Positions 1-64,000 of a stretch of DNA of 64,000 nucleotides are shown here, one piece after another. Position numbers and translations under genes: made by a program. Numbering within the stretch: the first letter of the stretch is position 1; each line of letters starts with the position of its first letter. The DNA is from Kiritimatiellia bacterium. GTDB lineage: Bacteria; Verrucomicrobiota; Kiritimatiellia; RFP12; DVOR01. The stretch covers positions 823,286 to 887,285 of the forward strand of contig JAFXKZ010000002.1 of NCBI GenBank assembly GCA_017531445.1. The letters run 5' to 3'. Below the pieces are notes generated by a model. That model searched no databases. It was given only the letters and a program-made list of their open reading frames with translations, and was not told the DNA's origin.

Positions 1-68
1 TCATCAAGGCTTTTTGCCAATCTTTTGCTACACTATTTCCTGAATGGAAGACGAAAGGAACCGCTGTC

Positions 69-1376
69 ATGAGTGGACTTGACTGGGACAAATTGTTAAC
101 CCCCGCACGTGCCCGCCTGAACACCGAGGGGCAACTTGTCCCCTATTTCCAGAATGAACCGCCACCGCGCACACCGGCCGAGGCCGATATCCAGCGTATT
201 CTCTTTTCGGCTCCGTTCAGACGTCTTGCCGGCAAGACGCAAGTCCATCCGTTGGCCAGAGTCGATTACGTACACAATCGCCTGACACATTCGCTGGAAG
301 TGGCGGAAATCGGCACGAGCCTTGCTCAAAGCCTCGCGGCGGCACTCCAACTCTCTCCATCACAAACTCACGCCTGCGCGCTCCATGTCAAAGCAGCAGG
401 GCTGGGGCACGACATCGGCAATCCGCCCTATGGTCATGCCGGCGAGTATGCCATTCAAGCGTGGGTCGCGGCCAACGAGGAGCAGTTGGGCAATCTTTTG
501 GCCGCGGATGCACCCGCGGTTTCAACGGAATCGCCCGCTGCTATCTTGGAGGATTTACGCAAGTTTGACGGCAACGCACAGGCATTCCGTCTGCTCAGCC
601 ACCCGGCCCCGCGTGACGATGCCTATTTCCGCCTTACCTTTGCCAGTCTGGGTGCGCTGATTAAATATCCCAAAACCTCCGCCGAGGCGGAGAATGCCAA
701 GTTCTCCTGCTTTCAGACTTCGCGCGAAATCTTCCACCTCGTCACCCGAACGCTCGGGCTTCATTGCGCAGAGACAGTTTGCCGTCATCCGCTCTCCTAC
801 CTCACCGAGATTGCAGACGACATCTGCTACTGCGTGACCGACTGTGAAGATGCCGTCCTGATGGGAATTCTCGATGCCGAATGCGTCCGCGAATGGTATC
901 TGCAACTGTTCGAATCGCCCACGACTGCCGGAATCAAAGCCGATGCCTCCATCTCATTCCTCAGGGCAAAAGTCATCGGCGATTTGGTGCGCTGCTTTAC
1001 CAACGACCTCGTTACGGCGTTTGAACATCCCGAAACTCTCACATCGTTTGAAGCGACTTCACCCACCTGGGCGCGCCTGCACCAATTGAAAAACAATTAT
1101 AAGGTTGTCTTCGATGACGCGGCGAAAATCCGCAAAGAGCTCCATGCGCAAACCGAAATCCACCGCACATTGGACGCGTTTCTCTCTGTTGTGCAAACGG
1201 TTCACAACGAAAAACCCGCCTATTCCATGGAGCTGCTTCAAAAGTATACCTTTGGGAAAGCCTTCATCCATCAGCACCGTCGCCGTTCAAACGCCTGGTG
1301 GCTACACACCATGCTTGACTCCGTCACCGGCATGACCGATCACTCCCTGCATCAATTCTGCGCGGCACTCCCCTGA
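69..1376 (+). CDS. dgt: dGTP triphosphohydrolase (dGTPase)
   Basis: Predicted to hydrolyse dGTP to deoxyguanosine and triphosphate in the cytoplasm, helping to control dNTP pools. The 435-residue protein shows the HD-domain metal ligands: RLTHSLEV near residue 75 and GHDIGNPPYGH near residue 117, both typical of dGTPases. Length fits the deoxyguanosinetriphosphate triphosphohydrolase-like family. The start is supported by AAAGGA eight bases upstream of the ATG. It stands alone on the plus strand, and its 3' side is a gap with a 22-bp-step repeat array and two perfect hairpins that could stop transcription. Some relatives act on other dNTPs, so substrate is inferred. Confidence 0.93.
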   Translation: MSGLDWDKLLTPARARLNTEGQLVPYFQNEPPPRTPAEADIQRILFSAPFRRLAGKTQVHPLARVDYVHNRLTHSLEVAEIGTSLAQSLAAALQLSPSQTHACALHVKAAGLGHDIGNPPYGHAGEYAIQAWVAANEEQLGNLLAADAPAVSTESPAAILEDLRKFDGNAQAFRLLSHPAPRDDAYFRLTFASLGALIKYPKTSAEAENAKFSCFQTSREIFHLVTRTLGLHCAETVCRHPLSYLTEIADDICYCVTDCEDAVLMGILDAECVREWYLQLFESPTTAGIKADASISFLRAKVIGDLVRCFTNDLVTAFEHPETLTSFEATSPTWARLHQLKNNYKVVFDDAAKIRKELHAQTEIHRTLDAFLSVVQTVHNEKPAYSMELLQKYTFGKAFIHQHRRRSNAWWLHTMLDSVTGMTDHSLHQFCAALP

Positions 1377-1507
1377 CCTGCCCCATCGGGAAACACGTAT
1401 TGCGCCACCACCGCAAAACCGTGCCTTCAATCGCCATTTTTGCCGCTTTCATTCGCCCACCTGTGTTCTACCGGATTGTTCCTTGCCGCCGACCCGGGCA
1501 CTCCGGT

Positions 1508-1604
1508 TTTCAACATGGGCGAAAGTGCCCCCTCAATGTCGCCCATGTTGAAAGCGAAGATCGGCGATGTTGAGGAGCAACATCGCCGATCTTTCTTTGG
1601 GAGG
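1508..1604. repeat. 22-bp-step array, copy A, with two perfect hairpins
   Basis: Heptamers TGGGCGA (1516), TCGCCCA (1539), TCGGCGA (1561) and TCGCCGA (1583) are spaced 23, 22 and 22 bp apart. Two perfect inverted repeats are built from them: 15-bp arms at 1508-1522 and 1539-1553 (16-base loop), and 15-bp arms at 1558-1572 and 1578-1592 (5-base loop), the latter followed on the plus strand by TTCTTT. The array sits between the convergent ends of dgt and the radical SAM gene, so it may also work as a bidirectional terminator. Confidence 0.85.
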
Positions 1605-1619
1605 TGCACGGAACGTGCC

Positions 1620-2582
1620 TCATGCCTCCGGCACAGACGATTGACACGCCCGCAGGCCTGCCGCCCGGGCAAGGCAACAGGGTCCGCCATTGAGCGCGGC
1701 ATAGCGTTTGCTTGCCGCCAGCGTCGCCGGAAGATTGCAATTGAAATCGCGAATATTGCCCAAGTGAAGCGGATAAAATCCGCACGGTTGCAAATCGCCC
1801 CGATGGCTGAGGAAGAGGAATCCTGCTCCAGCCATGCATCCATTGCAGGGGCTTTTGGGCGGATGGGAGCGTTGGGCAGCCACTTGCAGAATGCGCGGTT
1901 CGCAAGTGACATGAATCGGCAGCAGCCCTTCATCATCCAGGATCAGCAATTCGTTCAGCGCGGTTTCAGTTTCGGCATCGGTGAGACATTGCGCGGAAAG
2001 TGCCGCTCCCCGCCCCACAGGGACGAGGAAAAATACATCCAACCGCGTGGCACCTTGCGCCAAAGCAAAGTCACGCATAGCGCGCAGGTGCGGCAATCCG
2101 GCGCGTGTAAGCGTATGATTCACCTGAAAAGGCATCCCGGCCTCCCGCGCAGCCTGCATTGCAGCAGACGCCATTTGAAAGGCTCCGGGCACACCGCGGA
2201 AGGCGTCGTGCGTGGCCGCATCCGCGCCATCGATGCTGAGCGAAATTGCACGGATGCCGGCCGCTTTCAGCTGTTGCAAGCGTGCGGCCGTGGCGAAACG
2301 CCCGCAAGGGGCCAACACTGAAGGGAATCCACAGCGGTGCGCATGGCGGACGATCGTCTCCAAATCCTCCCGGTACATCGGTTCGCCCCCGGTGAAAATC
2401 AACATCGGCAAACGTGCGCCGTCACGCCGTGCCGCCACAAGCGAATCCAGCACCTGAAACGCCTCTTCGGTGGTCAATTCCCCGGCGTAATCTTCATTTC
2501 GCGAAGCCCCCCGGCAATGTTGACAGGCCATCGGGCAGCGGCGTGTAATTTCCCATGCAATCGCATGAAGCGGTTTATTCAT
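1620..2582 (-). CDS. radical SAM/SPASM-like protein
   Basis: A radical S-adenosylmethionine enzyme of unknown substrate. The N terminus carries the iron-sulfur motif CPMACQHC (CxxxCxxC) at about residues 14-21, followed by the GGEP motif near residue 61. The C-terminal third has a cysteine set (CNGCMAGAG, QPCGFYPL, CCLARAAGLRAC) resembling a SPASM or twitch domain holding further clusters. The layout matches the heme d1/AdoMet-dependent 'heme biosynthesis-like' and peptide-maturase group, but no peptide substrate or heme gene is nearby. The chosen ATG overlaps the stop of the upstream HAD gene (ATGAATAA), indicating translational coupling. It is the last gene of the topA-to-radical-SAM run. 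Confidence 0.85.
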   Translation of the reverse strand: MNKPLHAIAWEITRRCPMACQHCRGASRNEDYAGELTTEEAFQVLDSLVAARRDGARLPMLIFTGGEPMYREDLETIVRHAHRCGFPSVLAPCGRFATAARLQQLKAAGIRAISLSIDGADAATHDAFRGVPGAFQMASAAMQAAREAGMPFQVNHTLTRAGLPHLRAMRDFALAQGATRLDVFFLVPVGRGAALSAQCLTDAETETALNELLILDDEGLLPIHVTCEPRILQVAAQRSHPPKSPCNGCMAGAGFLFLSHRGDLQPCGFYPLHLGNIRDFNCNLPATLAASKRYAALNGGPCCLARAAGLRACQSSVPEA

Positions 2583-3252
2583 TGCACCATTTCTCCACTG
2601 TGGCGAACACCTCATCCAAGTGTGTAAAATCCTCTACGAGCGCATCTGCTCCGGCCCGGCGAAGCGTGGCCGCATCCACCCACCCGGTGGCCACCGCCAG
2701 ACACGGCAGCCCGGCGTGGTGCGCCGCCTGAATATCCTTGGGCGTATCGCCAATCAGCAACCGGGGGGTTGCCCCGAAATCCGCAGCGCGTTGGCAGGCA
2801 ATCTGTGCCAGCACATTGCGATCGGCATGATCGCTGGCATAACTTCCGAAAGAGAAGGCTTCAGCAAGCCCTGAATGCGTCAATTTGCTCCAGGCAGTCG
2901 TACGCAGATTTCCGGTAACGAGGCCCAGCACAAAGCCCCGTTGCGTCAAAGCGTCCAGAAGCGTCCGCACACCGGGATAGACCTGAATCGCGTTGGGCGC
3001 ACGCAGACGGCGGTCGAGTGCTTCGGTAAGCCGCACAGCGAAATACTCCTCCTTCGCCGGCGTGGAGCTTACACCCTGCTGATGCGCCAGCTCGCGGATG
3101 ATCGCCGTATCGGTCGCTCCAACAAAGGAAACCGAATCCATGTCCACAGCCACACCGTAAGCCTCGGCAAAGGCCTCGGCGAAAGCCGGTCGCCCCAATC
3201 CCTTGGCATAGAGCAAGGTGCCATCGATATCAAAGAGAATGGCGGGTTTCAT
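2575..3252 (-). CDS. HAD-superfamily hydrolase, phosphoglycolate phosphatase-like
   Basis: A 225-residue cytoplasmic phosphatase of haloacid dehalogenase subfamily I. Motif I is DIDGTLL at residues 7-13 (nucleophile and acid/base aspartates), motif II is LVTGN, and motif IV is GDTPKDI. An alpha-helical cap lies between motifs I and II, as in phosphoglycolate phosphatase (Gph) and pyrophosphatase PpaX. The exact substrate cannot be read from sequence. The ATG at 3252 overlaps the stop of the upstream alpha/beta hydrolase as TGATG, and the end overlaps the radical SAM start by eight bases. Confidence 0.9.
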   Translation of the reverse strand: MKPAILFDIDGTLLYAKGLGRPAFAEAFAEAYGVAVDMDSVSFVGATDTAIIRELAHQQGVSSTPAKEEYFAVRLTEALDRRLRAPNAIQVYPGVRTLLDALTQRGFVLGLVTGNLRTTAWSKLTHSGLAEAFSFGSYASDHADRNVLAQIACQRAADFGATPRLLIGDTPKDIQAAHHAGLPCLAVATGWVDAATLRRAGADALVEDFTHLDEVFATVEKWCNE

Positions 3253-4187
3253 CACGTTTCATCCAAGAGGCGTTCCAGATTGATCTTCCAATCCACGGCA
3301 TTTGTCAGCGCGTGGCTGGAGCGCGGATTCTCTGCCCAAAGCACACGCGCCTGCGGATAACGCCGCAGCACAGGCGCATTGCGCACCACCGTATCGCGCT
3401 GCGAGAGCAAGAGGGTTATCGGGCAGGCGGGCGGTTGCGAAGCAAGCTTTTCAGGCACGGCCAACGCCGAAGCAAAGGTGCGCGTAGGGATGACGCGACG
3501 AACGCGATAAAACGTTTCGGGGTCGCCTTTCCCATGACGATTGACGGGAAACCAGGTCAGCGTGAAGGGCCACAAAAAGCACACCCGGTGCAAACCGTAG
3601 AGCAACCGCGAACAAAAGACCCCCATGTGGGGTTCCAAAAAGGGTGCCCAGAGCACCAGACGCGCCACGGCTTCGCGTTGAGCAGCGACCAGACAGAGCG
3701 CGCCCCCCATGGAATGGCCCCATAATTCCACATGATCAGCCGAGCGTTTCGCACGGAGAATTGCCGCATGAATCGTGGAAAGCCATGCGTCAGATGCGGC
3801 AGAAAGATTTATTTCCGGCACGATGACGCGCCACCCGCGCGCCGCCAGAGCCTCGGCCTCCCGTTGCCATGCCAATGGCGTATCGGCAAAGCCATGCACC
3901 AGAATCGCACACTTTTCAGCTTCAGGTGCGCCCATTTCAATTGTTTCCGTTGGCGACAACGCACGGTCGCGGCGGCACCATTCAATCACAAGGAGGTAGA
4001 GCACCTGCACCGAAAGGTAAGCGCACCACGCCACTTTTGCTGCGTAAGCGCATCCGCACAACGGCAAAATGAAAAGGAAAGACGGCAATAAAAGCCCCGG
4101 CAGCGCGAAGCGGATCCAAGCGCAAGCGGCTGAAAGGAGGCGTTGCCCTCCGGAAGCTCCGGCGGTTGCTTCAGGCGCAGCAGTCAT
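3252..4187 (-). CDS. membrane-anchored alpha/beta hydrolase
   Basis: A 311-residue serine hydrolase. The first about 75 residues contain two hydrophobic segments ([21 protein letters not shown] and [19 protein letters not shown]) that probably anchor it in the inner membrane. The catalytic domain has the oxyanion region LVHGFADTP, nucleophile elbow GHSMGG, a candidate acid in LLSQRDTVV, and a candidate histidine in SSHALTN. Family members are carboxylesterases, lipases or peptidases, and the substrate is unknown. It overlaps the upstream PLPBP gene by ATGA and the downstream HAD gene by TGATG, so all three are probably co-translated. Confidence 0.85.
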
Positions 4188-4918
4188 AGCATCCCGGAGG
4201 TTGTATCGGCATCAGCGGCAGGACGTTTGACAATCGGCCGCGCCCCAAAGAGTGCCGTACCAATGCGGACATCGGTTGCACCTTCCTCAATGGCAATCTC
4301 GAAATCTCCGGTCATCCCCATGGAAAGATGCGGAAGCGTAATATCAAAGCGCGCTTCCAACTCGTCGCGCAACGTGCGCAACCGGGCAAAATGCGGGCGG
4401 GAATGCTCAGGCTCCGGGTCGAAAGGAGCCATGGTCATCAAGCCGCTGAGCGTCAGGGCGTGTGCATGTTCCAGAATGTGTTCCACCAGAGGAAACGTCG
4501 CTTCAGGCGTTGCGCCATATTTGGACACCTCTCCGGAGACATTCACTTCCAGATAGATTTCCGGTCGCGTTCCGGCCTGACGGGCAGCGGATTCCAATGT
4601 ATCAAAGAGTTTGATGCTGTCGACCGAATGAATGGTTTCAAAGAGACGCACCGCGTGACGCGCCTTGTTGCTCTGCAAATGCCCGATGAGTTGCCACCGC
4701 GCACAGGAAGGCGAAAGCGGAATCTTCCACGCAGCTTCCTGCACCTTATTCTCGCCAAACAACATCATCCCTGCCGCAACGGCATCACGCACCGTCTCAG
4801 GACCATGCGTCTTTGTTACGGCAATCAACGACACCTCTTCGGGCGAACGCCCGGCGCGTTTCGCAGCCGCAACCATCCGTTCCTGTACAGATTCATAGAG
4901 CGGAAGGAGATCATTCAT
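4184..4918 (-). CDS. YggS/PLPBP-family pyridoxal phosphate-binding protein
   Basis: A PLP homeostasis protein of the YggS/PROSC family, which binds pyridoxal 5'-phosphate but has no known enzyme activity. The PLP lysine lies in LIAVTKTHG (about residue 36), followed by [11 protein letters not shown] and the barrel motifs [36 protein letters not shown] and [28 protein letters not shown], which are the family hallmarks. The ATG at 4918 ([11 protein letters not shown]) fits the family's N terminus, with GGCAAACTCC-type spacing to the thioesterase stop 11 bases upstream. It sits inside the topA-to-radical-SAM transcription unit. Confidence 0.95.
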
Positions 4919-4929
4919 CGGCAAACTCC

Positions 4930-5334
4930 TCACTTGAAGAACTGACGCATCGCCAAAGGCGGACGGCAAGGCTGGTGCGAGTCGGAAGTGATAAACGCCA
5001 GCGTTGTGGTGCCGTCCAGCACCAATTCACCCGCCGGATTCACCACCTCGTAACGGAACTTGATCCGGGAACGCACCGGCTCTTCCACGTACACGTGAAT
5101 CGTCAGCACTTCATCGTAAAACGCCGACCGGTGATAATTCAGATTCACATTCACAATCGGCGTCATGACACCGGCCGCTTCCATGTCGGCATATGAGCCA
5201 TTCCCGGTGGCACGCAAGGCCTCTCCACGCGCTTCTTCAAGATAAAGCAGATAGTTGCCATGCCAACAAACCCCCATCTGATCGGTCTCTGCATAACGGA
5301 CGCGAACGTGATGTTCGTAATGATAAGGCAGCAT
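4930..5334 (-). CDS. YbgC-type acyl-CoA thioesterase (hotdog fold)
   Basis: A 134-residue hotdog-fold thioesterase predicted to hydrolyse short acyl-CoA. The N-terminal motif VRYAETDQMGVCWHGNYLLYLEEAR is the 4-hydroxybenzoyl-CoA thioesterase/YbgC active-site stretch, with the catalytic aspartate in ETDQMG. In proteobacteria ybgC is linked to tol-pal, but no tol gene is visible here. It lies between topA and the PLPBP gene on the minus strand. Confidence 0.9.
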   Translation of the reverse strand: MLPYHYEHHVRVRYAETDQMGVCWHGNYLLYLEEARGEALRATGNGSYADMEAAGVMTPIVNVNLNYHRSAFYDEVLTIHVYVEEPVRSRIKFRYEVVNPAGELVLDGTTTLAFITSDSHQPCRPPLAMRQFFK

Positions 5335-5373
5335 AAATCCTCCCGGTAATCAATGACAAGCGGATGAAACCCC

Positions 5374-5407
5374 GTGCAGAATCCACGCCGGTTGCGCAGA
5401 TTCTGCC
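5374..5407 (-). terminator. possible hairpin downstream of topA
   Basis: Perfect 8-bp arms GCAGAATC (5376-5383) and GATTCTGC (5399-5406) with a 15-base loop sit just after the topA stop. On the minus strand it is followed only by a weak T run (GGGGTTTC), so termination would be partial. Confidence 0.35.
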
Positions 5408-5418
5408 CCGAAAACACC

Positions 5419-7866
5419 TTATGACTTCGCAGAGGAAGCCCGCTTTTTGGAAGTCGGTTTCTTCGATGAAGTCGCACGCGATGCGGCTGGTTCCTTAATC
5501 ATATGCTTCGCTGCCAACGCCGCATACGCCGGAATCTGTTCCCGATAACCGCGAAGCAGCTTTTTCAACGCCTCGAACTGGCGTTCGGTCAGGAAGCGTT
5601 TTTCAGACAGTTGAAGGCGTAAACTTTCCACAAAATCCCGATCATCGTATACGCGCTTTCCACGCTTAATCGGTTCATTCCAGACGGTAACCGAATCCAA
5701 CGCTGTCAGCAATTCCATGGAAGCTGCTTCGTTCTCCGGACGCTCTTCTTCCGTCTCTCCAGCGGAAATTTTGCGCAAAATAGCCAACTGTTTGGGCGAA
5801 AGCGTCTTCTTTTCTGCATATTGCTGCTTCAAAGAACGGACAAACTTCGCCTCCCATTCATTCAGCGAACGCCCTTCCAAAAGCGCGAAAGATTTCTCCA
5901 CCTCCGTCACGTCCACCGAGCTTGGCACCTCGCCAATGGCCATGTCCACGCCCGGCAATTGATCGCGATAACTCAATGCCATGCGGACAAGTGTGGCCAA
6001 TTGCGGCTTGGTAATCGCCTCAGTTGCGCACATATCCTCGTAAAACTTCCTGTCATCCCAGACAACTTTGCCATTCTTTCCAATCGTTGAAGCTTTCCAC
6101 TCCCGCACTTGGGCAAGCTGTTCAAGCACCGCCTTTACGCGGCGGGCATCGGCACGGAGCCAATCAATCAGCTTCTCGTTGAAAGCCCGCACTTCCTCTA
6201 CCCACTTCTTATTGCCGCCGGCGATAAGATCCAACGCATCCTCCATCTGCCCGGTGAATTCGACATTAACAAAGTCCGGTACTTCCGTCAAAAGATAGTC
6301 AATCGCCGCAAGACCGGTATCGGTAGGGGTCAAAACGTGTCCCTTACCGCTATTGACATAATCCCGGTCCAGGAGCGTACGGATGGTCGCAGCATACGTT
6401 GACGGACGGCCGATTCCCTTCTCTTCCAGGTCTTTTACCAGCGAAGCTTCATTGTAACGTGCCGGAGGCTGGGTTTCTTTGCTGGTGCAACGCCACTCCA
6501 AACAGGTGATGACATCGCCTTTATCAAGATTGGGCAGCTGCCGCGTATCGCCGTCTTCCAAATCCGAACGGGTGTTCGGCCACACCGCCAGATAGCCTTT
6601 GAAGATGGTCTTGGAGGCGGTTGCCGAAAAACGGTATTCACGCTTGAGTGCAGGCGGTTCTTCAGGAGCGAAGAAGATGGTTGTGCGTTCGATTTGCGCA
6701 GGTGCCATCTGACTGGCCATAAATCTCCGCCAGATAAGATCGTAAAGCCGTGCCTGGCGCGGATCGGCATCGGCTTCAAGCGCATTGCGCGTGATATCTG
6801 TCGGACGGATAGGCTCGTGGGCTTCCTGCGCGTTTTTTACCTTTGTCGTGTAGAAATTCGGCGATGGCGGAAGGTAATTCGCTCCAAAGAGCCGTGTAAT
6901 TTCCTCCATTACCGAAGCACGAATGGTGTTACTGACCGACATTCCATCCGTACGCATATAGGTTATCAGCCCCTCTTCGTAGAGCCGTTGCGCCAATTGC
7001 ATTGTCTGATCCGGAGAATATCCCAGATGGGTTGCGGCGGCCTGCTGCAGCGTTGAGGTAATGAACGGCGGTTGAGGTTTCTTGCCCAACACTTTACGTT
7101 CCACTGCGACAACCGTTGCATTCCGGGCACGGAGATCTTCCAGATAGTCTTCTGCAAGGGCTCGTTCCGGCACACCATAGATTTCCTTGTCGGCCACCAT
7201 GAATTTCGGTGTCTTGCCATCTACAGCGCAAAGTTGTGCTTCAAAGGTGACCCCTTTCTTGAGAATGGCACTCACCACGTGGTAAGGCGTCGGGCGAAAA
7301 TCACGGATGGCGCGCTCGCGATCCACAATCAAACGCAATGCCACCGACTGTACGCGTCCTGCGCTTTTTGCGCCCTGCACCGCATTGGCAATGAGTTTGG
7401 AAAGGCGGAACCCTGACAGGCGGTCTTCAATACGCCGGGCCTGCTGGGCATCTACAAGGTGCTGATCAATCACCGAAGGCTTTTCCAATGCGGCCAACAC
7501 GGCAGATTTCGTAATTTCATTGTAGCGGATACGATAGAATTTCCGCTCGCCCGGAAGGTCTTTCAACACTTCATACAAATGCCACGCAATGCTTTCTCCT
7601 TCCCGGTCAGGGTCGCTTGCCAAATAAACTGTGTCCACTTTGGCGGCGGCTTTGCGCAAATCGTCTACGATTTTCTTCTTATCTTTGGGGACTTCATAGT
7701 TGGGAGCGAAATCTTTTGCCACATTCACGCCAAGCACATACTTCGGCAAATCGCGGATATGTCCCACAGAGGCCAACACTTCCGTGCCGGGATTGACGTA
7801 CGATTTTATCTTTTTAGCCTTTGCAGGCGACTCGACAATAATCAGAGAGGTAACTTTTTTGGCCAT
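5419..7866 (-). CDS. topA: DNA topoisomerase I (type IA)
   Basis: Relaxes negative supercoils through a 5'-phosphotyrosine intermediate. The N-terminal TOPRIM domain starts SLIIVESPAKAKKIKSYV and includes LASDPDREGESIAWHL. The catalytic tyrosine is Y303 in GLITYMRTDGMS. The protein (815 residues from the ATG at 7866, which has GGAAG nine bases upstream) lacks the CxxC zinc fingers normally found C-terminally. Instead the last about 230 residues contain two copies of a module with the pattern W..(G)K.V.DDR.F.E...(L)T..Q...L......YR(D/E)Q(L/I)P, plus a half copy, ending in a Lys/Ser-rich tail (SSKKPTSKKRASSAKS). A terminal basic tail is common in PVC and chlamydial topoisomerases. Confidence 0.96.
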   Translation of the reverse strand: MAKKVTSLIIVESPAKAKKIKSYVNPGTEVLASVGHIRDLPKYVLGVNVAKDFAPNYEVPKDKKKIVDDLRKAAAKVDTVYLASDPDREGESIAWHLYEVLKDLPGERKFYRIRYNEITKSAVLAALEKPSVIDQHLVDAQQARRIEDRLSGFRLSKLIANAVQGAKSAGRVQSVALRLIVDRERAIRDFRPTPYHVVSAILKKGVTFEAQLCAVDGKTPKFMVADKEIYGVPERALAEDYLEDLRARNATVVAVERKVLGKKPQPPFITSTLQQAAATHLGYSPDQTMQLAQRLYEEGLITYMRTDGMSVSNTIRASVMEEITRLFGANYLPPSPNFYTTKVKNAQEAHEPIRPTDITRNALEADADPRQARLYDLIWRRFMASQMAPAQIERTTIFFAPEEPPALKREYRFSATASKTIFKGYLAVWPNTRSDLEDGDTRQLPNLDKGDVITCLEWRCTSKETQPPARYNEASLVKDLEEKGIGRPSTYAATIRTLLDRDYVNSGKGHVLTPTDTGLAAIDYLLTEVPDFVNVEFTGQMEDALDLIAGGNKKWVEEVRAFNEKLIDWLRADARRVKAVLEQLAQVREWKASTIGKNGKVVWDDRKFYEDMCATEAITKPQLATLVRMALSYRDQLPGVDMAIGEVPSSVDVTEVEKSFALLEGRSLNEWEAKFVRSLKQQYAEKKTLSPKQLAILRKISAGETEEERPENEAASMELLTALDSVTVWNEPIKRGKRVYDDRDFVESLRLQLSEKRFLTERQFEALKKLLRGYREQIPAYAALAAKHMIKEPAASRATSSKKPTSKKRASSAKS

Positions 7867-7950
7867 CGAGGGGCTTCCTTTCATTCCATTACATATAGCA
7901 ATAACACGCCTGCAATTCTTTTGGCAAGCACTTTTTTCTGTGTCTTTCCT

Positions 7951-7971
7951 ATACTATAAATATTATAGTAT
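7951..7971. promoter_or_regulatory. AT-rich palindrome upstream of topA
   Basis: A perfect dyad with 9-bp arms (ATACTATAA and TTATAGTAT) and a 3-base centre. Read on the minus strand it contains TATAAT (7962-7967), 95 bases before the topA start, so it is a candidate -10 region embedded in an operator-like palindrome. The matching -35 (CTGTAA) is poor. Confidence 0.45.
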
Positions 7972-8049
7972 AAGGCGGCAGAGGTTACAGGATTCCGGCT
8001 TTTTTACGCCCAAGTTGCGCAGCAATCTGCCCGCGCAAGCACCCTCTGC

Positions 8050-9132
8050 TCAAAGCCGTTGACCGTTGCGAGGGTCGAACAATCGTATTTTTTCCAATTG
8101 CAAGCGCAGCCAACGCCGCTGACCATGCCGCACAGCCCAATCGGGAGTAGTCCGGGCCGTCAGGCGCACGTTGTCTATCTTGAAGTGGACATACGCCTCT
8201 GCCCCCATCTGCTCAATGATATCCACTTCTGCCAAAAGCGTATTGGCTTCTTCGCGCTCCAAACAGGCGGCCATCAGATGTTCCGGGCGGATTCCCATAA
8301 GCACCTTTTGTCCGCTTGCCAAATCTGCTCCGCCATTTCCTGCCGGAAGCGTCAACGTCCCGGCACCGCACTGCAACACACCCGGTGCCACCACTTCCAT
8401 CGGAAGCAGATTCATCGGGGGCGTACCGATAAATCCTGCCGCAAACGCATTGGCCGGTTCATTATAGAGCGTTACGGGATCTGCCACTTGACGGATGCGC
8501 CCATGCTCCATCACCACGATACGATCGCCAAGGGTCATCGCCTCGGTTTGGTCATGGGTCACATAGAGAATGGTCGCGTTCAACCGCAAATGGAGCCGAT
8601 GGATCTCCTCACGCATCTCCACACGCATCTTCGCATCCAGATTCGACAACGGTTCATCAAAGAGGAAGACTTTCGGCTGACGCACAATCGCTCTTCCCAG
8701 TGCCACGCGCTGACGTTGCCCCCCGCTCAATTGTTTGGGCAACCGCGACAGATAGGGTTTTAAGCCCAATACTTCCGCCGCTTCATCAATGCGCTGCTCT
8801 ATTTCCCGCTTCGGCGTATGGCGCAATTTCAATCCGAAGGCCATATTCTCTTTCACCGTCATATGCGGGTAAAGCGCGTAGTTCTGGAACACCATCGCGA
8901 TATCACGCGCCTTGGGGGGCAACGCATTCACGACCTGCCCATCAATGGAAATCGTCCCGGAAGAAATCTCTTCCAACCCGGCCACCATCCGCAGCGTTGT
9001 GCTCTTGCCGCAGCCGGAAGGCCCTACCAATACCAGAAACTCGCGGTCGCGGATGGTCAAATCGAAATCTTCAACCGCCACCGCTCCGTTAGGATAGACC
9101 TTACGGACATGCGAGAGTGTCACTTCAGCCAT
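8050..9132 (-). CDS. ABC transporter ATPase, MalK/UgpC/MsmK-type
   Basis: ATP-binding subunit of a sugar or glycerol-phosphate importer. Visible motifs are Walker A GPSGCGKST, the Q-loop region, signature LSGGQRQRVALGRA, Walker B VFLFDEPLSNLDAKM and the H-loop YVTHDQTEAMTLGD. A C-terminal TOBE-type regulatory domain follows, as in MalK, UgpC and MsmK (360-380 residues). The start at MAEVTLSHVRKVYPNG fits the family; the nearest purine-rich box (GGAAAG) is about 18 bases upstream, so initiation is less certain. No permease or binding protein is adjacent. In streptococci MsmK is a shared ATPase energising several transporters, which could be the case here (inference). Confidence 0.93.
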   Translation of the reverse strand: MAEVTLSHVRKVYPNGAVAVEDFDLTIRDREFLVLVGPSGCGKSTTLRMVAGLEEISSGTISIDGQVVNALPPKARDIAMVFQNYALYPHMTVKENMAFGLKLRHTPKREIEQRIDEAAEVLGLKPYLSRLPKQLSGGQRQRVALGRAIVRQPKVFLFDEPLSNLDAKMRVEMREEIHRLHLRLNATILYVTHDQTEAMTLGDRIVVMEHGRIRQVADPVTLYNEPANAFAAGFIGTPPMNLLPMEVVAPGVLQCGAGTLTLPAGNGGADLASGQKVLMGIRPEHLMAACLEREEANTLLAEVDIIEQMGAEAYVHFKIDNVRLTARTTPDWAVRHGQRRWLRLQLEKIRLFDPRNGQRL

Positions 9133-9195
9133 TGCAGCGTGTATGCATTCTTTCCGCGGGTGCCGGCACCGTTCAACAGGCAGCACCCGCGCTGT

Positions 9196-9771
9196 TTACG
9201 ATCCGGGATGCACAAAAGGCTCCTGCGCCTTGCACATCGGGCAATCAGCCGGTTCCCACACCTGCGGTTCAATGTGCAGCAGCGCATACGTGGGATACTC
9301 AAACTTGGCCTTCCCGCCGGAGCGATCCACCAGCACCAGCACTGCGGCCACTTCGCCGCCGGCTGCCTTTACAATATCAATTGTCTCCTGCACACGTCCG
9401 CCGCGGGTAATCACATCTTCCGCCACCACATAACGCTGCCCGGGAATAATCTTGAAACGGCGCATTTGCAGCATTCCCTCGGCATTCTTTTCTGCAAAGA
9501 TGCACTGGGTGCCAAGGGCTTTGGCCACTTCGTGACCCACCAGAATCCCTCCCAACGCCGGCGAAATCACCCCGTCCACCGGGCCGATATCCGCTTCTGC
9601 TTTCATGCGGCGCACCAATTCCGCACAAAGCGTCTGGGCATGATGCGGCCAGCGCAACACCTCGGCACACTGGAAATAACGGTTGGAATGCAGCTTGGAG
9701 CGCAGTTCAAAATGCCCTTCAAGCAATGCTTTTGTCTCTTTGAAAATCTGCAAAACATCATCGTCAGTCAT
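9196..9771 (-). CDS. pyrE: orotate phosphoribosyltransferase
   Basis: Converts orotate and PRPP to orotidine 5'-phosphate in pyrimidine biosynthesis. The PRPP-binding loop is YVVAEDVITRGGRVQETI, and GVISPALGGILVGHEVAKAL and FAEKN are conserved family stretches. The C terminus holds a CPMCKAQE pair, as seen in the shorter bacterial PyrE subgroup. The ATG at 9771 has GAAAGGG about ten bases upstream. It precedes the orphan sugar ATPase by 63 bases and may be co-transcribed. Its 5' side faces the 22-bp array B. Confidence 0.94.
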   Translation of the reverse strand: MTDDDVLQIFKETKALLEGHFELRSKLHSNRYFQCAEVLRWPHHAQTLCAELVRRMKAEADIGPVDGVISPALGGILVGHEVAKALGTQCIFAEKNAEGMLQMRRFKIIPGQRYVVAEDVITRGGRVQETIDIVKAAGGEVAAVLVLVDRSGGKAKFEYPTYALLHIEPQVWEPADCPMCKAQEPFVHPGS

Positions 9772-9943
9772 CGGGAACACCCTTTCAATTCATGCTTAAT
9801 GATGCTCAAAGTATACCACTGACGGCGGCAACACGCAAACCTTTCCTGAAAGATTTTACGGGAAGCCTGCCGTCGCAGCCCCCACCTCCGCAGTCACCTC
9901 CGGCGACCCCTCTTCAGAGCCCGCCCGCAACGCCTTTTGAAGA

Positions 9944-10030
9944 TGGGCGACAGTGCGCCGCAATGTGGGCGACAATCCCGCTGAACATCGGCGAAATCCG
10001 GCGTGACTTTCGCCGAAAGTGATTTTCCTC
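9944..10030. repeat. 22-bp-step array, copy B
   Basis: Four heptamers in exact 22-bp register: TGGGCGA (9944), TGGGCGA (9966), TCGGCGA (9988), TCGCCGA (10010). The bases before them read AAGA, AATG, AACA and ACTT, matching the CAACA flank seen in the other copies. The last unit forms TTTCG-C-CGAAA. Confidence 0.85.
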
Positions 10031-10106
10031 TGCCGCCGCCTGTAAAAAGCACGTGCGCAAGAGGGAAAATGTTTTCCGGAGAGTTTCCCCAAAAACACGG
10101 AAATTA

Positions 10107-10115
10107 TGCTATAAT
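10107..10115 (+). promoter_or_regulatory. extended -10 promoter for the CNNM pair
   Basis: TGCTATAAT, an extended -10 element, 32 bases before the ATG at 10148. There is no good -35, as expected for extended -10 promoters. Confidence 0.5.
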
Positions 10116-10147
10116 AACTGCGTTTCTTACATGATTGAAAAAGGTTT

Positions 10148-11482
10148 ATGAGCATTTTTGCAGTTGTTGCTTTTTTGGTAATCTTTCTGCTTCTTTTTGC
10201 ACTCTCCGCATTCTTTTCTGCCAGCGAGACGGCAATGCTGTCACTTTCGCCTTTGCAGATCCAGCGCATCAAAGAACGTTCGCCACGATTGGGGAAACGC
10301 TTGGAAAAGATGCTGAAAAAACCCGAAATCATGCTCTCAACCCTGCTGATCGGCAATACCTTTGTCAATGCCGCACTGGCCAGTATCGGGCTTACATTTA
10401 TTACGCAATGCCATTGGGTGCCGGAACGCTACACCGAGATTTTCAGCATCGTTACCATCACCCTTTTGGTGCTCCTTTTCGGGGAAATCAGCCCCAAACA
10501 CTTCGCCATCCGCCACGCCGAACGCATGACTCCGGTTGTCGTGCGCGTGCTGACAGCCATCATCCCCCTGCTCTATCCCCTCTCCTGGTGCCTGCAAAAA
10601 TTGATCTTTCCTTTCCGGAAAACCTTGCGGCCTGAACGGCGTTCAATTACCGATGAAGAGCTCATCAGCGTGGTCAACCTGAGCGAAGAGCAGGAAAAAA
10701 TCGACCGTGAAGAAGGCTCCATGGTGCGCGGCATCCTGCGTTTGAGCGAGCTCAACGCCTCAGACGTCATGACCCCGCGTGTTGATCTCGTGGGGCTGGA
10801 TATCAACGATCCGCCGGAGAAACATTTCCAGATTATCCGAGGCACCTCGCTGGTTTGGCTGCCCCTGTGGGAGGATACGCCCGACAACTTCATCGCCTTC
10901 GTCAACACCGCCCGCTATCTGCTCGATCCCGGGCACGACCTGCAAGCGGCCCGTTGCAAACCCTCGCTGGCTGTGCCGGAAAATATCGGTTTGGATGATT
11001 TGCTGATTCTGCTTTACCGCCATGACCTGCCCATGGTGCTCGTCACCGATGAATACGGAGGGACCGCAGGCATCGTCTCGCGCGGCGATATTCTGGAATT
11101 GCTTTCGCTCGAAGCGGATGACTCCACTACTCCCCAGGGCGAGCCCGACTTGCGCGAACTTGCCCCCAACTGCTGGGCGGTAGCGGGTAATGCCTCCCTT
11201 GAGCAAATCAATTTCACGTTGGGCACACATCTGGAAGCCGACGATGCCGACCGTATCAGCGGATGGGTCACTTTCCATTTGGGGCACATTCCACGCGTGG
11301 GAGAATGTATCACTGCCGATGGTTATCGCGTTCGCGTGGAAAAGATGCGCAAGCGGAAGATTCTGGCGGTTTTGCTGGAAGATTTGGACCCCGCATCGCA
11401 AACGCATGACCGTCCGCCCGCCGAAGATGATGAAACCGCTTCTCCCGATGACACCTTGCCGATTCCGGAGGAAGAACGATGA
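10148..11482 (+). CDS. CNNM/CorC-family hemolysin-like transporter (DUF21-CBS-CorC)
   Basis: A 444-residue inner-membrane protein probably involved in divalent cation (Mg2+/Co2+) transport or homeostasis. The N-terminal DUF21/CNNM domain has about four membrane segments, starting VVAFLVIFLLLFALSAFFSASETAMLSLS. A CBS pair follows (DVMTPRVDLVGLD near residue 210, then YGGTAGIVSRGDILELL). The CorC_HlyC domain is C-terminal (GWVTFHLGHIPRVGECI). An AAGG box precedes the ATG. It overlaps the next paralogue by ATGA. Confidence 0.92.
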   Translation: MSIFAVVAFLVIFLLLFALSAFFSASETAMLSLSPLQIQRIKERSPRLGKRLEKMLKKPEIMLSTLLIGNTFVNAALASIGLTFITQCHWVPERYTEIFSIVTITLLVLLFGEISPKHFAIRHAERMTPVVVRVLTAIIPLLYPLSWCLQKLIFPFRKTLRPERRSITDEELISVVNLSEEQEKIDREEGSMVRGILRLSELNASDVMTPRVDLVGLDINDPPEKHFQIIRGTSLVWLPLWEDTPDNFIAFVNTARYLLDPGHDLQAARCKPSLAVPENIGLDDLLILLYRHDLPMVLVTDEYGGTAGIVSRGDILELLSLEADDSTTPQGEPDLRELAPNCWAVAGNASLEQINFTLGTHLEADDADRISGWVTFHLGHIPRVGECITADGYRVRVEKMRKRKILAVLLEDLDPASQTHDRPPAEDDETASPDDTLPIPEEER

Positions 11483-12597
11483 TGAATCAGACAGAACTCT
11501 TCATTGATCTGGCGTTGATCGGCTTCTTCTTCATGGGAAGCTGGTTCTTCTCCGGCTTTGAGAGCGGGATGGTCTCCCTGAACCGCTACCGTCTCATCCG
11601 GAGCATCCGCAACGGCGACAAGCAGGCCATGGCACTGGCAAGTGTGCTGCGCGACCCGCATCATCTGCTGGCAACAACCCTCGTGGGCAATAATATCTGC
11701 AACGTCACCCTCTCCACGCTCTCTGCCGCCATCGCCGTAGCGGCGGCGATAAATCTCGGATTCAAAAGCTCGCTCGCGCAGACACTCGCCACACTCCTCG
11801 TTGCGATTCTCTTGCTCATCATTGGCGAATTCCTTCCAAAACTCTGGTTTACCGCACGACCGCTTGAACGATGCCTGACCCTGCTCCCCATCTTCCGGTT
11901 CCTGCAAATGCTCCTGACGCCGCTTGCTTCCATTTGCATTCTGCTCACGCGTCTGGTCTCAGGCCGTGAGAAAGAGAAACGCTCCCCCTTTGTCTCCCGC
12001 GAAAACATCGCCTTTCTGATGCGTGACTCCGAAGCCAACGGCGAAGTGTCCCCCTTTGAAAGAATGATGGTCAGCCGCGTCCTGGAGTTGCAATTCAAGC
12101 GCGCCGAGCAGATCATGAAACCCTTGAAGGCCGCTCCGAGATTGTATGTCACCGACGACTACAATCATGCTCTTGATCGCTTCAGAAAGACCAATCGCCG
12201 CACCTTGTTAATCTTTGAAATCAAAGAGGTAAAAGAAAAACCCGTAGAATATTGCGTGGGAATGCTGCACCTCTTTGACCTCTTGCGCAACGATACCCCT
12301 AAAACAGCTTTGCCCAAGTGTTTTCAAAAAGTCCACTGCGTTGCCGCCAATGAACCCGCCGACAATCTCCTGCTTAAGATGCGGGAAAACAATACCAAAC
12401 TGCTGCTCGTCTGCGACACGCTGACCGATGAACACGGCAACGCGCTCCATACAACGGCCGCCGTGCGTGAACCCATCGGCTTTATTACCCAGGAAGACGT
12501 CATCAAAGCCATCCTGGATGACGAGTTGTTGCAATCTTCTACCGACCGGCAAATCGCCAACGCCTCCGAAGCCCCCCGCGCAGCCGCAAGCGCATAA
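11479..12597 (+). CDS. second CNNM/DUF21 protein, without CorC_HlyC domain
   Basis: A 372-residue paralogue of the upstream protein. It has the DUF21 membrane domain (FFMGSWFFSGFESGMVSLNRYRL, then TTLVGNNICNVTLSTL) and a CBS pair (QIMKPLKAAPRLYV and REPIGFITQEDVIKAIL), but ends before any CorC_HlyC module, finishing in an Ala/Ser-rich tail. The start lies within the stop of the preceding gene (ATGATGA), so the pair is coupled and could form heteromers (inference). Confidence 0.9.
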   Translation: MMNQTELFIDLALIGFFFMGSWFFSGFESGMVSLNRYRLIRSIRNGDKQAMALASVLRDPHHLLATTLVGNNICNVTLSTLSAAIAVAAAINLGFKSSLAQTLATLLVAILLLIIGEFLPKLWFTARPLERCLTLLPIFRFLQMLLTPLASICILLTRLVSGREKEKRSPFVSRENIAFLMRDSEANGEVSPFERMMVSRVLELQFKRAEQIMKPLKAAPRLYVTDDYNHALDRFRKTNRRTLLIFEIKEVKEKPVEYCVGMLHLFDLLRNDTPKTALPKCFQKVHCVAANEPADNLLLKMRENNTKLLLVCDTLTDEHGNALHTTAAVREPIGFITQEDVIKAILDDELLQSSTDRQIANASEAPRAAASA

Positions 12598-12647
12598 ACG
12601 CCGGGTCGCCCAGCCGCGCTTTCGCGCTGTTGCCCCACAGTACAGCG

Positions 12648-12760
12648 GTTAAATACCCCGGTTGCCATCGGCAAGCGTGCACACACAACCCCACCGAAAA
12701 AAGGAACGCCCCATGAAGTTAAACACCCCGTTTGCCACCGGCAAGCGTGCACACTCACCC
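12648..12760. repeat. pair of 43-bp direct repeats, 70-bp period
   Basis: Copies at 12648-12690 and 12718-12760 agree at 38 of 43 positions; both begin GTTAAA(T/C)ACCCCG and include TTGCCA(T/C)CGGCAAG and GTGCACAC. The TTGCC-GGCAA and GTGCAC parts are self-complementary. The 27-base gap is not conserved. Confidence 0.8.
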
Positions 12761-13175
12761 TGACCCACTTGTAGCAGACACGGCAATTTCCCCGGCTTTG
12801 CCGCTGCTTGGATAATGTTTTTGCCCCCTCTCTTTCTTTTCGCCCGGCAGACGCTACGACCGGAAACGGGGAAAGCGCGATTTCATCCCTCACGCGCCCA
12901 CGTTCTTCACCCGGCAGAGGCCCCTGAAAAAACCGCCCAAACGCTTCCATACATCGCTTCCGGGAATGCTTTAATTTCAATCGGAGCGCGAAGAAAAATC
13001 CTCCCTCCCACACTGCGAAATGCGAGAAGACCGCGATTGAACGTTCACGCTATTGCAATCGATTCCCGCCTTGACGGCAAAACACTTTTTGCCCTTCCCC
13101 TTATCCGGACCGCCGCTTTCCGCAACATATTCTTCCTCTCACGCCCATAAAAACACCTCCATACGCTCCCCCCAA

Positions 13176-13211
13176 AAACAACTGCGGGCGATCTTCTTCA
13201 AGACCGCCCGC
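13176..13211 (-). terminator. terminator of the GH20 gene
   Basis: Arms TGCGGGCG (13183-13190) and CGCCCGCA (13204-13211) with an inner TCTT/AAGA stem; on the minus strand it is followed by GTTGTTTTTGG. Located 22 bases after the GH20 stop. Confidence 0.85.
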
Positions 13212-13233
13212 ACGTCAAAAGAGGCTCAACCCA

Positions 13234-15084
13234 TTACTCAATCAGGTCGCGTTCCGGTTCGGGAACCGTATAAAACTTGCAAGCATTCGCATAGTGCTGA
13301 CGCTGCGGAACGCCACCGACAAGGCGACCATCGGCAAGCAACTCGATCTTACGGGGGGTGGCACGGAACGTCAATGCCACTTCACGACCCTTCGGCAATT
13401 CATAGTTGAATGTGTACTGTGCACCCTCACGGCGGAAGCCAACCTTGCCATTGATCGGCGAAACAGCCCAGAGATCCGTTTCATCCCCGGAGGCCAAACG
13501 CATCGGCTGATCATCTGTACGCGTCACAGCATACGTGCGTTCCCACAGCGGCAGGCGTGTGCAAACCGGCGTCCCCACACGCTCAAGACGGTTCAGGAAT
13601 TGACCATACGTCGCCTCAGGCTTCTCACGTTTCCAGGTTTTCTGCCCGAAAACTGCGCAATTGCGACGGATGCGAGGCAACAAATCACGTCCGCAAAGTC
13701 CCGGATCGGTAAGGAACGAATTATCATTCCACATCGCCCAAGCACCGCCCAAAAGCTTCTTGTTGTTCGGATCGATGCTCGCCTTGCCGAAGTAAGCAGG
13801 ATTCCAAGTTTCCCACAGGAACTTCGTGTCCAACTCATCACCATATCCGCCCACATTGCCGTTGCCATTCGGCACCACATAGGTGTAAACGTCAAGGATG
13901 TTAATGATATCATAGCCCGCTTCGATGGCCTCGGTCGGATTCTGCCAGCCCAAAGACCAGATGTGCATCTGAATCCCATCGCTGATAACCGGTGTCTGAC
14001 CGCGCTTGTAGCTGAACGACCCCCAAAGGCGAGGCGTTTTGCCTTTTTCCTTGAGGTGCTTCAACATCTTGTCCACATACGCACGGTAACTTTCATTGTC
14101 ACCATAATACTCGTCCGAGCCCATGTGAACCACATTCCCGGAGAAGACGCCCTCGTCAATGTACTCGTCATAGATGGAGGAAACGAAGGGGAACGTTTCG
14201 GGATTGGTGAGGTCCAACATTGCCGCGCGTTCACAATCGTGCTTGCCGCCGACAGAACCTTTATACATCAAGTCCGGACGCACACGCACCATTGCCAGCG
14301 CATGACCGGGCACATCCAACTCCGGCACGAGCGTAATTCCGCGAGCTCCGGCATAAGCCACAAGGTCACGATAGTCTTGCTTCGTGTAAGAAATATCGGT
14401 AGCAGTGAGACCTTTCACTTTCGATTCCAAGCGGAATGCACCCGGCGAAGGCTCAATCTTCAGCACGTCTTCCGGCGTCTTTACGCCCGGATAGTTATGC
14501 AACCAGATGTAGTTGTCCGAGAGGTGAAGCTGCACTTCGTTCAACTTGTAGTAAGCGCAAAGGTCAACAATTTGACGCAGGGTAGTCAAAGCGAACGGCT
14601 TACGGCCGCAATCAAACATAAAACCACGGACGGGATAATCCGGCCAGTCTTCAGCCGTGCCGCACGGGAACTTGCCTGCTTGAGCTTCAAACACCTGCAG
14701 CACCGTCCGCGTTCCCCAAAAGGCTGCAAGCGGCGTCTTGCCCGAAATCACAATCGTTTCCGGCGTGACATTCAACGTATAACGCTCCGTCTCCTGACAC
14801 GCTTTCGAGACCGGTGCGCCGTCTTCCCGAAGGACAATGTCACCTTTCTGCACGGCATTACCGGTGATTTCAGCGCAGGGAACACCCAATTCTCCGGCGA
14901 ATGTTTTTGCATATTGCTTCAAGGCTTCGCTTGACTGTTCAGCGACAACCACACGCGTTGTGCCACCACGGGAGTAACACCCTGCGCCATCCGTCCACTG
15001 CTTGAGTTCCGGAATTACTTCGGGTTTCGCGCACCAAGCGCAAGCACCCGCCATCATTGTGAGAGCTAAGAGTATCGTTTTCAT
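13234..15084 (-). CDS. secreted beta-N-acetylhexosaminidase, GH20
   Basis: Predicted to remove terminal beta-linked GlcNAc or GalNAc from glycans outside the cytoplasm. A signal peptide (MKTILLALTMMAGACAWCA) starts the 616-residue protein. A GH20b-like N-terminal domain is followed by the catalytic barrel from PVRGFMFDCGRKPF. Key stretches are LHLSDNYIW, VPELDVPGHA and VVHMGSDEYYG, whose D324-E325 pair is the GH20 polarising/acid-base couple. About 110 C-terminal residues form a beta-rich ancillary region. TATAAT (15088-15093) lies only three bases upstream of the ATG with no Shine-Dalgarno, suggesting a leaderless mRNA. Confidence 0.93.
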   Translation of the reverse strand: MKTILLALTMMAGACAWCAKPEVIPELKQWTDGAGCYSRGGTTRVVVAEQSSEALKQYAKTFAGELGVPCAEITGNAVQKGDIVLREDGAPVSKACQETERYTLNVTPETIVISGKTPLAAFWGTRTVLQVFEAQAGKFPCGTAEDWPDYPVRGFMFDCGRKPFALTTLRQIVDLCAYYKLNEVQLHLSDNYIWLHNYPGVKTPEDVLKIEPSPGAFRLESKVKGLTATDISYTKQDYRDLVAYAGARGITLVPELDVPGHALAMVRVRPDLMYKGSVGGKHDCERAAMLDLTNPETFPFVSSIYDEYIDEGVFSGNVVHMGSDEYYGDNESYRAYVDKMLKHLKEKGKTPRLWGSFSYKRGQTPVISDGIQMHIWSLGWQNPTEAIEAGYDIINILDVYTYVVPNGNGNVGGYGDELDTKFLWETWNPAYFGKASIDPNNKKLLGGAWAMWNDNSFLTDPGLCGRDLLPRIRRNCAVFGQKTWKREKPEATYGQFLNRLERVGTPVCTRLPLWERTYAVTRTDDQPMRLASGDETDLWAVSPINGKVGFRREGAQYTFNYELPKGREVALTFRATPRKIELLADGRLVGGVPQRQHYANACKFYTVPEPERDLIE

Positions 15085-15569
15085 GCGATTATAGTAGCAC
15101 ACCTTACTGCCACATCCCAATATTGATTTTATCTTTTTTGCGCCCCTGCAAACTCAAGAGTGCACCTGATACACATCGACTGTCGGGCAACAACTTTTCA
15201 GGGCGCACGATCAGCGGATGCACGTGACAGCAAGGATACGCACCTACTGAAGACAATACCATTTCAAGACGTCGCGGCGGTAGACGCACAAGGCGACAAA
15301 GAAAAAGGCGCAACCATCAGCCAAAATAATTTCAAGTCTCCGCAACGTTCATCCCACCTTTAGCTGAAACCTTTTACAATCATCGTAAGAATCCCTTCAG
15401 GAGCAGCTTCAGTTTCAAAGGAAGGACGGCCCGTTTCTGCGCGTCTTCTTTCGCGAAGAGCCACAGAAACGGTGACGCTTCCGGACACGCTTTCCGTGCG
15501 CACACTCCCATAAAAAGCAACAGCGCAGCATCGCCATGACGCCGCGCTGCGAATTGAAAAGGAAGGAGG
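15085..15569. other. 485-bp intergenic region
   Basis: Contains the GH20 promoter-like TATAAT at its left edge (15088-15093) and a terminator-like hairpin for the upstream gene near 15521-15549. Otherwise I see no gene or repeat. Confidence 0.5.
15512..15549 (-). terminator. putative terminator of the coiled-coil gene
   Basis: On the minus strand CAGCGC (15549-15544) pairs with GCGCTG (15526-15521) and is followed by TTGCTTTTTA, 20 bases past the stop of the coiled-coil gene. Confidence 0.5.
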
Positions 15570-16322
15570 TTATTCCGTGGTCTCAGCACCCGGCGCAACG
15601 ACTACTGACGTTAAAGCTTCCACTTGCGGACGCAGTTTCTCTGCCTGTGCATTCAAACGTTTCCAAACCGACAAGCGTTTTACCTCGGATTCATCGAAGG
15701 GATTTGCTTTTTCCCACGTCGCGGCCACTTCTTCCAATCGCTTGATTTCCTGTTGCAATCCGGTGGCACGATAACGCAATTCTTTCCGGAGATCCTGATA
15801 CTTCAAACGTTGTGTTCCGCTCTTTGCCGCCTTTTGCGCAGCCTCGTATTTCCGTTCCAATGCCGGCACTTGTGCCAGTTCTGCCTTCAATTTCGGAAGC
15901 ATTTTAGCCGGAGACTTCGCCAAATGCTGTTCACGTTTCCGGGCAAGGATCCGATCACGATTGGCGCACAGCGAATAGTACTCCCGGCACAACTTCTGAT
16001 TCCCCACATACGCAACCAGTGCCTCAACGTCCTCACTCGTGGGAATCTTTCCGGGGAAATAGCGACTGTCCTGCGCACTTAAAATGGCATTCGGCGCACC
16101 TTTCCGCTCAAGTGTTACGTAGTAAGCCGGAGCCTTGTTCATCTTTACTTCGCGCAACACCTTGAAGAGTTCGCCACCGCTCAACTGCCCCAGTTCTTTA
16201 CCGGTTTTATCGTAAAAAGGCGTCGTATACGCGGTCACCACGCCCCAACCGATCGGCTCCAACGTTGCCCCCATCGCCACCAACGGAAGCCATAGCCATA
16301 CAAAAATCCATCGTTTCAACAT
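15570..16322 (-). CDS. secreted coiled-coil protein, function unknown
   Basis: I do not recognise a family. The 250-residue protein starts with a signal peptide (MLKRWIFVWLWLPLVAMGATLE). A small beta-rich region follows (VVTAYTTPFYDKTGKELGQLSGGELFKVLREV), whose pattern is like a bacterial SH3-type module. From about residue 125 it is charged and helical (KLKAELAQVPALERKYEAAQKAAK and TGLQQEIKRLEEVAATWEKANPF), predicted coiled coil. It is the last gene of the purD-purE-amidase run and lies 33 bases after the amidase, so a cell-envelope role is plausible. The ATG at 16322 is preferred over an upstream GTG because it begins the signal sequence. Confidence 0.7.
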   Translation of the reverse strand: MLKRWIFVWLWLPLVAMGATLEPIGWGVVTAYTTPFYDKTGKELGQLSGGELFKVLREVKMNKAPAYYVTLERKGAPNAILSAQDSRYFPGKIPTSEDVEALVAYVGNQKLCREYYSLCANRDRILARKREQHLAKSPAKMLPKLKAELAQVPALERKYEAAQKAAKSGTQRLKYQDLRKELRYRATGLQQEIKRLEEVAATWEKANPFDESEVKRLSVWKRLNAQAEKLRPQVEALTSVVVAPGAETTE

Positions 16323-16355
16323 CGTCTCACTCACTCTCTCAATAGCAATATTTCA

Positions 16356-17621
16356 TCAGTTCTTGTAGAAGAGATACGTCCCGGCCGGTACACGTTTCAT
16401 ATCAATCTTTGTCGCAGGCTGAAGTGATTTCCCGGGGAAAAGATAGTAGGTATCCGGCGCATCCCAACGCAACGGGCAGAGTTTTGAAGGCAGGTTCCGG
16501 CTGGTCACCGGTCCGCACATTGCATATCCGGCAAGAATCTTCGTCCCGGGCGGCAACGCTTTCAAGCTCTTTTCATTCAGGCGCGAGCCCTGAATACGTC
16601 CGCCGGTCGGGCGGATATACCACGTATCGGCCGCCATTACCGCATCGCCTACGAGAGCTTTCGGATGCATTCCTGCGGCCAACGTCTGCACAGCTTCTCC
16701 TTCGGCTTCGCCCAAAATCACCTTGGTCCCGGCTACCAGCGACTCCCAATCGGTCAATTTATCACCGGTAATCTGACGGCCATCCGGGAAGCGGTAGACG
16801 GTGGTTGCGGCGTTATACGCTTCGCGTGCCACATCCCACGCCGTCTGTCCCTTCTTGATCAACACCTCACGCACCGGCTTACGCATCGGCAACGAGGTGG
16901 AGACTTTTTCCACAGCCTTGGCGATTTTTCCGGAAGGGGTTGCCGCCACCGCCGCCGGAAGTTTATAGGGCAGCAACGCATCCCCGTTCCTGGCATAGAG
17001 AATCTGCGAGAGGAAGGTATCCCCCACGGTCAGCCGCCGTGCTTTTACATCCGGATCCGACAGCCAGCGTTCTTTGAGACCAAGCAGTTTTCTTACCGAA
17101 GGTGTGGCATACCCCATACCGCAACGTTTCCGTCCGCGATGACTGCGCCGATGCCACCGGTTGGGCGTGCCATAGGCCACCTGCGCGTGCGGCATGACAT
17201 TGGCATCTTTCACGTTATACAACTTTTGCAGCAGCAGCACCAATTCGCGCAAGGCCGTATACTGCGCCGAGTTTAACGCCCGGTCGTGATAACCCACCAC
17301 CTCAATCCCGATGGAAACATTATCAAGATTACGCCGCCCTGCCCACATACTCGTGCCGCAATGATAGGCGACTTTCCGCCGATCGATGATGCGATAGACC
17401 TTGCCGTCCCGATCAACACAGTAGTGCGCTTCACCATTACGGCTCAACTTACGCAGCGATGATTTCGCCTCGGCCTCGGTGGTGTGCAGAATGATATACT
17501 GCGTCGTTTCGCGCACAGCGCGTTCTTTATTGCGTGGAGAACTATAGGCATTACTCAAACTGAGCGCACGGCACACGCCGCACGCCAGCATCAGCATCAC
17601 CATCGCCCCTACGCGCAACAC
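16356..17621 (-). CDS. exported N-acetylmuramoyl-L-alanine amidase (Amidase_2)
   Basis: Predicted zinc amidase that cleaves the lactyl-peptide bond of peptidoglycan. A signal peptide (MLRVGAMVMLMLACGVCRALS) precedes an Amidase_2/PGRP-like domain with IILHTTEA (first zinc histidine), GEAHYCVDRDGKVYRIID, VSIGIEVVGYHD and VMPHAQVAYGTPNRWHRRSH. The remaining about 220 residues hold two or three related small beta modules ending in phrases such as TKVILGE, TKILAGY and GTYLFYKN, which may bind the wall. The GTG at 17621 starts one base after the purE stop; an ATG lies six codons later. GTG is kept because the arginine gives a normal signal-peptide n-region. Confidence 0.87.
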   Translation of the reverse strand: MLRVGAMVMLMLACGVCRALSLSNAYSSPRNKERAVRETTQYIILHTTEAEAKSSLRKLSRNGEAHYCVDRDGKVYRIIDRRKVAYHCGTSMWAGRRNLDNVSIGIEVVGYHDRALNSAQYTALRELVLLLQKLYNVKDANVMPHAQVAYGTPNRWHRRSHRGRKRCGMGYATPSVRKLLGLKERWLSDPDVKARRLTVGDTFLSQILYARNGDALLPYKLPAAVAATPSGKIAKAVEKVSTSLPMRKPVREVLIKKGQTAWDVAREAYNAATTVYRFPDGRQITGDKLTDWESLVAGTKVILGEAEGEAVQTLAAGMHPKALVGDAVMAADTWYIRPTGGRIQGSRLNEKSLKALPPGTKILAGYAMCGPVTSRNLPSKLCPLRWDAPDTYYLFPGKSLQPATKIDMKRVPAGTYLFYKN

Positions 17622-17622
17622 C

Positions 17623-18123
17623 TTACAGCATTTCCTGCAATTTTACATCTGCCGCAGCCACCTTTGCTGCCATTTCCTGCTTGAATTCATGCAGTTTTTC
17701 ACGCAAAGCCGCATCGGAAAGTGCCAGAATCTGCGCAGCCAATACCGCCGCATTCGTTGCCCCGGCATTGCCCAAAGCAAGGGTCGCCACGGGGATCCCC
17801 CCCGGCATCTGCACCGTTGCCAGCAAGGCATCCAGCCCCTCCATCGCGCCGCCTTTCATCGGCACGCCCACCACCGGAAGCGTGGTATGCCCGGCAATTA
17901 CGCCCGCCAGATGGGCAGCCATCCCGGCAGCACAAATCAGGACTTTCAACCCGCGTCCCTCGGCTGCTTCGGCATACGCCGCCGCCTGCACCGGGGTGCG
18001 GTGCGCACTCATGATGTGTGCTTCAAAGGGGATCTCAAAACGTTTCAGCATCTCGGTGCACTTCTGCATCGTGCCCCAATCCGAATCACTGCCCATGATA
18101 ATTCCAACAAGTGGCGTTCCCAT
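17623..18123 (-). CDS. purE: 5-(carboxyamino)imidazole ribonucleotide mutase
   Basis: Moves the carboxyl group of N5-CAIR to give CAIR in purine synthesis. The 166-residue protein begins MGTPLVGIIMGSDSDWGTMQKC and has MSAHRTPVQAAAYAEAAEGRGLKVLICAAGMAAHLAGVIAG, the class I PurE active-site region with SDSD and the catalytic histidine in AHRTP. AAAGGA lies about eleven bases upstream of the ATG. It follows purD by 22 bases. No purK is in the window. Confidence 0.95.
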   Translation of the reverse strand: MGTPLVGIIMGSDSDWGTMQKCTEMLKRFEIPFEAHIMSAHRTPVQAAAYAEAAEGRGLKVLICAAGMAAHLAGVIAGHTTLPVVGVPMKGGAMEGLDALLATVQMPGGIPVATLALGNAGATNAAVLAAQILALSDAALREKLHEFKQEMAAKVAAADVKLQEML

Positions 18124-18145
18124 CTGCTGTTTTTCCTTTCGCACC

Positions 18146-19417
18146 TTACAGATACTTAAAAGCTTTTGCCGCGATATCGTGGCGATAGTGTGCGCCGTCA
18201 AAGCGGATTTTCTGCACCCCTTCATAGGCCTGCGTCACCGCTTCGCGCAAATCCTTACCAAAGGCAGTCACCGTCAGAACGCGCCCGCCGGAGGTGACAA
18301 CACGCCCTTCCTTCAGGGCAGTACCGGCATGAAACACGAGACACCCGGTCTGCGCGGCTGCGTCAAGTCCGGTAATTTCCGCCCCCTTGGGATAACTCCC
18401 CGGATAACCCGGCGAAGCCATGACCACCGTCGCCGCCGCCTCGGTGCGCAACGCCACCAGTTCATCTCTCAACGTGCCTTCGGCGCAGGCCATCAGAATC
18501 GGCACGATGTCCGAGGCGATACTCGGCACGACCACCTCGGTCTCCGGGTCGCCAAAACGGCAGTTGAACTCCAGCACATTTACGCCCTTGCGGCCGATCA
18601 TCAATCCGCAGAACAGCACGCCTTTATACACAATCCCGCGCGATTTCAATTCGCGCAAGACCGGCAGCACGATTGATTCTTTGGTGAACCGCATCACATC
18701 ATACGTGGCAATCGGTGCCGGCGTATAGGCACCCATCCCGCCGGTGTTGGGGCCTTCGTCGTGATCAAACACGCGCTTGTGATCCTGCGCTGCGGGGAGC
18801 AGCACCACGTGTTCGCCATCGCAGAGCGCAAAGACGGAAGCTTCTTCACCATCAAGAAATTCCTCCACCACAATCTCTGCTCCGGCCGCTCCGAAGCGTC
18901 CGCCATCGAGCATATCCCGGATGGCCGCCTCGGCTTCTGCCTGCGTCTGGGCGATAACCACGCCTTTGCCCGCCGCCAGTCCATCGGCTTTAATCACCAC
19001 CGGGAAACCGAAGGTATCCAATTCTTCAATCGCCGTTTCGGAATCGGTATACACGCGGAAACGTGCTGTCGGCACTCCGGCAGCTTCCATTACTTCCTTG
19101 GAAAACGCCTTACTGCCCTCCAACCGCGCCGCCGCTTCACACGGTCCGAACACCTTGATTCCCTCGGCTTCAAGAGCATCTGTCACCCCGAGGCACAACG
19201 GTGCTTCCGGGCCCACCACCACCAGATCCGGGCGATGCTCCTTTGCCCATGCCACCAACGCCGGCACCTCTTCTGCGCCAATCGGGAGATTGGTCGCAAT
19301 CGCCGCCGTGCCGGCATTTCCCGGTGCGCAATAGAGTTCAGGACGGGAAGCATCCTGTGCAATTTTCCAAACTAAAGCGTGTTCACGCCCGCCATTACCG
19401 ATAACAAGAATTTTCAT
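18146..19417 (-). CDS. purD: phosphoribosylamine-glycine ligase (GARS)
   Basis: ATP-grasp enzyme making glycinamide ribonucleotide, step two of purine synthesis. MKILVIGNGGREHALVWKI is the family N terminus; VVGPEAPL, GSKAFSKEVMEAAGVPTA, VIKADGLAAGKGVVIA and HDEGPNTGGMGAYTPAP are conserved. Length (423 residues) is normal. TAGAAT lies about eight bases before the ATG without a Shine-Dalgarno, so a very short leader is possible. First gene of the purD-purE-amidase run; the 22-bp array C lies behind its start. Confidence 0.96.
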   Translation of the reverse strand: MKILVIGNGGREHALVWKIAQDASRPELYCAPGNAGTAAIATNLPIGAEEVPALVAWAKEHRPDLVVVGPEAPLCLGVTDALEAEGIKVFGPCEAAARLEGSKAFSKEVMEAAGVPTARFRVYTDSETAIEELDTFGFPVVIKADGLAAGKGVVIAQTQAEAEAAIRDMLDGGRFGAAGAEIVVEEFLDGEEASVFALCDGEHVVLLPAAQDHKRVFDHDEGPNTGGMGAYTPAPIATYDVMRFTKESIVLPVLRELKSRGIVYKGVLFCGLMIGRKGVNVLEFNCRFGDPETEVVVPSIASDIVPILMACAEGTLRDELVALRTEAAATVVMASPGYPGSYPKGAEITGLDAAAQTGCLVFHAGTALKEGRVVTSGGRVLTVTAFGKDLREAVTQAYEGVQKIRFDGAHYRHDIAAKAFKYL

Positions 19418-19563
19418 AGTTCTATATTCTATCAAATTTTAACCGTCCGGAAACGTGCCCTTCACGCTGCACCCGAAGAAAATCATCCGCCACGCTCCCT
19501 CATCACCGCCACCGGTTTTCCCGCTCCTGCCCACCCCGTGCCGGAAGCCTGCGCAGTGCGCAG

Positions 19564-19651
19564 TTCAACTTGGGCGAAACGCACACGCAATCCCGCCGGG
19601 ATTGCACCCACGTATCGGCGGGATTACCCCCTCTGTTTCGCCCAAGTTGAA
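19564..19651. repeat. 22-bp-step array, copy C, with 17-bp inverted repeat
   Basis: Heptamers TGGGCGA (19571), CCGCCGG (19593), TCGGCGG (19615) and TCGCCCA (19638) at 22, 22 and 23 bp. The outer ends are a perfect 17-bp inverted repeat (19564-19580 and 19635-19651) enclosing 54 bases. An inner hairpin CAATCCC-GCC-GGGATTG lies at 19588-19604. Confidence 0.85.
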
Positions 19652-19670
19652 ATTACAGTTCTGCGGAAAG

Positions 19671-20573
19671 TCAGCGCGGCATCGGCGCAGGTGCCCCGGC
19701 AGGCGGCGGCATCCCCTGTCCGCCACGCATCGGCTCCCCTCTTCCGCCAAGCAAGCGTCCGCCTCCGCCGCCAGTACCTCCACCGCTAACCGGAGTGGAA
19801 GTGCCGCGTTTGGAAGTTTCATTTGACGAGGCACCCAGACTGGGATTTTGCGACAGTGCCCCCATAGGGATTTCGATAATCCGGCGGCTTTCAATGGGGG
19901 CTTCGTCTGCTTCCGGCGGCTCCATCCACAGGGTCAGCTCCAACGCCGTGGGGAGCATATTGGTCTTCGTCCACTCGTCAATCCAATTGATTTCATCGTC
20001 GGCAGTGCGCGATTGCTCCGGATCCAGCATCCGGCAATTGAAGCCGATGACTTTGGGCGAAAGGCAAAGTTCGGTCGTATCTTCTTCAGGATCAAACGCA
20101 TCCAATTGCAAATCCTGCCGCCACGCCCGCACCGTAAAGCCACCGGGAAAATCCCCCTCCGGCTCGGTGATTGAAACGCGGATGCGGTGCGGCACTTCCG
20201 CGAACTCCGCATCCTCGCCCACCAAAGCCGGGCCGACCTTGCTCCACTCGATCACATCACGGGCGCGCTCATCGTCACCGTCATCCAGAAAAATCAATCC
20301 ATACTTTTCGCCGGTTCCCGGCGTATAAGCCGAGCGCAACGCCGCAGAGAGTTGTTCCATCAGATAATCCGAATGCCCGGAAGCATCAATTACCGAGCGA
20401 CCCGTTTCCCATGCACGCGTCACGGAATGGAACGAGGTAAACAGCATCACGGTAAGCAAACCCAGAAGCGAAAGCGCGATCAGGATCTCCACCAAGGTAA
20501 ATCCGCTGCGGCAAAAGGCCCCGGCGCGAAGGCGGGAAAAAGGCGAAATGCTTCTGAAAATCGTTGCACTCAT
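19671..20573 (-). CDS. type II secretion/type IV pilin-like pseudopilin, GspJ-like
   Basis: A 300-residue prepilin. The N terminus has the prepilin peptidase site RSGFTLVEI near residue 24 and a hydrophobic helix (LIALSLLGLLTVMLFTS). The rest is a globular periplasmic domain with few landmarks, followed by a low-complexity tail rich in Gly, Pro and Met (SGGGTGGGGGRLLGGRG onward). Paired with a second, shorter prepilin it looks like a minor pseudopilin of the GspJ/I type. The ATG at 20573 (GGGA box upstream) is preferred over an upstream GTG. The rest of the secretion machine is not in this window. Confidence 0.75.
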   Translation of the reverse strand: MSATIFRSISPFSRLRAGAFCRSGFTLVEILIALSLLGLLTVMLFTSFHSVTRAWETGRSVIDASGHSDYLMEQLSAALRSAYTPGTGEKYGLIFLDDGDDERARDVIEWSKVGPALVGEDAEFAEVPHRIRVSITEPEGDFPGGFTVRAWRQDLQLDAFDPEEDTTELCLSPKVIGFNCRMLDPEQSRTADDEINWIDEWTKTNMLPTALELTLWMEPPEADEAPIESRRIIEIPMGALSQNPSLGASSNETSKRGTSTPVSGGGTGGGGGRLLGGRGEPMRGGQGMPPPAGAPAPMPR

Positions 20574-20630
20574 GCGGCGTATTCCCAATTCATCCGGTAC
20601 ATTCTGCAAAAAAGTATCCACCACAAACGC

Positions 20631-21059
20631 TTATTCCGTTTTGCGCAAATAGCGGATGATTTCCTCGCGATTGCGCCCCTCACCCCATGTTACCGAGGTG
20701 CGGACAACGTAGAGCCCGTCATCCTCTACGCCCTCTTCCGGTTCTTCTTTCTCATCGACGGTGCGCTCGAAAATATACCCCTCTTTCAGGGAACCGTCGG
20801 GATCCACCACGGCATCTTCTTCGATAGTCTCAATGTCGCGCAAGGGATATTCCAATTCACCGAGGGAAAAGACGTAGGCCACTTCCTGCCGTTCGTGCGA
20901 AACATCAATCATGCGGATATTCACGAGAATTGAGCGGTAGAGCACCGAAAGCGCGCCACCGAGGATAATCACCGCGAGCATCACCTCCAGCAGGGTGAAG
21001 CCGCGGGCAGCCTTTTTTTTAACGGGAGGGAACATTGCCGCGCCCAACTCAACGTTCAT
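20631..21059 (-). CDS. prepilin-like protein, GspI-like
   Basis: A 142-residue prepilin with KKKAARGFTLLEVMLAVIILGGALSVLYRS, a prepilin peptidase site and membrane helix, then a small acidic domain. The long basic leader and short length fit a GspI-type minor pseudopilin. The ATG overlaps the brkB stop (ATGA). A prepilin peptidase was not seen in the window. Confidence 0.78.
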   Translation of the reverse strand: MNVELGAAMFPPVKKKAARGFTLLEVMLAVIILGGALSVLYRSILVNIRMIDVSHERQEVAYVFSLGELEYPLRDIETIEEDAVVDPDGSLKEGYIFERTVDEKEEPEEGVEDDGLYVVRTSVTWGEGRNREEIIRYLRKTE

Positions 21060-22504
21060 GCCCGCGTCAATGCTTCGGCGACGGTCAGATTGAAATGCTC
21101 TGACAGCACCGAAGAGAAGCGTTTTTCCAATTCTGCCAAAGGCCCCAGATGCGTCAACCCGGCAGAACGCTCCAACAATCCTTCACCGGGCGTATCGTCC
21201 AGACAGGCATTGATGATGTCTGCCACCGTCAGTTTGGTGGCGCAGCAGCAGAGCATATACCCATCGTCTCCATTCCCGGCAGCTTCGGCAACAGACACCA
21301 GAATCTTATTCCGTTCCAAAATCGCAGCCACCCGCGCCACATCTCTGGACGGCAAGCGGAAATCATTGGCAAAACGTTCAACCGAAAGCGGTTTGCGCTC
21401 CGCTTCCACGCTCCGGGCCGCCCCCATCGTCAGCGCAAGTGCCAGCACAATCGTTTCGCGCTCCGAGGGATGTGTGAACGCCGACTCACGCAGGAGCTCC
21501 ACACGGTGCTGATGAACATAGCAGATTTCCGCCCCCAGCAAGATGATGTGCCAGCTGGAATTGATCCAGAACAGCAAAATGGGAAGCGCAATCAACGAAC
21601 CATACAACCGGCTGTTGTTGGCAATGCCCACCTGCATCACCATGCACAGTTTGAAGAAAAGCATCAGGATAACCGTTGTAATCAACGCTCCCAGGAAGAT
21701 ACTGGAAATGCGCACACGCGTATTGGGCAAAAAGCCGAAAAGGAAAGCAAAAAGGAGCGTCCCCACCAGCAAAGGCACAAGTTTATTCAGAATGCCCAGC
21801 CCCTCCACAAAACCGCGCATCCCCCACAACGCCGGAATCGCCTGCGACACACTCTCCAGCAGCGGCAGCGAAGTTGCGGCCAAAACCAATAACGGCGCAA
21901 TAATAATCACACTGAGATAATCGGTAAACTTGCGCCAGATTGGGCGCGCTTTCGAGATGCCCCAAATCGCATTAAAGCTGTCCTCAATTTTTCCCAGCAC
22001 GCTGATCACCATGAAAATCAATGCCACCGCACCTACAGTGCCGATCTTGGCAAAGTTGATTGAGTCGATCTGGTCAAAGACGGTCTTGCACAGATTGCGC
22101 AAAGCATTCGCCGCCTGTTGCGATTCCAGTTGCTGCGTTACGGCAGTTGGAGCCCTGCCATCGGGGGCGGAAACTGGCGTTGCGGCAACGGATTGCGCGG
22201 CGGCTTTTCCCTCCATTTCGCCGGTAAACACTTCGATTTGTTCAAGAATCTTCGCCTCTGCCAGTTCGCCTGCGCCAAAGGCTTTCAGTGAAGTCAGGCC
22301 CAGCGTCAGCACCGGCACAATCGCCAGCATCGTGATATAGGTCAAGGCCGATGCGTGAAGGATGGAACCATCGTTCCAGTAAGCCTTGCCCACCAGCACC
22401 ATAAACCGCAACAGACGCACCAGCAACCGCATCCACACCGGGCACGGTTCCAGATCCATCCGCCAAATGACTTCTTTCAAAAAGTGTGTGATCTTTGCAA
22501 TCAT
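21056..22504 (-). CDS. YihY/BrkB-family inner-membrane protein
   Basis: A 482-residue member of the YihY family, once annotated as ribonuclease BN, with unclear function (some members tied to serum resistance). The family core is DGSILHASALTYITMLAIVPVLTLGLTSLKAFG followed by membrane segments such as VGAVALIFMVISVLGKIEDSFNAIWGI, VIIIAPLLVLAATSLPLL, LVPLLVGTLLFAFLFGFLPNTRVRI and FLGALITTVILMLFFK. The C-terminal cytoplasmic part resembles a winged-helix region found in longer relatives. AGGTGA precedes the ATG; the start is seven bases after ptsI. Confidence 0.85.
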   Translation of the reverse strand: MIAKITHFLKEVIWRMDLEPCPVWMRLLVRLLRFMVLVGKAYWNDGSILHASALTYITMLAIVPVLTLGLTSLKAFGAGELAEAKILEQIEVFTGEMEGKAAAQSVAATPVSAPDGRAPTAVTQQLESQQAANALRNLCKTVFDQIDSINFAKIGTVGAVALIFMVISVLGKIEDSFNAIWGISKARPIWRKFTDYLSVIIIAPLLVLAATSLPLLESVSQAIPALWGMRGFVEGLGILNKLVPLLVGTLLFAFLFGFLPNTRVRISSIFLGALITTVILMLFFKLCMVMQVGIANNSRLYGSLIALPILLFWINSSWHIILLGAEICYVHQHRVELLRESAFTHPSERETIVLALALTMGAARSVEAERKPLSVERFANDFRLPSRDVARVAAILERNKILVSVAEAAGNGDDGYMLCCCATKLTVADIINACLDDTPGEGLLERSAGLTHLGPLAELEKRFSSVLSEHFNLTVAEALTRA

Positions 22505-22511
22505 GCTTCAC

Positions 22512-24293
22512 CTACGCATTCAAAACGTCCGGCGCGTATTTACGCACCACTTCACGGCAGCGCATTGTCACCTCTTCGGCTGAGGCCGCATCTTCACGCC
22601 ACAAGGTATCCAACAAACGCTGCATATCAAAGTAAGCGATGCGGCAGATCAATTCCTTTACACGCGGAATCAAATTGGCAGACATACTCAATTTACGGAT
22701 GCCCATCCCCACCAGAAGAAGCGCGGCCAGAGGGTCGGAAGCCATCTCACCGCACACACAGACCGGGCGGTTATGGCCACGCGCCGCTTGCACCACGGAG
22801 CGAATCAACGACAAAATCACCGGGTGCAACGGTTGATACAGATGCGCTACCGCTTCGTTTCCACGGTCAACGGCAAACGTATATTGCACCAAATCATTCG
22901 TTCCGAGCGAGAAGAAGTCGCATTCCTTCGCCAGTTGTTCAGCCTGAAGTGCAGCAGCGGGAATCTCAATCATCACCCCTTCAGGCACATCCTGGCGGAA
23001 CGGAATCCCCTCGGCAATCAATTCCTGTTTGCACTCACGCACGAAAGCTTTGCAGGAGCGTAGCTCCTCCAATGTGGTAATCATCGGATACATCAACGCG
23101 CACTCACCCATTACCGCCGCCCGCAAAATGGCGCGGATTTGCGTCCGGAACACCGCTTTATTGTTCAGCAGATAGCGGACAGAGCGATTTCCGAGAAAGG
23201 GATTGGCCTCGCCGGCATGGCTACGCCCCACCATCTTGTCGCCGCCGATATCCAAAACACGAATCACCACAGGTTTATTCTGGCACGAGCATAACACCTC
23301 GGAATAAGCCTTGAACTGTTCCTCCTCCGTAGGTTCACGCCGCAAGCCGATCCAAAGATATTCCGTGCGGTAAAGCCCGATTCCCTCGGCACCATGCTCA
23401 CCAATTCCCTCAAATCCCACGCTGTGATCGGCATTCGCCAGCAACTCAACGCGGATACCATCGGGAGTGACCGCCGGCCTGTCAGCCAGTGACCGCCGAT
23501 GCTCTTGCGCCGCACGCAAAGAAGCCGTTTCCGCAAGCAACGCAGACTTTACGTCCTCTGTCGGATGATGCCACAGCAACCCGTGAAACCCATCCAATGC
23601 CACCTCGTCACCGACTTGGATCGACTCCAAACTTTCCCCGATGCCAACCACCGCCGGCACACCCAAAGCACGCGCCAGAATCGTTACGTGTGCTGTCAAA
23701 GAACCCTGTTCTGTGGCCATGCCGCGAATGTAGCGTCGCGGCAAGGAAACCGCATCTGAGGGTGAAATATTGTCCGCCACAATCACCGATGGACGCGCAA
23801 TCTGCGGCACGGCACGCTGCCCATCCCCCCCTTGCAGGTTGCCGATAAGACGATTGCGCACATCATACAAATCCGCCACACGTTCGCGCATATAGTCGTC
23901 ACCCATGTGGCGCATCATCTCGACCATTGATTCAAAGGCACTGTGCGCGGCCCATTCGGCATTATCATGCTGATTGCGGATCGTCTTCACCACTTTGTCG
24001 ATGAAAAACGTATCTTCCAGCATCATCAACTGAGAATCAAAGATGCCCGCCTCCGAAGAAGAAGCGTGTGTCTCCGTGGTCTTCGCGAGTTCGGCAAGTT
24101 GGCGACGCGCACGATCCAGAGCCGTATAGAAACGGGCGATTTCCGCATTCAGTTGCGTAGGCAGCACTTCATAGCGGGGGGCCTCACGGATTTTTTCGGC
24201 TTCAAAACGCACGACCGGCGCAAACACCAAGCCACCGGAGGCGGCAAGCCCCTTGAAAAGTCGTGCATTCTGAACAGTAACAGGCCTCTCCAT
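22512..24293 (-). CDS. ptsI: phosphoenolpyruvate-protein phosphotransferase (Enzyme I)
   Basis: First kinase of the PTS: takes phosphate from PEP to its histidine and passes it to HPr. The phospho-histidine is H202 in GMATEQGSLTAHVTILAR; the PEP-binding barrel follows with GIGLYRTEYLWIG, RVLDIGGDK, NPFLGNRSVRYLL, MIEIPAAALQAEQLAKECDFFSLGTNDLVQYTFAVDRGNE and VCVCGEMASDPLAALLLVGMGI. Length (593) is normal. The usual GGxxSH motif around the histidine is replaced by EQGSLTAH. The ATG at 24293 is preferred over a TTG one codon upstream. brkB follows after seven bases. Confidence 0.93.
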   Translation of the reverse strand: MERPVTVQNARLFKGLAASGGLVFAPVVRFEAEKIREAPRYEVLPTQLNAEIARFYTALDRARRQLAELAKTTETHASSSEAGIFDSQLMMLEDTFFIDKVVKTIRNQHDNAEWAAHSAFESMVEMMRHMGDDYMRERVADLYDVRNRLIGNLQGGDGQRAVPQIARPSVIVADNISPSDAVSLPRRYIRGMATEQGSLTAHVTILARALGVPAVVGIGESLESIQVGDEVALDGFHGLLWHHPTEDVKSALLAETASLRAAQEHRRSLADRPAVTPDGIRVELLANADHSVGFEGIGEHGAEGIGLYRTEYLWIGLRREPTEEEQFKAYSEVLCSCQNKPVVIRVLDIGGDKMVGRSHAGEANPFLGNRSVRYLLNNKAVFRTQIRAILRAAVMGECALMYPMITTLEELRSCKAFVRECKQELIAEGIPFRQDVPEGVMIEIPAAALQAEQLAKECDFFSLGTNDLVQYTFAVDRGNEAVAHLYQPLHPVILSLIRSVVQAARGHNRPVCVCGEMASDPLAALLLVGMGIRKLSMSANLIPRVKELICRIAYFDMQRLLDTLWREDAASAEEVTMRCREVVRKYAPDVLNA

Positions 24294-24711
24294 CAATGCT
24301 TCATCCCGTCTTTCTCATCGTCAGATTTGACCGTTCGCACAACGCATATCACAAACATCCGCGACAACTTAATGTCTCACCGCTTCATTCGGCACAGGCA
24401 GGCGACCGATCGGCTTACCACTTCAGCGCAGGTTCTTTTCATCGCGTGGCGATATTCCAAACTACGGCAACTGAAGGACGCTCACGCCATTAAATCACCC
24501 TCGTCTGTGTCTGTTACGGAAGCATCTCTCAACAGTAATTGCCCTAACTGCACCGCAACATCACTCCGCCAGGCTTCCTAAACTACACGCGCCCTTGAAC
24601 CTTCATAAGCATCAGCACAAACGACAAACGCACACACTTAAAGCAAGCGTTGCGGTACGTCGCATCAGAAGCCGGGAAAGCCTTCCGCAGAAAAGAGAAA
24701 AGCTTCCGCTA
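24294..24711. other. 418-bp gap between ptsH and ptsI
   Basis: No gene, clear promoter or terminator is visible. Two related stretches GCGGAAGCTTT and GCGGAAGGCTTT (minus strand) follow the ptsH stop and may form part of a weak terminator. ptsI may therefore have its own unrecognised promoter here. Confidence 0.4.
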
Positions 24712-24990
24712 TTATTCATCCGGAAGATCAAACTTGCGTTCAATCAACGCTTCCAATTCTTCCACGGCCTTTTGCGCTTCTTCACCCGTTGCACGGATGG
24801 TCAATGTCGTTCCATTCACCGCTTCCAGCGTCATCAATGCCATGATGCTCTTTCCGGGAACCACCACTCCGTCCTTCTCAACCGTGACATCTGCACGATA
24901 ACGCGCAGCAGTCTTTGCAAACAGCCCGGCAGGACGGACGTGCATACCATACTTGTTTTTCAGCACAACACTGATTGTAACTTCGTTCAT
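24712..24990 (-). CDS. ptsH: HPr phosphocarrier protein
   Basis: Small phosphocarrier of the PTS (92 residues). The active histidine is H17 in KYGMHVRPAGLF; the regulatory serine, target of HPr kinase, is S48 in GKSIMALMTLEA. Having both sites plus hprK next door means it is probably controlled by serine phosphorylation. It overlaps the hprK stop by ATGA. It might serve a regulatory PTS because no EIIB or EIIC is present nearby. Confidence 0.94.
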   Translation of the reverse strand: MNEVTISVVLKNKYGMHVRPAGLFAKTAARYRADVTVEKDGVVVPGKSIMALMTLEAVNGTTLTIRATGEEAQKAVEELEALIERKFDLPDE

Positions 24991-25982
24991 TTCGCTTGCT
25001 CCACAGTTTGATTATGAGCGATGATTTGCGCATCCAGAATGGCTGCGACATCCATTGAAGATTGACGCATCTTATAGGTGGCTGCTGCAGTTTCAACCAC
25101 ATTAACAAAGTCTCTACCCGCTGCTACGGGAATTGTAAGTCGCTGAATCGGCACCCCCAGAATGTCGCACTTCTGAATATCCGATCCAATACGGTCGATA
25201 TCGTCCTCGTTGGTGCAGAGACGCAACGAGACAATCAAATCCAATTGTGTTTCAAGTTTTACCGAAGCAATCCCGAACAACGTGGCCACATGAAGGAAAC
25301 CCAATCCACGCAATTCCATATAGCCACGCACCTGCTCCGGGGCTGTGCCAATCAATTTTCCATGCGTATCGCGCGAGAGTAGCGTCCGATCATCCGCGAT
25401 CAATGCATGTCCACGACGAATCAATCCAAGCGCCGTCTCACTCTTTCCGATGCCCGGCGGCCCCTCCAATAACACACCTACGCCCCCGACATCCACCAAC
25501 GTACCATGGACAGAGGCGCGCGGAGCAGAGAGCTCATGAAGATGCAAAGCACCGATCTTGAATACTTCCAACGATTCACGGCGCGTTCCGAGAACAGGAA
25601 TACCGGCCTGCTCTGCCAACTGCAAAATCTCACCTTCCCATTGTTCACCATCCGGCCAACAAAGGATAATCCCGGGCACATCATATTTCAACAACGCCTG
25701 CCACCGGGAACAACGCTCTTCCGAAGACAACGTCTGCAGATAGGCTCTTTCCGCTCTTCCAAGCACCTGCAATCGACGAAAAGCAAAAAACTCATAGAAG
25801 CCCGCCAGTGCAAAACTCGGCCGATACATGATTGGCTCTTCAATCTGACGGTCCAGCCACTTTTCTCCTGCCAGAACCTCCAAACCCAAATCATCTCTCG
25901 CCGAACGCAGAAAGCGTCCCACCGTTAATGGAGTGGGAGCAATTTTGCTTAAAAGCAATGGTCGCGTATTCGTTTCGGGCAT
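24987..25982 (-). CDS. hprK: HPr kinase/phosphorylase
   Basis: Phosphorylates and dephosphorylates HPr at the regulatory serine. The N-terminal domain is divergent; the catalytic domain has histidine H159 in ASVHGTLVDVGGVGVLLEG, the P-loop GPPGIGKSE (174-182), LIADDR, and the C-terminal signature region VKLETQLDLIVSLR, VPIQRLTIPVAAGRDFVNVVETAA. Length (331) is normal. It overlaps ptsH by ATGA and follows hpf by 54 bases. Confidence 0.94.
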   Translation of the reverse strand: MPETNTRPLLLSKIAPTPLTVGRFLRSARDDLGLEVLAGEKWLDRQIEEPIMYRPSFALAGFYEFFAFRRLQVLGRAERAYLQTLSSEERCSRWQALLKYDVPGIILCWPDGEQWEGEILQLAEQAGIPVLGTRRESLEVFKIGALHLHELSAPRASVHGTLVDVGGVGVLLEGPPGIGKSETALGLIRRGHALIADDRTLLSRDTHGKLIGTAPEQVRGYMELRGLGFLHVATLFGIASVKLETQLDLIVSLRLCTNEDDIDRIGSDIQKCDILGVPIQRLTIPVAAGRDFVNVVETAAATYKMRQSSMDVAAILDAQIIAHNQTVEQAK

Positions 25983-26036
25983 GATGACTGTTCAGAGGTG
26001 CGCCGGAGCTTACCGCTCCGACGCACATTGGGTTAA

Positions 26037-26366
26037 TTACTTGGCGGCTTCTGCGGCTTGAGCGGCCTTACGGGCAGGCTCAACATACGCTTTGGCGCGT
26101 TTCTTGCGAATCTGCGTTTCCACGCGAGCAGCAGCCATATCAACGGCCGCACGCATGGACGTATCCGTGCTTGCCGTTCCGATGAACTTTTCATCCTTAC
26201 GCTGAGCGATCACTTCTGCCGCGCAAAGCTTGTTTTGGAAGTCCATCACCACGCGGACAGATTCAACCATGGGAAACGCTTCCCCAATCTTCTCAGCGCG
26301 CTGCTGAGCATAATCACGGAAGCCCTCTGAAATGTTTTTGTGACGTGCATTAACTTCTACTGTCAT
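26037..26366 (-). CDS. hpf: ribosome hibernation-promoting factor (short HPF/YfiA-like)
   Basis: A 109-residue ribosome-binding protein predicted to stabilise idle ribosomes. MTVEVNARHKNISEGFRDYAQQRAEKI is the family start; the beta-alpha core continues to AAVDMAAARVETQIRKKRAKA, with an Ala/Lys-rich tail. There is no second dimerisation domain, so it is the short form. A strong AAAGAAAGGTAGG box precedes the ATG. It sits between lptB and hprK, where rpoN followed by hpf is found in proteobacteria. Confidence 0.9.
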   Translation of the reverse strand: MTVEVNARHKNISEGFRDYAQQRAEKIGEAFPMVESVRVVMDFQNKLCAAEVIAQRKDEKFIGTASTDTSMRAAVDMAAARVETQIRKKRAKAYVEPARKAAQAAEAAK

Positions 26367-26414
26367 AATGAACCTACCTTTCTTTTGGCTTGGTTTATGC
26401 GTCTCGGAGACTTC

Positions 26415-27158
26415 TCACATTCGGAAGTTCTCGCCGAGATAAGATTGTCGCGCTTGAGGATTGTTGATCAATTCCTCACTTGTGCCTTCACAAAGGATCT
26501 TGCCTTCAAAAACAATGTACGCCCGGTCAACGATATTCAACGTCTCCCGCACATTGTGATCGGTAATGATAACGCCCAACCCTTGTGCCTTCAGGTCGCG
26601 CACAATGTTTTGAATATCATCTACCGCCAAAGGGTCCACGCCGGCAAAAGGCTCGTCCAACATCAGAATTGAAGGACGCCGCACCAATGCCCGGGCGATT
26701 TCCAGTTTGCGCCGCTCGCCACCGGAAAGCGTATACGCCGGTTGCTTCGCGACCTTGGCCAGTCCCAATGATGTAAGCAACTCTTCCAATCGATCCGCCT
26801 TCTCTGAGCGCGTTGGGTGCATCGTTTCCAGAATCGCCAGAATGTTCTTCTCAACACTCAATCGCCGGAAGATGCTTGCTTCCTGTGCAAGGTAACCCAA
26901 CCCGATTCGTGCGCGGCGGTAGACCGGCATATGCGTGATGTCTTCGCCACGGAAACGCACGGTTCCACCATCAGGACGCACCAACCCCACAACCATGTAG
27001 AACGTAGTTGTCTTACCGGCACCATTCGGTCCCAAAAGCCCTACGCACTCTCCGCAACTGGCCTTCAGTGAAATATCGCTGACGACCGTACGCTCGCCAT
27101 AGATCTTCTTAAGCCCGGTTGCTATCACATCCGGTGTCTTCTCAGCGCAATCGCTCAT
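26415..27158 (-). CDS. lptB: LPS export ABC ATPase
   Basis: Cytoplasmic ATPase that powers LPS extraction from the inner membrane with LptF/G/C. Motifs: Walker A GPNGAGKTTTFYMVVGL, signature LSGGERRKLEIARAL, Walker B ILMLDEPFAGVDPLAVDDIQ, H-loop ITDHNVRETLNI. Length 247. The ATG overlaps the lptA stop (ATGA). lptFG are not in the window. Confidence 0.95.
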   Translation of the reverse strand: MSDCAEKTPDVIATGLKKIYGERTVVSDISLKASCGECVGLLGPNGAGKTTTFYMVVGLVRPDGGTVRFRGEDITHMPVYRRARIGLGYLAQEASIFRRLSVEKNILAILETMHPTRSEKADRLEELLTSLGLAKVAKQPAYTLSGGERRKLEIARALVRRPSILMLDEPFAGVDPLAVDDIQNIVRDLKAQGLGVIITDHNVRETLNIVDRAYIVFEGKILCEGTSEELINNPQARQSYLGENFRM

Positions 27159-27709
27159 CACATCATATCCTTCAAGCCATCGGTCGAACCGGCGGGAATA
27201 ATCAGCTCCGGATTGGGATAGACCTCCATCCGTTGATCCCCTTTCTTCGTCCAAATCGTGATTTTATCGCCGGAAACCGTACGCAATTTCCCTTTTTCAT
27301 CCACGCTTTGCAGCTTGGCATTACCGGCCATCACAAGCCGTTCTTCCGCTTTGATATACACGGCTTTATCACACGAAGCCCGGCGATCTTCATTGGTTAC
27401 CTTCACATTTCCCACGACCACCAAACGATCCAACGTATTGGCATCTTCCAAAAAAACAAACAGTTTGTCTGAAGTTAAGTGGAACCGCGCATCGTCCACC
27501 ACCACATTGTCCGTGAGAATCGCCACCGACTCTTTGTAATTGTATTCCATGTGATCGGCAGTAATTTTCGTATCCCGAATGGCCACTTCGCGTTGCGCCG
27601 GCTTCTCTGGAGCGAGCAGAGCTTCGCGCGCTGCGCTCATGCCATCATCTTCCATTGCCCCGGCAACTGCCGCACAAAAGACCATCATCGCTATCAATAC
27701 GTGTTTCAT
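27158..27709 (-). CDS. lptA: LptA/OstA-family periplasmic protein
   Basis: A 183-residue exported protein (signal peptide MKHVLIAMMVFCAAVAGA) predicted to bridge LPS across the periplasm. OstA-like beta repeats are visible: ITADHMEYNYKESVAILTDNVVVDDARFHLTSDKLFVFLE, NVKVTNEDRRASCDKAVYI, and AKLQSVDEKGKLRTVSGDKITIWTK. GAGGAAG precedes the ATG. It lies between lptC and lptB, matching the classic export cluster. Confidence 0.88.
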   Translation of the reverse strand: MKHVLIAMMVFCAAVAGAMEDDGMSAAREALLAPEKPAQREVAIRDTKITADHMEYNYKESVAILTDNVVVDDARFHLTSDKLFVFLEDANTLDRLVVVGNVKVTNEDRRASCDKAVYIKAEERLVMAGNAKLQSVDEKGKLRTVSGDKITIWTKKGDQRMEVYPNPELIIPAGSTDGLKDMM

Positions 27710-27717
27710 ACTCTTCC

Positions 27718-28296
27718 TCAAAAAATACCGCGATCTGTGAGTTTTACATCACCCATCCGTTTTGTTTCAATGCAGGCCTGTTTGATAAGTCTCAAATACT
27801 TGATGTTCATATCAATCAAAGCCCCCGCACCTGTCAGGACATCCCCTTCCATTACGCCGCGCACTTTCCCTTTGGCGACTGCGAGCATTTCCGTGCGATT
27901 GACCAAAATCTCATCGGCATCCAACACGGCCTCCAGAGATCCGTCTTCTTTGAATTGCTCCACATGGACGCCACGACCGCGCAACACACTCGTATCCAAC
28001 GTCATCCATGCTTCTCTTGCCTGAACGATCGTCTGCGGACGACCATCCGGCCAACTCCGTACCGTCAAGCGCAACCCTTTTGAAGGTTCGCCCAACGTCT
28101 CCGGCGGTTCGCTCATCGCTTCAAGCAACGCTTTGTAGCGGATAGGTTGACCGGGCTCCGAATAACGCGCCAAGGCGTCTGCGCTCAACATTTCATCCGT
28201 TTGCGGCGTAAGCTCTGCCGCAACCTCTTCCGGTGCCGGACGCGCCATCTGGTGGAACGCCAACAGAGCCAAGCCGATTGTCAAATAGATACGCAT
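27718..28296 (-). CDS. LptC/OstA-like LPS export protein
   Basis: A 192-residue protein with an N-terminal hydrophobic segment ([18 protein letters not shown]) and a region resembling LptC/LptA jelly-roll strands (RGVHVEQFKEDGSLEAVLDADEILVNRTEMLAVAKGKVRGVMEGD). Position directly upstream of lptA and lptB supports an LptC role, although primary sequence similarity is weak by eye. The ATG shares a base with the kdsA stop (TGATG). Confidence 0.75.
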   Translation of the reverse strand: MRIYLTIGLALLAFHQMARPAPEEVAAELTPQTDEMLSADALARYSEPGQPIRYKALLEAMSEPPETLGEPSKGLRLTVRSWPDGRPQTIVQAREAWMTLDTSVLRGRGVHVEQFKEDGSLEAVLDADEILVNRTEMLAVAKGKVRGVMEGDVLTGAGALIDMNIKYLRLIKQACIETKRMGDVKLTDRGIF

Positions 28297-29123
28297 CAGT
28301 TCTTAATAATCGAATTGATCTTTTGCAACTTCGTCAGCAGCTCTTCCAGCGCGCTGAACGCGATTGCGTTGGCAGCATCGGAAAGTGCCTCGGGCGGATT
28401 GAAATGGGTCTCCATAAAGAGTCCGTCCACACCGGTTGCCACCGCAGCACGCGCCAAAGCCGGAGCCCAGCGGCCATCACCGCCCGATCCGCTCCCCAAA
28501 CCGCCGGGACGCTGCACGCTGTGCGTCGCATCAAACACCACCGGATACCCCAATTCACGCATCACCAGCAGCGAACGCATATCTGCCACCAGATTGTGAT
28601 AGCCGAAACTCGCACCGCGTTCAATCAACACAATCCGGTTGTTGCCTTCACTCTCAATTTTGCGCACTACATTGACCATGTCTTCCGGAGCCATGAATTG
28701 CCCCTTCTTTACGTTGATCACACGCCCGGTCTTTGCCGCTGCCACAACCAAATCGGTCTGGCGGCAGAGAAATGCCGGAATCTGCAATACATCGCAGACT
28801 TCTGCCACGGGAGCACATTGCCACGGTTCATGAATATCTGTCACAACAGGCACATTAAAACGCGCCTTCACCTCGGCAAGCGTCTCCAATCCCTTTTCCA
28901 ACCCCGGCCCCCGATAGGCCGAAAGGCTCGTGCGGTTGGCTTTGTCAAACGACGCTTTGAAGATATAAGGGATGCCGAGCTTTTGCGTCAGCCCTACCAG
29001 AGCCTCTGCCAATTCCAAGCACGCATCATGACTCTCAATGACGCAAGGTCCGGCCATCAAGGTCAGGGCTTCCGTCCCAAACGAAACCGTATCCGTCACT
29101 TGAACAATCTTACAATCTGCCAT
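28296..29123 (-). CDS. kdsA: 3-deoxy-8-phosphooctulonate synthase (KDO-8-P synthase)
   Basis: Condenses arabinose 5-phosphate and PEP to KDO-8-phosphate for LPS inner core. Stretches: [88 protein letters not shown], and a C-terminal [20 protein letters not shown]. The ATG at 29123 has AAGGA about ten bases upstream. First gene of the kdsA-lptC-lptA-lptB-hpf-hprK-ptsH run. Confidence 0.95.
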
Positions 29124-29463
29124 AACTGTGATATCCTTCCACTTCGGAAATAATTTACCAAAAATCCATCTTCTTTTCCAGTGCAGAATGAAGGAAAACT
29201 GCCAAAAAGATTTCATTTCTTCATTATTTTTTTAGACTTAAAAGTGCCCCCTTCCCGCACCGCTCCGGCCCTCTACGCGCTTCAAACGTCCTTTCTTCTC
29301 TCTAACCTGTTGCCATCTAAACGGTTATTCAAACCCCTCGCGCACAAAAACCGCAAAAGCATTGAGCGCAATTCCCCTCGCGCAACACCGAAATGCACCA
29401 CAAACAAGAACCGGAACACTCAAACGAATGTCCCGGTTCGCCAAGCAGATTGCAGAAGAATGC
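29124..29463. other. 340-bp intergenic region
   Basis: Between kdsA and the GH109-like gene, both on the minus strand. It holds the probable terminator of the GH109-like gene and, near kdsA, AT-rich DNA likely to contain a promoter, though no consensus pair stands out. Confidence 0.4.
29408..29439 (-). terminator. putative terminator of the GH109-like gene
   Basis: GAACCGG-A-ACA and TGT-C-CCGGTTC form a stem; on the minus strand it is followed by TTGTTTGTG. It starts about 24 bases after the stop. Confidence 0.6.
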
Positions 29464-31104
29464 TTACTTCTTCGCAGCTTCAATTGCTGCGATTTCCGCA
29501 TCCAACTTGCCGGCGGCCTCTGCATAAGCCTTCACAGCAGCTGCATCGCCCGTCTTGGAAGCATCATAGAGAGCCCAGAGGTTGAGCTTGGCCACGGCTT
29601 CTTTCTGTGCGGCAGTATAGGCATCCGCAGCGGCAGCGGCGGCAGCTTCTGCTTCAGGAGCGGCCCAAGCATGCTGATAACCCTTCACGTCATTCCAGTG
29701 ACCGCGCGTGAAGTCAGGGAACGTCACCGAGCAGTTGTTGTTGTCCATCGAGATTGCACCGAGCTCAGCAAGGCTGCACCATTCGGCCAAGTCGTAGACG
29801 TCCATATCCAAAGGCAGACCGTTCTGCAAGCAGTAGACCATGCGCACATCCATGAAGAAGTCCATGCCGCCGTGACCACCCACCTTGGCAGCCATTGCGC
29901 CATACTTCTTGATGATGGGATGACGATAGGTTTCGCGGAGCTTCTGCATATTTTCAGCACTCATGAAAGCGTGCGAATCGAGGTTTTCAAGATTGGGAGC
30001 CCCTTCGGCAGTAGCCATGTGGCTGCTTTCCAAAACAAAGCCCTGAATCGGATACTTGTTAGCAAAACCGCGCGTACCGTTCAACTGGAACAAACGGTTG
30101 TAGGGCTGAGGATTCATCACATTGTGCTGAATCTCAACAACCTTACCATTGGCCGTACGCATCAATGTGGTCGTGTGGTCGCCATTGCGGAATTCTTCGC
30201 AAGGCTTGCCGGTCTTCTTTTCCACCAGCTCCTTACCATGTACCGACTTCGTGTCCATTGCCACCAAGGTGGTGAAACGGTCGCCACGGTGAATATTCAT
30301 CACCTGCGCCACAGGACCGAGACCGTGCGTAGCATACACATCGCCACGGTTTTCCTTGTTATACTTCAAACGCCAGCCGAGCTTTTCGGGATCGTCAGCC
30401 GGGTTGCTCCAATAGGCATCCCAGAAAGGATCAAGGTTGTGGATGTAAGCACCCTTGGCATACAGCACCTCACCGAAGATACCCTTTTGAGCCATGTTCA
30501 GCGAATCCAATTCAAACCAGTCATAGCAGCAGTTCTCAAGAATCATGCAGTGCTTGCGATTCTTTTCGGAAAGGTTGATGAGCGACCAGCACTGTTCCAA
30601 GTTCATCACGCTCGGCACTTCAAGGGCCACGTTCTTACCATTTTCCAGCGCACACTTTGCCACCGGATAGTGATTCATCCAGTCGACCGCGACATACACC
30701 AAGTCAATGTCATCGCGCTTGCAAAGTTCTTTATAGCCATCCGGACCGAAATAGATGTCTGCGGGCGCGAGACCGGCCTTGCGCAGATCCTTCTGACAAC
30801 GCTCTGCACGTTCCTTTTCATAGTCGCACAAAGCCACAATTTCAACACCGGGGATGAAAGTGAAGCGGGCAACCGCACCGGGACCACGCATACCGAGGCC
30901 CACGAATGCCACACGCACGGTCTTCATCTTGGGCACGGTCAAACCGAGCACATGCTGCTGACCTTCCGGACGGGCAGGCGTTTCAACAACAAGCGTTCCC
31001 TTATCCCAATACGTCTTGGTCGACTGGGCTTCCGGCTGCACACAGCCGCTGCTTGCAATGACACAGCCGAGAAGTGCCAAACTTAAAAACTTACTCATTT
31101 TCAT
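29464..31104 (-). CDS. lipoprotein Gfo/Idh/MocA-fold enzyme, GH109-like
   Basis: Likely an NAD+-dependent glycosidase of the GH109 group (alpha-N-acetylgalactosaminidase is the founding activity). A lipoprotein signal ends at SSGC (about residue 20), so it is exported. The Rossmann region VRVAFVGLGMRGPGAVARF...VEIVALCD, then LEVPS, YATHGLGPVAQVMNIHRGDRF and the GGHGGMDF stretch, match GH109 rather than plain sugar dehydrogenases. The last about 70 residues are an Ala-rich helical extension (AAPEAEAAAAAAADAYTAAQKEAVAK). AAAGG lies about 12 bases before the ATG. It could instead be an ordinary oxidoreductase; the substrate is inferred. Confidence 0.82.
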   Translation of the reverse strand: MKMSKFLSLALLGCVIASSGCVQPEAQSTKTYWDKGTLVVETPARPEGQQHVLGLTVPKMKTVRVAFVGLGMRGPGAVARFTFIPGVEIVALCDYEKERAERCQKDLRKAGLAPADIYFGPDGYKELCKRDDIDLVYVAVDWMNHYPVAKCALENGKNVALEVPSVMNLEQCWSLINLSEKNRKHCMILENCCYDWFELDSLNMAQKGIFGEVLYAKGAYIHNLDPFWDAYWSNPADDPEKLGWRLKYNKENRGDVYATHGLGPVAQVMNIHRGDRFTTLVAMDTKSVHGKELVEKKTGKPCEEFRNGDHTTTLMRTANGKVVEIQHNVMNPQPYNRLFQLNGTRGFANKYPIQGFVLESSHMATAEGAPNLENLDSHAFMSAENMQKLRETYRHPIIKKYGAMAAKVGGHGGMDFFMDVRMVYCLQNGLPLDMDVYDLAEWCSLAELGAISMDNNNCSVTFPDFTRGHWNDVKGYQHAWAAPEAEAAAAAAADAYTAAQKEAVAKLNLWALYDASKTGDAAAVKAYAEAAGKLDAEIAAIEAAKK

Positions 31105-31654
31105 ACTTGCTAATGACCTTTCTTATTGACCATAAACTGGCAAAGTAACATCTCCCTTTAATATACCACATCCGCTCACATAAGTCATCTTTCCTCAAAA
31201 CTTTTTCCGCTCTGCCTACTCACAAACACACATACGCGCCTTCCCATTCATGTAAAGCAATCGCCTCCGTTGCTGCCTCTTTTTATTATCGCAGTGCAGT
31301 CCCTCCACCCGCTTCAAACCTTAAAACTGCGCCTCTTCCCGAAGCAACTCCCATCACACACGCGCAGCTTTTATTCCTCGCCTAAAGCCGACTTATTTTA
31401 TTTCCCAACCAGACTGAAAGCCACCGCAAATCACTTCCCGTCTTACATTCGACTTCAAGGAGACCCTATGCCCTATCTTGTCCCCCCCCATCAGCACTGC
31501 ACGTTTCCTGCTCCCGCACCCTCAGGCATCAAGCCGCCCTTTTACAGCTGCCCCTGTTTACAGCCGTGCGCCATTTTCAGCACATCGCGCCAGGCCCTAC
31601 TTAACCTCCTCTCATCGCACGCACACGGCACCTCCCCCACAGGCTTTTGAACTC

Positions 31655-31727
31655 TCGGCGATGTTACGTTTCAATGCCGCCGACTTTGCAAAGCGGTTTC
31701 GGCGATGTTGCGCCTCAATGCCGTGGG
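31655..31727. repeat. 22-bp-step array, copy D
   Basis: TCGGCGA (31655), CCGCCGA (31677), TCGGCGA (31699) and a decayed unit (CCGTGGG, 31721) in exact 22-bp register. The first and third units are alike over the full 22 bases (TCGGCGATGTT then CAATG), giving a 44-bp superperiod. Confidence 0.82.
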
Positions 31728-31790
31728 GATTCAAAACGCCTTTCACCGGGAGAGAATGACCATTCCCCGAAACACTCCCAACGACTGCAC

Positions 31791-31821
31791 AAAAAAAGAG
31801 CCGCAGTTGCGGCTCTTTTTT
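31791..31821 (-). terminator. terminator of the CBM48 fusion gene
   Basis: A near-perfect stem AAAAAGAGCCGCA-GT-TGCGGCTCTTTTT with A and T runs on both sides, so it can act in both directions. It lies 21 bases after the stop. Confidence 0.92.
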
Positions 31822-31842
31822 CAGTTGAATCGGTCAGACGAC

Positions 31843-32310
31843 TCAGTCAACAATCTTGACGCTGTTCATCGAACCCATATCATTCTGCACCCAATCCGGG
31901 CATTCGCAGTCGGCGCACCATACGCCGTCAATAACGAATTTATACTCATACTTGCCTTTGGGAAGATTGAGCACGCAGGTGAATTCACCGGTTCCCTTTT
32001 TATCTTCCATCTGCTTGGCCGTAGGATCCCAGTCGTTGAAGCTGCCGGCGAGGAACACTTTGCTGCCGATTTCAGCGCGCACGGTAAAGGTGACGCGGCT
32101 CTTCTTTTCGGCTTTGGGGGCAGCCTTGGCAGCACACTTCTTCGCAGGCTTTGCTTCGCAAGCGCACTCAAAGAGATCTGCGGTTTCGGGAACTTCAGGC
32201 TTAGCAGCCTTGGCCACCTTGGTGGACTTCGCCGCTGTGGCCTTCTTCGCGGGAGCGGCCTTCGCCGTTGCCTTCGCGGGGGTTGTCTTGGTGGTCTTCT
32301 TCGTAGCCAT
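31843..32310 (-). CDS. histone-H1-like Lys/Ala tail fused to a CBM48/AMPK-type glycogen-binding domain
   Basis: A 155-residue protein in two parts. Residues 1-70 are a Lys/Ala/Thr-rich tail (MATKKTTKTTPAKATAKAAP...) like the C-terminal tails of histone H1 or chlamydial Hc proteins, interrupted by DLFECACEAKPAKKC. Residues 71-155 are an E-set/CBM48-type domain: VFLAGSFNDWDPTAKQM, EFTCVLNLPKGKYEYKFVIDGVW, CPDWVQNDMGSMNSVKIVD. The two parts suggest an unusual DNA/RNA- or polyanion-binding glycan sensor; no function is established. It has a strong promoter (TTGACA-16-TATAAT), a TAAGGAG box and its own terminator, so expression should be high and monocistronic. Confidence 0.85.
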   Translation of the reverse strand: MATKKTTKTTPAKATAKAAPAKKATAAKSTKVAKAAKPEVPETADLFECACEAKPAKKCAAKAAPKAEKKSRVTFTVRAEIGSKVFLAGSFNDWDPTAKQMEDKKGTGEFTCVLNLPKGKYEYKFVIDGVWCADCECPDWVQNDMGSMNSVKIVD

Positions 32311-32363
32311 CTACTTTTACTCCTTAAAACGAATGCTTCCTCATAGAAAGAAAACGCGTTGAT

Positions 32364-32391
32364 ATTATAGTATCTTTTGTTATCATGTCAA
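32364..32391 (-). promoter_or_regulatory. consensus sigma-70 promoter of the CBM48 fusion gene
   Basis: On the minus strand TTGACA (32391-32386), a 16-bp spacer, and TATAAT (32369-32364): both hexamers are perfect. The start codon is 54 bases downstream. Confidence 0.92.
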
Positions 32392-32444
32392 GCCTTTATT
32401 TTGATTTTCCGCCAGAAAAACACAGTTTTCACGCATTTTGCAAA

Positions 32445-33359
32445 TCAATGGAGCAGATAACGCTCGGCTTCCAGCGCGGCCATCGCTCCGGAACCGGCGG
32501 CAATAATGGCTTGTTTGTAGGCAGGATCCTGCGCATCACCGGCGGCAAAAACGCCTTCAGCAGAGGTCTTTACACCATCGGTTTGAATGTAGCCTTGAGC
32601 ATCCAGTGCCAGTGCACCTTGCAAAAAGGCACTGTTGGGCGTATGACCGATAGCGACAAAGAGTGCCGCAACCGTCAGGGTGCGCTCTTCGCCGGTCTTG
32701 GTATCGCGCAGAACGACACCCGATACGCTCCCGTCTTTTTCCAGAATATCCGCCACAGTGCTGTTCCACGCCATTTCGATTTTCGGGGAGGCGAGCACAC
32801 GGTCGGCCATCACTTTACTGGCGCGCAACGCATCACGGCGGTGAATCAAGGTCACCTTTGAGCAGAGCTTTGCGAGGAAGAGAGCATCTTCACAGGCCGT
32901 GTCGCCACCCCCGGCCACGGCGACCTCCTTGTCGCGAAAGAACGCACCATCACACGTGGCACAGCCGGAAACGCCATGCCCCATCAGGCGTTGTTCGCTC
33001 GGCAGACCCAGCCATTTGGCGGAAGCCCCCGTGGCCACAATCACCGCCCGTGCGCGGATTTCGCCATTTACCATTGTTTGAAGCGTTTTGATTTTACCGG
33101 AGAAATCGGCACCCGTACACGCATCCATTTCAAACACCGCGCCAAAACGTTCTGCCTGTGCTTTCATGGTGGCCACCAGTTCAAAACCGTTGATGCCGTT
33201 TTCAAAGCCGGGATAGTTTTCGATGTCGGTTGTCTGAGTCAGTTGTCCACCGGGTTGCATCCCCTCCAGGACAAGAGGCTTGAATCCGGCACGTGCTGTA
33301 TAGAGTGCCGCCGTGCAACCGGCCGGGCCACTGCCTAAAATCACAATATCATGCACCAT
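32445..33359 (-). CDS. trxB: thioredoxin reductase
   Basis: FAD/NADPH flavoprotein that reduces thioredoxin. FAD-binding GSGPAGCTAALYTARAGF, redox centre GCATCDGAFF, NADPH-binding GGGDTACEDALFL and the C-terminal GVFAAGDAQDPAYKQAIIAAGSGAMAALEAERYL are all present. Length (304) is normal. AAAGGAG precedes the ATG. It lies downstream of ileS with a 180-bp gap. Confidence 0.96.
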   Translation of the reverse strand: MVHDIVILGSGPAGCTAALYTARAGFKPLVLEGMQPGGQLTQTTDIENYPGFENGINGFELVATMKAQAERFGAVFEMDACTGADFSGKIKTLQTMVNGEIRARAVIVATGASAKWLGLPSEQRLMGHGVSGCATCDGAFFRDKEVAVAGGGDTACEDALFLAKLCSKVTLIHRRDALRASKVMADRVLASPKIEMAWNSTVADILEKDGSVSGVVLRDTKTGEERTLTVAALFVAIGHTPNSAFLQGALALDAQGYIQTDGVKTSAEGVFAAGDAQDPAYKQAIIAAGSGAMAALEAERYLLH

Positions 33360-33540
33360 TTTTCTGCTCCTTTATTGCCGCTTGTGCGCTGTTGTCTTTG
33401 CTGAAACAGGCGTATCGCCTCCGCGAAAAAGAAAATACTCCGTCACGTCTGCGAAGAGAGCTCCATTGATGAACACAGAGCAGGCTTCTTTCCGTAACGG
33501 AGTGTCACCGGATTCTTTAGGGATGAATCCTCCGGGCACT

Positions 33541-36500
33541 TTACCGCGCGTCAATGCTGATCCGCACTTCGTGTCCGTTCAAGTCGCAAGGGTCGCTCGT
33601 ACACTCGCCGAAGAGCAGTGCATCGCCTTGGACTTCTTCAAGAATGGTATCTTGCCAGGCTTCCAACGCAGACAGCACCTCTTCATCGGCTGAAACGCAC
33701 ACTTCAATGCGTTGGGTAATCTCCAAATCGGCTTCTTTACGCAACGCCTGAACACGCGAAACGAACTCACGCATCAAGCCCTCCGCCACCAAAGCCGGAG
33801 TAAGTGCCGTCTCAAGGGCCACCACAATGTTGCCTTCTGCAGCCACCACCACACCCTCGCGCGGGTCGCGGCGGATGACCACCTCTTCCGGAGCAATCGC
33901 CACCGTCTCGCCTTGAATCGAGACGTTTACCGATTCGCCCCGGGCAAGTGCGCCGGCTTCCGCCCCGGAAAGCGCGGCAATCGCCGCGGCGGCGGCCTTC
34001 ATCTTTGCGCCGAAACGCGGTCCGAGTTTCTTGAAGTCTGCCTTCAGGGTAAGATGAGCCAACTGCGTTTCATCATCGCCGAAGGAAACGTCTTTTACAT
34101 TCAATTCCTCGCGCACAATCTCGGCATAGCCTGCCAGAGCCGTACGCAACGCCGGATCCACACTTGCCACGTGCAGGCGCGCCAAAGGTTGACGCACCTT
34201 CAAATCCTTGTCGGTACGCAGCTGACGCCCCAGGCGCACCATCCGCTGCACTTGCGCCATATCGGCTTCCAATGCCTCATCCCGTGCGGCGGCATCCGCC
34301 GAGGGGAAATCGCACAAATGCACACTGGCCGGATCGGAGGCACCCTTGAGATTGCAATAAATCTGCTCCGAAATAAATGGGCAGAAAGGCGCGGCCACTT
34401 TGGAAAGTTGCACCAGCACATAACGCAACGTGCGGTAGGCACTGCGTTTATCAGCATCGTCCTCACTCTTCCAGAAGCGGCGACGCGAGCGGCGGATATA
34501 CCAATTAGTCAAATCATCAACGAAGGCTACGAACGGACGCACCGCCTTTTGCAAATCGTAGGCATCCATCGCAGCGGTCACATCATGAATCAAGGTTTCC
34601 ATGGAAGAAACAATCCAACGATCCAACACATTGGTTGAATCCGGCTTGGCCACCTCTGCTTCTTCAAAATGATCGGCATTGGCATAGGTCACAAAGAAGC
34701 TGTAGGCATTCCACCACGGAATCAGCAGATCGCGCAGCAATTGCCGCACACCCGTCTCCGAAAAACGCAGGTTTTCGGCCCGCACCACAGGCGAATTGAT
34801 CATGTACAGGCGCAAAGCATCCGCTCCGTAACGATTGATTACGTCATCCGGAGCTGGATAGTTCTTCAGGCGTTTGGACATCTTTTTGCCATCTTCTGCC
34901 AGCACCAGCCCATTCACTACCACATTCTTATAGGGAGCCTTATCAAAGAGCAACGTCCCCAGCACCAGGAGCGTGTAGAACCAACCGCGCGTCTGATCCA
35001 AACCTTCTGCAATGAAGTCTGCCGGGAAGAAGCTTTCAAGTTCTTTTCCGGAGAAGGGGTAATGTTGCTGGGCATACGGCATGGAACCGGATTCAAACCA
35101 GCAGTCCAGCACTTCCGGCGTACGATGGTAGGTGCGCCCGTTCTTGCGGATCACAATCTGATCAATGAAGTGTTTGTGCAGGTCGGTCACCTTCTCCCCG
35201 GAAAGGGCTTCCAGCTCTGCCACCGAGCCAACGCACAGCATATCCGACGGATCTTCGTCGCAAATCCAAACCGGAAGGCACGAGCCCCAGAAACGATTGC
35301 GCGAGATATTCCAATCCTTTGCATCGCGCAGCCAATTCCCGAAACGGTTGGAACCCACCGCCTCCGGCTGCCAGTGAACCCCTGCATTATTCGCGGTAAG
35401 ACGGTCGTGCAGGTCCTCGACGCGCACATACCACGCATCGATCGCACGGTAGATCAGCGGCGTATCGGTGCGGTCACAGAAAGGATATGAGTGGACAATC
35501 GTCGCCTGATGCACCAGTTTCCCCTGGGCTTTCAATTCGCGGATGATATCCTTATCGCAATCTTTACAGAAGCGTCCGCGCCATGCTTCCGGCGCAGGTG
35601 CAGTGAAAGAGCAGTTCTCATCCATCGGGTCTTCAAGCGTAATCCCGGCGGCAGAACAAACGCGGAAGTCATCTTCACCATACGCAGGTGCATTATGAAC
35701 CAGCCCGGTACCATCGGTCGTTGTGACGTAATCATCGGTCAGCACTACGAACGCATTGGGCTTCTCTTTGTAGTAAGGGAAGATCGGTTCATAGCGGATG
35801 CCGCGAAGAGCCTCGCCCTTGAATGTCTCCAAGCGTTCATAGCTCTCTGCATCCTTGAAGACCGCACCCAAGCGCGCTTCTGCCAAAATATACACCGCAC
35901 CATCGGCCTTGTCACGCACCGCAACATAGTCAATCGAAGGTCCGGCACAGATGGCAAAGTTGGTGAGCAACGTCCAAGGTGTGGTCGTCCACACCAAGAG
36001 ATAGGCTTCACTTCCCCACGTCTCCCGAGCACCGGAGACGACGCGACAACGCACGGTTACTGCGGGGTCTTGCACATCTTTATAGTTGTTTCCGGCTTCA
36101 AAGTTGGAAAGCGGTGTCGACAGCTTCCATGAATACGGCATAATTCTGTGGCTGCGATAAATACGGCCCTGATCCCACAATTGCTTGAAGACCCACCAGA
36201 CACTCTCCATGAATGAGGGCTGCATCGTCTTATAGTCATTGTCGAAATCGACCCAACGCCCCATACGTGTGACGGTATCGCGCCACTGATCCACATAACG
36301 CAACACCATGGAGCGGCACTGCTCATTAAACGAATGAATGCCGTGCTGCCGGATTTCATACGCGCCATTTACACCCAGAGCGTCCTGCGCCAATGCTTCA
36401 ATCGGTAATCCGTGACAATCCCACCCGAAGCGACGTTCCACATTGTAACCACGCATTGCCTGATAACGCGGCACCACATCTTTGATTGTCCCGGCCAAAA

Positions 36501-36675
36501 GATGTCCGTAGTGCGGCAACCCGGTAGCAAAGGGAGGCCCATCGTAGAAGCGGAACACCGGTGCATCGGCACGCTGTTTCAAACTTTCCTTAAACGTCTC
36601 TTCGCGCGCCCATTTCTCCAATACGGCTTCTTCATTCTTTGCAAAGTCGGGGCGATTTGAAACTGGCTTAAACAT
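33541..36675 (-). CDS. ileS: isoleucyl-tRNA synthetase, long (eukaryote-like) type
   Basis: Charges tRNA-Ile. Class I signatures: PPFATGLPHYGHLLAG (HxGH) near residue 47 and GKKMSKRLKNYP (KMSKS). The editing domain (TPWTLLTNFAICAG) is present. At 1044 residues it is longer than typical bacterial forms, and the C terminus lacks the zinc-binding cysteines of that type. It resembles the 'type 2' IleRS, found in eukaryotes and scattered bacteria and often insensitive to mupirocin (family knowledge; resistance here untested). AAGGA precedes the ATG. Confidence 0.96.
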   Translation of the reverse strand: MFKPVSNRPDFAKNEEAVLEKWAREETFKESLKQRADAPVFRFYDGPPFATGLPHYGHLLAGTIKDVVPRYQAMRGYNVERRFGWDCHGLPIEALAQDALGVNGAYEIRQHGIHSFNEQCRSMVLRYVDQWRDTVTRMGRWVDFDNDYKTMQPSFMESVWWVFKQLWDQGRIYRSHRIMPYSWKLSTPLSNFEAGNNYKDVQDPAVTVRCRVVSGARETWGSEAYLLVWTTTPWTLLTNFAICAGPSIDYVAVRDKADGAVYILAEARLGAVFKDAESYERLETFKGEALRGIRYEPIFPYYKEKPNAFVVLTDDYVTTTDGTGLVHNAPAYGEDDFRVCSAAGITLEDPMDENCSFTAPAPEAWRGRFCKDCDKDIIRELKAQGKLVHQATIVHSYPFCDRTDTPLIYRAIDAWYVRVEDLHDRLTANNAGVHWQPEAVGSNRFGNWLRDAKDWNISRNRFWGSCLPVWICDEDPSDMLCVGSVAELEALSGEKVTDLHKHFIDQIVIRKNGRTYHRTPEVLDCWFESGSMPYAQQHYPFSGKELESFFPADFIAEGLDQTRGWFYTLLVLGTLLFDKAPYKNVVVNGLVLAEDGKKMSKRLKNYPAPDDVINRYGADALRLYMINSPVVRAENLRFSETGVRQLLRDLLIPWWNAYSFFVTYANADHFEEAEVAKPDSTNVLDRWIVSSMETLIHDVTAAMDAYDLQKAVRPFVAFVDDLTNWYIRRSRRRFWKSEDDADKRSAYRTLRYVLVQLSKVAAPFCPFISEQIYCNLKGASDPASVHLCDFPSADAAARDEALEADMAQVQRMVRLGRQLRTDKDLKVRQPLARLHVASVDPALRTALAGYAEIVREELNVKDVSFGDDETQLAHLTLKADFKKLGPRFGAKMKAAAAAIAALSGAEAGALARGESVNVSIQGETVAIAPEEVVIRRDPREGVVVAAEGNIVVALETALTPALVAEGLMREFVSRVQALRKEADLEITQRIEVCVSADEEVLSALEAWQDTILEEVQGDALLFGECTSDPCDLNGHEVRISIDAR

Positions 36676-36791
36676 AGAAATCCTTGTTCTTTCTCTTCAA
36701 CGCTTGCGATTCTTCCTGCCGCCCATTCCTTTCCGGACCACGCCCGGCGACCATTGCCGGTGGCAAAAAGAATGCACCTGCACGCGCTTTC

Positions 36792-37250
36792 TTACGCATC
36801 ACGCAGGATTTTCAGCACACTGTCGCGATCGGTTGCAGCCACCATCGCCGCACGCTTTTCATCATCCATCAGCATCCGGCTGACCGTTCCGAGGAATTTG
36901 ATATAGCCTGCCCCGGAGGCAATCGGCACAAGCATCAAAACCACCACACGCGTCGGCAAACCGTCAGGCGCATCCGCTGCAAAACCTTCCTTGTGCAAAC
37001 CGATGGCGCAAATCAATTCATTCACCACATCGGTCCGCCCATGCGGCAACGCGATTTCATCGGTCATCACCGTGGAAGCCGACATTTCACGACGCACGAT
37101 TGCCTGCTTGGCTTCATCACGTTTATCTTCTGCCAAAAGCCCTTCTGCGACGAGTGCATCGGTCAATTCCGCAATCGCACCAAACATATCTTCGCTCTTC
37201 AGCGAATTCACCACTATCGCACGATCGAGGAGTTCTGCATAACTATTCAT
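36792..37250 (-). CDS. ptsN: PTS EIIA component, Ntr/fructose type
   Basis: A 152-residue EIIA-Ntr-like protein; the phospho-histidine is H70 in EIALPHGRTDVV. No EIIB or EIIC domain is fused or adjacent. With ptsI, ptsH and hprK elsewhere in the window it probably forms a regulatory phosphorelay. AAGGA lies eight bases before the ATG. It precedes ileS on the same strand by a 116-base gap, so a link is uncertain. Confidence 0.88.
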   Translation of the reverse strand: MNSYAELLDRAIVVNSLKSEDMFGAIAELTDALVAEGLLAEDKRDEAKQAIVRREMSASTVMTDEIALPHGRTDVVNELICAIGLHKEGFAADAPDGLPTRVVVLMLVPIASGAGYIKFLGTVSRMLMDDEKRAAMVAATDRDSVLKILRDA

Positions 37251-37283
37251 AACACGATCCTTTATTCTAAATCCTTTTGTTAC

Positions 37284-38255
37284 TCACATATAGCGCACCC
37301 GCAGGGTGTCGTTTTCCAAAATATCGCGCTCCAACATCGCATCCAACGCGCGCCCCACCGGCCCCGGAGTGCCGTCCGCCCCCACGGGATGACCGTTATA
37401 GCGCACGACCGAAGCCACATTCCAAGTGGTACCCACCACCAGAATCTCGCGCGCTTCGGCCAACTCTTCTTCACGAATCGGGCGGAAGACCACGCCCTTT
37501 ACCAATTCTTCCTGCGCACACGCCTGCGCCAATTCCGCCACGCGAATCATTGTTGTCCCCGGCAAAATCGTATCCGGAGAGGGAAAGACCAGGCGACCGC
37601 TCTTGGAAACCATCCCCACATTTTCCGTGGCACTCTCGGTAATGTGTCCCTGTTCGTCCACACCGACAACGAAGTCCACGCCATGCAGCATCGCCTCTGC
37701 TTTCATCAGCGCATTGGGAATATAGTTGCACGTCTTTACCGCAGCCATATAGGGCGGCTTGGGGGGCACAGCACTTTTCCGCAATGTCGCCCCTTCCGGA
37801 TGACGCTTCATAAAAGGTGCCCCGGCACCATAGACCAGAATATACAGTGCCGCGCCCATGCTTTCTGCCGGGGCAACACCCATCCCGCCGGGGCCGCGGC
37901 TCAACACCACCCGCACCGAACAGTCCGGCTGCGCCGCCGTTTCAAGGGCATCCAACACCGTTTGGCGGATAGCTTCAAGCCCTTTCCGGTAGCCCAAGCC
38001 GATGGCGTGCGCACTGCGTTGCAGACGATGCAGGTGCGCATCCAGATTATACACCGCACCATTCACACCTTTCATGGTCTCGAAAACGCCATCGCCCCGA
38101 TGCACCAAATGGTCATGAAACGGCACTTGCATCAGTGCTGTGTCCGTAACATATCCATCCAAAAGGCTGGAGTAGAAAAGATAATACGGCACGGCCCCCG
38201 GCACATCCGAGGCGCGCAACCGTTCCAAATAAGTTTCTGTGGTAATCTGTTTCAT
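37284..38255 (-). CDS. class IV aminotransferase (BCAT/D-amino acid/ADC lyase-like)
   Basis: PLP enzyme of fold type IV. The lysine is in AAVKTCNYIPNALMKAEA (Schiff base); ITESATENVGMVSKSGRLVFPSPDTILPGTTMIRVAELA is the signature region. The closest description is a branched-chain aminotransferase-like protein; a D-amino acid transaminase or aminodeoxychorismate lyase cannot be excluded. The ATG at 38255 has TGGTATACT (an extended -10) about 18 bases upstream. A 33-base gap separates it from ptsN. Confidence 0.85.
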   Translation of the reverse strand: MKQITTETYLERLRASDVPGAVPYYLFYSSLLDGYVTDTALMQVPFHDHLVHRGDGVFETMKGVNGAVYNLDAHLHRLQRSAHAIGLGYRKGLEAIRQTVLDALETAAQPDCSVRVVLSRGPGGMGVAPAESMGAALYILVYGAGAPFMKRHPEGATLRKSAVPPKPPYMAAVKTCNYIPNALMKAEAMLHGVDFVVGVDEQGHITESATENVGMVSKSGRLVFPSPDTILPGTTMIRVAELAQACAQEELVKGVVFRPIREEELAEAREILVVGTTWNVASVVRYNGHPVGADGTPGPVGRALDAMLERDILENDTLRVRYM

Positions 38256-38269
38256 CTCGTTAACGACAC

Positions 38270-38281
38270 TTTCAGTATACC
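38270..38281 (-). promoter_or_regulatory. extended -10 promoter of the aminotransferase gene
   Basis: Read on the minus strand, TGTGGTATACTG, with TG one base before TATACT; the ATG is 18 bases downstream, giving a leader of only about 11 bases. Confidence 0.45.
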
Positions 38282-38453
38282 ACATCTTCTGCACATTCTT
38301 GCGCGTCTGCCGCAATCTTTCAGCGGGTTCAGCGCATTTTTTCGGGGGCAAACGTGCAAAAACTCCACCCGTTCAGCATTACCGACGCGCCGAATGCGCG
38401 CGCAGCCACCCTCTCAAAGTGTCCCGTTTTCTCCGAAAATCAGACGAATTCCT

Positions 38454-38511
38454 GCAGGACTGCACGGTTGAAATGCAGGACTGCACGGTTGAAATCCTGT
38501 CAAAGGATTTC
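38454..38511. repeat. 21-bp tandem duplication and 7-bp hairpin
   Basis: GCAGGACTGCACGGTTGAAA plus T is repeated exactly at 38454-38474 and 38475-38495. Next to it GAAATCC (38491-38497) and GGATTTC (38505-38511) form a hairpin followed by GTTTTT on the plus strand, overlapping the end of the Sel1 gene. Confidence 0.75.
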
Positions 38512-39741
38512 GTTTTTCCTCCGGAGCATCAGCGGAAGAATACCGAAAAGCAACAGCATCCCGGCCAGAAGCAGCAACGCTGCGATGCCGGAAAGCACGT
38601 AACACAATGCGCAGTTCGTATCGCTCGGCTCAATGTCAAATGCCGCAAGCAGACCTTTCACCTTTGCTGTCAGGCACCATTCCGACTCCACCTGAATCAA
38701 CCGCACCCGCGCTTCCTGATGGCCATTCTCCGCGGCTGTGCGCAGCCACTTCACCGCCTCGGCATAGTCGCGTTTCACTCCCAACCCCAGGTAGTAGCAC
38801 ATACTCAAGATATGCTGCGCGTCGATATTTCCGAGTGCCGCCGCCTGCTGATACCACTTTGCCGCCATCACACAATCATGTTCCACACCATTGCCGTTCT
38901 CGTAGGAGACGCCCAAGTTCAGCTGCGCATAGGAATGCCCCTGTTCAGCGGCCTTGCGATACCATGCCACCGCCGTTTCATAGGATTGTTCCACCCCTTT
39001 GCCATCGGCATAACAGACGCCGAGACAATTCTGCGCTTCGGCATCCCCTTGCCCGGCGGCTTGCTCAAACCACTTCGCCGCCTCGGCGTAATCACGCTTC
39101 ACCCCTTTTCCCAGATAGTAGTGCGCCCCCAAGACAGCCTGCGCCTCGGCATGCCCCTTTCCGGCGGCTTGCTCAAACCACTTTACCGCTTCGGCAAAGG
39201 ATTTTTCCACGCCCTTGCCGGTGGCATAGCACATTCCCAGACGGTGCTGCGCATCCACATCGCCTTGCGCAGCGGCTTTGTGCAGCCACGCCACGGCCGT
39301 TTCATAGGATTGTTCCACCCCAATACCGCCACCATAACACTCCGCCAGATTGTATTGTGCCCCGGCGTGACCTTTTTCCGCGGCCTTGCGCAACCATACC
39401 ACGGCCTCTGCGGGCGATTGTTCCACACCCTCGCCACGCGCATAGACCACGCCCAGTGCCGCCTGCGCCCTGACAGAGCCCCGTGCAGCAGCTTCCCGGA
39501 AATACCGCACCGCCTCGGCATACGATTGTGCCACCGTTTCCCCTTGATAATACTGCAACCCTTTCCGGAAAAGGGTCTCGGCTTCGTCCGGCACCGCCTC
39601 CGTCTGCGCCGCCTCCTGCGGCACTGCTGCTGCCGCTTGCGCTCCGTCTGCGGCAAAACAGTCCCCGCCGAAGCAAAGAAAAACCACCCCAAACACCCAT
39701 CTCAAACCACATTTCATCAGCGTATTTCCATTCCGGTTCAT
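38500..39741 (-). CDS. Sel1-repeat (SLR) protein with signal peptide and C-terminal membrane anchor
   Basis: From the ATG at 39741 (AGGAAAG directly upstream) the protein has a signal peptide (LRWVFGVVFLCFGGDCFA), eight tandem about 36-residue Sel1-like repeats (AxxLGxxYxxGxGVxxSYxxAVxWxxKAAxxGH) across residues 60-345, and a C-terminal membrane segment (ALCYVLSGIAALLLLAGMLLLFGI) with basic end RRKNEIL. SLR proteins are scaffolds for protein-protein contacts. The reading frame stays open to an upstream ATG at 39852, adding 37 residues with no RBS. It is divergent from the ECF sigma gene, so the two may be linked in regulation (inference). Confidence 0.85.
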   Translation of the reverse strand: MNRNGNTLMKCGLRWVFGVVFLCFGGDCFAADGAQAAAAVPQEAAQTEAVPDEAETLFRKGLQYYQGETVAQSYAEAVRYFREAAARGSVRAQAALGVVYARGEGVEQSPAEAVVWLRKAAEKGHAGAQYNLAECYGGGIGVEQSYETAVAWLHKAAAQGDVDAQHRLGMCYATGKGVEKSFAEAVKWFEQAAGKGHAEAQAVLGAHYYLGKGVKRDYAEAAKWFEQAAGQGDAEAQNCLGVCYADGKGVEQSYETAVAWYRKAAEQGHSYAQLNLGVSYENGNGVEHDCVMAAKWYQQAAALGNIDAQHILSMCYYLGLGVKRDYAEAVKWLRTAAENGHQEARVRLIQVESEWCLTAKVKGLLAAFDIEPSDTNCALCYVLSGIAALLLLAGMLLLFGILPLMLRRKNEIL

Positions 39742-39867
39742 GCTTTCCTGTGCGGCTTCCTGCCAATGCGCAAACGCTTCATGCGCCGCATTGAAAAAGG
39801 TCCGCGCCACCAATAAAATAGCACTTTCCCCCTCCTCCGGCAATCGTTCCATTGCAATGTTACGATG

Positions 39868-39898
39868 ATTTAACCGAATTCTAACACGATTCTAACCT
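39868..39898. promoter_or_regulatory. three 11-bp-phased TAAC boxes
   Basis: TTTAACC, TTCTAACA and TTCTAACC have TAAC at 39871, 39882 and 39893, exactly 11 bp apart, in the divergent gap before the sigma gene. Helically phased direct repeats of this type are bound by OmpR/PhoB-family regulators; the binder here is unknown. Confidence 0.6.
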
Positions 39899-39959
39899 AC
39901 ACCCCACCCCTGCGGTATACAATACCCTCATCAACAACCCGCACAGGAAAGGAACCCAA

Positions 39960-40475
39960 ATGATTACCCTCCCTCAACTCACGCAATGTTACCTCGACCT
40001 CTCCCCAAAAATGTACCATTGGCTCACCTCAAACGGTTGCGACACTTCCGCCGCACAGGATTTGATCCACGAGAGCTTTTTGCGCGTATGGCGGCGGAAA
40101 GAACAGGTCGCCTCCCACTCGCTTCCTGCACTTCTCTGGACCATCCTCCGCCATCTGCGCATTGATGCCTTCCGTCGGCTCCGCCCCACGCTCACGCTCA
40201 GTGACCCGGTCACAGAAAGCTTGCTGGAGCCCTATGTCCCCGACACCCTGACGCCACTGGACCGCGCCTACCTGCGCCGTCAAATCAACCGCGCCTTGCA
40301 ATCCCTGCCGCCCGTCTACCGCACCACCTTCACCCTCTTCACCCTCCAAAGGCTCCCCATCAAAGTCATCGCCCGCCAGACAATGGCAAGCGAAACCCTC
40401 GTCAAAGTCCGCCTCCATCGCGCCCGGCAGAAACTCCGCCTCGCGCTTTCAGCCAATGGCATCCGGTGTGCCTGA
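39960..40475 (+). CDS. ECF-type RNA polymerase sigma factor
   Basis: A 171-residue sigma-70 family protein with region 2 (AAQDLIHESFLRVWRRKEQV, TILRHLRIDAFRRLR) and region 4 (ALQSLPPVYRTTFTLFTLQRLPIKVIARQTMASETLVKVRLHRARQKLRLAL). AGGAAAGGAA precedes the ATG. The first part of region 2 is unusual (YLDLSPKMYHWLTSNGCDTS). No anti-sigma factor is seen beside it; the divergent Sel1 protein and the downstream DUF3472 protein are candidates for controlled genes. Confidence 0.9.
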   Translation: MITLPQLTQCYLDLSPKMYHWLTSNGCDTSAAQDLIHESFLRVWRRKEQVASHSLPALLWTILRHLRIDAFRRLRPTLTLSDPVTESLLEPYVPDTLTPLDRAYLRRQINRALQSLPPVYRTTFTLFTLQRLPIKVIARQTMASETLVKVRLHRARQKLRLALSANGIRCA

Positions 40476-40647
40476 GGCATTCATATGCGCAGGTCTCCGT
40501 CTTTTAATAAGGTTACAACGCCTTTTCCGGGAAAATCGGAGCCTTGCGCCAGTCTGCCGCCACACGCTGAGACATCTCCCTGCCACACGCTCACGCCCGG
40601 CAATCGGGCGTGAGCGCAGAGGATGCCGACAGAGGGCGCATTCAATC

Positions 40648-40729
40648 CCGGCGATACGCGCTTTGCACATCGCCGGGATTCCCGCGCAACATGGGCGATA
40701 GTGCAAAGGCAATGCCGCCCATGTTCAAA
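40648..40729. repeat. 22-bp-step array, copy E
   Basis: CCGGCGA (40648), TCGCCGG (40670), TGGGCGA (40692) and CCGCCCA (40715) at 22, 22 and 23 bp. AACATGGGCG and CGCCCATGTT form a perfect 10-bp inverted repeat. Confidence 0.82.
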
Positions 40730-40894
40730 AAGCCTTCTGCCGCCCTCCGCAGAACGGTCGGCAGATGGCTCAAAAGAGGCTGCACCGCGCCGCGCCGCAG
40801 AAAGGCTTGTGTGCCGCAAAATCCATGCGCGACACGGCACCTTCCCGGGTGCGTAGTAAAGAGTGCAAGCCTTGATTTCTCTTATGAAAAACAG

Positions 40895-40923
40895 GTGCAA
40901 CCGGACATAAAAAAGATTATAAT
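40895..40923 (+). promoter_or_regulatory. promoter of the DUF3472 gene
   Basis: TATAAT at 40918-40923 with a weak -35 (GTGCAA, 40895-40900) 17 bases upstream; the ATG is 52 bases downstream. Confidence 0.55.
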
Positions 40924-40974
40924 AGTGCCGTTACACGTAGCGTATCGCCGCAGAAGAAAGCACGGAGAGTGAAA

Positions 40975-41889
40975 ATGAAACGATTGCTGATGGCTTGTTT
41001 ATTGGTTGCAGGTTCAATGGTATCCCTGGCACAACAAAGCGGCGAAGAGCAGGCGGCGCGGCAGGCACGCAGCGTTCATCTGGCCTACCGGGGATGGGCC
41101 ACGCCGGCAAAGATTTTCTATCTTGAAGCCACGCCCACGCAGATGGCACCCGGCACCTACTTCAGCACGATTGCTTTTAATGGCGGTTATTGCGGGCTTC
41201 AACTCCTTCCAAACGGGAAGCGCATCGCCATTTTCTCCGTATGGGAGCCGAGCAATCCGTTCAACTTCAAAGACCATCCCGATGCCGTGGAAGAGTGCAA
41301 ACGCACCGCCGCCCACTATCAGGGCGAGGGCGTCCATGTGCAACGTTTCGGCGGCGAAGGCACCGGCGGCAAATCCACAATGCCGCTGGAATGGGATCGC
41401 GACCAACCGGTGTGCATGGCCATCTCCGTGGCACAGCACGGGAAATACCGCACCGCGTTTACCTGCTGGATCTGGAATGCCGAAAAGCAGGATTGGTTCC
41501 GCATGGCCACCTTCTCCACGCTGGTCAATCAAGGCAAGGCAGAATTGAAATCGCCGTATTCCTTCCTGGAAGACTTCCGCCGCAACGTCAAGAGCCGTGA
41601 AGAAACGCGTATCGGGCACGTCAGCCGCCTGTGGGCGTGGAACGGCACTGAATGGGGTGCCTCAACTGCCGCACAGTTCACCGCAGACAGCAACACGCTG
41701 ACCAATATCGATGCCGGCACTTCGGCCAATGGTTTCTGGATGGCCACCGGCGGTGCCACTACCAATGTCACCACCAAACTTTGGACACTGGTCAAGCCCG
41801 GCGGCGCACCGGATGATTCCGAAGCGCGCCGAACACGTTTGGTCGAAGCAGTGAAAGCGGCAGAAACCGCAGACGCCGCCACGCGCTGA
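40975..41889 (+). CDS. secreted DUF3472-domain protein
   Basis: A 304-residue protein with a signal peptide (MKRLLMACLLVAGSMVSLAQ). The core (SVHLAYRGWATPAKIFYLEATPTQMAPGTYFSTIAFNGGYCGLQLLPNGKRIAIFSVWE) looks like DUF3472, a beta-rich domain of unknown function often found in glycan-degrading PVC and Bacteroidota bacteria. The C-terminal region continues with the DUF3472-type RIGHVSRLWAWNG and ends in Ala/Glu-rich helix. The ATG at 40975 is chosen because GGAG fits it better than the GTG at 40969. It has its own promoter and terminator. Confidence 0.82.
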   Translation: MKRLLMACLLVAGSMVSLAQQSGEEQAARQARSVHLAYRGWATPAKIFYLEATPTQMAPGTYFSTIAFNGGYCGLQLLPNGKRIAIFSVWEPSNPFNFKDHPDAVEECKRTAAHYQGEGVHVQRFGGEGTGGKSTMPLEWDRDQPVCMAISVAQHGKYRTAFTCWIWNAEKQDWFRMATFSTLVNQGKAELKSPYSFLEDFRRNVKSREETRIGHVSRLWAWNGTEWGASTAAQFTADSNTLTNIDAGTSANGFWMATGGATTNVTTKLWTLVKPGGAPDDSEARRTRLVEAVKAAETADAATR

Positions 41890-41904
41890 ACACTGGTTAC
41901 CTGT

Positions 41905-41948
41905 GCGCGGGAAGGCTCCTTTCTTACGGAGATTTCCGCGCCTGTTTT
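41905..41948 (+). terminator. terminator of the DUF3472 gene
   Basis: GCGCGG-GAA and TTTCCGCGC arms, with inner CTCC/GGAG, followed by CTGTTTTA. It begins 16 bases after the stop. Confidence 0.75.
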
Positions 41949-41999
41949 ATCCGGAAGCCACCCCTTCTTTCACCCGATAAGTTTTCCACTCCACACCCG

Positions 42000-43367
42000 A
42001 TGCGCGTTGCATTTATTGCTGATGTCCATGCCAACCTGCCCGCACTGGAAGCCGTGATTTCCGATGCGCGTACGCATGGTGCTTCCCATTTGCTCTGCCT
42101 GGGCGATGTGGTGGGCTATGGACCTCAACCGGTAGAGACGCTCAAACGCATCCGCGAAATCGCCTCGGGCGTATTGCTGGGCAATCATGATGCCGCAGCG
42201 GCAGAGTTGCTGAATCTCCAGCTCTTCAATCCCTTTGCCAAAGAAACAGCCGAACGCGCCATTCTTGCACTGGATGATGAAGCCAAAGCCTATTTGCGCA
42301 ATCTTCCCAATATGCTGGAGGTTAAAAATATCGCTTGCGCACACAGTTGCTTTGATGCGCCGGAGACCTTCAGTTATCTCACCGATGAAGCCGCCGCCGA
42401 ACGCAGTCTTGATGCCATGCCTGCATTCACCCTGCTGGTCGTAGGACACACGCATATTCAAAGTCTTTATGCGCAATCCGCCCCCGGAAGCCCCGTACTG
42501 CGATTGCCGATCGCGCCGCAAGTCCAATTGCAGCCCCATCACCGCTATGTCGTCAATCCCGGCAGTGTCGGGTTCCCGCGAACGGATGGTTTGACCGCAG
42601 ATTACCTCATTTACGACACCCTGATGCGGCGGCTCTTCTTCCGCTCGGTCGCCTACGATATCGCCCCCTACCGTCTGGCATTGGTGCGCAATGGCTACAA
42701 TCCGCTGAACTATTGGTTCCTCAGTCCGGAAGCAAGAATGCGGCAAACGGAATTGGCCTTGCGCAATCCGGCTCCGGAAACACCCCGCGCCTTTGGCGAA
42801 GGCTCGGCTTTCCGACCCGCCAAGAAGCCTGTTTCGACCAAAGTTCACTTTGGGATTTATGCACTGATTCTGCTGGGGTTGCTCCTGGGAGCGGTGACGG
42901 TTGTCCGCACGTTGCACCGAAATATGCCCGAAGAAGCAACTGTTTCAGCCCCCGCCGCCGTCAATCTTCTTCCGCCGTTGCGCGCCTGGACCGTTTCTGG
43001 AGCAACCGGATATCTGCACCCTCCCGAGGAAAACGCCCTCCTGTTCCACCCGGATTCCGGCGAACCGCGGCTCTATCGGCTCCACTCGCCGTTGGTTCAG
43101 CTCCCAAGAAACGTGCGGGAATTACGGTTTTCATTCCGGACAATCTCCGAGAAGCAACGCCTCCGCCACTTCAACGTATATGCCGAATTCGTTGACAGTT
43201 TGGGCAACCGTAAAAAAGATCGTGCCCATGCTTACAAAAAGACCGGACGGCAAGCCTATTCAATCAAGCTGCCCCGCGGTGCCGCCGCCCTGCGGATTTG
43301 CTTTGAAACCGCGATTGACGCGCCGCTTAAACTCATCCATCCTGAATTGGAAATTGTCCGGGACTAA
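42000..43367 (+). CDS. metallophosphoesterase fused through a membrane segment to a C-terminal beta domain
   Basis: A 455-residue protein. Residues 1-240 are a calcineurin-like phosphoesterase of the YfcE/diadenosine tetraphosphatase-like group (MRVAFIADVHANLPALEAV, LCLGDVVGYGPQP, GNHDAAAAE, VGHTHIQSL, VVNPGSVGFPR). A membrane helix (FGIYALILLGLLLGAVTVV) follows near residue 290, then about 140 residues of probable beta sandwich (RELRFSFRTI, AALRICFETAIDAPLKLIHPELEIV). The catalytic half would be cytoplasmic and the tail external. The substrate is unknown. No Shine-Dalgarno is seen before the ATG. Confidence 0.82.
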   Translation: MRVAFIADVHANLPALEAVISDARTHGASHLLCLGDVVGYGPQPVETLKRIREIASGVLLGNHDAAAAELLNLQLFNPFAKETAERAILALDDEAKAYLRNLPNMLEVKNIACAHSCFDAPETFSYLTDEAAAERSLDAMPAFTLLVVGHTHIQSLYAQSAPGSPVLRLPIAPQVQLQPHHRYVVNPGSVGFPRTDGLTADYLIYDTLMRRLFFRSVAYDIAPYRLALVRNGYNPLNYWFLSPEARMRQTELALRNPAPETPRAFGEGSAFRPAKKPVSTKVHFGIYALILLGLLLGAVTVVRTLHRNMPEEATVSAPAAVNLLPPLRAWTVSGATGYLHPPEENALLFHPDSGEPRLYRLHSPLVQLPRNVRELRFSFRTISEKQRLRHFNVYAEFVDSLGNRKKDRAHAYKKTGRQAYSIKLPRGAAALRICFETAIDAPLKLIHPELEIVRD

Positions 43368-43437
43368 ACACCTCTCCCATGCCCGCGCACCTCACAACGC
43401 GCTGCACCGCCAAAGCAACATCAAAAAGGTTACGCCG

Positions 43438-45141
43438 ATGAATCCACCCCGTTCTCTTTTGCTTACGTTCCTATTGTTTCCCCTCACGCTCCTTTCCGCC
43501 GCCGCAGCGCAACATCCGGTCTATGAACCCTCCGGCACACCGATGCGCACGGTTGCCGAAGCTCCCACCCCTCACGGGTTGCGATTGATTCCGGTCTCCA
43601 TGCGCCAACGCTTCGATCGCGATATCCTCTCCGGCATTGCCCCTGCTTCTGCAAGTCTCACCCTGACAGGGTGGCGCGGCGAAACCGTTCAGGCGCAGGT
43701 ATTGGTTGAAGCACCTGATGGGTTTCAATCGCTTACCGCCACCTCCGCAGCGGGGCATATTGACGTGCGGCCCCTGCGCTACACCACCGGAAACGGCGTC
43801 CTCATCCCCGATATCATCGACAGTTTTGACGGGCAACACTTTCAGGGTTGCGTGCGACCGCTCCTGCTCTCCTGCGTCCTTCCTGCTGATGCGCCACCGG
43901 TGATAAACGATACGTTAATCGTTATCGCGAACGGAACGCGCCTGACCCTGCCCGTTACCATTGCAGTGTGCGCAGCAACCTTGCCGCCGCCTTCGGCCTG
44001 GGCGTTCCATCTCGACCTTTGGCAGCACCCTGATGCTGCATCGCGCTGGCATGACGTGCCGATGTGGTCGGAAGCCCACCTGAACACACTTCAGCCGCAA
44101 CTGCGCTATCTGGCCGATATGGGGCAGAAGACTATCACCTGCACCTTGATTGAGGAAGCCTGGCAGAGCCAAACCTACGACCGCTTCCGCTCCATGGTTG
44201 CCATCACCAAAGCCGCTGACGGCACATGGCAATACGACTATTCCGCGTTTGACACCTGGGTCACCTTCGCCCGGGAGACCATCGGTATGAAGTCCGCGAC
44301 GCTCAACTGTTACACCATGATTCCGTGGTCCCTCACCTTCCCCTACACCGATGCCGCCACCGGATGCCGCGTTGCGCCGAAACTGGTGCCGGGAAGTGCG
44401 GAATACGAAGCGTTCTGGGGCGCGTTCCTGACCGACTTTGTCCGCCATCTGAAGGCCAAAGGCTGGCTCTCCATCACGCGTATTGCCATGGATGAACGCC
44501 CCGACAATCTCCTCAAACCCGCACTGGAAATCGTGCGCAAGTACGCGCCGGAATTGAAGATTGTCGCCGCTTGCGATCATCCGAGCGCAATCAATCGCGA
44601 CTTTGAAGACGTCTCTTATGCTTACGGCCATTGCGAAAAACTCATCGCAGAGCTCCCAGACCGCAAAGCAAAAGGCAAAACAACCACCTTTTATACCTGT
44701 CTCTATCCACGCCGCCCCAACACGCTGATGTATTGCGATTTGGCCGAATCCGAATGGCTCATTCCGATGGCCGCCCATTATGGATTGGACGGGATGCTGC
44801 GCTGGGCATTCCACTCTTGGGAAGCCAATCCGTTTTATTCAATGGATCATGTGCGCTTCCCTTCGGGCGATACCGCATTGATGTATCCCGGCGCCCGCCC
44901 CTCGTTGCGCCTTAATGCCATCCGCAACGGGATTCAAACCTTTGAGAAGATCCGTCTGCTCCGCGCCGAAGCTGAACGTCAAAACCGCCCTGATGCTCTC
45001 GCGCCGCTCACCGAAGCACTCCAGCGTTTCACCGTTGCCCGCGGTCAGGAAGCCGGTATCCATGAAGCCGATCTCACAGCCTTGGATCAGGCTCTGGACG
45101 CCGTTACGCTGATCCTCTTCCCCTCTGCGCCACAGCCCTAA
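43438..45141 (+). CDS. GH123-like (DUF4091) secreted glycosidase
   Basis: A 567-residue exported protein (signal peptide MNPPRSLLLTFLLFPLTLLSAAAA). The architecture, an N-terminal beta domain (about 25-190) followed by a catalytic barrel, and the motif ITRIAMDERPDNLL with adjacent D352-E353, match GH123/DUF4091, whose founding activity is beta-N-acetylgalactosaminidase. GMLRWAFHSWEANPF is a further family-type stretch. AAGG precedes the ATG. It is followed by pyrC after 24 bases, with no obvious functional link. Some DUF4091 proteins lack proven activity, so the substrate is inferred. Confidence 0.82.
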   Translation: MNPPRSLLLTFLLFPLTLLSAAAAQHPVYEPSGTPMRTVAEAPTPHGLRLIPVSMRQRFDRDILSGIAPASASLTLTGWRGETVQAQVLVEAPDGFQSLTATSAAGHIDVRPLRYTTGNGVLIPDIIDSFDGQHFQGCVRPLLLSCVLPADAPPVINDTLIVIANGTRLTLPVTIAVCAATLPPPSAWAFHLDLWQHPDAASRWHDVPMWSEAHLNTLQPQLRYLADMGQKTITCTLIEEAWQSQTYDRFRSMVAITKAADGTWQYDYSAFDTWVTFARETIGMKSATLNCYTMIPWSLTFPYTDAATGCRVAPKLVPGSAEYEAFWGAFLTDFVRHLKAKGWLSITRIAMDERPDNLLKPALEIVRKYAPELKIVAACDHPSAINRDFEDVSYAYGHCEKLIAELPDRKAKGKTTTFYTCLYPRRPNTLMYCDLAESEWLIPMAAHYGLDGMLRWAFHSWEANPFYSMDHVRFPSGDTALMYPGARPSLRLNAIRNGIQTFEKIRLLRAEAERQNRPDALAPLTEALQRFTVARGQEAGIHEADLTALDQALDAVTLILFPSAPQP

Positions 45142-45165
45142 CCCCCTCTGAAAGGATTTCCCGCC

Positions 45166-46461
45166 ATGAATGCAACCGCTTCCACGCCGAAAGCCGTCTA
45201 CATCCCCCGCGCCCGTCTGCTCGATCCCTCCTGTGACAGAAATGAAACCGGTGCGCTCTTCATCACGCCGGAAGGCAAAATCGCGCCCGTGCCTGCGCCG
45301 CTTCCGCCGGAAGACTCCCTCATCGTCATTGATCGTCCCGGACTGACTGTCGTGCCCGGTCTCTGCGATGTGCATGTTCACTTCCGCGATCCGGGCATGA
45401 CCGATGCAGAGGATCTTGTTTCCGGAAGCAACGCAGCGGCCAATGGTGGTTTCACGCGAGTGGTAACCATGCCCAATACGAGCCCGGCCACCGATTCGCC
45501 TGCGTTGCTGGACTACATCCTCAACACGCCCACTGCCGTCAGCATCTACCCTTCGGCTTGTTGTACCGCCGGCCGTGCAGGAGAAGCGTGTGCCGACCTT
45601 GAAGCTTTGGCCGCAGCAGGTGCTTCATGCTTTACCGATGACGGGGCGATGGTTGCGAAACCTCAGGTGATGGCCGCCGTCATGCGCCGGGCAAAGGCGT
45701 TGAACAAAGTGGTGATGGATCATGCCGTCCGTCCGGACATTCAATGCGGAGGCGTGATCCGCGACTGCCCGGTAGCCCGCACGTATGGGCTGCCCATCTT
45801 TCCGGCAGAGGCGGAAATTGAAGCGGTGCGCGATGATATCGCCCGTTGCCGCGAGACGGGATGCGCGGTCCATATCCAACACCTTTCCTGCGCAGGCAGC
45901 GTGGAGTTGATCCGTCAGGCACGTGCAGAGGGGCTTCCGGTAACAGCCGAAGTCACACCGCATCATCTGGCACTTGCTGCAGAAGACATCCCGGGAGATG
46001 ATGGCAATTGGCGTATGAATCCGCCTCTGGGATTGCGCAGCGACAGACGCGCTCTCCGCGAGGGACTGCTGGATGGCACGCTCACGCTCTTTGCCACCGA
46101 CCACGCACCGCATCCAAAGGCTCTGAAGGAAAAAGGATTCAAACGTGCGCCTTTCGGCATTATCGGGCTGGAGACCGCCGTCGCTGTTTCGTGGGAGGTG
46201 ATGGTGCGGCAATGTGCGATGGCTCCGCTTCTGTGGGCAAAATACTGGATTACCAACCCCAACCGTCTCATCGGGCTTGAGCCGCCAACCCTTTGCGAAG
46301 GCGCGGAGGCCGAAATCGCAATTCTGGCATTGGATGACGAATGGACGCTGATTCCGGAAGCCTGTGCCTGCAAGTCGGTCAATACACCGTGGGCGGGAAA
46401 ACGGTTGAAGGGCAAGGCTCTTGCCACCTATCATCGCGGCACGCTCCGTTTCGCACAATAG
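45166..46461 (+). CDS. pyrC: dihydroorotase
   Basis: Zinc amidohydrolase closing carbamoyl-aspartate to dihydroorotate. DVHVHFRDPG (metal histidines), MPNTSPATDS, FTDDGAMVA, TAEVTPHHLAL, NPPLGLRSDRRALREGLLDGTLTLFATDHAPH (catalytic Asp) and the C-terminal NTPWAGKRLKGKALATYHRG are conserved. The 431-residue length fits the class I (PyrC/AllB-like) group. AAAGGA precedes the ATG by ten bases. Confidence 0.95.
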   Translation: MNATASTPKAVYIPRARLLDPSCDRNETGALFITPEGKIAPVPAPLPPEDSLIVIDRPGLTVVPGLCDVHVHFRDPGMTDAEDLVSGSNAAANGGFTRVVTMPNTSPATDSPALLDYILNTPTAVSIYPSACCTAGRAGEACADLEALAAAGASCFTDDGAMVAKPQVMAAVMRRAKALNKVVMDHAVRPDIQCGGVIRDCPVARTYGLPIFPAEAEIEAVRDDIARCRETGCAVHIQHLSCAGSVELIRQARAEGLPVTAEVTPHHLALAAEDIPGDDGNWRMNPPLGLRSDRRALREGLLDGTLTLFATDHAPHPKALKEKGFKRAPFGIIGLETAVAVSWEVMVRQCAMAPLLWAKYWITNPNRLIGLEPPTLCEGAEAEIAILALDDEWTLIPEACACKSVNTPWAGKRLKGKALATYHRGTLRFAQ

Positions 46462-46905
46462 GGTTTTCTTGCGATTGCCGCGCACCGTGCCGGGGATCTT
46501 TGCGCGCACTGCTTCTGCGATGCGCCCCCGTGCGCGATTCCAGGCAAACTGTCTTCTACTTTATTACAGACGCATTAAGCAGTGCGTGCCGCGGCGGGGA
46601 TGCGCCATTGCATGGGCTAACTACACACCGGATTTGCCGCACAGTTGAAGCAACAGGCCTCTGTTTCCTCATAAAGCAGCGCGCATCACCACCGTTGCAA
46701 TACAGAGAATCTGCAACCCTCTTCCGCGAAAGTCCGCACACGTTTTATCACTTCCGTAAGCGCGTTTTAACGTCTCCGTTTGGGCAAATCGCTTACACTT
46801 CCCAAGAACACGCTCCGCCTTTTTAGTGAAAGGTCTTGCCATTAAAAAGAAGTTTTGCTATCATGTCACAACTTTTAACCGCATCAGAGATTCGGAGGTT
46901 TAACA
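46462..46905. other. 444-bp intergenic region
   Basis: No gene seen. The right end holds the promoter of the small basic protein (46836-46864). Confidence 0.5.
46836..46864 (+). promoter_or_regulatory. promoter of the small basic protein
   Basis: TTGCCA (46836-46841), a 17-bp spacer and TATCAT (46859-46864), 41 bases before the ATG. Confidence 0.8.
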
Positions 46906-47109
46906 ATGGGAACAGGACGTACCCTCAATAAGAAGCCGGCGACGCGCCCGGTCAAGTCTGCCGGTGAACGCCGCCGTCGTGATGCCGTTCAGCGCAAGCG
47001 TTTGGTCGCTCTTGGCATGGATGAAGCCGTTGTGGCGAAGCTCAATGCCGTTCAGATCCGCGACTATCTGCGCACACCTGCCAAGACAAAGGCAGCTTTC
47101 GCCAAGTAA
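46906..47109 (+). CDS. small, strongly basic protein, function unknown
   Basis: A 67-residue protein (MGTGRTLNKKPATRPVKSAGERRRRDAVQRKRLVALGMDEAVVAKLNAVQIRDYLRTP) rich in Arg and Lys. The first 30 residues look like a flexible RNA-binding tail, and the remainder a small helical part with LGMDEAVVAKLNAVQIRDYL. Small basic proteins of this kind in PVC bacteria are thought to act with the ribosome (inference). It has a strong promoter, a GGAGG box and its own terminator, so it is probably well expressed. Confidence 0.8.
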   Translation: MGTGRTLNKKPATRPVKSAGERRRRDAVQRKRLVALGMDEAVVAKLNAVQIRDYLRTPAKTKAAFAK

Positions 47110-47130
47110 GTGCGCCACCGGAACGGTCTA

Positions 47131-47167
47131 GCATAAGCACATCCGTCAAGCGGGTGTGCTTTGCTTT
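47131..47167 (+). terminator. terminator of the small basic protein gene
   Basis: AAGCACA-T-CCG, a short loop TCAAG and CGG-G-TGTGCTT, followed by TGCTTTATC. It lies about 25 bases after the stop. Confidence 0.75.
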
Positions 47168-47224
47168 ATCCGGGAGTCATTTGATCTCTTCCACCATCCT
47201 TTCCCGCATCTTCAGGAACACAGT

Positions 47225-48553
47225 ATGAGAACTTTTCTCCAGCGTTTGGCTGCACGTCAACGCTTTGGCATCCATCCCGGATTGGAGACGATGCAGCGTC
47301 TCTGCGAGGCTTTGGGGCATCCTGAGCGGACCTTTGCGGCCATTCACATTGCAGGCACCAACGGAAAAGGCAGTGTCGCGGCGATTTGTGAAGCGGCTTT
47401 GCGCACGATGGGACTGCCGGTGGGGCGGTATACCTCGCCGCACTTAATCCGTGTGAACGAGCGGTTTCTCATCAATGGCGAGGAGGTTTCGGATGAAGCA
47501 CTCGCACAAGCGTTGGACGAAGTGGAGCATTGTTGCGCCAAAGAAGGCCTGGAGCCCACCTTTTTCGAGGTATTGACCGCTTGCGCCTGGGTGCTTTTCC
47601 GCGCGGCAGGCTGTAAAATCATCGTCTGCGAAACAGGAATGGGCGGCCGCTGGGATGCCACCAACGTAATTGAAGCTCCGCTGGTTTCGGTGATTACACG
47701 GGTGGCATTGGATCACTGCGCCGTGCTGGGCGAGACGATTCCCGCCATTGCTTCAGAGAAGGCCGGCATCATCAAGGCGGGGTGTCCTGTCGTCATCGGG
47801 CAGATGCACCCGGAGGCGCGCAGCGTCATTGCAGCGGAGGCTGCGGCCAAAGGTGCTGTACTGCACAGTGCAGAAGAGGAAATCCGCGTCACGGTGTCGC
47901 GGCGCACCATCCACGGTCAAACCCTTCAATGCTCGTCACCTTCATGCGATTATCCTGCGGCTTTAACACGTCTCGCGGGCAGTTATCAGGCAATCAATGC
48001 CGCCACTGCGCTGTGTGCGCTGGAATGTTTGGCGACGCGCGGTTTGCCTGTGCCCCCGAAAGCATTTACCGAAGCCCTGCGCACCGTGGAATGGCGCGGC
48101 AGATGCCAGTTGATCGCAACCGACCCTCCCACATTTCTGGATGGCGGGCACAATCCCGATGCCTTGAGAGCCCTGCGGGAGGCGTTGAAATCAATGCATA
48201 TCCGCAGGCGCGTGGCTCTTGTCTGCGGATTTTGTCGCGACAAGGCTGTAAGCGAGGCGTTGAAGGAAATCGCCCCGATTGTCAGCGCGGCTTGGACGGT
48301 CCCGATTGCCAACGAGCGAACCCTCTCTCCGGAGTCGGCGGCTTTCGCGGCCAAAGTCGCCGGTATTACCCCTGTAACTTCGACGACTTCGGTGGCCGAA
48401 GCCGTCGAAGTTGCCACCGACTGGGCGCAGGAACATCAGGGCGTCGTGCTCATTTGCGGTTCGCTTTACCTCGCAGGCGAAGTTTTAGCACTTCAGGAAG
48501 AAGCGGAAATACCGACTTTAGACCCGGGGGAAAACAATCTCCGTGCGTATTGA
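47225..48553 (+). CDS. folC: folylpolyglutamate/dihydrofolate synthase
   Basis: Mur-ligase-fold enzyme adding glutamate to folates. FAAIHIAGTNGKGSVAAICEA (P-loop), GRYTSPHLIRVNERFLINGEEVSDE, TFFEVLTACAWVLFRAAGCKIIVCETGMGGRWDATNVI and FLDGGHNPDALRALREAL are conserved. No dihydropteroate binding specificity can be read. The ATG at 47225 fits the family N terminus better than upstream in-frame starts. It overlaps the pseudouridine synthase gene by 11 bases. Confidence 0.94.
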   Translation: MRTFLQRLAARQRFGIHPGLETMQRLCEALGHPERTFAAIHIAGTNGKGSVAAICEAALRTMGLPVGRYTSPHLIRVNERFLINGEEVSDEALAQALDEVEHCCAKEGLEPTFFEVLTACAWVLFRAAGCKIIVCETGMGGRWDATNVIEAPLVSVITRVALDHCAVLGETIPAIASEKAGIIKAGCPVVIGQMHPEARSVIAAEAAAKGAVLHSAEEEIRVTVSRRTIHGQTLQCSSPSCDYPAALTRLAGSYQAINAATALCALECLATRGLPVPPKAFTEALRTVEWRGRCQLIATDPPTFLDGGHNPDALRALREALKSMHIRRRVALVCGFCRDKAVSEALKEIAPIVSAAWTVPIANERTLSPESAAFAAKVAGITPVTSTTSVAEAVEVATDWAQEHQGVVLICGSLYLAGEVLALQEEAEIPTLDPGENNLRAY

Positions 48554-49280
48554 TCCGCCTGTCAACACCGATATCCGCTGGCTTTATGAAGATGCGCGTA
48601 TGCTCGTAATCGACAAGCCGGCCGACCTGCCCGTGCACAGCAGCGGGAGTTATGTGCATCACACGTTGGAAGCCTTTCTGAAACGTTATCGCCCCGGCAA
48701 CACCATTCATCTGGTTTCCCGTCTTGACCGGGAGACCAGTGGCGTGGTGTTGATTGCCAAAGATCCACAAATGGCGGCCATCCTTGGCAAAGCACCCAAA
48801 CGTAAACGTTATCATGTACTGGTGTGGGGACGTTTTCCGGAAGGACGCTGGTGTGCTTCCGGATCGATTCAGCGTTGCAATGAACCTCCGGTCTACTCTA
48901 TGCGCCGTTTGGTGGGCGGCAGATTGACCACGCACTTGCCTGTTTTACCGGAAGACCGCGGCGCGGCAACATGGTTTGAACGCCTCGGCGAAGGTCCCTG
49001 GTCGGGAACAACGCTTTTGGAAGCGGAATTAGTCACCGGACGGACGCACCAAATCCGCGCCTCGCTCTGTTCACTCGGGTGGCCGGTCGTGGGCGACAAG
49101 ATTTACGGCGGCGACCCGGAGTGCTTTTTAAGATTCCGGGAAGATGCACTGACCATCGCAGACAAACAATTCCTATTGCTGACCAATCAGGCACTCCGGG
49201 CTGTGACACTCGAAGTGCAGGGCCGTTGCTTCCGCACGGTACGGGCAATGTGGTCGGCCAGCGACTTGTGGCAAATGTGA
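48543..49280 (+). CDS. RluA-family RNA pseudouridine synthase
   Basis: Isomerises uridine in RNA. The catalytic motif SRLDRETSGVVLIAK holds the Asp; LEAELVTGRTHQIRASLCSLGWPVVGDKIYGG is the second family block. No S4 domain precedes it. It starts with GTG (GGGGGAAAA upstream) and overlaps folC. The target RNA is not predictable. Confidence 0.9.
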   Translation: MRIDPPVNTDIRWLYEDARMLVIDKPADLPVHSSGSYVHHTLEAFLKRYRPGNTIHLVSRLDRETSGVVLIAKDPQMAAILGKAPKRKRYHVLVWGRFPEGRWCASGSIQRCNEPPVYSMRRLVGGRLTTHLPVLPEDRGAATWFERLGEGPWSGTTLLEAELVTGRTHQIRASLCSLGWPVVGDKIYGGDPECFLRFREDALTIADKQFLLLTNQALRAVTLEVQGRCFRTVRAMWSASDLWQM

Positions 49281-49327
49281 GCGGAGGGTGCTTGCGCTTG
49301 CGGGCTTTCTGCTTTCTTCTCCTGTGC

Positions 49328-52300
49328 TCAATACTCCGGCAGTTGCATCCTCTCCGGCACCATTTTCTTATCCTTCTTTCCGAGCACAAGGTAAAGCGCA
49401 GGAATGAAGTAGAGTGCCATCAGTGACGAGAGAATAATGCCGCCTACCGAGCCAATGCCGATAGAAGCGCGCATCTCCGACCCAAGCCCCGTGCCGGTTG
49501 CCATCGGCAACATACCGAACAAGGCCGCTACACACGACATGAGAATCGGACGGAACTTGCTCTTTGCCGCCCGTAACAACGCCGCCTGTTTGGAAATATT
49601 CCGGGCAGAACGCAGCATATTAACCTCATCAATCAGCAGAATTGCCGCATTCACTACCACACCTACCAGCATAATCCCGGCGAGCAAGCCAAACATTGAA
49701 AGACTGGTATTCGTGAGCCAAAGGGCGATATACAATCCCAGATAGGAGAAGGGCACCGTGAAGAGAATAATGAACGGTTGCGTCCACGATTCCATCAAAG
49801 CGCAAAGCAAAAGATACGTTAGCACAATGGCCACCACCGTTACAGTGCCGAATTCCGCGAACGTCTCGCCCATCATTTCTGCCATGCCGCCCACCGCAGA
49901 CGTGTAGCCTTCCGGCAGATGCCGACGGATGATTTCCGCCTCATTCATCAGTGCAGAACCCAGCCCATAGCCATTGGAAGCATTCGCATACAGCACTGCC
50001 GAACGACTCTTGTCATAACGCATGATCATTGTCGGCTGGAGATGTTCTTCAAGGGAGGTCACTGCCGACAAGGGCATCGGATTTCCATCTGTGCCGGGCA
50101 GATTCATCGCCTCAATCTGCGCTTCGCCCTCGCGTTGTGTAAAGCGTGCACGGATATCATAGGAGCGATCGCCGCGCTTATACGTCGTCTGCTCAATCCC
50201 GGCTACATTTGCTCTGAGCGTCTGCCCCAATCCTGTTGCGGGGAGCGAAAGGTCGTGCATCACCGCACGTTTCGGCAGAATCCGCACCTCCGGGCGTCCG
50301 GGACGGATCGAGTGGGCGATGTCCGTGCTCGCGGGGTCAGAGCGAAAGGCCTTGGCAATCTGAAGCCCCGCAGCATTCAAGACGTCCAAATCGTCACCGC
50401 AAATGAATTGTTGGATATCTTGTGAAGCACCGCCGGCCGCACTCGGAATCAATACCGAAGCGATGCAATCCGGCTCTTCCAGCAATTCCGAACGGAGCAC
50501 TTCGCGGATCACTGCCAACGGATGATTGGGGCGTTCAGTCATGGAGGTCAGGCGAAGATTGATTTCAGAGAGATACGTTCCCTCCGAAACTTGCCCGACA
50601 ACGCCTTGAACTTTTCCGCAATTCACGTTGATATGACAAATAGCAGGCTCGCGTTGACGCAAGCGTTCGGCGATGGCAAGCGTTCGCTCCACCGTCCGCC
50701 CCAAATTGCTGTCTGCGGCAAACTCCAGTTTTACAGTGATATCCCCCTGGTCGGTCGGCGGCACAAAGTCCATCTGCACCCGCCCCGGGAAAAACCAGAA
50801 GCCTGCCACCGTAGCTACCGTCACCGGCACAAGCAGAGCCCAGGGAGCCCGCGCCACCCATTTGATTGACCGCACATAACCGCTTTCCAACCGCTTGTAA
50901 CACCAATTCCAAGGCGTCAGCAATCGGGCAAGCAACGGGTTCAACCGGCGTTCCCCCCAGTGGACAGTCACCATCGCCAAAATCGGCGTCAGGGTAAACG
51001 AAATGAGCAACGAAGCAAACGTTGCCGCCGTAACCACCACGGCGAACGGCGCAAGAAAACGCCCGGCAATCGAAGACATCGTCGTAATCGGCAGGAAGAC
51101 CACAATATTCGTCAGCGCAGAGGCCGCCACAGCCAACGCCACGGCAGAGGTGGAACGTTCCACCGTATCGGCCGTATCAAACGGCACCCCTTTCTTCTTC
51201 TCAAAGGCGAGTGCGATATTCTCCAGCACCACAATTGAATTCGCCACAAGGATGCCCACCGAAATCCCTGCCGCCGACATGGTGATGATATTGAAGGTAT
51301 ATCCGAAGAACGGAAACACCATCATCGTAATCAGCATCGTCACCGGAATAGAGACGAAGGCTGCAAACGCCGTGCGGATATCCGCCAGAAAAAGAAGCAG
51401 CACCACGCCGGTCAGGAGCACTCCCTGCCATACAGAAGAAAAGCCGTCGCGCACGGTTGCATTGATATAATCGCCATCGTCCCGGAACCATATCAACGCC
51501 ATCCCCTCCGGCAACGTGCCTTTGATGCGTTCTGCCGCAGCCTGCACCGCCGCAACCACCGCCGCAGCATTGGCATCGCCCTTCTTCGTCACCTTTACTG
51601 TAACACACGGTTTCCCATCATAAAACGCCGCATTGGTTTTACGCTCCGTGCCGAATGAAAACTGCGCCACATCACGCAAATAGACGCGTTCACCACGCAC
51701 CGTCCCAAGCTCGATATCGCCCAAACCCGCAATCTCATCCGGCTCGGCATCAAAGGTCAAAGAGAGCTCACGCGTCCCGGCATCAATCTGCCCTACGGGG
51801 ATTTTTGCATTTCCCTCGCCGAGTGCGGCGAGCACATCATTCATGGAAAGACCGCGCACAGCCAATTTATCACGATCGACATCCACCAATACTTCGCGCT
51901 CCATCCCACCAATGAGATCCACGCTGGCCACACCCGGAAGCGACGAAAACTTGTCGGCCAATGTATCATCCGCATAGTCATACAAATCGTCAATGCTCTG
52001 CGTCCCCTGCAACACCATCGTCACCACTGCGGTGGCATTCACATCAAACTTCAAGATTTCCGGTTTGTCGGCTGCCGCAGGAAGATCCTCCAGAATCAGG
52101 TCGATTTTTTCCCGGACATCCGTCGCTGCAACATCCACATCGCGGTCAAGATTAAACTCTATCAGCACTTGCGTAAAATTGTTTAAGCAGGTGGACGTAA
52201 TGTGTTTGATCCCTTCCACCTGGGAAATCGCATCTTCAATCTTACGCGTTACCGAAGTTTCGAGTTCGTCCGGCGAGGCTCCTGCATACGTCACCGAGAT

Positions 52301-52438
52301 GGTCACGTACGGCACCTCTACCGTCGGTAACAAATCATTTCCGACATTTTTTAATGTCAGCAGCCCGAAAAACGAAAGCATGATAATGCACACGCTCATC
52401 GCAATCGGTCGTTTGGTTGAAGCTGAAGCCAAGAACAT
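49328..52438 (-). CDS. RND efflux transporter, AcrB/HAE1-type
   Basis: A 1036-residue inner-membrane pump of the TolC-adaptor-RND operon. N terminus SASTKRPIAMSVCIIMLSFFGLLTL and periplasmic parts are typical. In TM4 the aspartate pair needed for proton relay in AcrB (D407-D408) is replaced by A399-N400 (GISVGILVANSIVVLENI), and the TM10 lysine (K940) by asparagine (GVVVNAAILLIDEVN). Energy coupling may therefore differ. AAAGGGG precedes the ATG. Confidence 0.93.
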   Translation of the reverse strand: MFLASASTKRPIAMSVCIIMLSFFGLLTLKNVGNDLLPTVEVPYVTISVTYAGASPDELETSVTRKIEDAISQVEGIKHITSTCLNNFTQVLIEFNLDRDVDVAATDVREKIDLILEDLPAAADKPEILKFDVNATAVVTMVLQGTQSIDDLYDYADDTLADKFSSLPGVASVDLIGGMEREVLVDVDRDKLAVRGLSMNDVLAALGEGNAKIPVGQIDAGTRELSLTFDAEPDEIAGLGDIELGTVRGERVYLRDVAQFSFGTERKTNAAFYDGKPCVTVKVTKKGDANAAAVVAAVQAAAERIKGTLPEGMALIWFRDDGDYINATVRDGFSSVWQGVLLTGVVLLLFLADIRTAFAAFVSIPVTMLITMMVFPFFGYTFNIITMSAAGISVGILVANSIVVLENIALAFEKKKGVPFDTADTVERSTSAVALAVAASALTNIVVFLPITTMSSIAGRFLAPFAVVVTAATFASLLISFTLTPILAMVTVHWGERRLNPLLARLLTPWNWCYKRLESGYVRSIKWVARAPWALLVPVTVATVAGFWFFPGRVQMDFVPPTDQGDITVKLEFAADSNLGRTVERTLAIAERLRQREPAICHINVNCGKVQGVVGQVSEGTYLSEINLRLTSMTERPNHPLAVIREVLRSELLEEPDCIASVLIPSAAGGASQDIQQFICGDDLDVLNAAGLQIAKAFRSDPASTDIAHSIRPGRPEVRILPKRAVMHDLSLPATGLGQTLRANVAGIEQTTYKRGDRSYDIRARFTQREGEAQIEAMNLPGTDGNPMPLSAVTSLEEHLQPTMIMRYDKSRSAVLYANASNGYGLGSALMNEAEIIRRHLPEGYTSAVGGMAEMMGETFAEFGTVTVVAIVLTYLLLCALMESWTQPFIILFTVPFSYLGLYIALWLTNTSLSMFGLLAGIMLVGVVVNAAILLIDEVNMLRSARNISKQAALLRAAKSKFRPILMSCVAALFGMLPMATGTGLGSEMRASIGIGSVGGIILSSLMALYFIPALYLVLGKKDKKMVPERMQLPEY

Positions 52439-52472
52439 GACGCGCCCCTTTCGCAAGTTTTCGGCGGAAAAA

Positions 52473-53627
52473 TCAGCGAATCGCTTTTACTTCATCGCCG
52501 GGATTCAGCAGCAACATCCCCTCGGCAACGATTGCTGCCCCGGCAAGCGGCTCGGGATTACGCACCTCGGTCAATGCTCCGCACGTGCGGCCTTTCTCCA
52601 CCGGCACGGCTTCCACACGCCCGGCCTCTGTCACCACAAAGACGACTTGCCGCCCTTCCCGAAGCGCAACCGCACCGGAAGGCACCGCCGACCCCCGGCG
52701 GCGTTCAAAGATAATTTTCGCCTCACACAACATCCCCGGAGCCACCGTTTCATCTGCCTGGATCACTGCTCTCACTTCAAACGTCCGGCTCACCGGATTT
52801 ACCGTAGGCGCACGATAAGACACCACTAGCGTTTGCCCGAACGAGGTTTCCAGGCGCGTTTCTCCCACTTTCACCCGGGCATAGTTATCGGCATTCACCA
52901 TAAAACAGACCTCGCGAACCTCGGGATTCTCAATCTCAAAGATCGCCCCTCCCACCTCGGCATAGTCGCCGGCCTCTTGCAACTTCTTCGTCAACACCCC
53001 AGCAAACGGCGCAACGCCCTGCGAATCTGCGAGGTCTTTTTCTGCGATTCTGAGTGCCGTTGCCGCCTGAAGAATCTTCGCTTCTGCGGTTGCTACCGCC
53101 GCATTTGCCCGTGCGACCGTAGCGGTAGTGCTTTTCAGTTGCAGCTGTGCCTTTTCCCATACATCCTTGGTCACCGACCCGGAGACGGTATATAAACGCG
53201 CATAACGCGCCTCGTCAATCACGGCTTTTTCATGCGCGGCCATGGCCTCTTCGCGCACAGCAAGAGCCTCGTCACGCGCAGCCGCCGCCACAGCACAGTC
53301 GTCTTTCGCAATGGCCACACGGTTCTCCAGATTCACACGATCCACCTGAAAGAGCCTCTGCCCGGCCGCGACCGTCTCGCCTTCATCGGCGTAAAGCGTA
53401 TCAATCGTCCCGGGAAGACGCGATGCCACTGCAGCGGTGAACTTACTGCGCACGCTCCCCTGAACAATGATTGCCTCTTCAAACTCCACGCCTTCTGTCA
53501 GGCTGCAAACCTTCACCCGCGGACGCAAATCCACCGGCGAAGCGTTCGTCTCCGTCTCCGGTTCGCACCCACATGCCAACCAAACCACGCCCACGCTCAA
53601 AAGCATTTTCCCCAAGTGCCGTTTCAT
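52473..53627 (-). CDS. lipoprotein RND periplasmic adaptor (membrane fusion protein)
   Basis: Links the RND pump to TolC. A lipobox (GVVWLACGC) sits near residue 20; the biotinyl-lipoyl region (RLPGTIDTLYADEGETVAAGQRLFQVD), a helical hairpin, the beta-barrel, and the second lipoyl half follow. The start has AAGGAGG inside the end of the TolC gene, one base after its stop. The RND gene starts 34 bases downstream. Confidence 0.93.
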   Translation of the reverse strand: MKRHLGKMLLSVGVVWLACGCEPETETNASPVDLRPRVKVCSLTEGVEFEEAIIVQGSVRSKFTAAVASRLPGTIDTLYADEGETVAAGQRLFQVDRVNLENRVAIAKDDCAVAAAARDEALAVREEAMAAHEKAVIDEARYARLYTVSGSVTKDVWEKAQLQLKSTTATVARANAAVATAEAKILQAATALRIAEKDLADSQGVAPFAGVLTKKLQEAGDYAEVGGAIFEIENPEVREVCFMVNADNYARVKVGETRLETSFGQTLVVSYRAPTVNPVSRTFEVRAVIQADETVAPGMLCEAKIIFERRRGSAVPSGAVALREGRQVVFVVTEAGRVEAVPVEKGRTCGALTEVRNPEPLAGAAIVAEGMLLLNPGDEVKAIR

Positions 53628-53628
53628 T

Positions 53629-55119
53629 TTATTCCTCCTTTTTGTCCGGAGCTGCCGGAGTTTTGCACTCCCAGCCCAACCCGACTGTATCGCGGAAAAC
53701 CACCTCTGCCAGTGCATCTGCATACGCAGCTGAAACGGCATTCAAACGCGCCTGTTCGCGCAAGGCATACCTATCCAGCACATCACTCAATGTTTCCTGA
53801 TCCTGCTGATAACGCGCCATCGTCTCTTCATAATCAGCTTCAGCGGCCACTTTCGCCGCTTCTGCCACGGTTTTGCGTGCTTGTGCCTGCTGCAAATTCG
53901 TCCATGCCTGCCAAACAGAAACCATCAAAGCATTGGCCGCGTCCTCGCGCAATTGCACGGCGGCGGCACCTTTTTCTTTGGCTTTCAGGTAGTCGGCAAT
54001 CGAGTGGAAGCCATCAAATACCGACATTACTCCGCCGATTCCTCCGGTCAGATAACGATGCGGCACAGAGGCACTGTTGGAAGAATACGCCCCGCCTCCT
54101 GCTACAGAAAGCGTGGGCAAGAAGTTGGCCAACGCCGACAATGCCTCCACCTTGTGCAGCACAATTGCACGATCCGCCGCCCACAGTTCGCGACGATTCA
54201 CCAATGCCGCCCACAGCCATTCGGCCAGCGGCGTCTGCAAGGCTTCTGCGCGTGTCACCGGCACCGGCTGCCCCTCTGCACCTGTCAAAGCCCACGGCAA
54301 CCCGGCAATCTCCAAAAGAGACGCGCCTTCCAGAGGCGGCACGTCCTGCGACAGCGGATAGAAATTGAGCAGATCCAACAGATTGACCTTCGCCGCCCGG
54401 GCATTGTCCTGTGCCACACGCAAATTATAACGGTCGCTCTTCTGAAACGCTTCTGCCCGCAACACCTCGGCCTTCAACGCCATGCCTTCTTCCGCCAAAC
54501 GCTGCACCCGCTGCAGTAATTCTTCCGAAGCTTTGACTTGTGCCTCATAGGCTGCAATCATCTCTCCGGCAACGGCCGCATCGTAAAAGAGCGTCGCCAC
54601 CTGAATATCCAGCATCTGACGATTACGCTCGGCCACCAATTGTTGATAGGCACTGCCATGACGTGCCGCCACCCAGAGCAACCACGCATTCGGGGCAAAC
54701 ACCGGCTGACTGATGGTCAACCCCGCCTGCGTCACCCACTGATCCTGCATCTGCGCAGTGAGCCCCCCAAGCGCGTTCAGCCGCATTTTCAGCGGCCGGT
54801 TCGTGCCGCTGCGCTGATAAGTCGCCTCCACCTGAGGTAAAAAAGCCGAAAAAGCCGCCGTAGCGGAGAGTTGTGCCATGCGCACTTCCAATTCCGACTG
54901 CGTCAATTTCAGTGTTCGCGCCTGTGCCCACTCCCGGCACACCGAAAGCGTTAAAGGGGCCGTATTGGTGCGAAACCACGCCGCCGTTTCCTCCGGCTTT
55001 TCCAGCGCATACACTTGCGCCACCTCGACGCGCTCCTGCAATCCGGGCGCGCACCCCAAGAGCCCCAGCAGCACCACTGCCACACTACAACCGCTAATCC
55101 CGTTCACAATTCCTGTCAT
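53629..55119 (-). CDS. TolC-family outer-membrane efflux lipoprotein
   Basis: A 496-residue outer-membrane channel with a lipoprotein signal (LLGLLGC). Two OEP repeats are seen as long amphipathic helical stretches, from LSVCREWAQARTLKLTQSELEVRMAQLS and from LANFLPTLSVAGGGAYSS. It is first in the operon with the adaptor and RND genes. GAGG lies about eight bases before the ATG; a TTGACA-type promoter lies 40 bases upstream. Confidence 0.9.
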   Translation of the reverse strand: MTGIVNGISGCSVAVVLLGLLGCAPGLQERVEVAQVYALEKPEETAAWFRTNTAPLTLSVCREWAQARTLKLTQSELEVRMAQLSATAAFSAFLPQVEATYQRSGTNRPLKMRLNALGGLTAQMQDQWVTQAGLTISQPVFAPNAWLLWVAARHGSAYQQLVAERNRQMLDIQVATLFYDAAVAGEMIAAYEAQVKASEELLQRVQRLAEEGMALKAEVLRAEAFQKSDRYNLRVAQDNARAAKVNLLDLLNFYPLSQDVPPLEGASLLEIAGLPWALTGAEGQPVPVTRAEALQTPLAEWLWAALVNRRELWAADRAIVLHKVEALSALANFLPTLSVAGGGAYSSNSASVPHRYLTGGIGGVMSVFDGFHSIADYLKAKEKGAAAVQLREDAANALMVSVWQAWTNLQQAQARKTVAEAAKVAAEADYEETMARYQQDQETLSDVLDRYALREQARLNAVSAAYADALAEVVFRDTVGLGWECKTPAAPDKKEE

Positions 55120-55152
55120 TTACATACCTCAAGGTTTGTTACAGCGTCCCTT

Positions 55153-55182
55153 ACACTAGCACACCCTTTCCATACCTGTCAA
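55153..55182 (-). promoter_or_regulatory. promoter of the TolC-adaptor-RND operon
   Basis: On the minus strand TTGACA (55182-55177), 18-bp spacer, TAGTGT (55158-55153); the ATG is 33 bases downstream. Confidence 0.7.
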
Positions 55183-55395
55183 TGGTGTCTGCTGAACGAA
55201 CCGCATTTTTCGGGCAAAAGTTACAAATGCTGTGCGGAAAATGCGCTGCGATTCAATTCTCATCTCAATGCCTTATCACCGCACATCGCAATCGCTTGCC
55301 GTATACACACAAAGGCTTTTGCGCCCCTTTTCTTTACCCTTCGCCGCCCGCTCGCGCACGGTTTTCCGTCCCCGGTGAATGCACCTGCTCGGCCA

Positions 55396-55429
55396 AAACA
55401 ACAGCGGCTCCCGCAATCTCGGGAGCCGC
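55396..55429 (-). terminator. terminator of the NAD(P)HX repair gene
   Basis: Perfect arms GCGGCTCCCG and CGGGAGCCGC (55404-55429) with a 6-base loop; on the minus strand it is followed by TGTTGTTTTGG. It starts 30 bases after the stop. Confidence 0.8.
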
Positions 55430-55459
55430 CTATCCGGCAATTCTGAAAAACTGCCGCCT

Positions 55460-57001
55460 TTACAACCGCAAGGTTTTGAAAAGATCCGAAGCGATAAGCG
55501 ATTCCTGCCCATGCTCAAATGCGGCGCGATCACCGGCTTTTGCGTGGTGATAGACGCCCAGACACGCCGCATCTTCCGTGCCCAATCCACGTGCCATCAG
55601 ACCGACAATCACGCCGGCGAGAATATCGCCCGTGCCGGCGGTCGCCATTCCCGGATTCCCTCCCATGCACAAATGCAGCTCACCGCCGGGAGCGGCCACC
55701 AGCGTATGATGCCCTTTCAGAACGGTAATCGCATGATAGGCCTTTGCAATTGCCCGTGCGGCCGCCGGGCGATCGCGCTGGATTTCCTGCACACTCACCC
55801 CCAGCAACCGCGCAGCTTCTCCCGGATGCGGGGTCAAGACCAAACGCAATGTGGAGCGATCCGGTTCCCACCCCTCCCGCCGCAATTGGGCAAGTGCGCT
55901 CAACGCATCGGCATCCACCACCGTCCGGGGAATTGTGGCATCGCTCACAAGCGCACTGAGCACATCCAGTTTAACGGCATCAAAAGCTCCCATCCCGGGG
56001 CCGATCAACAGCGCATCGCAATCGGCTGTCACCTCGCTTAATTCCGAAGTCTCCTCGGAAAACACCGCTTCCGGCACCCAATACGCCGCCGCTCCGCGCG
56101 AAGCGGAGGGCACATCAAGCGTCACCAATCCGCAACCGGCCCGATAAGCCGCCAGAGCCGAAAGCACGGGCGCATGAGGATACCGCGCCGACCCGCCAAT
56201 AACCACCGCATGACCATAACTGCGTTTGTGGGAGTCCAACAACCGTTCAGGGCGCAGATAATTGCGCAGTTCCGGCTCGGCTATCAGTTCAAACGCCTCC
56301 GGGGGCAAGCACTCGTGCGCCTCCAGCAAATCCCCGGAAATGCCGATATCCACCACACTCAAATCGCCCAGATAGCCCCGTGCCGACGGTGCGGAAAAAC
56401 CGATTTTAGGGCGGGAAAATGTAACCGTCGCATCTGCCCGCACCGCCTCTCCGGGAGCATTGCCGTTATCGGCATCCAGTCCGCTGGGCACATCAACCGA
56501 CAATACCGGGCAATCGGCCGCAGAGCCGTTGATCCAGTGAATCGCCGTTGCCACCGCGCCGGAGGGCACCCCCTTTGCGCCGATTCCCAGAAGCGCATCA
56601 ATAATCAACGCATGACGCGGCGAAACGGCCACATCCGCCCAGGGATTATCCTGCCACGCTTCTGCCGAGGGCAAGACCTGCGGAGAGACGCCCGATGCGC
56701 ACAAATCTTTCCATGCGCGCAGGGCATCGCCTTTCAAACGTGCCGGCACACACGTCATGCACACACGCACATCAAAACCATCCGATTTCAGGCAACGCGC
56801 CGCCACAAAGCCATCGCCGCCATTGTTACCCGGTCCGCACAACACCACACACTTGCTGATTCCCGCGCGCGCAGCAATTCGCGCCGCACGGCGCGCCACC
56901 GCCGCACCCGCCCGGCACATTGCCGTATACGATGGCAAATTCCGCTGGGCAAAAGCCATTGCCTCCGCCTCACGAATACCCTTCACCGTGATCCATTTCA
57001 T
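55460..57001 (-). CDS. nnr: bifunctional NAD(P)H-hydrate epimerase/dehydratase
   Basis: Repairs damaged NAD(P)H hydrates. The N-terminal YjeF epimerase domain has VVLCGPGNNGGDGFVAARCL and LIIDALLGIGAKG; the C-terminal dehydratase part has GHAVVIGGSARYPHAPVLSALAAYRAGCGLVTL, LLIGPGMGAFD, LVLTPHPGEAARLL, VLKGHHTLVAAPGG and the nucleotide-binding GNPGMATAGTGDILAGVIVGLMARG. AGGAGG lies seven bases before the ATG. It is a single gene with its own terminator. Confidence 0.95.
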   Translation of the reverse strand: MKWITVKGIREAEAMAFAQRNLPSYTAMCRAGAAVARRAARIAARAGISKCVVLCGPGNNGGDGFVAARCLKSDGFDVRVCMTCVPARLKGDALRAWKDLCASGVSPQVLPSAEAWQDNPWADVAVSPRHALIIDALLGIGAKGVPSGAVATAIHWINGSAADCPVLSVDVPSGLDADNGNAPGEAVRADATVTFSRPKIGFSAPSARGYLGDLSVVDIGISGDLLEAHECLPPEAFELIAEPELRNYLRPERLLDSHKRSYGHAVVIGGSARYPHAPVLSALAAYRAGCGLVTLDVPSASRGAAAYWVPEAVFSEETSELSEVTADCDALLIGPGMGAFDAVKLDVLSALVSDATIPRTVVDADALSALAQLRREGWEPDRSTLRLVLTPHPGEAARLLGVSVQEIQRDRPAAARAIAKAYHAITVLKGHHTLVAAPGGELHLCMGGNPGMATAGTGDILAGVIVGLMARGLGTEDAACLGVYHHAKAGDRAAFEHGQESLIASDLFKTLRL

Positions 57002-57349
57002 CTGAAGCCTCCTCTTTTTGTCCACCAGTATACCATCCTTTTACACGACATACCACTCTTTCCCCCGCACGCTTCCCCCACGCACCGCACTTGCTTCGCC
57101 CGAAAGGCCCCGGCAACATCGCCCAAGTGCCGCCCCGGTTTCGCCCATGTTGCCCCTGCAACTTCGCCCATCTTTCGCGGCCGTTTCGCCCACGTTGCGC
57201 CACCGCTCCGGCAGGGCCACGCAAGCGGGCGCACGTGCGCCCCTCTGCTCTACGCAATTACTCCGGCTAAAGATGCACCAAGAAAATCAACTGCGCCCCG
57301 CTTTCGGCAGGGCGCAGCGCACAATTGGAAAAAAGCATCCGGATGCTTT
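57002..57349. other. 348-bp intergenic region
   Basis: Contains the 22/23-bp array F (57096-57207), a further hairpin of uncertain role (GCGCCC/GGGCGC, about 57292-57315) and the sirtuin terminator. No gene is seen. Confidence 0.6.
57096..57207. repeat. 22/23-bp-step array, copy F
   Basis: Five copies of TCGCCC(A/G) at 57096, 57119, 57141, 57164 and 57186, steps 23, 22, 23, 22. All units point the same way, unlike the mixed copies elsewhere. Confidence 0.85.
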
Positions 57350-57353
57350 TCAG
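57331..57353 (-). terminator. terminator of the sirtuin gene
   Basis: Perfect AAAAGCATCC-GGATGCTTTT palindrome overlapping the stop codon, followed on the minus strand by a run of T. Confidence 0.8.
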
Positions 57354-58108
57354 GGCAGACGCCCTTTAAGCAAATCGCACAATTGCGTAAAGGTGTCGGT
57401 AAGATCCTCCAATTTCAAAATAGCCCGACGGTCGAGCGAAGTCGGCGAATCATTGACAATCACCACACGTGCCCCGCAACGATACGCTTCTTCCGGAAGT
57501 GCCGCCGCAGGAAAAACGGTGAGCGAACTGCCGAGCACCAGCATCAAATCGGCCTGCTGACAGGCACTCACGGCTGCGCTGAAGGTGGTCTGCGGCAGAT
57601 TTTCTCCATAAAAGACAATGTCGGGTTTGAAGACGCCTCCGCAGGGACACATCGGCACTTCCCCGGCATGAACGCGCGGCGCAATCGCCTCATACGTTGC
57701 TTCCGCCCCGCAACGTTGACAATGGTGCAGCGAAGGCGAACCGTGAACTTCAAGCACATTGCGCGAACCTGCCAGCGTGTGCAGACGGTCAATATTCTGC
57801 GTGATGACGGCATTCACCAGTCCGGCGCGCTCCAGGCGCGCAAGGACATTGTGTACAGTGCAGGGTTGAAAGGCCGTCAAATCATAGACAAAATCCCGAG
57901 CCCAAGAGTAAAACAGGGAAGGATCGGCATTGAACAACTCAATGCCGAACAGTTCTTCCACGCGGTAACCATGGAACGTGTCGTTGTAAATCCCGTGCTT
58001 TCCCCGGAAATCCCGGATGCCGCTGGCAGTAGACACACCCGCACCGGTGAAGACCACCGTATTCGTAGAGGAGAGCAACAAGTCATGAAGTTCGCCGACC
58101 AGATTCAT
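57350..58108 (-). CDS. Sir2-family NAD-dependent deacylase
   Basis: Removes acyl groups from lysines using NAD+. Motifs: VFTGAGVSTASGIRDFRGKHGIY, ITQNIDRLHTLAGSRNVLEVHGS (catalytic His), and four zinc cysteines (CQRCGAEA, CPCGG). KPDIVFYGENLP and LVLGSSLTVFPAAALPEEA close the family set. The 252-residue length fits bacterial sirtuins. The ATG at 58108 has AAAGG about nine bases upstream. The FYGE rather than FFGE stretch is a minor variant. Confidence 0.94.
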   Translation of the reverse strand: MNLVGELHDLLLSSTNTVVFTGAGVSTASGIRDFRGKHGIYNDTFHGYRVEELFGIELFNADPSLFYSWARDFVYDLTAFQPCTVHNVLARLERAGLVNAVITQNIDRLHTLAGSRNVLEVHGSPSLHHCQRCGAEATYEAIAPRVHAGEVPMCPCGGVFKPDIVFYGENLPQTTFSAAVSACQQADLMLVLGSSLTVFPAAALPEEAYRCGARVVIVNDSPTSLDRRAILKLEDLTDTFTQLCDLLKGRLP

Positions 58109-58171
58109 CCTATGCACCTTTCTTCCGCTTCGCAGTTCACGTATTTATCCCTCACCATGGCGCACGATGTG

Positions 58172-58906
58172 TCACTCCCGCGAAGACGGCTTCCCGCCGC
58201 ACAGTCCGCCCACCGAATGAAATACGCCCCTCATGCCCGCGTAAACTGCCGCATACGCATCACGCGTTGTCGCCGCCACTTGCGCCGTCTGCTGCCGGAG
58301 ATTCATCTTGGGCGAGGTGGCCGTTACGGCAAGCAACGCGAAAAAGAGATTGGTCACAAGGATGAACCACCACGAGAAAAACCGCCCGTATTCATGCGTA
58401 TCCGGTTGGGAAACCGAGAGCAAGGCATCAAATGTAAACAGCACATGAAACGCCGTCAGCACACCGAAAACACCGCTCCACAGCGGAAACGGCAGCACAT
58501 CCGGCCATAAATATTGCACCAGTCCATACAGCACCACCCCGCACAACAGGTAGAACGGCAGACAGTAAGGCGCAAGAGTAATCAGCAGATTGCTTTTCGA
58601 CAACTGCACAAATCCCCCGGAACGCTGAATGTTGATTTTGTGGATTTTGGCGAAACAGAGTAACCCCGCCAGCGCATGGGTCATCTCGTGCGCGAACACA
58701 TACAGGATGGTAAACGAGCTTCCCCGCCACGTATACAGCGCAGTCATCAGCAGACACCCGGCGAAAAAGGCGATCCGCGAGGCGGAGAAAAAGGGAGCAT
58801 CCAGCGTATCGAGCACCAGCGTCCCCAGAAAACAACGCCCCAGCACCCAGACAAGGGGCACGCCGAAAATTGCCAGCACCATCAACCCAAAGCGTCGCAT
58901 CATCAT
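58172..58906 (-). CDS. membrane-embedded M50-type zinc metallopeptidase-like protein
   Basis: A 244-residue integral membrane protein with six or so hydrophobic segments. HEMTH (YVFAHEMTHALAGLLCFAK) is the HExxH zinc motif; a later YGRFFSWWFILVTNLFFALL segment is also membranous. No PDZ domain or second zinc ligand motif (LDG) is obvious, so it is a distant member of the family or a non-peptidase. GGGGAAAGGA precedes the ATG. It is not linked to a sigma/anti-sigma system. Confidence 0.7.
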   Translation of the reverse strand: MMMRRFGLMVLAIFGVPLVWVLGRCFLGTLVLDTLDAPFFSASRIAFFAGCLLMTALYTWRGSSFTILYVFAHEMTHALAGLLCFAKIHKINIQRSGGFVQLSKSNLLITLAPYCLPFYLLCGVVLYGLVQYLWPDVLPFPLWSGVFGVLTAFHVLFTFDALLSVSQPDTHEYGRFFSWWFILVTNLFFALLAVTATSPKMNLRQQTAQVAATTRDAYAAVYAGMRGVFHSVGGLCGGKPSSRE

Positions 58907-59475
58907 TCCTTTCCCCTCGTGCCGCGCACAATCCTGCGGCAAACTCTCCGCCCGCCTTGCAGGCGGCGGCAACGGTTTCCTGCCGCATCTTCAAATGCGA
59001 ACGGGGGCCTCTTTTTGCCAATCGGCACCGCCTCCTGCAAAGCGGTTGGGAGGAAGCGGCGGCGGTTCACCGATGCGCCGTTGCCGAGGCCTCCAGCATA
59101 AGAAACCCGCGGGCGGGCGGCCTCAAAAAGGGCAACGCACACTTCGGAGCTACGTTACACAGCAAAGGCAAAAAGGCTCCGGTTGAAACGCTCTGCACAA
59201 GTGCCCGTCCTTGCCCATAGCCTTCTGCGATAGCACCACCCGGAGTCCGCTCCAACAGTCCTCCGGGCGGCGCAGCCTTTCAGCCGTAAACGCAGTTCCA
59301 CCCGGTCAACACTTCATGCAGTGCACGCACAACGCCGTGCAGAAAGAACGCAATGTCCCGTGCGTTACCCTTCGGCAACCGCACAGGACAATGAAGCTCT
59401 CCGCACCCAACCGCCTGACAAACGTCATCCGCACACGCGCCTCTGGCGGTCGAAACGCAAGATTCTTTCGCGCAC
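58907..59475. other. 569-bp intergenic region
   Basis: Between the convergent end of the kinase and the start of the metallopeptidase gene. No gene, repeat or clear hairpin is visible; some short open frames lack an RBS. Confidence 0.4.
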
Positions 59476-61827
59476 TCACTCCGCCGCAGGTGCCGCATCT
59501 GCTCCGGTAAGACGCTCAAACGCTGCGCGCGTCCCCGGCAAACTCTCTGCCAGAGCTTGCAATTTCTGCATTGCTTCGCGCAGAGCCTTCGACTTCTCAA
59601 TCGCCCCGCTGCCGAAATACTTATTGATGAATAAGTACGCGCCTATTGCCAATTCCGCGCGCTCGGAAGCACGCATACCACGCGCATTCGCATCATCAAT
59701 GATCGAGAAACGGATCATCTTGAATGCATCACTCTGCTGACCCGAGACAAACTGTTGCCACGGCATTTGCTTCCCGCCCCGCGTCACCGTGGATTCATCA
59801 GCGGCGACAATCCCGAACGATTTGAAGCGTCCGGCCTTAATCATTTCCACCCAAGCCGTCTTCAACTGCTGATAGGCCGCAATGCGTTCTGCCACCACTT
59901 CCGCCGCCGCTTTCGCCTCGTCACTCTTCAAACGCGCCTGGCGATTCTTGAACAAAACCGCCGCAGATTCCGGCATAAACTTATCCAAGTCTCCCGTGAT
60001 TGCCACCTCAATTGCCGCAACGGAAGCGACCTCTTCCTCAATCTCCCGCTTCGCTTTTTCCGCCGCTTCACGTGCGCGTTCGGCTTCTTTTGCCACCCGC
60101 TCCGCTTCCAATTGACGGGCGACCTCCGCCTCCATTTCCGTGCGCGCTTTCGCCACAATCCGTTGCCAATTCCGCTCCGTATCGTTGAGCAACTTCACAT
60201 TTGCCGCAAAAGCCTTCACCTCCGGCAGCGCATCATAGGTCTGAACCGCGGCGGAAGCTTCCGCAAGAGCCGCCGAAACATCTTCCCGATTAACGCGCCA
60301 ATCATCCATCTGTGTGCGCAAACGCTCCGTTGCAGTTACGGCAGCATCCATCTGCGCAACGCATCCGAACATCTGCTGAAGCGTGGCCAACATAGCGGTG
60401 GGTGCCTCCCCTTCCTGTGCCGAAAGCCATCCCGAATGCGCCGGCAATACGGCACGTTCGGCACGTTTCACCATCCGGTTGAGCATTTCTCCGGCACGTT
60501 TCCGGGCTGCAATCTGCTCCGTATAGCGTTGTTCCAACTGCGTTCCCAACGCCGTCAAAGCCTCCGCTTCCGCTTTCAACCGGAGGGCTTCTGCTGTATT
60601 TCCTGCGGCACTTTCCGCCACAACGCCCTGCTGTGTCTGCTGCGATTCCGAGGCTGTTGCCGCCTTGATTACCACGCCGATAATCACCCCCAGCACCGCA
60701 AGACAGGCCACACCCGCCCCGACTCCGATGCCGATCAGCGCGCCTTTGCTCAACCCTTTCTTCTTTGTTTCAAACAAAGGTGCGTTGGGATTCTCCACCG
60801 GCTTCATCGGTTGCGACGGCTTAATCTGCACGGAGGTGGTGGCACTCTTGCTCTTGACGCCCTTCAACATCACGCGCTTTGCGCCGCCTTTCGCCGGAAG
60901 TTCTTTCGCAATGTCGGCCAACAACGAATCATAATTGGGATAACGGCGTGTCGGCTCTGCCTCCAGCATTCGCATTACGATTTTGGCGATTGCTTCAGGG
61001 CAGCCGGGCACAACCTCCGTGAGGGGTCGCGCCGGTCCGAGCAGGCGCGCCTTCATTACATCTACTGCCGTCTCGCCTTCAAAAGGAGGCACACCGGCGA
61101 TAGCATGATAGAGCGTCGCACCGAGCGAGTAGATATCTGCGCGCAAATCGACTTTCTGACGGCGCAGAGTTTCGGGCGCGATGTAGTAAGGTGTGCCCCA
61201 GACTTCATTGTTGGCTGCCGCTTTTGCGCCCGCCAATGCGGCGATACCAAAGTCGGCAAGTTTCGCTTCTCTCGCCTCGTTGATCAGAATGTTTTCGGGC
61301 TTTACATCCCCGTGCACCAACCCATGTTCTGCGGCGGCTTTCAGCCCCTGCGCAATCTGTTTGCCGATAGAAAGCACGGTAACTGCGTCCACCGGGCCGG
61401 ACTTCATCATCTTATCCAACGCATCGGGCTGCACCAATTCCATAACAAGATAGGGCTGCCCTTCACTTTCACCGAAGGCATATACGCCGACGATGTTGAC
61501 ACTGTTCAATCGTGCCGCGGCCTGGGCTTCGCGCTTAAAACTCTCGATAAAGGTGGGATCTTCTTCCGCTTTGTCGCGCAGGATCACCTTGACGGCGATC
61601 TTACGTTGCAGCCCGGTATCAATTCCCTCATAGACAGCTCCCATGCCGCCTGCGCCGATCAAGCGAAGCAGATGATACTGCCCCAGACGCCCGGGTACCA
61701 TCACCTTTTTATTGCAAACGCTGCAAGTCGTCTCGGCAAGGGGCTCGCCTCCCGATGGCAAATCCGCTCCACATTCCGGGCATTTGGGTGCCTCTAAAGC
61801 CTGGGCTACTATTCCGGTCGCAATCAT
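59476..61827 (-). CDS. membrane-bound Ser/Thr protein kinase with N-terminal zinc ribbon
   Basis: A 783-residue Hanks-type kinase. An N-terminal zinc ribbon (CPEC near residue 16, CSVC near 35) precedes the kinase domain: glycine loop IGAGGMGAVYEG, K80 in IAVK, catalytic loop VHGDVKPENIL (D174, N179; Gly replaces the usual Arg before D), DFG at 192-194, and APE. A membrane helix (residues 362-388) leads to about 390 residues of helical, coiled-coil external domain with Lys/Glu-rich stretches (LEAERVAKEAERAREAAEKAKREIEEEV). AAGGA precedes the ATG. The sugar-phosphate cyclase gene is just upstream. Confidence 0.93.
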   Translation of the reverse strand: MIATGIVAQALEAPKCPECGADLPSGGEPLAETTCSVCNKKVMVPGRLGQYHLLRLIGAGGMGAVYEGIDTGLQRKIAVKVILRDKAEEDPTFIESFKREAQAAARLNSVNIVGVYAFGESEGQPYLVMELVQPDALDKMMKSGPVDAVTVLSIGKQIAQGLKAAAEHGLVHGDVKPENILINEAREAKLADFGIAALAGAKAAANNEVWGTPYYIAPETLRRQKVDLRADIYSLGATLYHAIAGVPPFEGETAVDVMKARLLGPARPLTEVVPGCPEAIAKIVMRMLEAEPTRRYPNYDSLLADIAKELPAKGGAKRVMLKGVKSKSATTSVQIKPSQPMKPVENPNAPLFETKKKGLSKGALIGIGVGAGVACLAVLGVIIGVVIKAATASESQQTQQGVVAESAAGNTAEALRLKAEAEALTALGTQLEQRYTEQIAARKRAGEMLNRMVKRAERAVLPAHSGWLSAQEGEAPTAMLATLQQMFGCVAQMDAAVTATERLRTQMDDWRVNREDVSAALAEASAAVQTYDALPEVKAFAANVKLLNDTERNWQRIVAKARTEMEAEVARQLEAERVAKEAERAREAAEKAKREIEEEVASVAAIEVAITGDLDKFMPESAAVLFKNRQARLKSDEAKAAAEVVAERIAAYQQLKTAWVEMIKAGRFKSFGIVAADESTVTRGGKQMPWQQFVSGQQSDAFKMIRFSIIDDANARGMRASERAELAIGAYLFINKYFGSGAIEKSKALREAMQKLQALAESLPGTRAAFERLTGADAAPAAE

Positions 61828-61840
61828 GGGTCATCCTTAC

Positions 61841-63004
61841 TTACGCAAACCGCTCGCGCAACATCTGCACGGCTTGTTCCAAAAGTGATTCATCAATTTC
61901 ATGGACTTCAGTCTTGTCACCGAGCCCTTGGGGAAGCGTTACGCACAGTGCGCCGCCCAAATGTTCACGGAATTGACGCAGCCCTTCCACGACAGCCAAA
62001 TGACCATCCGTCGCGCGCAACGTCAATTCATCACACCACACCTTCAGCCCGCAGGCCTGCAACACTGCAATCACACGCGTTGCTTCCGTGTTGGAAACCA
62101 GGCCTTTCAAAGCGGCGTAGAGCATATCCAGCGCAATCCCGATGCCTACAGCCTCCCCGTGCGACAACTGCCAACACGTCAGCGATTCCAGACGATGCGC
62201 GCTCCAATGGCCGAAATCGAGCGGACGCGCCGTGCCGAATTCAAAGGGGTCTCCACCGTAGGCAATGTGCAGTAAGTGCAATTCTGCCGTGCGCTGCACC
62301 AATGTTTCCATCGTCTCCAAATCGCGCATCCGCAACGCATCGGCGTGTTCCTGAATCCATTGCAGAAAGGCCGCATCTTTAATGACGGCCACTTTAACCG
62401 CTTCGGCAATGCCATTGCGCCAATCTTTTTCCGAAAGCGTCGTCAGCAACGTTGTGTCATTGATCACCGCATACGGCGGCGCGAACGTGCCAATAAAGTT
62501 CTTTCCGGAGGCATAATCGATGCCATTCTTTACGCCTACGCCCGCATCTGCTTGCGATAATGTAGTACTGTTGATGCGAATCATGCGGCAACCGCGATGA
62601 ATTACCGCTGCAGCAAATCCCACAGCATCCTGAACAGCCCCGCCGCCGATGGCGATAAAGGTGTCTTTACGCCCGAAATGCGTCTGATAGGCGAGCTTGA
62701 TTAAGCGGTTGGTGAAGGTCTCTTGCTTTTTGGCATATTCCCCACCGGGAATACACTCAATCGGTGCGACCAGCTCGATTTCCTCAGCGTGCGCCATCAC
62801 CCAGTTGGTGATTGCAAGCGGCAACTCCGGCCGGGCCTCTTCCAATCCCCGATCCAACACAATCAGCACCCGGTGCGGCTTTACATCCGTCTCATCGCGC
62901 AGAATCGCGCGGGCCAACACATCACTTTCCGCAGAAAACACGTCTCTGCAAAAAATCACCGGATACTGATACGCCACCGTAAGGCGTTGTTCAAACGTTT
63001 TCAT
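61841..63004 (-). CDS. dehydroquinate synthase-fold sugar-phosphate cyclase, EboD-like
   Basis: A 388-residue NAD+-dependent cyclase related to AroB. Motifs: PGGEYAKKQETF, FIAIGGGAVQDAVGFAAAVIHRG, STTLSQADAGVGVKNGIDYASGKNFIGTFAPPYAVINDTTLLTTL, GIAEAVKVAVIKD and RPLDFGHWSAHRLE, including zinc histidines. The KNFIGTFAPPYAVIND and DFGHWSAHRLE stretches match the EboD/DHQS-like branch rather than standard AroB. No other ebo gene is in the window. It lies 13 bases upstream of the kinase, so co-transcribed. Substrate is unproven. Confidence 0.85.
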   Translation of the reverse strand: MKTFEQRLTVAYQYPVIFCRDVFSAESDVLARAILRDETDVKPHRVLIVLDRGLEEARPELPLAITNWVMAHAEEIELVAPIECIPGGEYAKKQETFTNRLIKLAYQTHFGRKDTFIAIGGGAVQDAVGFAAAVIHRGCRMIRINSTTLSQADAGVGVKNGIDYASGKNFIGTFAPPYAVINDTTLLTTLSEKDWRNGIAEAVKVAVIKDAAFLQWIQEHADALRMRDLETMETLVQRTAELHLLHIAYGGDPFEFGTARPLDFGHWSAHRLESLTCWQLSHGEAVGIGIALDMLYAALKGLVSNTEATRVIAVLQACGLKVWCDELTLRATDGHLAVVEGLRQFREHLGGALCVTLPQGLGDKTEVHEIDESLLEQAVQMLRERFA

Positions 63005-63010
63005 TCCACT

Positions 63011-63041
63011 ATAAAGTATAACAGAAAAACTGCATCTTGCA
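63011..63041 (-). promoter_or_regulatory. promoter of the cyclase-kinase operon
   Basis: On the minus strand TTGCAA, 16-bp spacer, TATACT; the ATG is about ten bases downstream of the -10, giving a leader of about three bases. Confidence 0.6.
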
Positions 63042-63138
63042 ACACTTATCACGCCCGGGCACCTCTCCCGGATGCCGCAAGATCCGCTTCCCTCTCAGGC
63101 GCACCTTCATTCCTCCCGCCCGCACCCCGTTGGGAACA

Positions 63139-63216
63139 TCGCCGAAGTTGCCGTTGCGTTTCGGCGACTTTGCCCGCCAACTTCGGCGACATTGAACCGC
63201 AATTTCGACGATGTTC
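63139..63216. repeat. 22-bp-step array, copy G
   Basis: TCGCCGA (63139), TCGGCGA (63161), TCGGCGA (63183) and TCGACGA (63205), all in exact 22-bp register. The first and third units form a perfect 12-bp inverted repeat (63139-63150 and 63179-63190). Confidence 0.88.
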
Positions 63217-63226
63217 AAAAAAACAC

Positions 63227-63255
63227 TTGCGTTCTATTCTGAGATGTGCTATCAT
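63227..63255 (+). promoter_or_regulatory. promoter of tRNA-Ala
   Basis: TTGCGT (63227-63232), 17-bp spacer, TATCAT (63250-63255), 17 bases before the tRNA. Confidence 0.75.
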
Positions 63256-63271
63256 ATGCACATTCCTTTTC

Positions 63272-63347
63272 GGGGGTATAGCTCAGTTGGTAGAGCGTTT
63301 GAATGGCATTCAAAAGGTCAGGGGTTCGACTCCCCTTACCTCCACCA
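63272..63347 (+). tRNA. tRNA-Ala (anticodon GGC)
   Basis: A 76-base cloverleaf with a seven-base-pair acceptor stem (GGGGGTA/TACCTCC), D arm (GCTCAGTTGGTAGAGC), anticodon arm TTTGA-ATGGCAT-TCAAA with GGC at 63305-63307, T arm AGGGG-TTCGACT-CCCCT, and a genome-encoded CCA end. Confidence 0.97.
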
Positions 63348-63363
63348 TAAAAAGGAAAACGGC

Positions 63364-63393
63364 AAAGAGGCGGGCGCAGGCTCGTCTTTTTTT
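63364..63393 (+). terminator. possible terminator of tRNA-Ala
   Basis: AAAGA-GG-CGGGC, loop GCAG, GCTCG-TCTTT, then a run of T; two bases bulge. Confidence 0.5.
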
Positions 63394-63728
63394 GTTTATA
63401 GAGTTTGCAATTTACGGCTTGAGGCGGATGCGGGGGGATCTTATCCGGAGTCTGAACAGGGCGGCCGTTTTGGCAGGACCGGACCGCATCCATACCGAAA
63501 ACAAGGGGGATTGCGCATTGGTACGCCGCTCTCAAGCCGCCATACGTGCCGCGCACATTGCCTCTGCCATTGCGTCAAGGAAGCGCACTTCTCCGGCAAC
63601 ACACTGACGGGATTTCCCGGTCGTAAAGCCGAAGTCCCTCCACGTAACGGTTGATACTCCCCGGCTCTGCGGGCAACGATTGACGTAATGGCAAGCGTAA
63701 GGCAGCGATTCAGATTGACAGGAGCGCA

Positions 63729-63830
63729 CCTGCGTCAGGCGGCAATAACTATTGTATTGGCAGGTGATTCCGTGGCGGAATGCCTACAGCTTCTCCTGCG
63801 TCAGGCGGCAACAACTATTGTATTGGCAGG
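63729..63830. repeat. pair of 36-bp direct repeats with 30-bp gap
   Basis: Copies at 63729-63764 and 63795-63830 differ at one position (GCAATAAC versus GCAACAAC). Both begin CCTGCG and end GGCAGG. The 30-base gap contains the palindrome ATTCCG-TGG-CGGAAT. A weaker relative (GGCAACGATTG...AATGGCA) lies 69 bp upstream. The spacing is CRISPR-like but there are no cas genes or third good copy. Confidence 0.75.
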
Positions 63831-64000
63831 GGTAAGGCAGACAAGAAACTGAAAATGCCACGCTTCAAGGGATTGCCCATTCCTGCTCTGCAAAACGCAA
63901 CGGCACTTCACCCCTCACGGCCACCACTGAAACCTTGGAAGGTTTTTCCGATGTCAAACCGTTGGAAGCCGATGCGTTTGGGCGCGGCATGATCAAGCAT

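Follow-up and report, generated by a model that had tools for sequence, protein, structure and literature searches.

For granules of PHB and of polyphosphate, bacteria are known to have dedicated nucleoid tethers (PMC13052382, PMC9239181), single proteins that space the granules along the nucleoid. PhaF and PhaM each join a part that binds the storage granule to a histone-like part that binds DNA (PMC13052382), and AlgP carries a KPAA-type disordered tail, its loss disturbing the spacing of polyphosphate granules (PMC9239181); the net charges of AlgP and PhaF are +55 and +35 (PMC9239181). A review from 2025 on how bacterial organelles are positioned says nothing of glycogen (PMC13052382); in E. 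coli, glycogen undergoes phase separation, collecting at the old pole and pushing the nucleoid out of the way (PMC12706056).

For glycogen recognition, the closest described system is the glycogen-binding domain of the AMPK beta subunit (PF16561; PDB 1z0m, 1z0n, 4yef), in which mutation shows W100, K126, W133 and N150 (rat AMPK beta1 numbering) to be critical for glycogen binding (PMC4032982). Stand-alone CBM48 proteins of about 100 amino acids also occur in several bacterial phyla. A literature search found no paper characterising such a small bacterial CBM48 protein, and nothing on point for a glycogen–nucleoid tether or an H1-like tail in this phylum.

Here we analyse a gene from a Kiritimatiellia bacterium of the gut, located in a stretch of 64,000 nucleotides that we call the window (Table 1). 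A preliminary description of the locus had read its product as a Lys/Ala/Thr-rich tail fused to a glycogen-binding E-set domain, with a bridge between nucleic acid and glycogen as one possible role. The observed features are confirmed and this interpretation is partly supported: the two-part architecture is backed by the sequence, by profile search and by the predicted fold, and a bridge would be consistent with the data and has strong precedents in PhaF, PhaM and AlgP.

Table 1. Features of the tailed CBM48 locus, in window coordinates
Feature	Position	Strand	Details or basis
Tailed CBM48 gene	31843..32310	-	155 aa, ATG at 32310, stop at 31843
Tail, residues 1-70, disordered, K/A/T/P-rich	32101..32310	-	Sequence and AF2
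AMPK-beta-type CBM48 domain, residues 70-155	31846..32103	-	PF16561, AMPK beta chains, AF2, Foldseek
Acidic-hydrophobic patch ETADLFE, residues 42-48, mid-tail	32167-32187	-	Sequence
Sigma-70-type promoter, TTGACA-16-TATAAT	32364..32391	-	Perfect, 12/12 matches
5'-leader hairpin near the expected transcript start	32335..32355	-	Folding, genus comparison
Ribosome-binding site TAAGGAG, 9 nt ahead of the ATG	32320..32326	-	Sequence
Symmetric intrinsic-terminator shape (AAAAAAAGAGCCGCAGTTGCGGCTCTTTTTT)	31791..31821	.	Sequence, fold z -5.3

Results

An AMPK-type glycogen-binding domain

The C-terminal half of the protein matches PF16561 (AMPK1_CBM) over residues 70-155 with an E value of 1.5e-15 and 57.6 bits, against a curated cut-off of 26.8, and the same domain matches AMPK beta chains in the PDB at an E value of 1e-11 and about 30% identity. 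The AF2 model, with 18 sequences as input, forms an early-set beta-sandwich with a pLDDT of about 90 over residues 71-155, for which the best Foldseek matches are the AMPK glycogen-binding domains 1z0m and 1z0n (TM-score by target up to 0.89, rmsd 1.7-1.8), as expected from the CBM48 fold that had been proposed for these residues. All four glycogen-contact residues of AMPK are present, as W94, K124, W131 and N149; none of them varies in any of 58 close relatives, and they are almost unchanged across 105 diverse ones. A glycogen-binding domain is thus supported by the profile match, the modelled fold, the contact residues and the operons described below for relatives, and on this basis the protein very probably associates with glycogen.

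The likeness to AMPK beta is one of fold, sequence identity and contact residues, whereas the window protein is bacterial, carries an N-terminal cationic tail and ends right after the CBM48 domain, without the remainder of the beta subunit. It is a single-domain CBM48 protein like the stand-alone bacterial ones, but these are without a long tail. Pfam profile searches of the 155 residues found neither a catalytic nor a sequence-specific DNA-binding domain, and no phasin domain is among the Pfam matches, the granule-binding part being the CBM48 itself. The protein also contains seven cysteines (residues 49, 51, 59, 112, 132, 135 and 137); C132 adjoins a binding-site tryptophan and is common to most close relatives, and the tails of some relatives bear cysteine as well.

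A conserved cationic tail, shared with other proteins of the genus

Residues 1-70 hold 18 lysines, no arginine and six acidic residues, for a net charge of about +12, the remainder being mostly Ala, Thr and Pro. The AF2 model places no secondary structure before residue 70, with a pLDDT of about 45-65. Searches of Pfam and NCBIfam at E values up to 1 returned no profile match to an Hc1/AlgP-type H1-like family, and the likeness of the tail to histone H1-like proteins is one of composition only. By descent the window protein is not a phasin, and profiles do not place it in the H1 family; its place is among AMPK-type CBM48 proteins.

The protein is carried by 15 of 17 genomes of the genus, including all nine near-complete ones, and every orthologue with a readable start has a K/A-type tail, in which composition and positive charge are kept while the sequence drifts. 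The conservation of the tail in orthologues, which the preliminary description had left to be checked, therefore holds within the genus, where its length ahead of the domain edge ranges from about 52 to 76 residues. Family f5, a neighbour within the order, has tails that are also K-rich, but shorter (typically 20-45 residues), and other families of the class have a short N-terminus. About 13 of 14 genus members retain, midway along the tail, an acidic-hydrophobic patch (ETADLF, TDDLF or EDLPLD) that looks like a short binding motif.

Used as a protein query in its own genome, the tail found only itself, such low-complexity sequence probably scoring poorly, and other tailed proteins were located by a DNA pattern for MATKKT. 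The same K/A-rich start is present on AccA of the genus, in full in three genomes and cut in one, as an N-terminal extension of about 45 residues (L165:1501-2445, that is G000:C2:308575; also L152 and L167). A tail of the same type, K/A/P-rich and more than 100-200 residues long, is carried by a DksA/TraR zinc-finger protein (L153:1501-2700, that is G000:C2:16503; also L164), and a short MATKKT-type start is found on HU in two genomes of the genus. HU was set aside as an explanation of the tail, as HU in the genus mostly carries no more than a few basic residues ahead of its fold. By these sequence comparisons the tail is a recurrent local module in the genus; its presence on DksA and HU leans towards nucleic acid, and that on AccA leans against it. 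Since AccA and the DksA/TraR protein bear the same tail type and HU is mostly without long tails, the composition of the tail does not prove DNA binding.

A stand-alone gene under a strong promoter

The window gene stands alone under its own promoter. The TTGACA-16-TATAAT consensus and the TAAGGAG site named in the preliminary description were found again, as was a hairpin with the shape of the bidirectional terminator named there. Perfect promoter sites are rare, with three in 464 kb sampled from the same genome (the genomic background being a 20-stretch sample of 400 kb); the other two, both read by eye, lie at nusA and at a Fic-like gene. The nusA promoter (L138:13017, G000:C1 about 433017) is followed by a leader like that of the CBM48 gene (GGGCGTTTTCTA...). 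In 14 genus members whose upstream DNA could be read, the promoter scores 10-12 out of 12, against an average of 6.8 in composition shuffles, 1.5% of which reach 10, and a TTGAC-type promoter scoring 9-11 out of 12 is usual in family f5.

Downstream of the promoter, a hairpin folds in 14 of 14 genus leaders with differing stem sequences. Together these hairpins sum to an energy of -131, where shuffles average -66 and go no lower than -98, and the hairpin of the window's own leader is weak by itself (z of about -1.2 to -1.9); the element looks like a stabilising 5' hairpin. GGAG is found at a similar place in genus relatives. The terminator region (63 nt) folds at -27.4 kcal/mol with the symmetric hairpin flanked by A and T runs on its two sides; a simple terminator scan missed this hairpin, and a hairpin with a T-run recurs downstream of the gene in genus relatives. 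These signals suggest that the protein is highly expressed and abundant. Within the genus, the gene neighbourhood was rejected as a clue to partners: trxB adjoins the gene in only one near relative with data, and elsewhere the gene moves.

Tail-less relatives in glycogen operons

By gene content the genus makes glycogen. A GT5 glycogen synthase is encoded in all 17 genomes and a phosphorylase in 14, the window's own half-complete assembly being among those without the latter; in this assembly glgA adjoins a CBM48-bearing glgB (C1:250727-254378). PHB was discarded as the storage polymer, PHA synthase being encoded in 0 of 17 genomes.

In six other Kiritimatiellae families we find tail-less, single-domain relatives (ORFs of 99-135 codons) inside glycogen operons, which, like the 5'-leader hairpin, go beyond the preliminary description. 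The relative lies directly before a phosphorylase (PF00343 with DUF3417) in G315, G321, G323, G325, G326 and G333; GlgA and GlgB follow in five of the six operons, the contig ending in G325, and a glycogen debranching enzyme (GDE) directly precedes the relative in four (G315, G321, G325 and G326), the full layout being GDE-CBM48-GlgP-GlgA-GlgB. In G315, G323, G325 and G333 the operon relative is the sole AMPK1_CBM match of the genome. The tail is seen only in forms outside the glycogen operon; in the window's order the gene stands by itself, has a strong promoter of its own and encodes the tail.

Across the class, PF16561 is found in 258 of 346 genomes and GT5 in 310; co-occurrence of GT5 with the small CBM48 protein was dropped as an argument because GT5 is near-universal, leaving gene adjacency as the informative signal. 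The GT5 proteins of the class fall into two score classes, a divergent one of about 110-125 bits, nearly all from the window's order, and a canonical one of about 240-260 bits that covers many other families.

In a tree of 83 domain sequences, built from few columns, with many unresolved forks and no established root, the genus forms one clade (98). A wider clade unites it with the neighbouring tailed family and with further families of the order (SH-aLRT 96), and this is nested in a larger group of weak support to which the operon forms belong. The simplest reading of these sequences is that a tail-less operon protein left the operon, gained a strong promoter and grew a cationic tail, longest in the genus, the direction of change from operon to stand-alone gene being our inference. 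A contig titled Akkermansia muciniphila (L020, CAMBQV010000003.1) encodes a Kiritimatiellae-type CBM48, the same protein as in a genome of the window's order (G155:C3), and its title is probably wrong.

Other AMPK1_CBM fusions

The same domain is found in other fusions: with HPr (L064:1042-1728), with a response-regulator receiver (L113:576-1202, minus strand), with a dynamin-like GTPase in a genome of the window's genus (L016:37-1743), with a protein that has an apparent membrane segment (L123:512-1027) and, in a deltaproteobacterial MAG, with a ParA-type ATPase (L030:5335-6405). The last is possibly another design for glycogen positioning, on the ParA/McdA principle.

Discussion

We propose, with about even confidence, that the window protein is a non-catalytic coat protein of glycogen whose tail tethers the polymer to polyanions, most likely the nucleoid; the nucleoid tether taken by itself we rate at even or slightly below. 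The CBM48 half would bind outer alpha-1,4-glucan chains on the surface of the glycogen particle, and the flexible Lys/Ala-rich half would point outward and bind polyanions non-specifically, most likely nucleoid DNA and possibly RNA. With many copies of the protein on each particle, avidity could hold glycogen on the nucleoid and spread it along it, without coalescence and segregation to one cell end. The protein would then play for glycogen the part that PhaF and PhaM have at PHB granules and AlgP has at polyphosphate.

What the analysis supports is the domain, its fold and contact residues, the disordered cationic tail and its conservation, the stand-alone gene with its strong promoter, and the operons of relatives; from these we infer glycogen binding itself, DNA binding, high abundance and a role in positioning. 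The window protein may thus work like a nucleoid-tethering granule protein, yet it differs from each precedent. In PhaF and PhaM the granule part binds polyester and the tail is C-terminal, whereas the tail is N-terminal here, in a genus without PHA synthase. AlgP and the window protein are alike in their disordered K/A-rich, H1-like tails, but AlgP joins its own to a helical N-terminal domain and serves polyphosphate.

Several observations weigh against a tether. The net charge is modest beside those of AlgP and PhaF, and the presence of the same tail on AccA and the DksA/TraR protein could mean that it is a habit of the lineage with some general role; moreover, HU of the genus is mostly without long tails. 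The operon relatives manage with no tail at all, so tethering to the nucleoid was not required for the ancestral role, and a pure DNA tether would not need the conserved acidic-hydrophobic patch.

That patch, which suggests a short protein-binding motif, would fit a protein that is a glycogen accessory or scaffold with no role at nucleic acid, sitting on glycogen through its CBM48 half, its tail being an entropic, solubilising or protein-binding arm that brings in or stimulates glycogen enzymes or keeps particles apart by charge repulsion. The genes of the tail-less relatives lie with those for GlgP, GlgA and GlgB, so the original role was probably linked to enzymes, and AccA, a metabolic enzyme, bears the same tail type. 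Nevertheless, the confinement of the tail to forms outside the glycogen operon indicates that it is not needed beside these enzymes, and its wealth of Lys with almost no Arg or aromatic residues is closer to H1-like tails than to typical protein-binding arms, so that we regard such a scaffold as rather unlikely.

Less probable still is a sensor of glycogen level akin to AMPK beta, in which occupancy of the CBM48 would free or hide the tail for nucleic acid or RNA polymerase and couple the carbon store to expression. The fusions of the domain to HPr, a response-regulator receiver, a ParA-type ATPase and a dynamin-like GTPase would fit a sensor, as would the tailed DksA/TraR-type protein, but the protein is without a catalytic or sequence-specific DNA-binding domain, and its conserved strong promoter better fits a structural protein than a scarce regulator. 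Finally, it is very improbable that this is an ordinary small CBM48 protein with a near-neutral, low-complexity expansion of no specific role, as the varying tail length within the genus and the similar tails on unrelated proteins might suggest, because the K-rich, R-poor composition, the positive charge and the very presence of the tail persist, despite sequence drift, in all genus orthologues whose start is readable.

We know of no glycogen-tethering protein of such a kind in E. coli. It is possible, though we would put it somewhat short of even, that in one Kiritimatiellae order a CBM48 protein of the glycogen operon gained a histone-like tail and a strong promoter of its own and turned into a glycogen 'phasin', the first tether of this polymer to the nucleoid, positioning and partitioning it along the chromosome. 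If so, the tie between glycogen and nucleoid would be a second, opposite handling of a common bacterial carbon store compared with that of E. coli, and active positioning of bacterial glycogen would become testable with one gene. The analysis also offers a likely function for the small CBM48 proteins that are widespread in this class.

Follow-up and report, generated by a model that had tools for sequence, protein, structure and literature searches.

A Verrucomicrobiota subfamily of RND permeases with a neutral site in place of the proton relay and its possible coupling to a monovalent cation

Introduction

How can an RND permease be energized when the charged residues of its proton relay are absent? 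This question is raised by a gene found in a stretch of 64,000 nucleotides (hereafter, the window) from a Kiritimatiellia bacterium (GenBank assembly GCA_017531445.1, contig JAFXKZ010000002.1, positions 823,286 to 887,285 of the forward strand). A first-pass annotation had described the encoded permease as lacking the three charged relay residues of AcrB, had considered these residues essential for proton coupling, and had proposed that either coupling uses other residues or another ion, or the pump works differently. The statement on AcrB agrees with the published mutants: passages of PMC4359379 report that proton translocation and efflux are lost in each of the single mutants D407N, D408N, K940A and R971A, and parts of this paper and of PMC8277102 state that activity is abolished by substitution at D407, D408, K940 or R971. 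In a literature search that covered titles and the openings of abstracts, with subscription papers and preprints outside its scope, no account was found of RND permeases that naturally lack the TM4 acids.

Results

The permease gene ends at position 49328 on the minus strand, and the coordinates first assigned to it, 49328..52438, are right, because the ATG at 52438 has GAAAGGGG directly 5' to it; an alternative ORF of 1042 amino acids from a TTG at 52456 is a longer mechanical reading. The protein of 1036 amino acids matches PF00873 (ACR_tran, E = 1e-209) along residues 6-1019, corresponding to positions 4-1020 of the 1021 of the profile. Twelve NCBIfam models matched it, and the permease stayed under the curated cut-off of all 12, the best one being NF033617 with 591.7 bits vs a cut-off of 1250. 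Upstream of the permease lie the genes for a periplasmic adaptor (MFP; 52473..53627, minus strand; TIGR01730, E = 1.6e-32, above cut-off) and for a TolC-family outer membrane protein (53629..55119, minus strand; PF02321, E = 2.7e-27). The start of the adaptor was inferred to be the ATG at 53627 behind AAGGAGG, within an ORF that is open to 53741, and this start adjoins position 53629, where the TolC-family ORF ends. The three genes probably constitute one operon, read towards 49328, in which the adaptor and the outer membrane channel that characterize AcrB-type (HAE-1) systems are present; both ORFs are unbroken, as the first-pass annotation had it. Past the permease there is a convergent pseudouridine-synthase gene. 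The nearest named records in a peptide-seed search were Lentisphaeraceae and Kiritimatiellae assemblies, and a search of plasmid records gave 74 matches, all of them below 60% identity, the best among the matches listed having 30.3%.

The permease was aligned by MAFFT with the E. coli AcrB from NC_000913.3, in which D407, D408, K940, R971 and T978 were confirmed; ORFs shorter than 350 amino acids were left out of this comparison, and those shorter than 800 were left out of another set. D407-D408 turned out to be A399-N400 and K940 to be N930, as had been noticed initially, so that the charged relay of AcrB-type (HAE-1) permeases is absent. The core of TM4, S393 to E406, is encoded at 51221..51262 (minus strand), with A399-N400-S401 in the place of AcrB D407-D408-A409, and N930 of TM10 at 49649..49651 (minus strand). 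Two further changes were detected, one of them also in a residue of the AcrB type: R971 on TM11 is replaced by Lys (K961), and T978 by S968. Acids are kept at the positions of AcrB E414 (E406) and E947 (D937). Misalignment was ruled out, as no gaps occur in TM4 and TM5 about their invariant G, P and E positions, and phmmer, which aligned the permease with two solved RND chains through TM10, agrees with MAFFT.

The neutral site is more general than this gene and represents a family-wide trait. All 10 other copies from the same genus with a readable TM4 have A-N. Six peptide seeds, none of them derived from the relay site, retrieved 57 named loci, and [A/T/S]-N was found in 51 of the 55 in which TM4 could be read, the four exceptions being L077 and L082 (D-D), L091 (D-S) and L081 (D-N). 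L081 is a family member with an in-frame stop inside TM4, which is either an assembly error or the mark of a pseudogene. The [A/T/S]-N version of TM4, searched for as a DNA pattern, was present in 100 of 387 genomes of the phylum. A profile built from 12 family members was also run on 145 phylum genomes, yielding 56 full-length matches with at least 965 bits, followed by a gap down to 760. TM4 was [T/S/A]-N in 53 of these 56 members, D-N in one (L270) and A-C in two (L271 and L272); 46 of them hold the DNA pattern (coordinates compared by eye), and the 10 others, once fetched, were T-N or A-N in seven cases, D-N in one and A-C in two. The ten matches that were read below the score gap all had D407, in the combinations D-N-N, D-S-N or D-D-K. 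A wider pattern was detected in 7 of 149 Synergistota genomes and in 12 of 149 from Planctomycetota, the latter figure being an upper bound because several matches are motifs from other helices; L127 (Synergistota) and L129 (Planctomycetota) are full family members outside Verrucomicrobiota. Victivallis vadensis DSM 14823 encodes two members, L041 and L126, with 42% and 45% identity to the window protein.

Some variants were found along with these proteins. The paralogues L271 and L272, from a single genus and with one RND ORF each, combine the A-C version of TM4 with Ala at the K940 position and the lack of the TM5 Asn described below; judged by their residues, the whole polar site is gone in them. 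A further RND type, found in two same-genus genomes (L034 and L022), has D-A in TM4 and an Arg in the place of K940. In L178 (4223-8653, minus strand), a member is fused to a TolC-like channel domain within a single ORF of 1476 amino acids (PF00873 and PF02321), and genes for an adaptor and a TetR-type regulator are found 5' of it.

Could the missing charges be produced by a sequencing or alignment artefact, or by decay of the gene? The host genome, of 1.40 Mb, is around 50% complete, which leaves some room for such an explanation, but identical residues appear in independent genomes, the ORF is intact, the control with the reversed pattern was found in 0 of the 387 genomes, and selection on the permease is purifying, with seven genus-level pairs giving dN/dS values between 0.035 and 0.46 (saturation was reached in two wider pairs). 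Chance, assembly error and decay are refuted by the conservation along the family, and the probability left to them is negligible.

The history of the family was analyzed with FastTree, leaving out the columns of the site, in trees of 100 and 109 rows. In both trees, which are quick ones with long branches and many clade rows picked by their TM4 pattern (and with L272 taken into the larger one as a wrong-frame row), the family is a single clade with a support of 100, and the N-N-N proteins L224 and L225, both from one Synergistaceae genome, form its sister group, with supports of 99 and 98, D407-bearing proteins being placed around. N408 and N940 are thus common to D407-bearing relatives, and it is the loss of D407 that sets the group apart; of the three replacements in the first-pass annotation, D408N and K940N are therefore not special. 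A return to Asp seems possible, since L270, which has D407, is nested in the clade. The loss of the Asp and the gain of an Asn on TM5 may both go back to a single change in the ancestor of the two sister groups, and with such a single change being possible, there is no evidence for repeated evolution.

The residues that accompany the neutral site were identified by contrasting 31 clade representatives (30 neutral ones and L270) with 32 outgroup proteins, at less than 60% identity inside each set and with L222, L271 and L272 left out. Residues specific for the clade in the TM segments include G391, S393, N400 and S401 (TM4), N444 (TM5), T343 (TM2) and T894 (TM9), and 32 of the 247 TM columns, those of N400, N444 and N930 among them, are invariant in the 31 representatives. 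T343, at AcrB V351 (51410..51412, minus strand), is found in 87% of the clade representatives vs 9% outside, and T894, at AcrB V904 (49757..49759, minus strand), in 100% vs 19%. N444 (51107..51109, minus strand) corresponds to AcrB L449 through a gapless stretch anchored by P450/P455. Asn at this position is present in 30 of 30 neutral representatives vs 2 of 47 D407-bearing rows (L136 and L270), and also in the 28 distinct Synergistota proteins with Asn-Asn in TM4, namely L224, L225 and 26 of 30 further loci that were read (L329, L330 and L333 were matches to TM10, and L312 is the L224 gene, counted once). It is absent from L271 and L272 and from L222, a protein outside the clade with S-N-N and Thr at 449. 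Parts of PMC8749003 describe that, in AcrB bound to BDM88855, the piperazine is ringed by D407, D408, K940, L449 and the carbonyl of L404; as L449, which lines the relay site in this inhibitor complex, borders the cationic piperazine, the new Asn is located at the position of the cationic group of that complex.

Acidic residues in the same membrane plane of the subfamily had been named initially as the observation that would argue against a relay devoid of charges. A search by column in 58 clade rows, repeated in the 31 representatives, revealed no Asp or Glu that is conserved within the TM cores; the conserved acids are restricted to helix ends (E406, D937, and E854/E858/E862 before TM8), and a replacement acid in the cores was therefore ruled out. 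A pump that is still driven by protons would have to use a titratable pair off the membrane centre, such as E406-K961 (AcrB E414-R971), or else E854/E858/E862, where TM8 starts, and the proton or hydronium would be passed between through water and neutral side chains. E406 is found in 58 of the 58 clade rows and Lys961 (49556..49558, minus strand) in 46, and Glu or Asp occupies positions 854, 858 and 862 in 57, 58 and 56 of them, respectively. The F-type c subunit of the genus, which we take from its motif to be of the H+ type, is also in line with a proton route, as is the contact between R971 and E414 of AcrB mentioned in parts of PMC8277102. However, all these acids are at helix ends, E406 is no replacement because it is universal in RND proteins, E854 is not specific for the clade, the new Asn of TM5 is left unexplained, and the single relay substitutions reported in passages of PMC4359379 put an end to proton translocation by AcrB. 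Such a route is thus considered unlikely, although to be taken seriously.

The genomic context was examined in 99 family loci. In 98 of them an adaptor gene lies next to the permease, the sole exception being located at a contig end, and no second RND gene was found in any, with one RND match per locus, which rules out a mixed trimer formed with an RND protein encoded nearby. The AlphaFold model of the permease had a mean pLDDT of 82.5 and its best match in the PDB was AcrD, with a TM-score of 0.91, so that the permease has the RND fold according to the prediction. A family without the relay residues and yet under purifying selection has either a different mechanism or no role as a coupled pump. 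The second option would make of the protein a facilitator following the substrate gradient, a silent subunit of a mixed RND trimer or a sensor with RND fold. The inactivity of the charge-neutral relay mutants of AcrB (in the passages cited from PMC4359379), the loss of the polar cluster in L271 and L272, and the presence in the host genome of a second full-length RND protein with the canonical D-D-K residues (L001) are in favor of an uncoupled protein, but L001 aligns at 24% identity only, no second RND gene exists in the 99 loci, the operon with the adaptor is kept in 98 of them, and N400, N444 and N930 would not be expected to be invariant if the site had no function. We judge the absence of ion coupling to be improbable.

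Neutral sites rich in oxygen suit Na+, as in LeuT, and among RND pumps there is a precedent for Na+ coupling in VexEF, as stated in parts of PMC8875612. The presence of Rnf/Nqr genes in the hosts was compared with that of the pump. They were detected in 40 of 51 pump-bearing genomes vs 36 of 94 others (Fisher p = 4e-6), and by family in 12 of 13 vs 14 of 30 (p = 0.006), both comparisons being confounded by ancestry; the pump-bearing count included G117 and G145, partial members by pattern, and not G114, a partial match without the pattern. The only pump-bearing family without Rnf/Nqr is that of the window itself, and none of these genes was found in the 17 genomes of its genus. Moreover, Rnf can move H+. 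A V-type ATPase c subunit (L299-L308), which from its ligands we presume to be more likely of the Na+ type, is encoded in 10 of the 17 genus genomes, namely in 6 of the 6 without the neutral-site pump and in 4 of the 11 with it. Both the absence of Rnf/Nqr in the genus and this pattern of the V-type c subunit, which goes the wrong way, count against Na+, and the Na+ bioenergetics of the genus was dropped as a support. The F-type c subunit, with its apparent H+ type, is a further point against Na+. The evidence from the hosts is mixed.

Discussion

The permease belongs, as judged from sequence comparison, to an unnamed RND subfamily with a neutral relay site. We propose that it is part of a functional tripartite pump in which a neutral site, most likely serving Na+, has arisen from the proton relay, a reading that we regard as quite possible though somewhat short of probable. 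The relay would have been rebuilt with [T/S/A]399, N400 and S401 from TM4, N444 from TM5, S476 from TM6 and N930 from TM10. The pump would most likely follow the same functional rotation as AcrB, except that the TM repeats would be switched not by aspartate protonation but by a small monovalent cation that is bound and released (most likely Na+, on uncharged oxygen ligands), the substrate presumably being a drug-like or toxic compound. Coupling to a cation at the neutral site is put ahead of the alternative proton route and of no coupling, and is nevertheless proposed tentatively. Still a little more doubtful is the general form of the proposal, that a broad RND subfamily of Verrucomicrobiota, also represented in Planctomycetota and Synergistota and lacking any conserved intramembrane acid, drives tripartite efflux by Na+ or another monovalent cation at a neutral Asn/Thr/Ser site evolved from the relay. 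Two of the 56 members, L271 and L272, in which the Asn cluster is lost too, count against the neutral-site reading, and so do L222, with S-N-N but Thr at 449, and the possible single origin of the Asp loss and Asn gain.

The choice offered by the first-pass annotation stands in a narrower form, in which another ion or a neutral-site mechanism is favored over decay, given the substitutions fixed along the family and the new neutral polar residues at the site. The conservation of a natural family without the relay charges suggests that selection can maintain the RND machine without a titratable central residue. It also offers a natural experiment on how the choice of the coupling ion is written in RND sequences, position 407 vs position 449, and the question is testable, since the cultured Victivallis vadensis carries members of the family.

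Compared with known systems, the window permease shares with AcrB and AcrD (HAE-1, PF00873) the fold, as judged from the TM-score to AcrD, the 12-TM RND architecture, the operon with adaptor and TolC-family protein, and the acids at 414 and 947; it differs from them in the absence of D407, D408, K940 and R971, in the Asn of TM5 at the position of L449, and in an overall identity of around 23%. VexEF of Vibrio cholerae would be similar through the proposed reading, as an RND pump reported to be Na+-dependent in parts of PMC8875612, a likeness that concerns the coupling ion. The RND permeases with D407-N408-N940 (e.g., L274, L279 and L282), the nearest D407-bearing type below the score gap, share N408, N940 and the acid at 947, whereas they retain D407, R971 and T978 and have Thr instead of Asn at 449. 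The N-N-N permeases of Synergistota (L224, L225 and L309-L338 less three), sister of the clade, coincide with it in the lack of a TM4 acid, in N408 and N449, in S401 (Thr in one row) and in T351 (Cys in one row), and are distinguished by Asn at 407, by Ala 399 and Thr 446 in the place of the Gly and Ala of the clade, and, in the two full rows, by Arg instead of Lys at 971.
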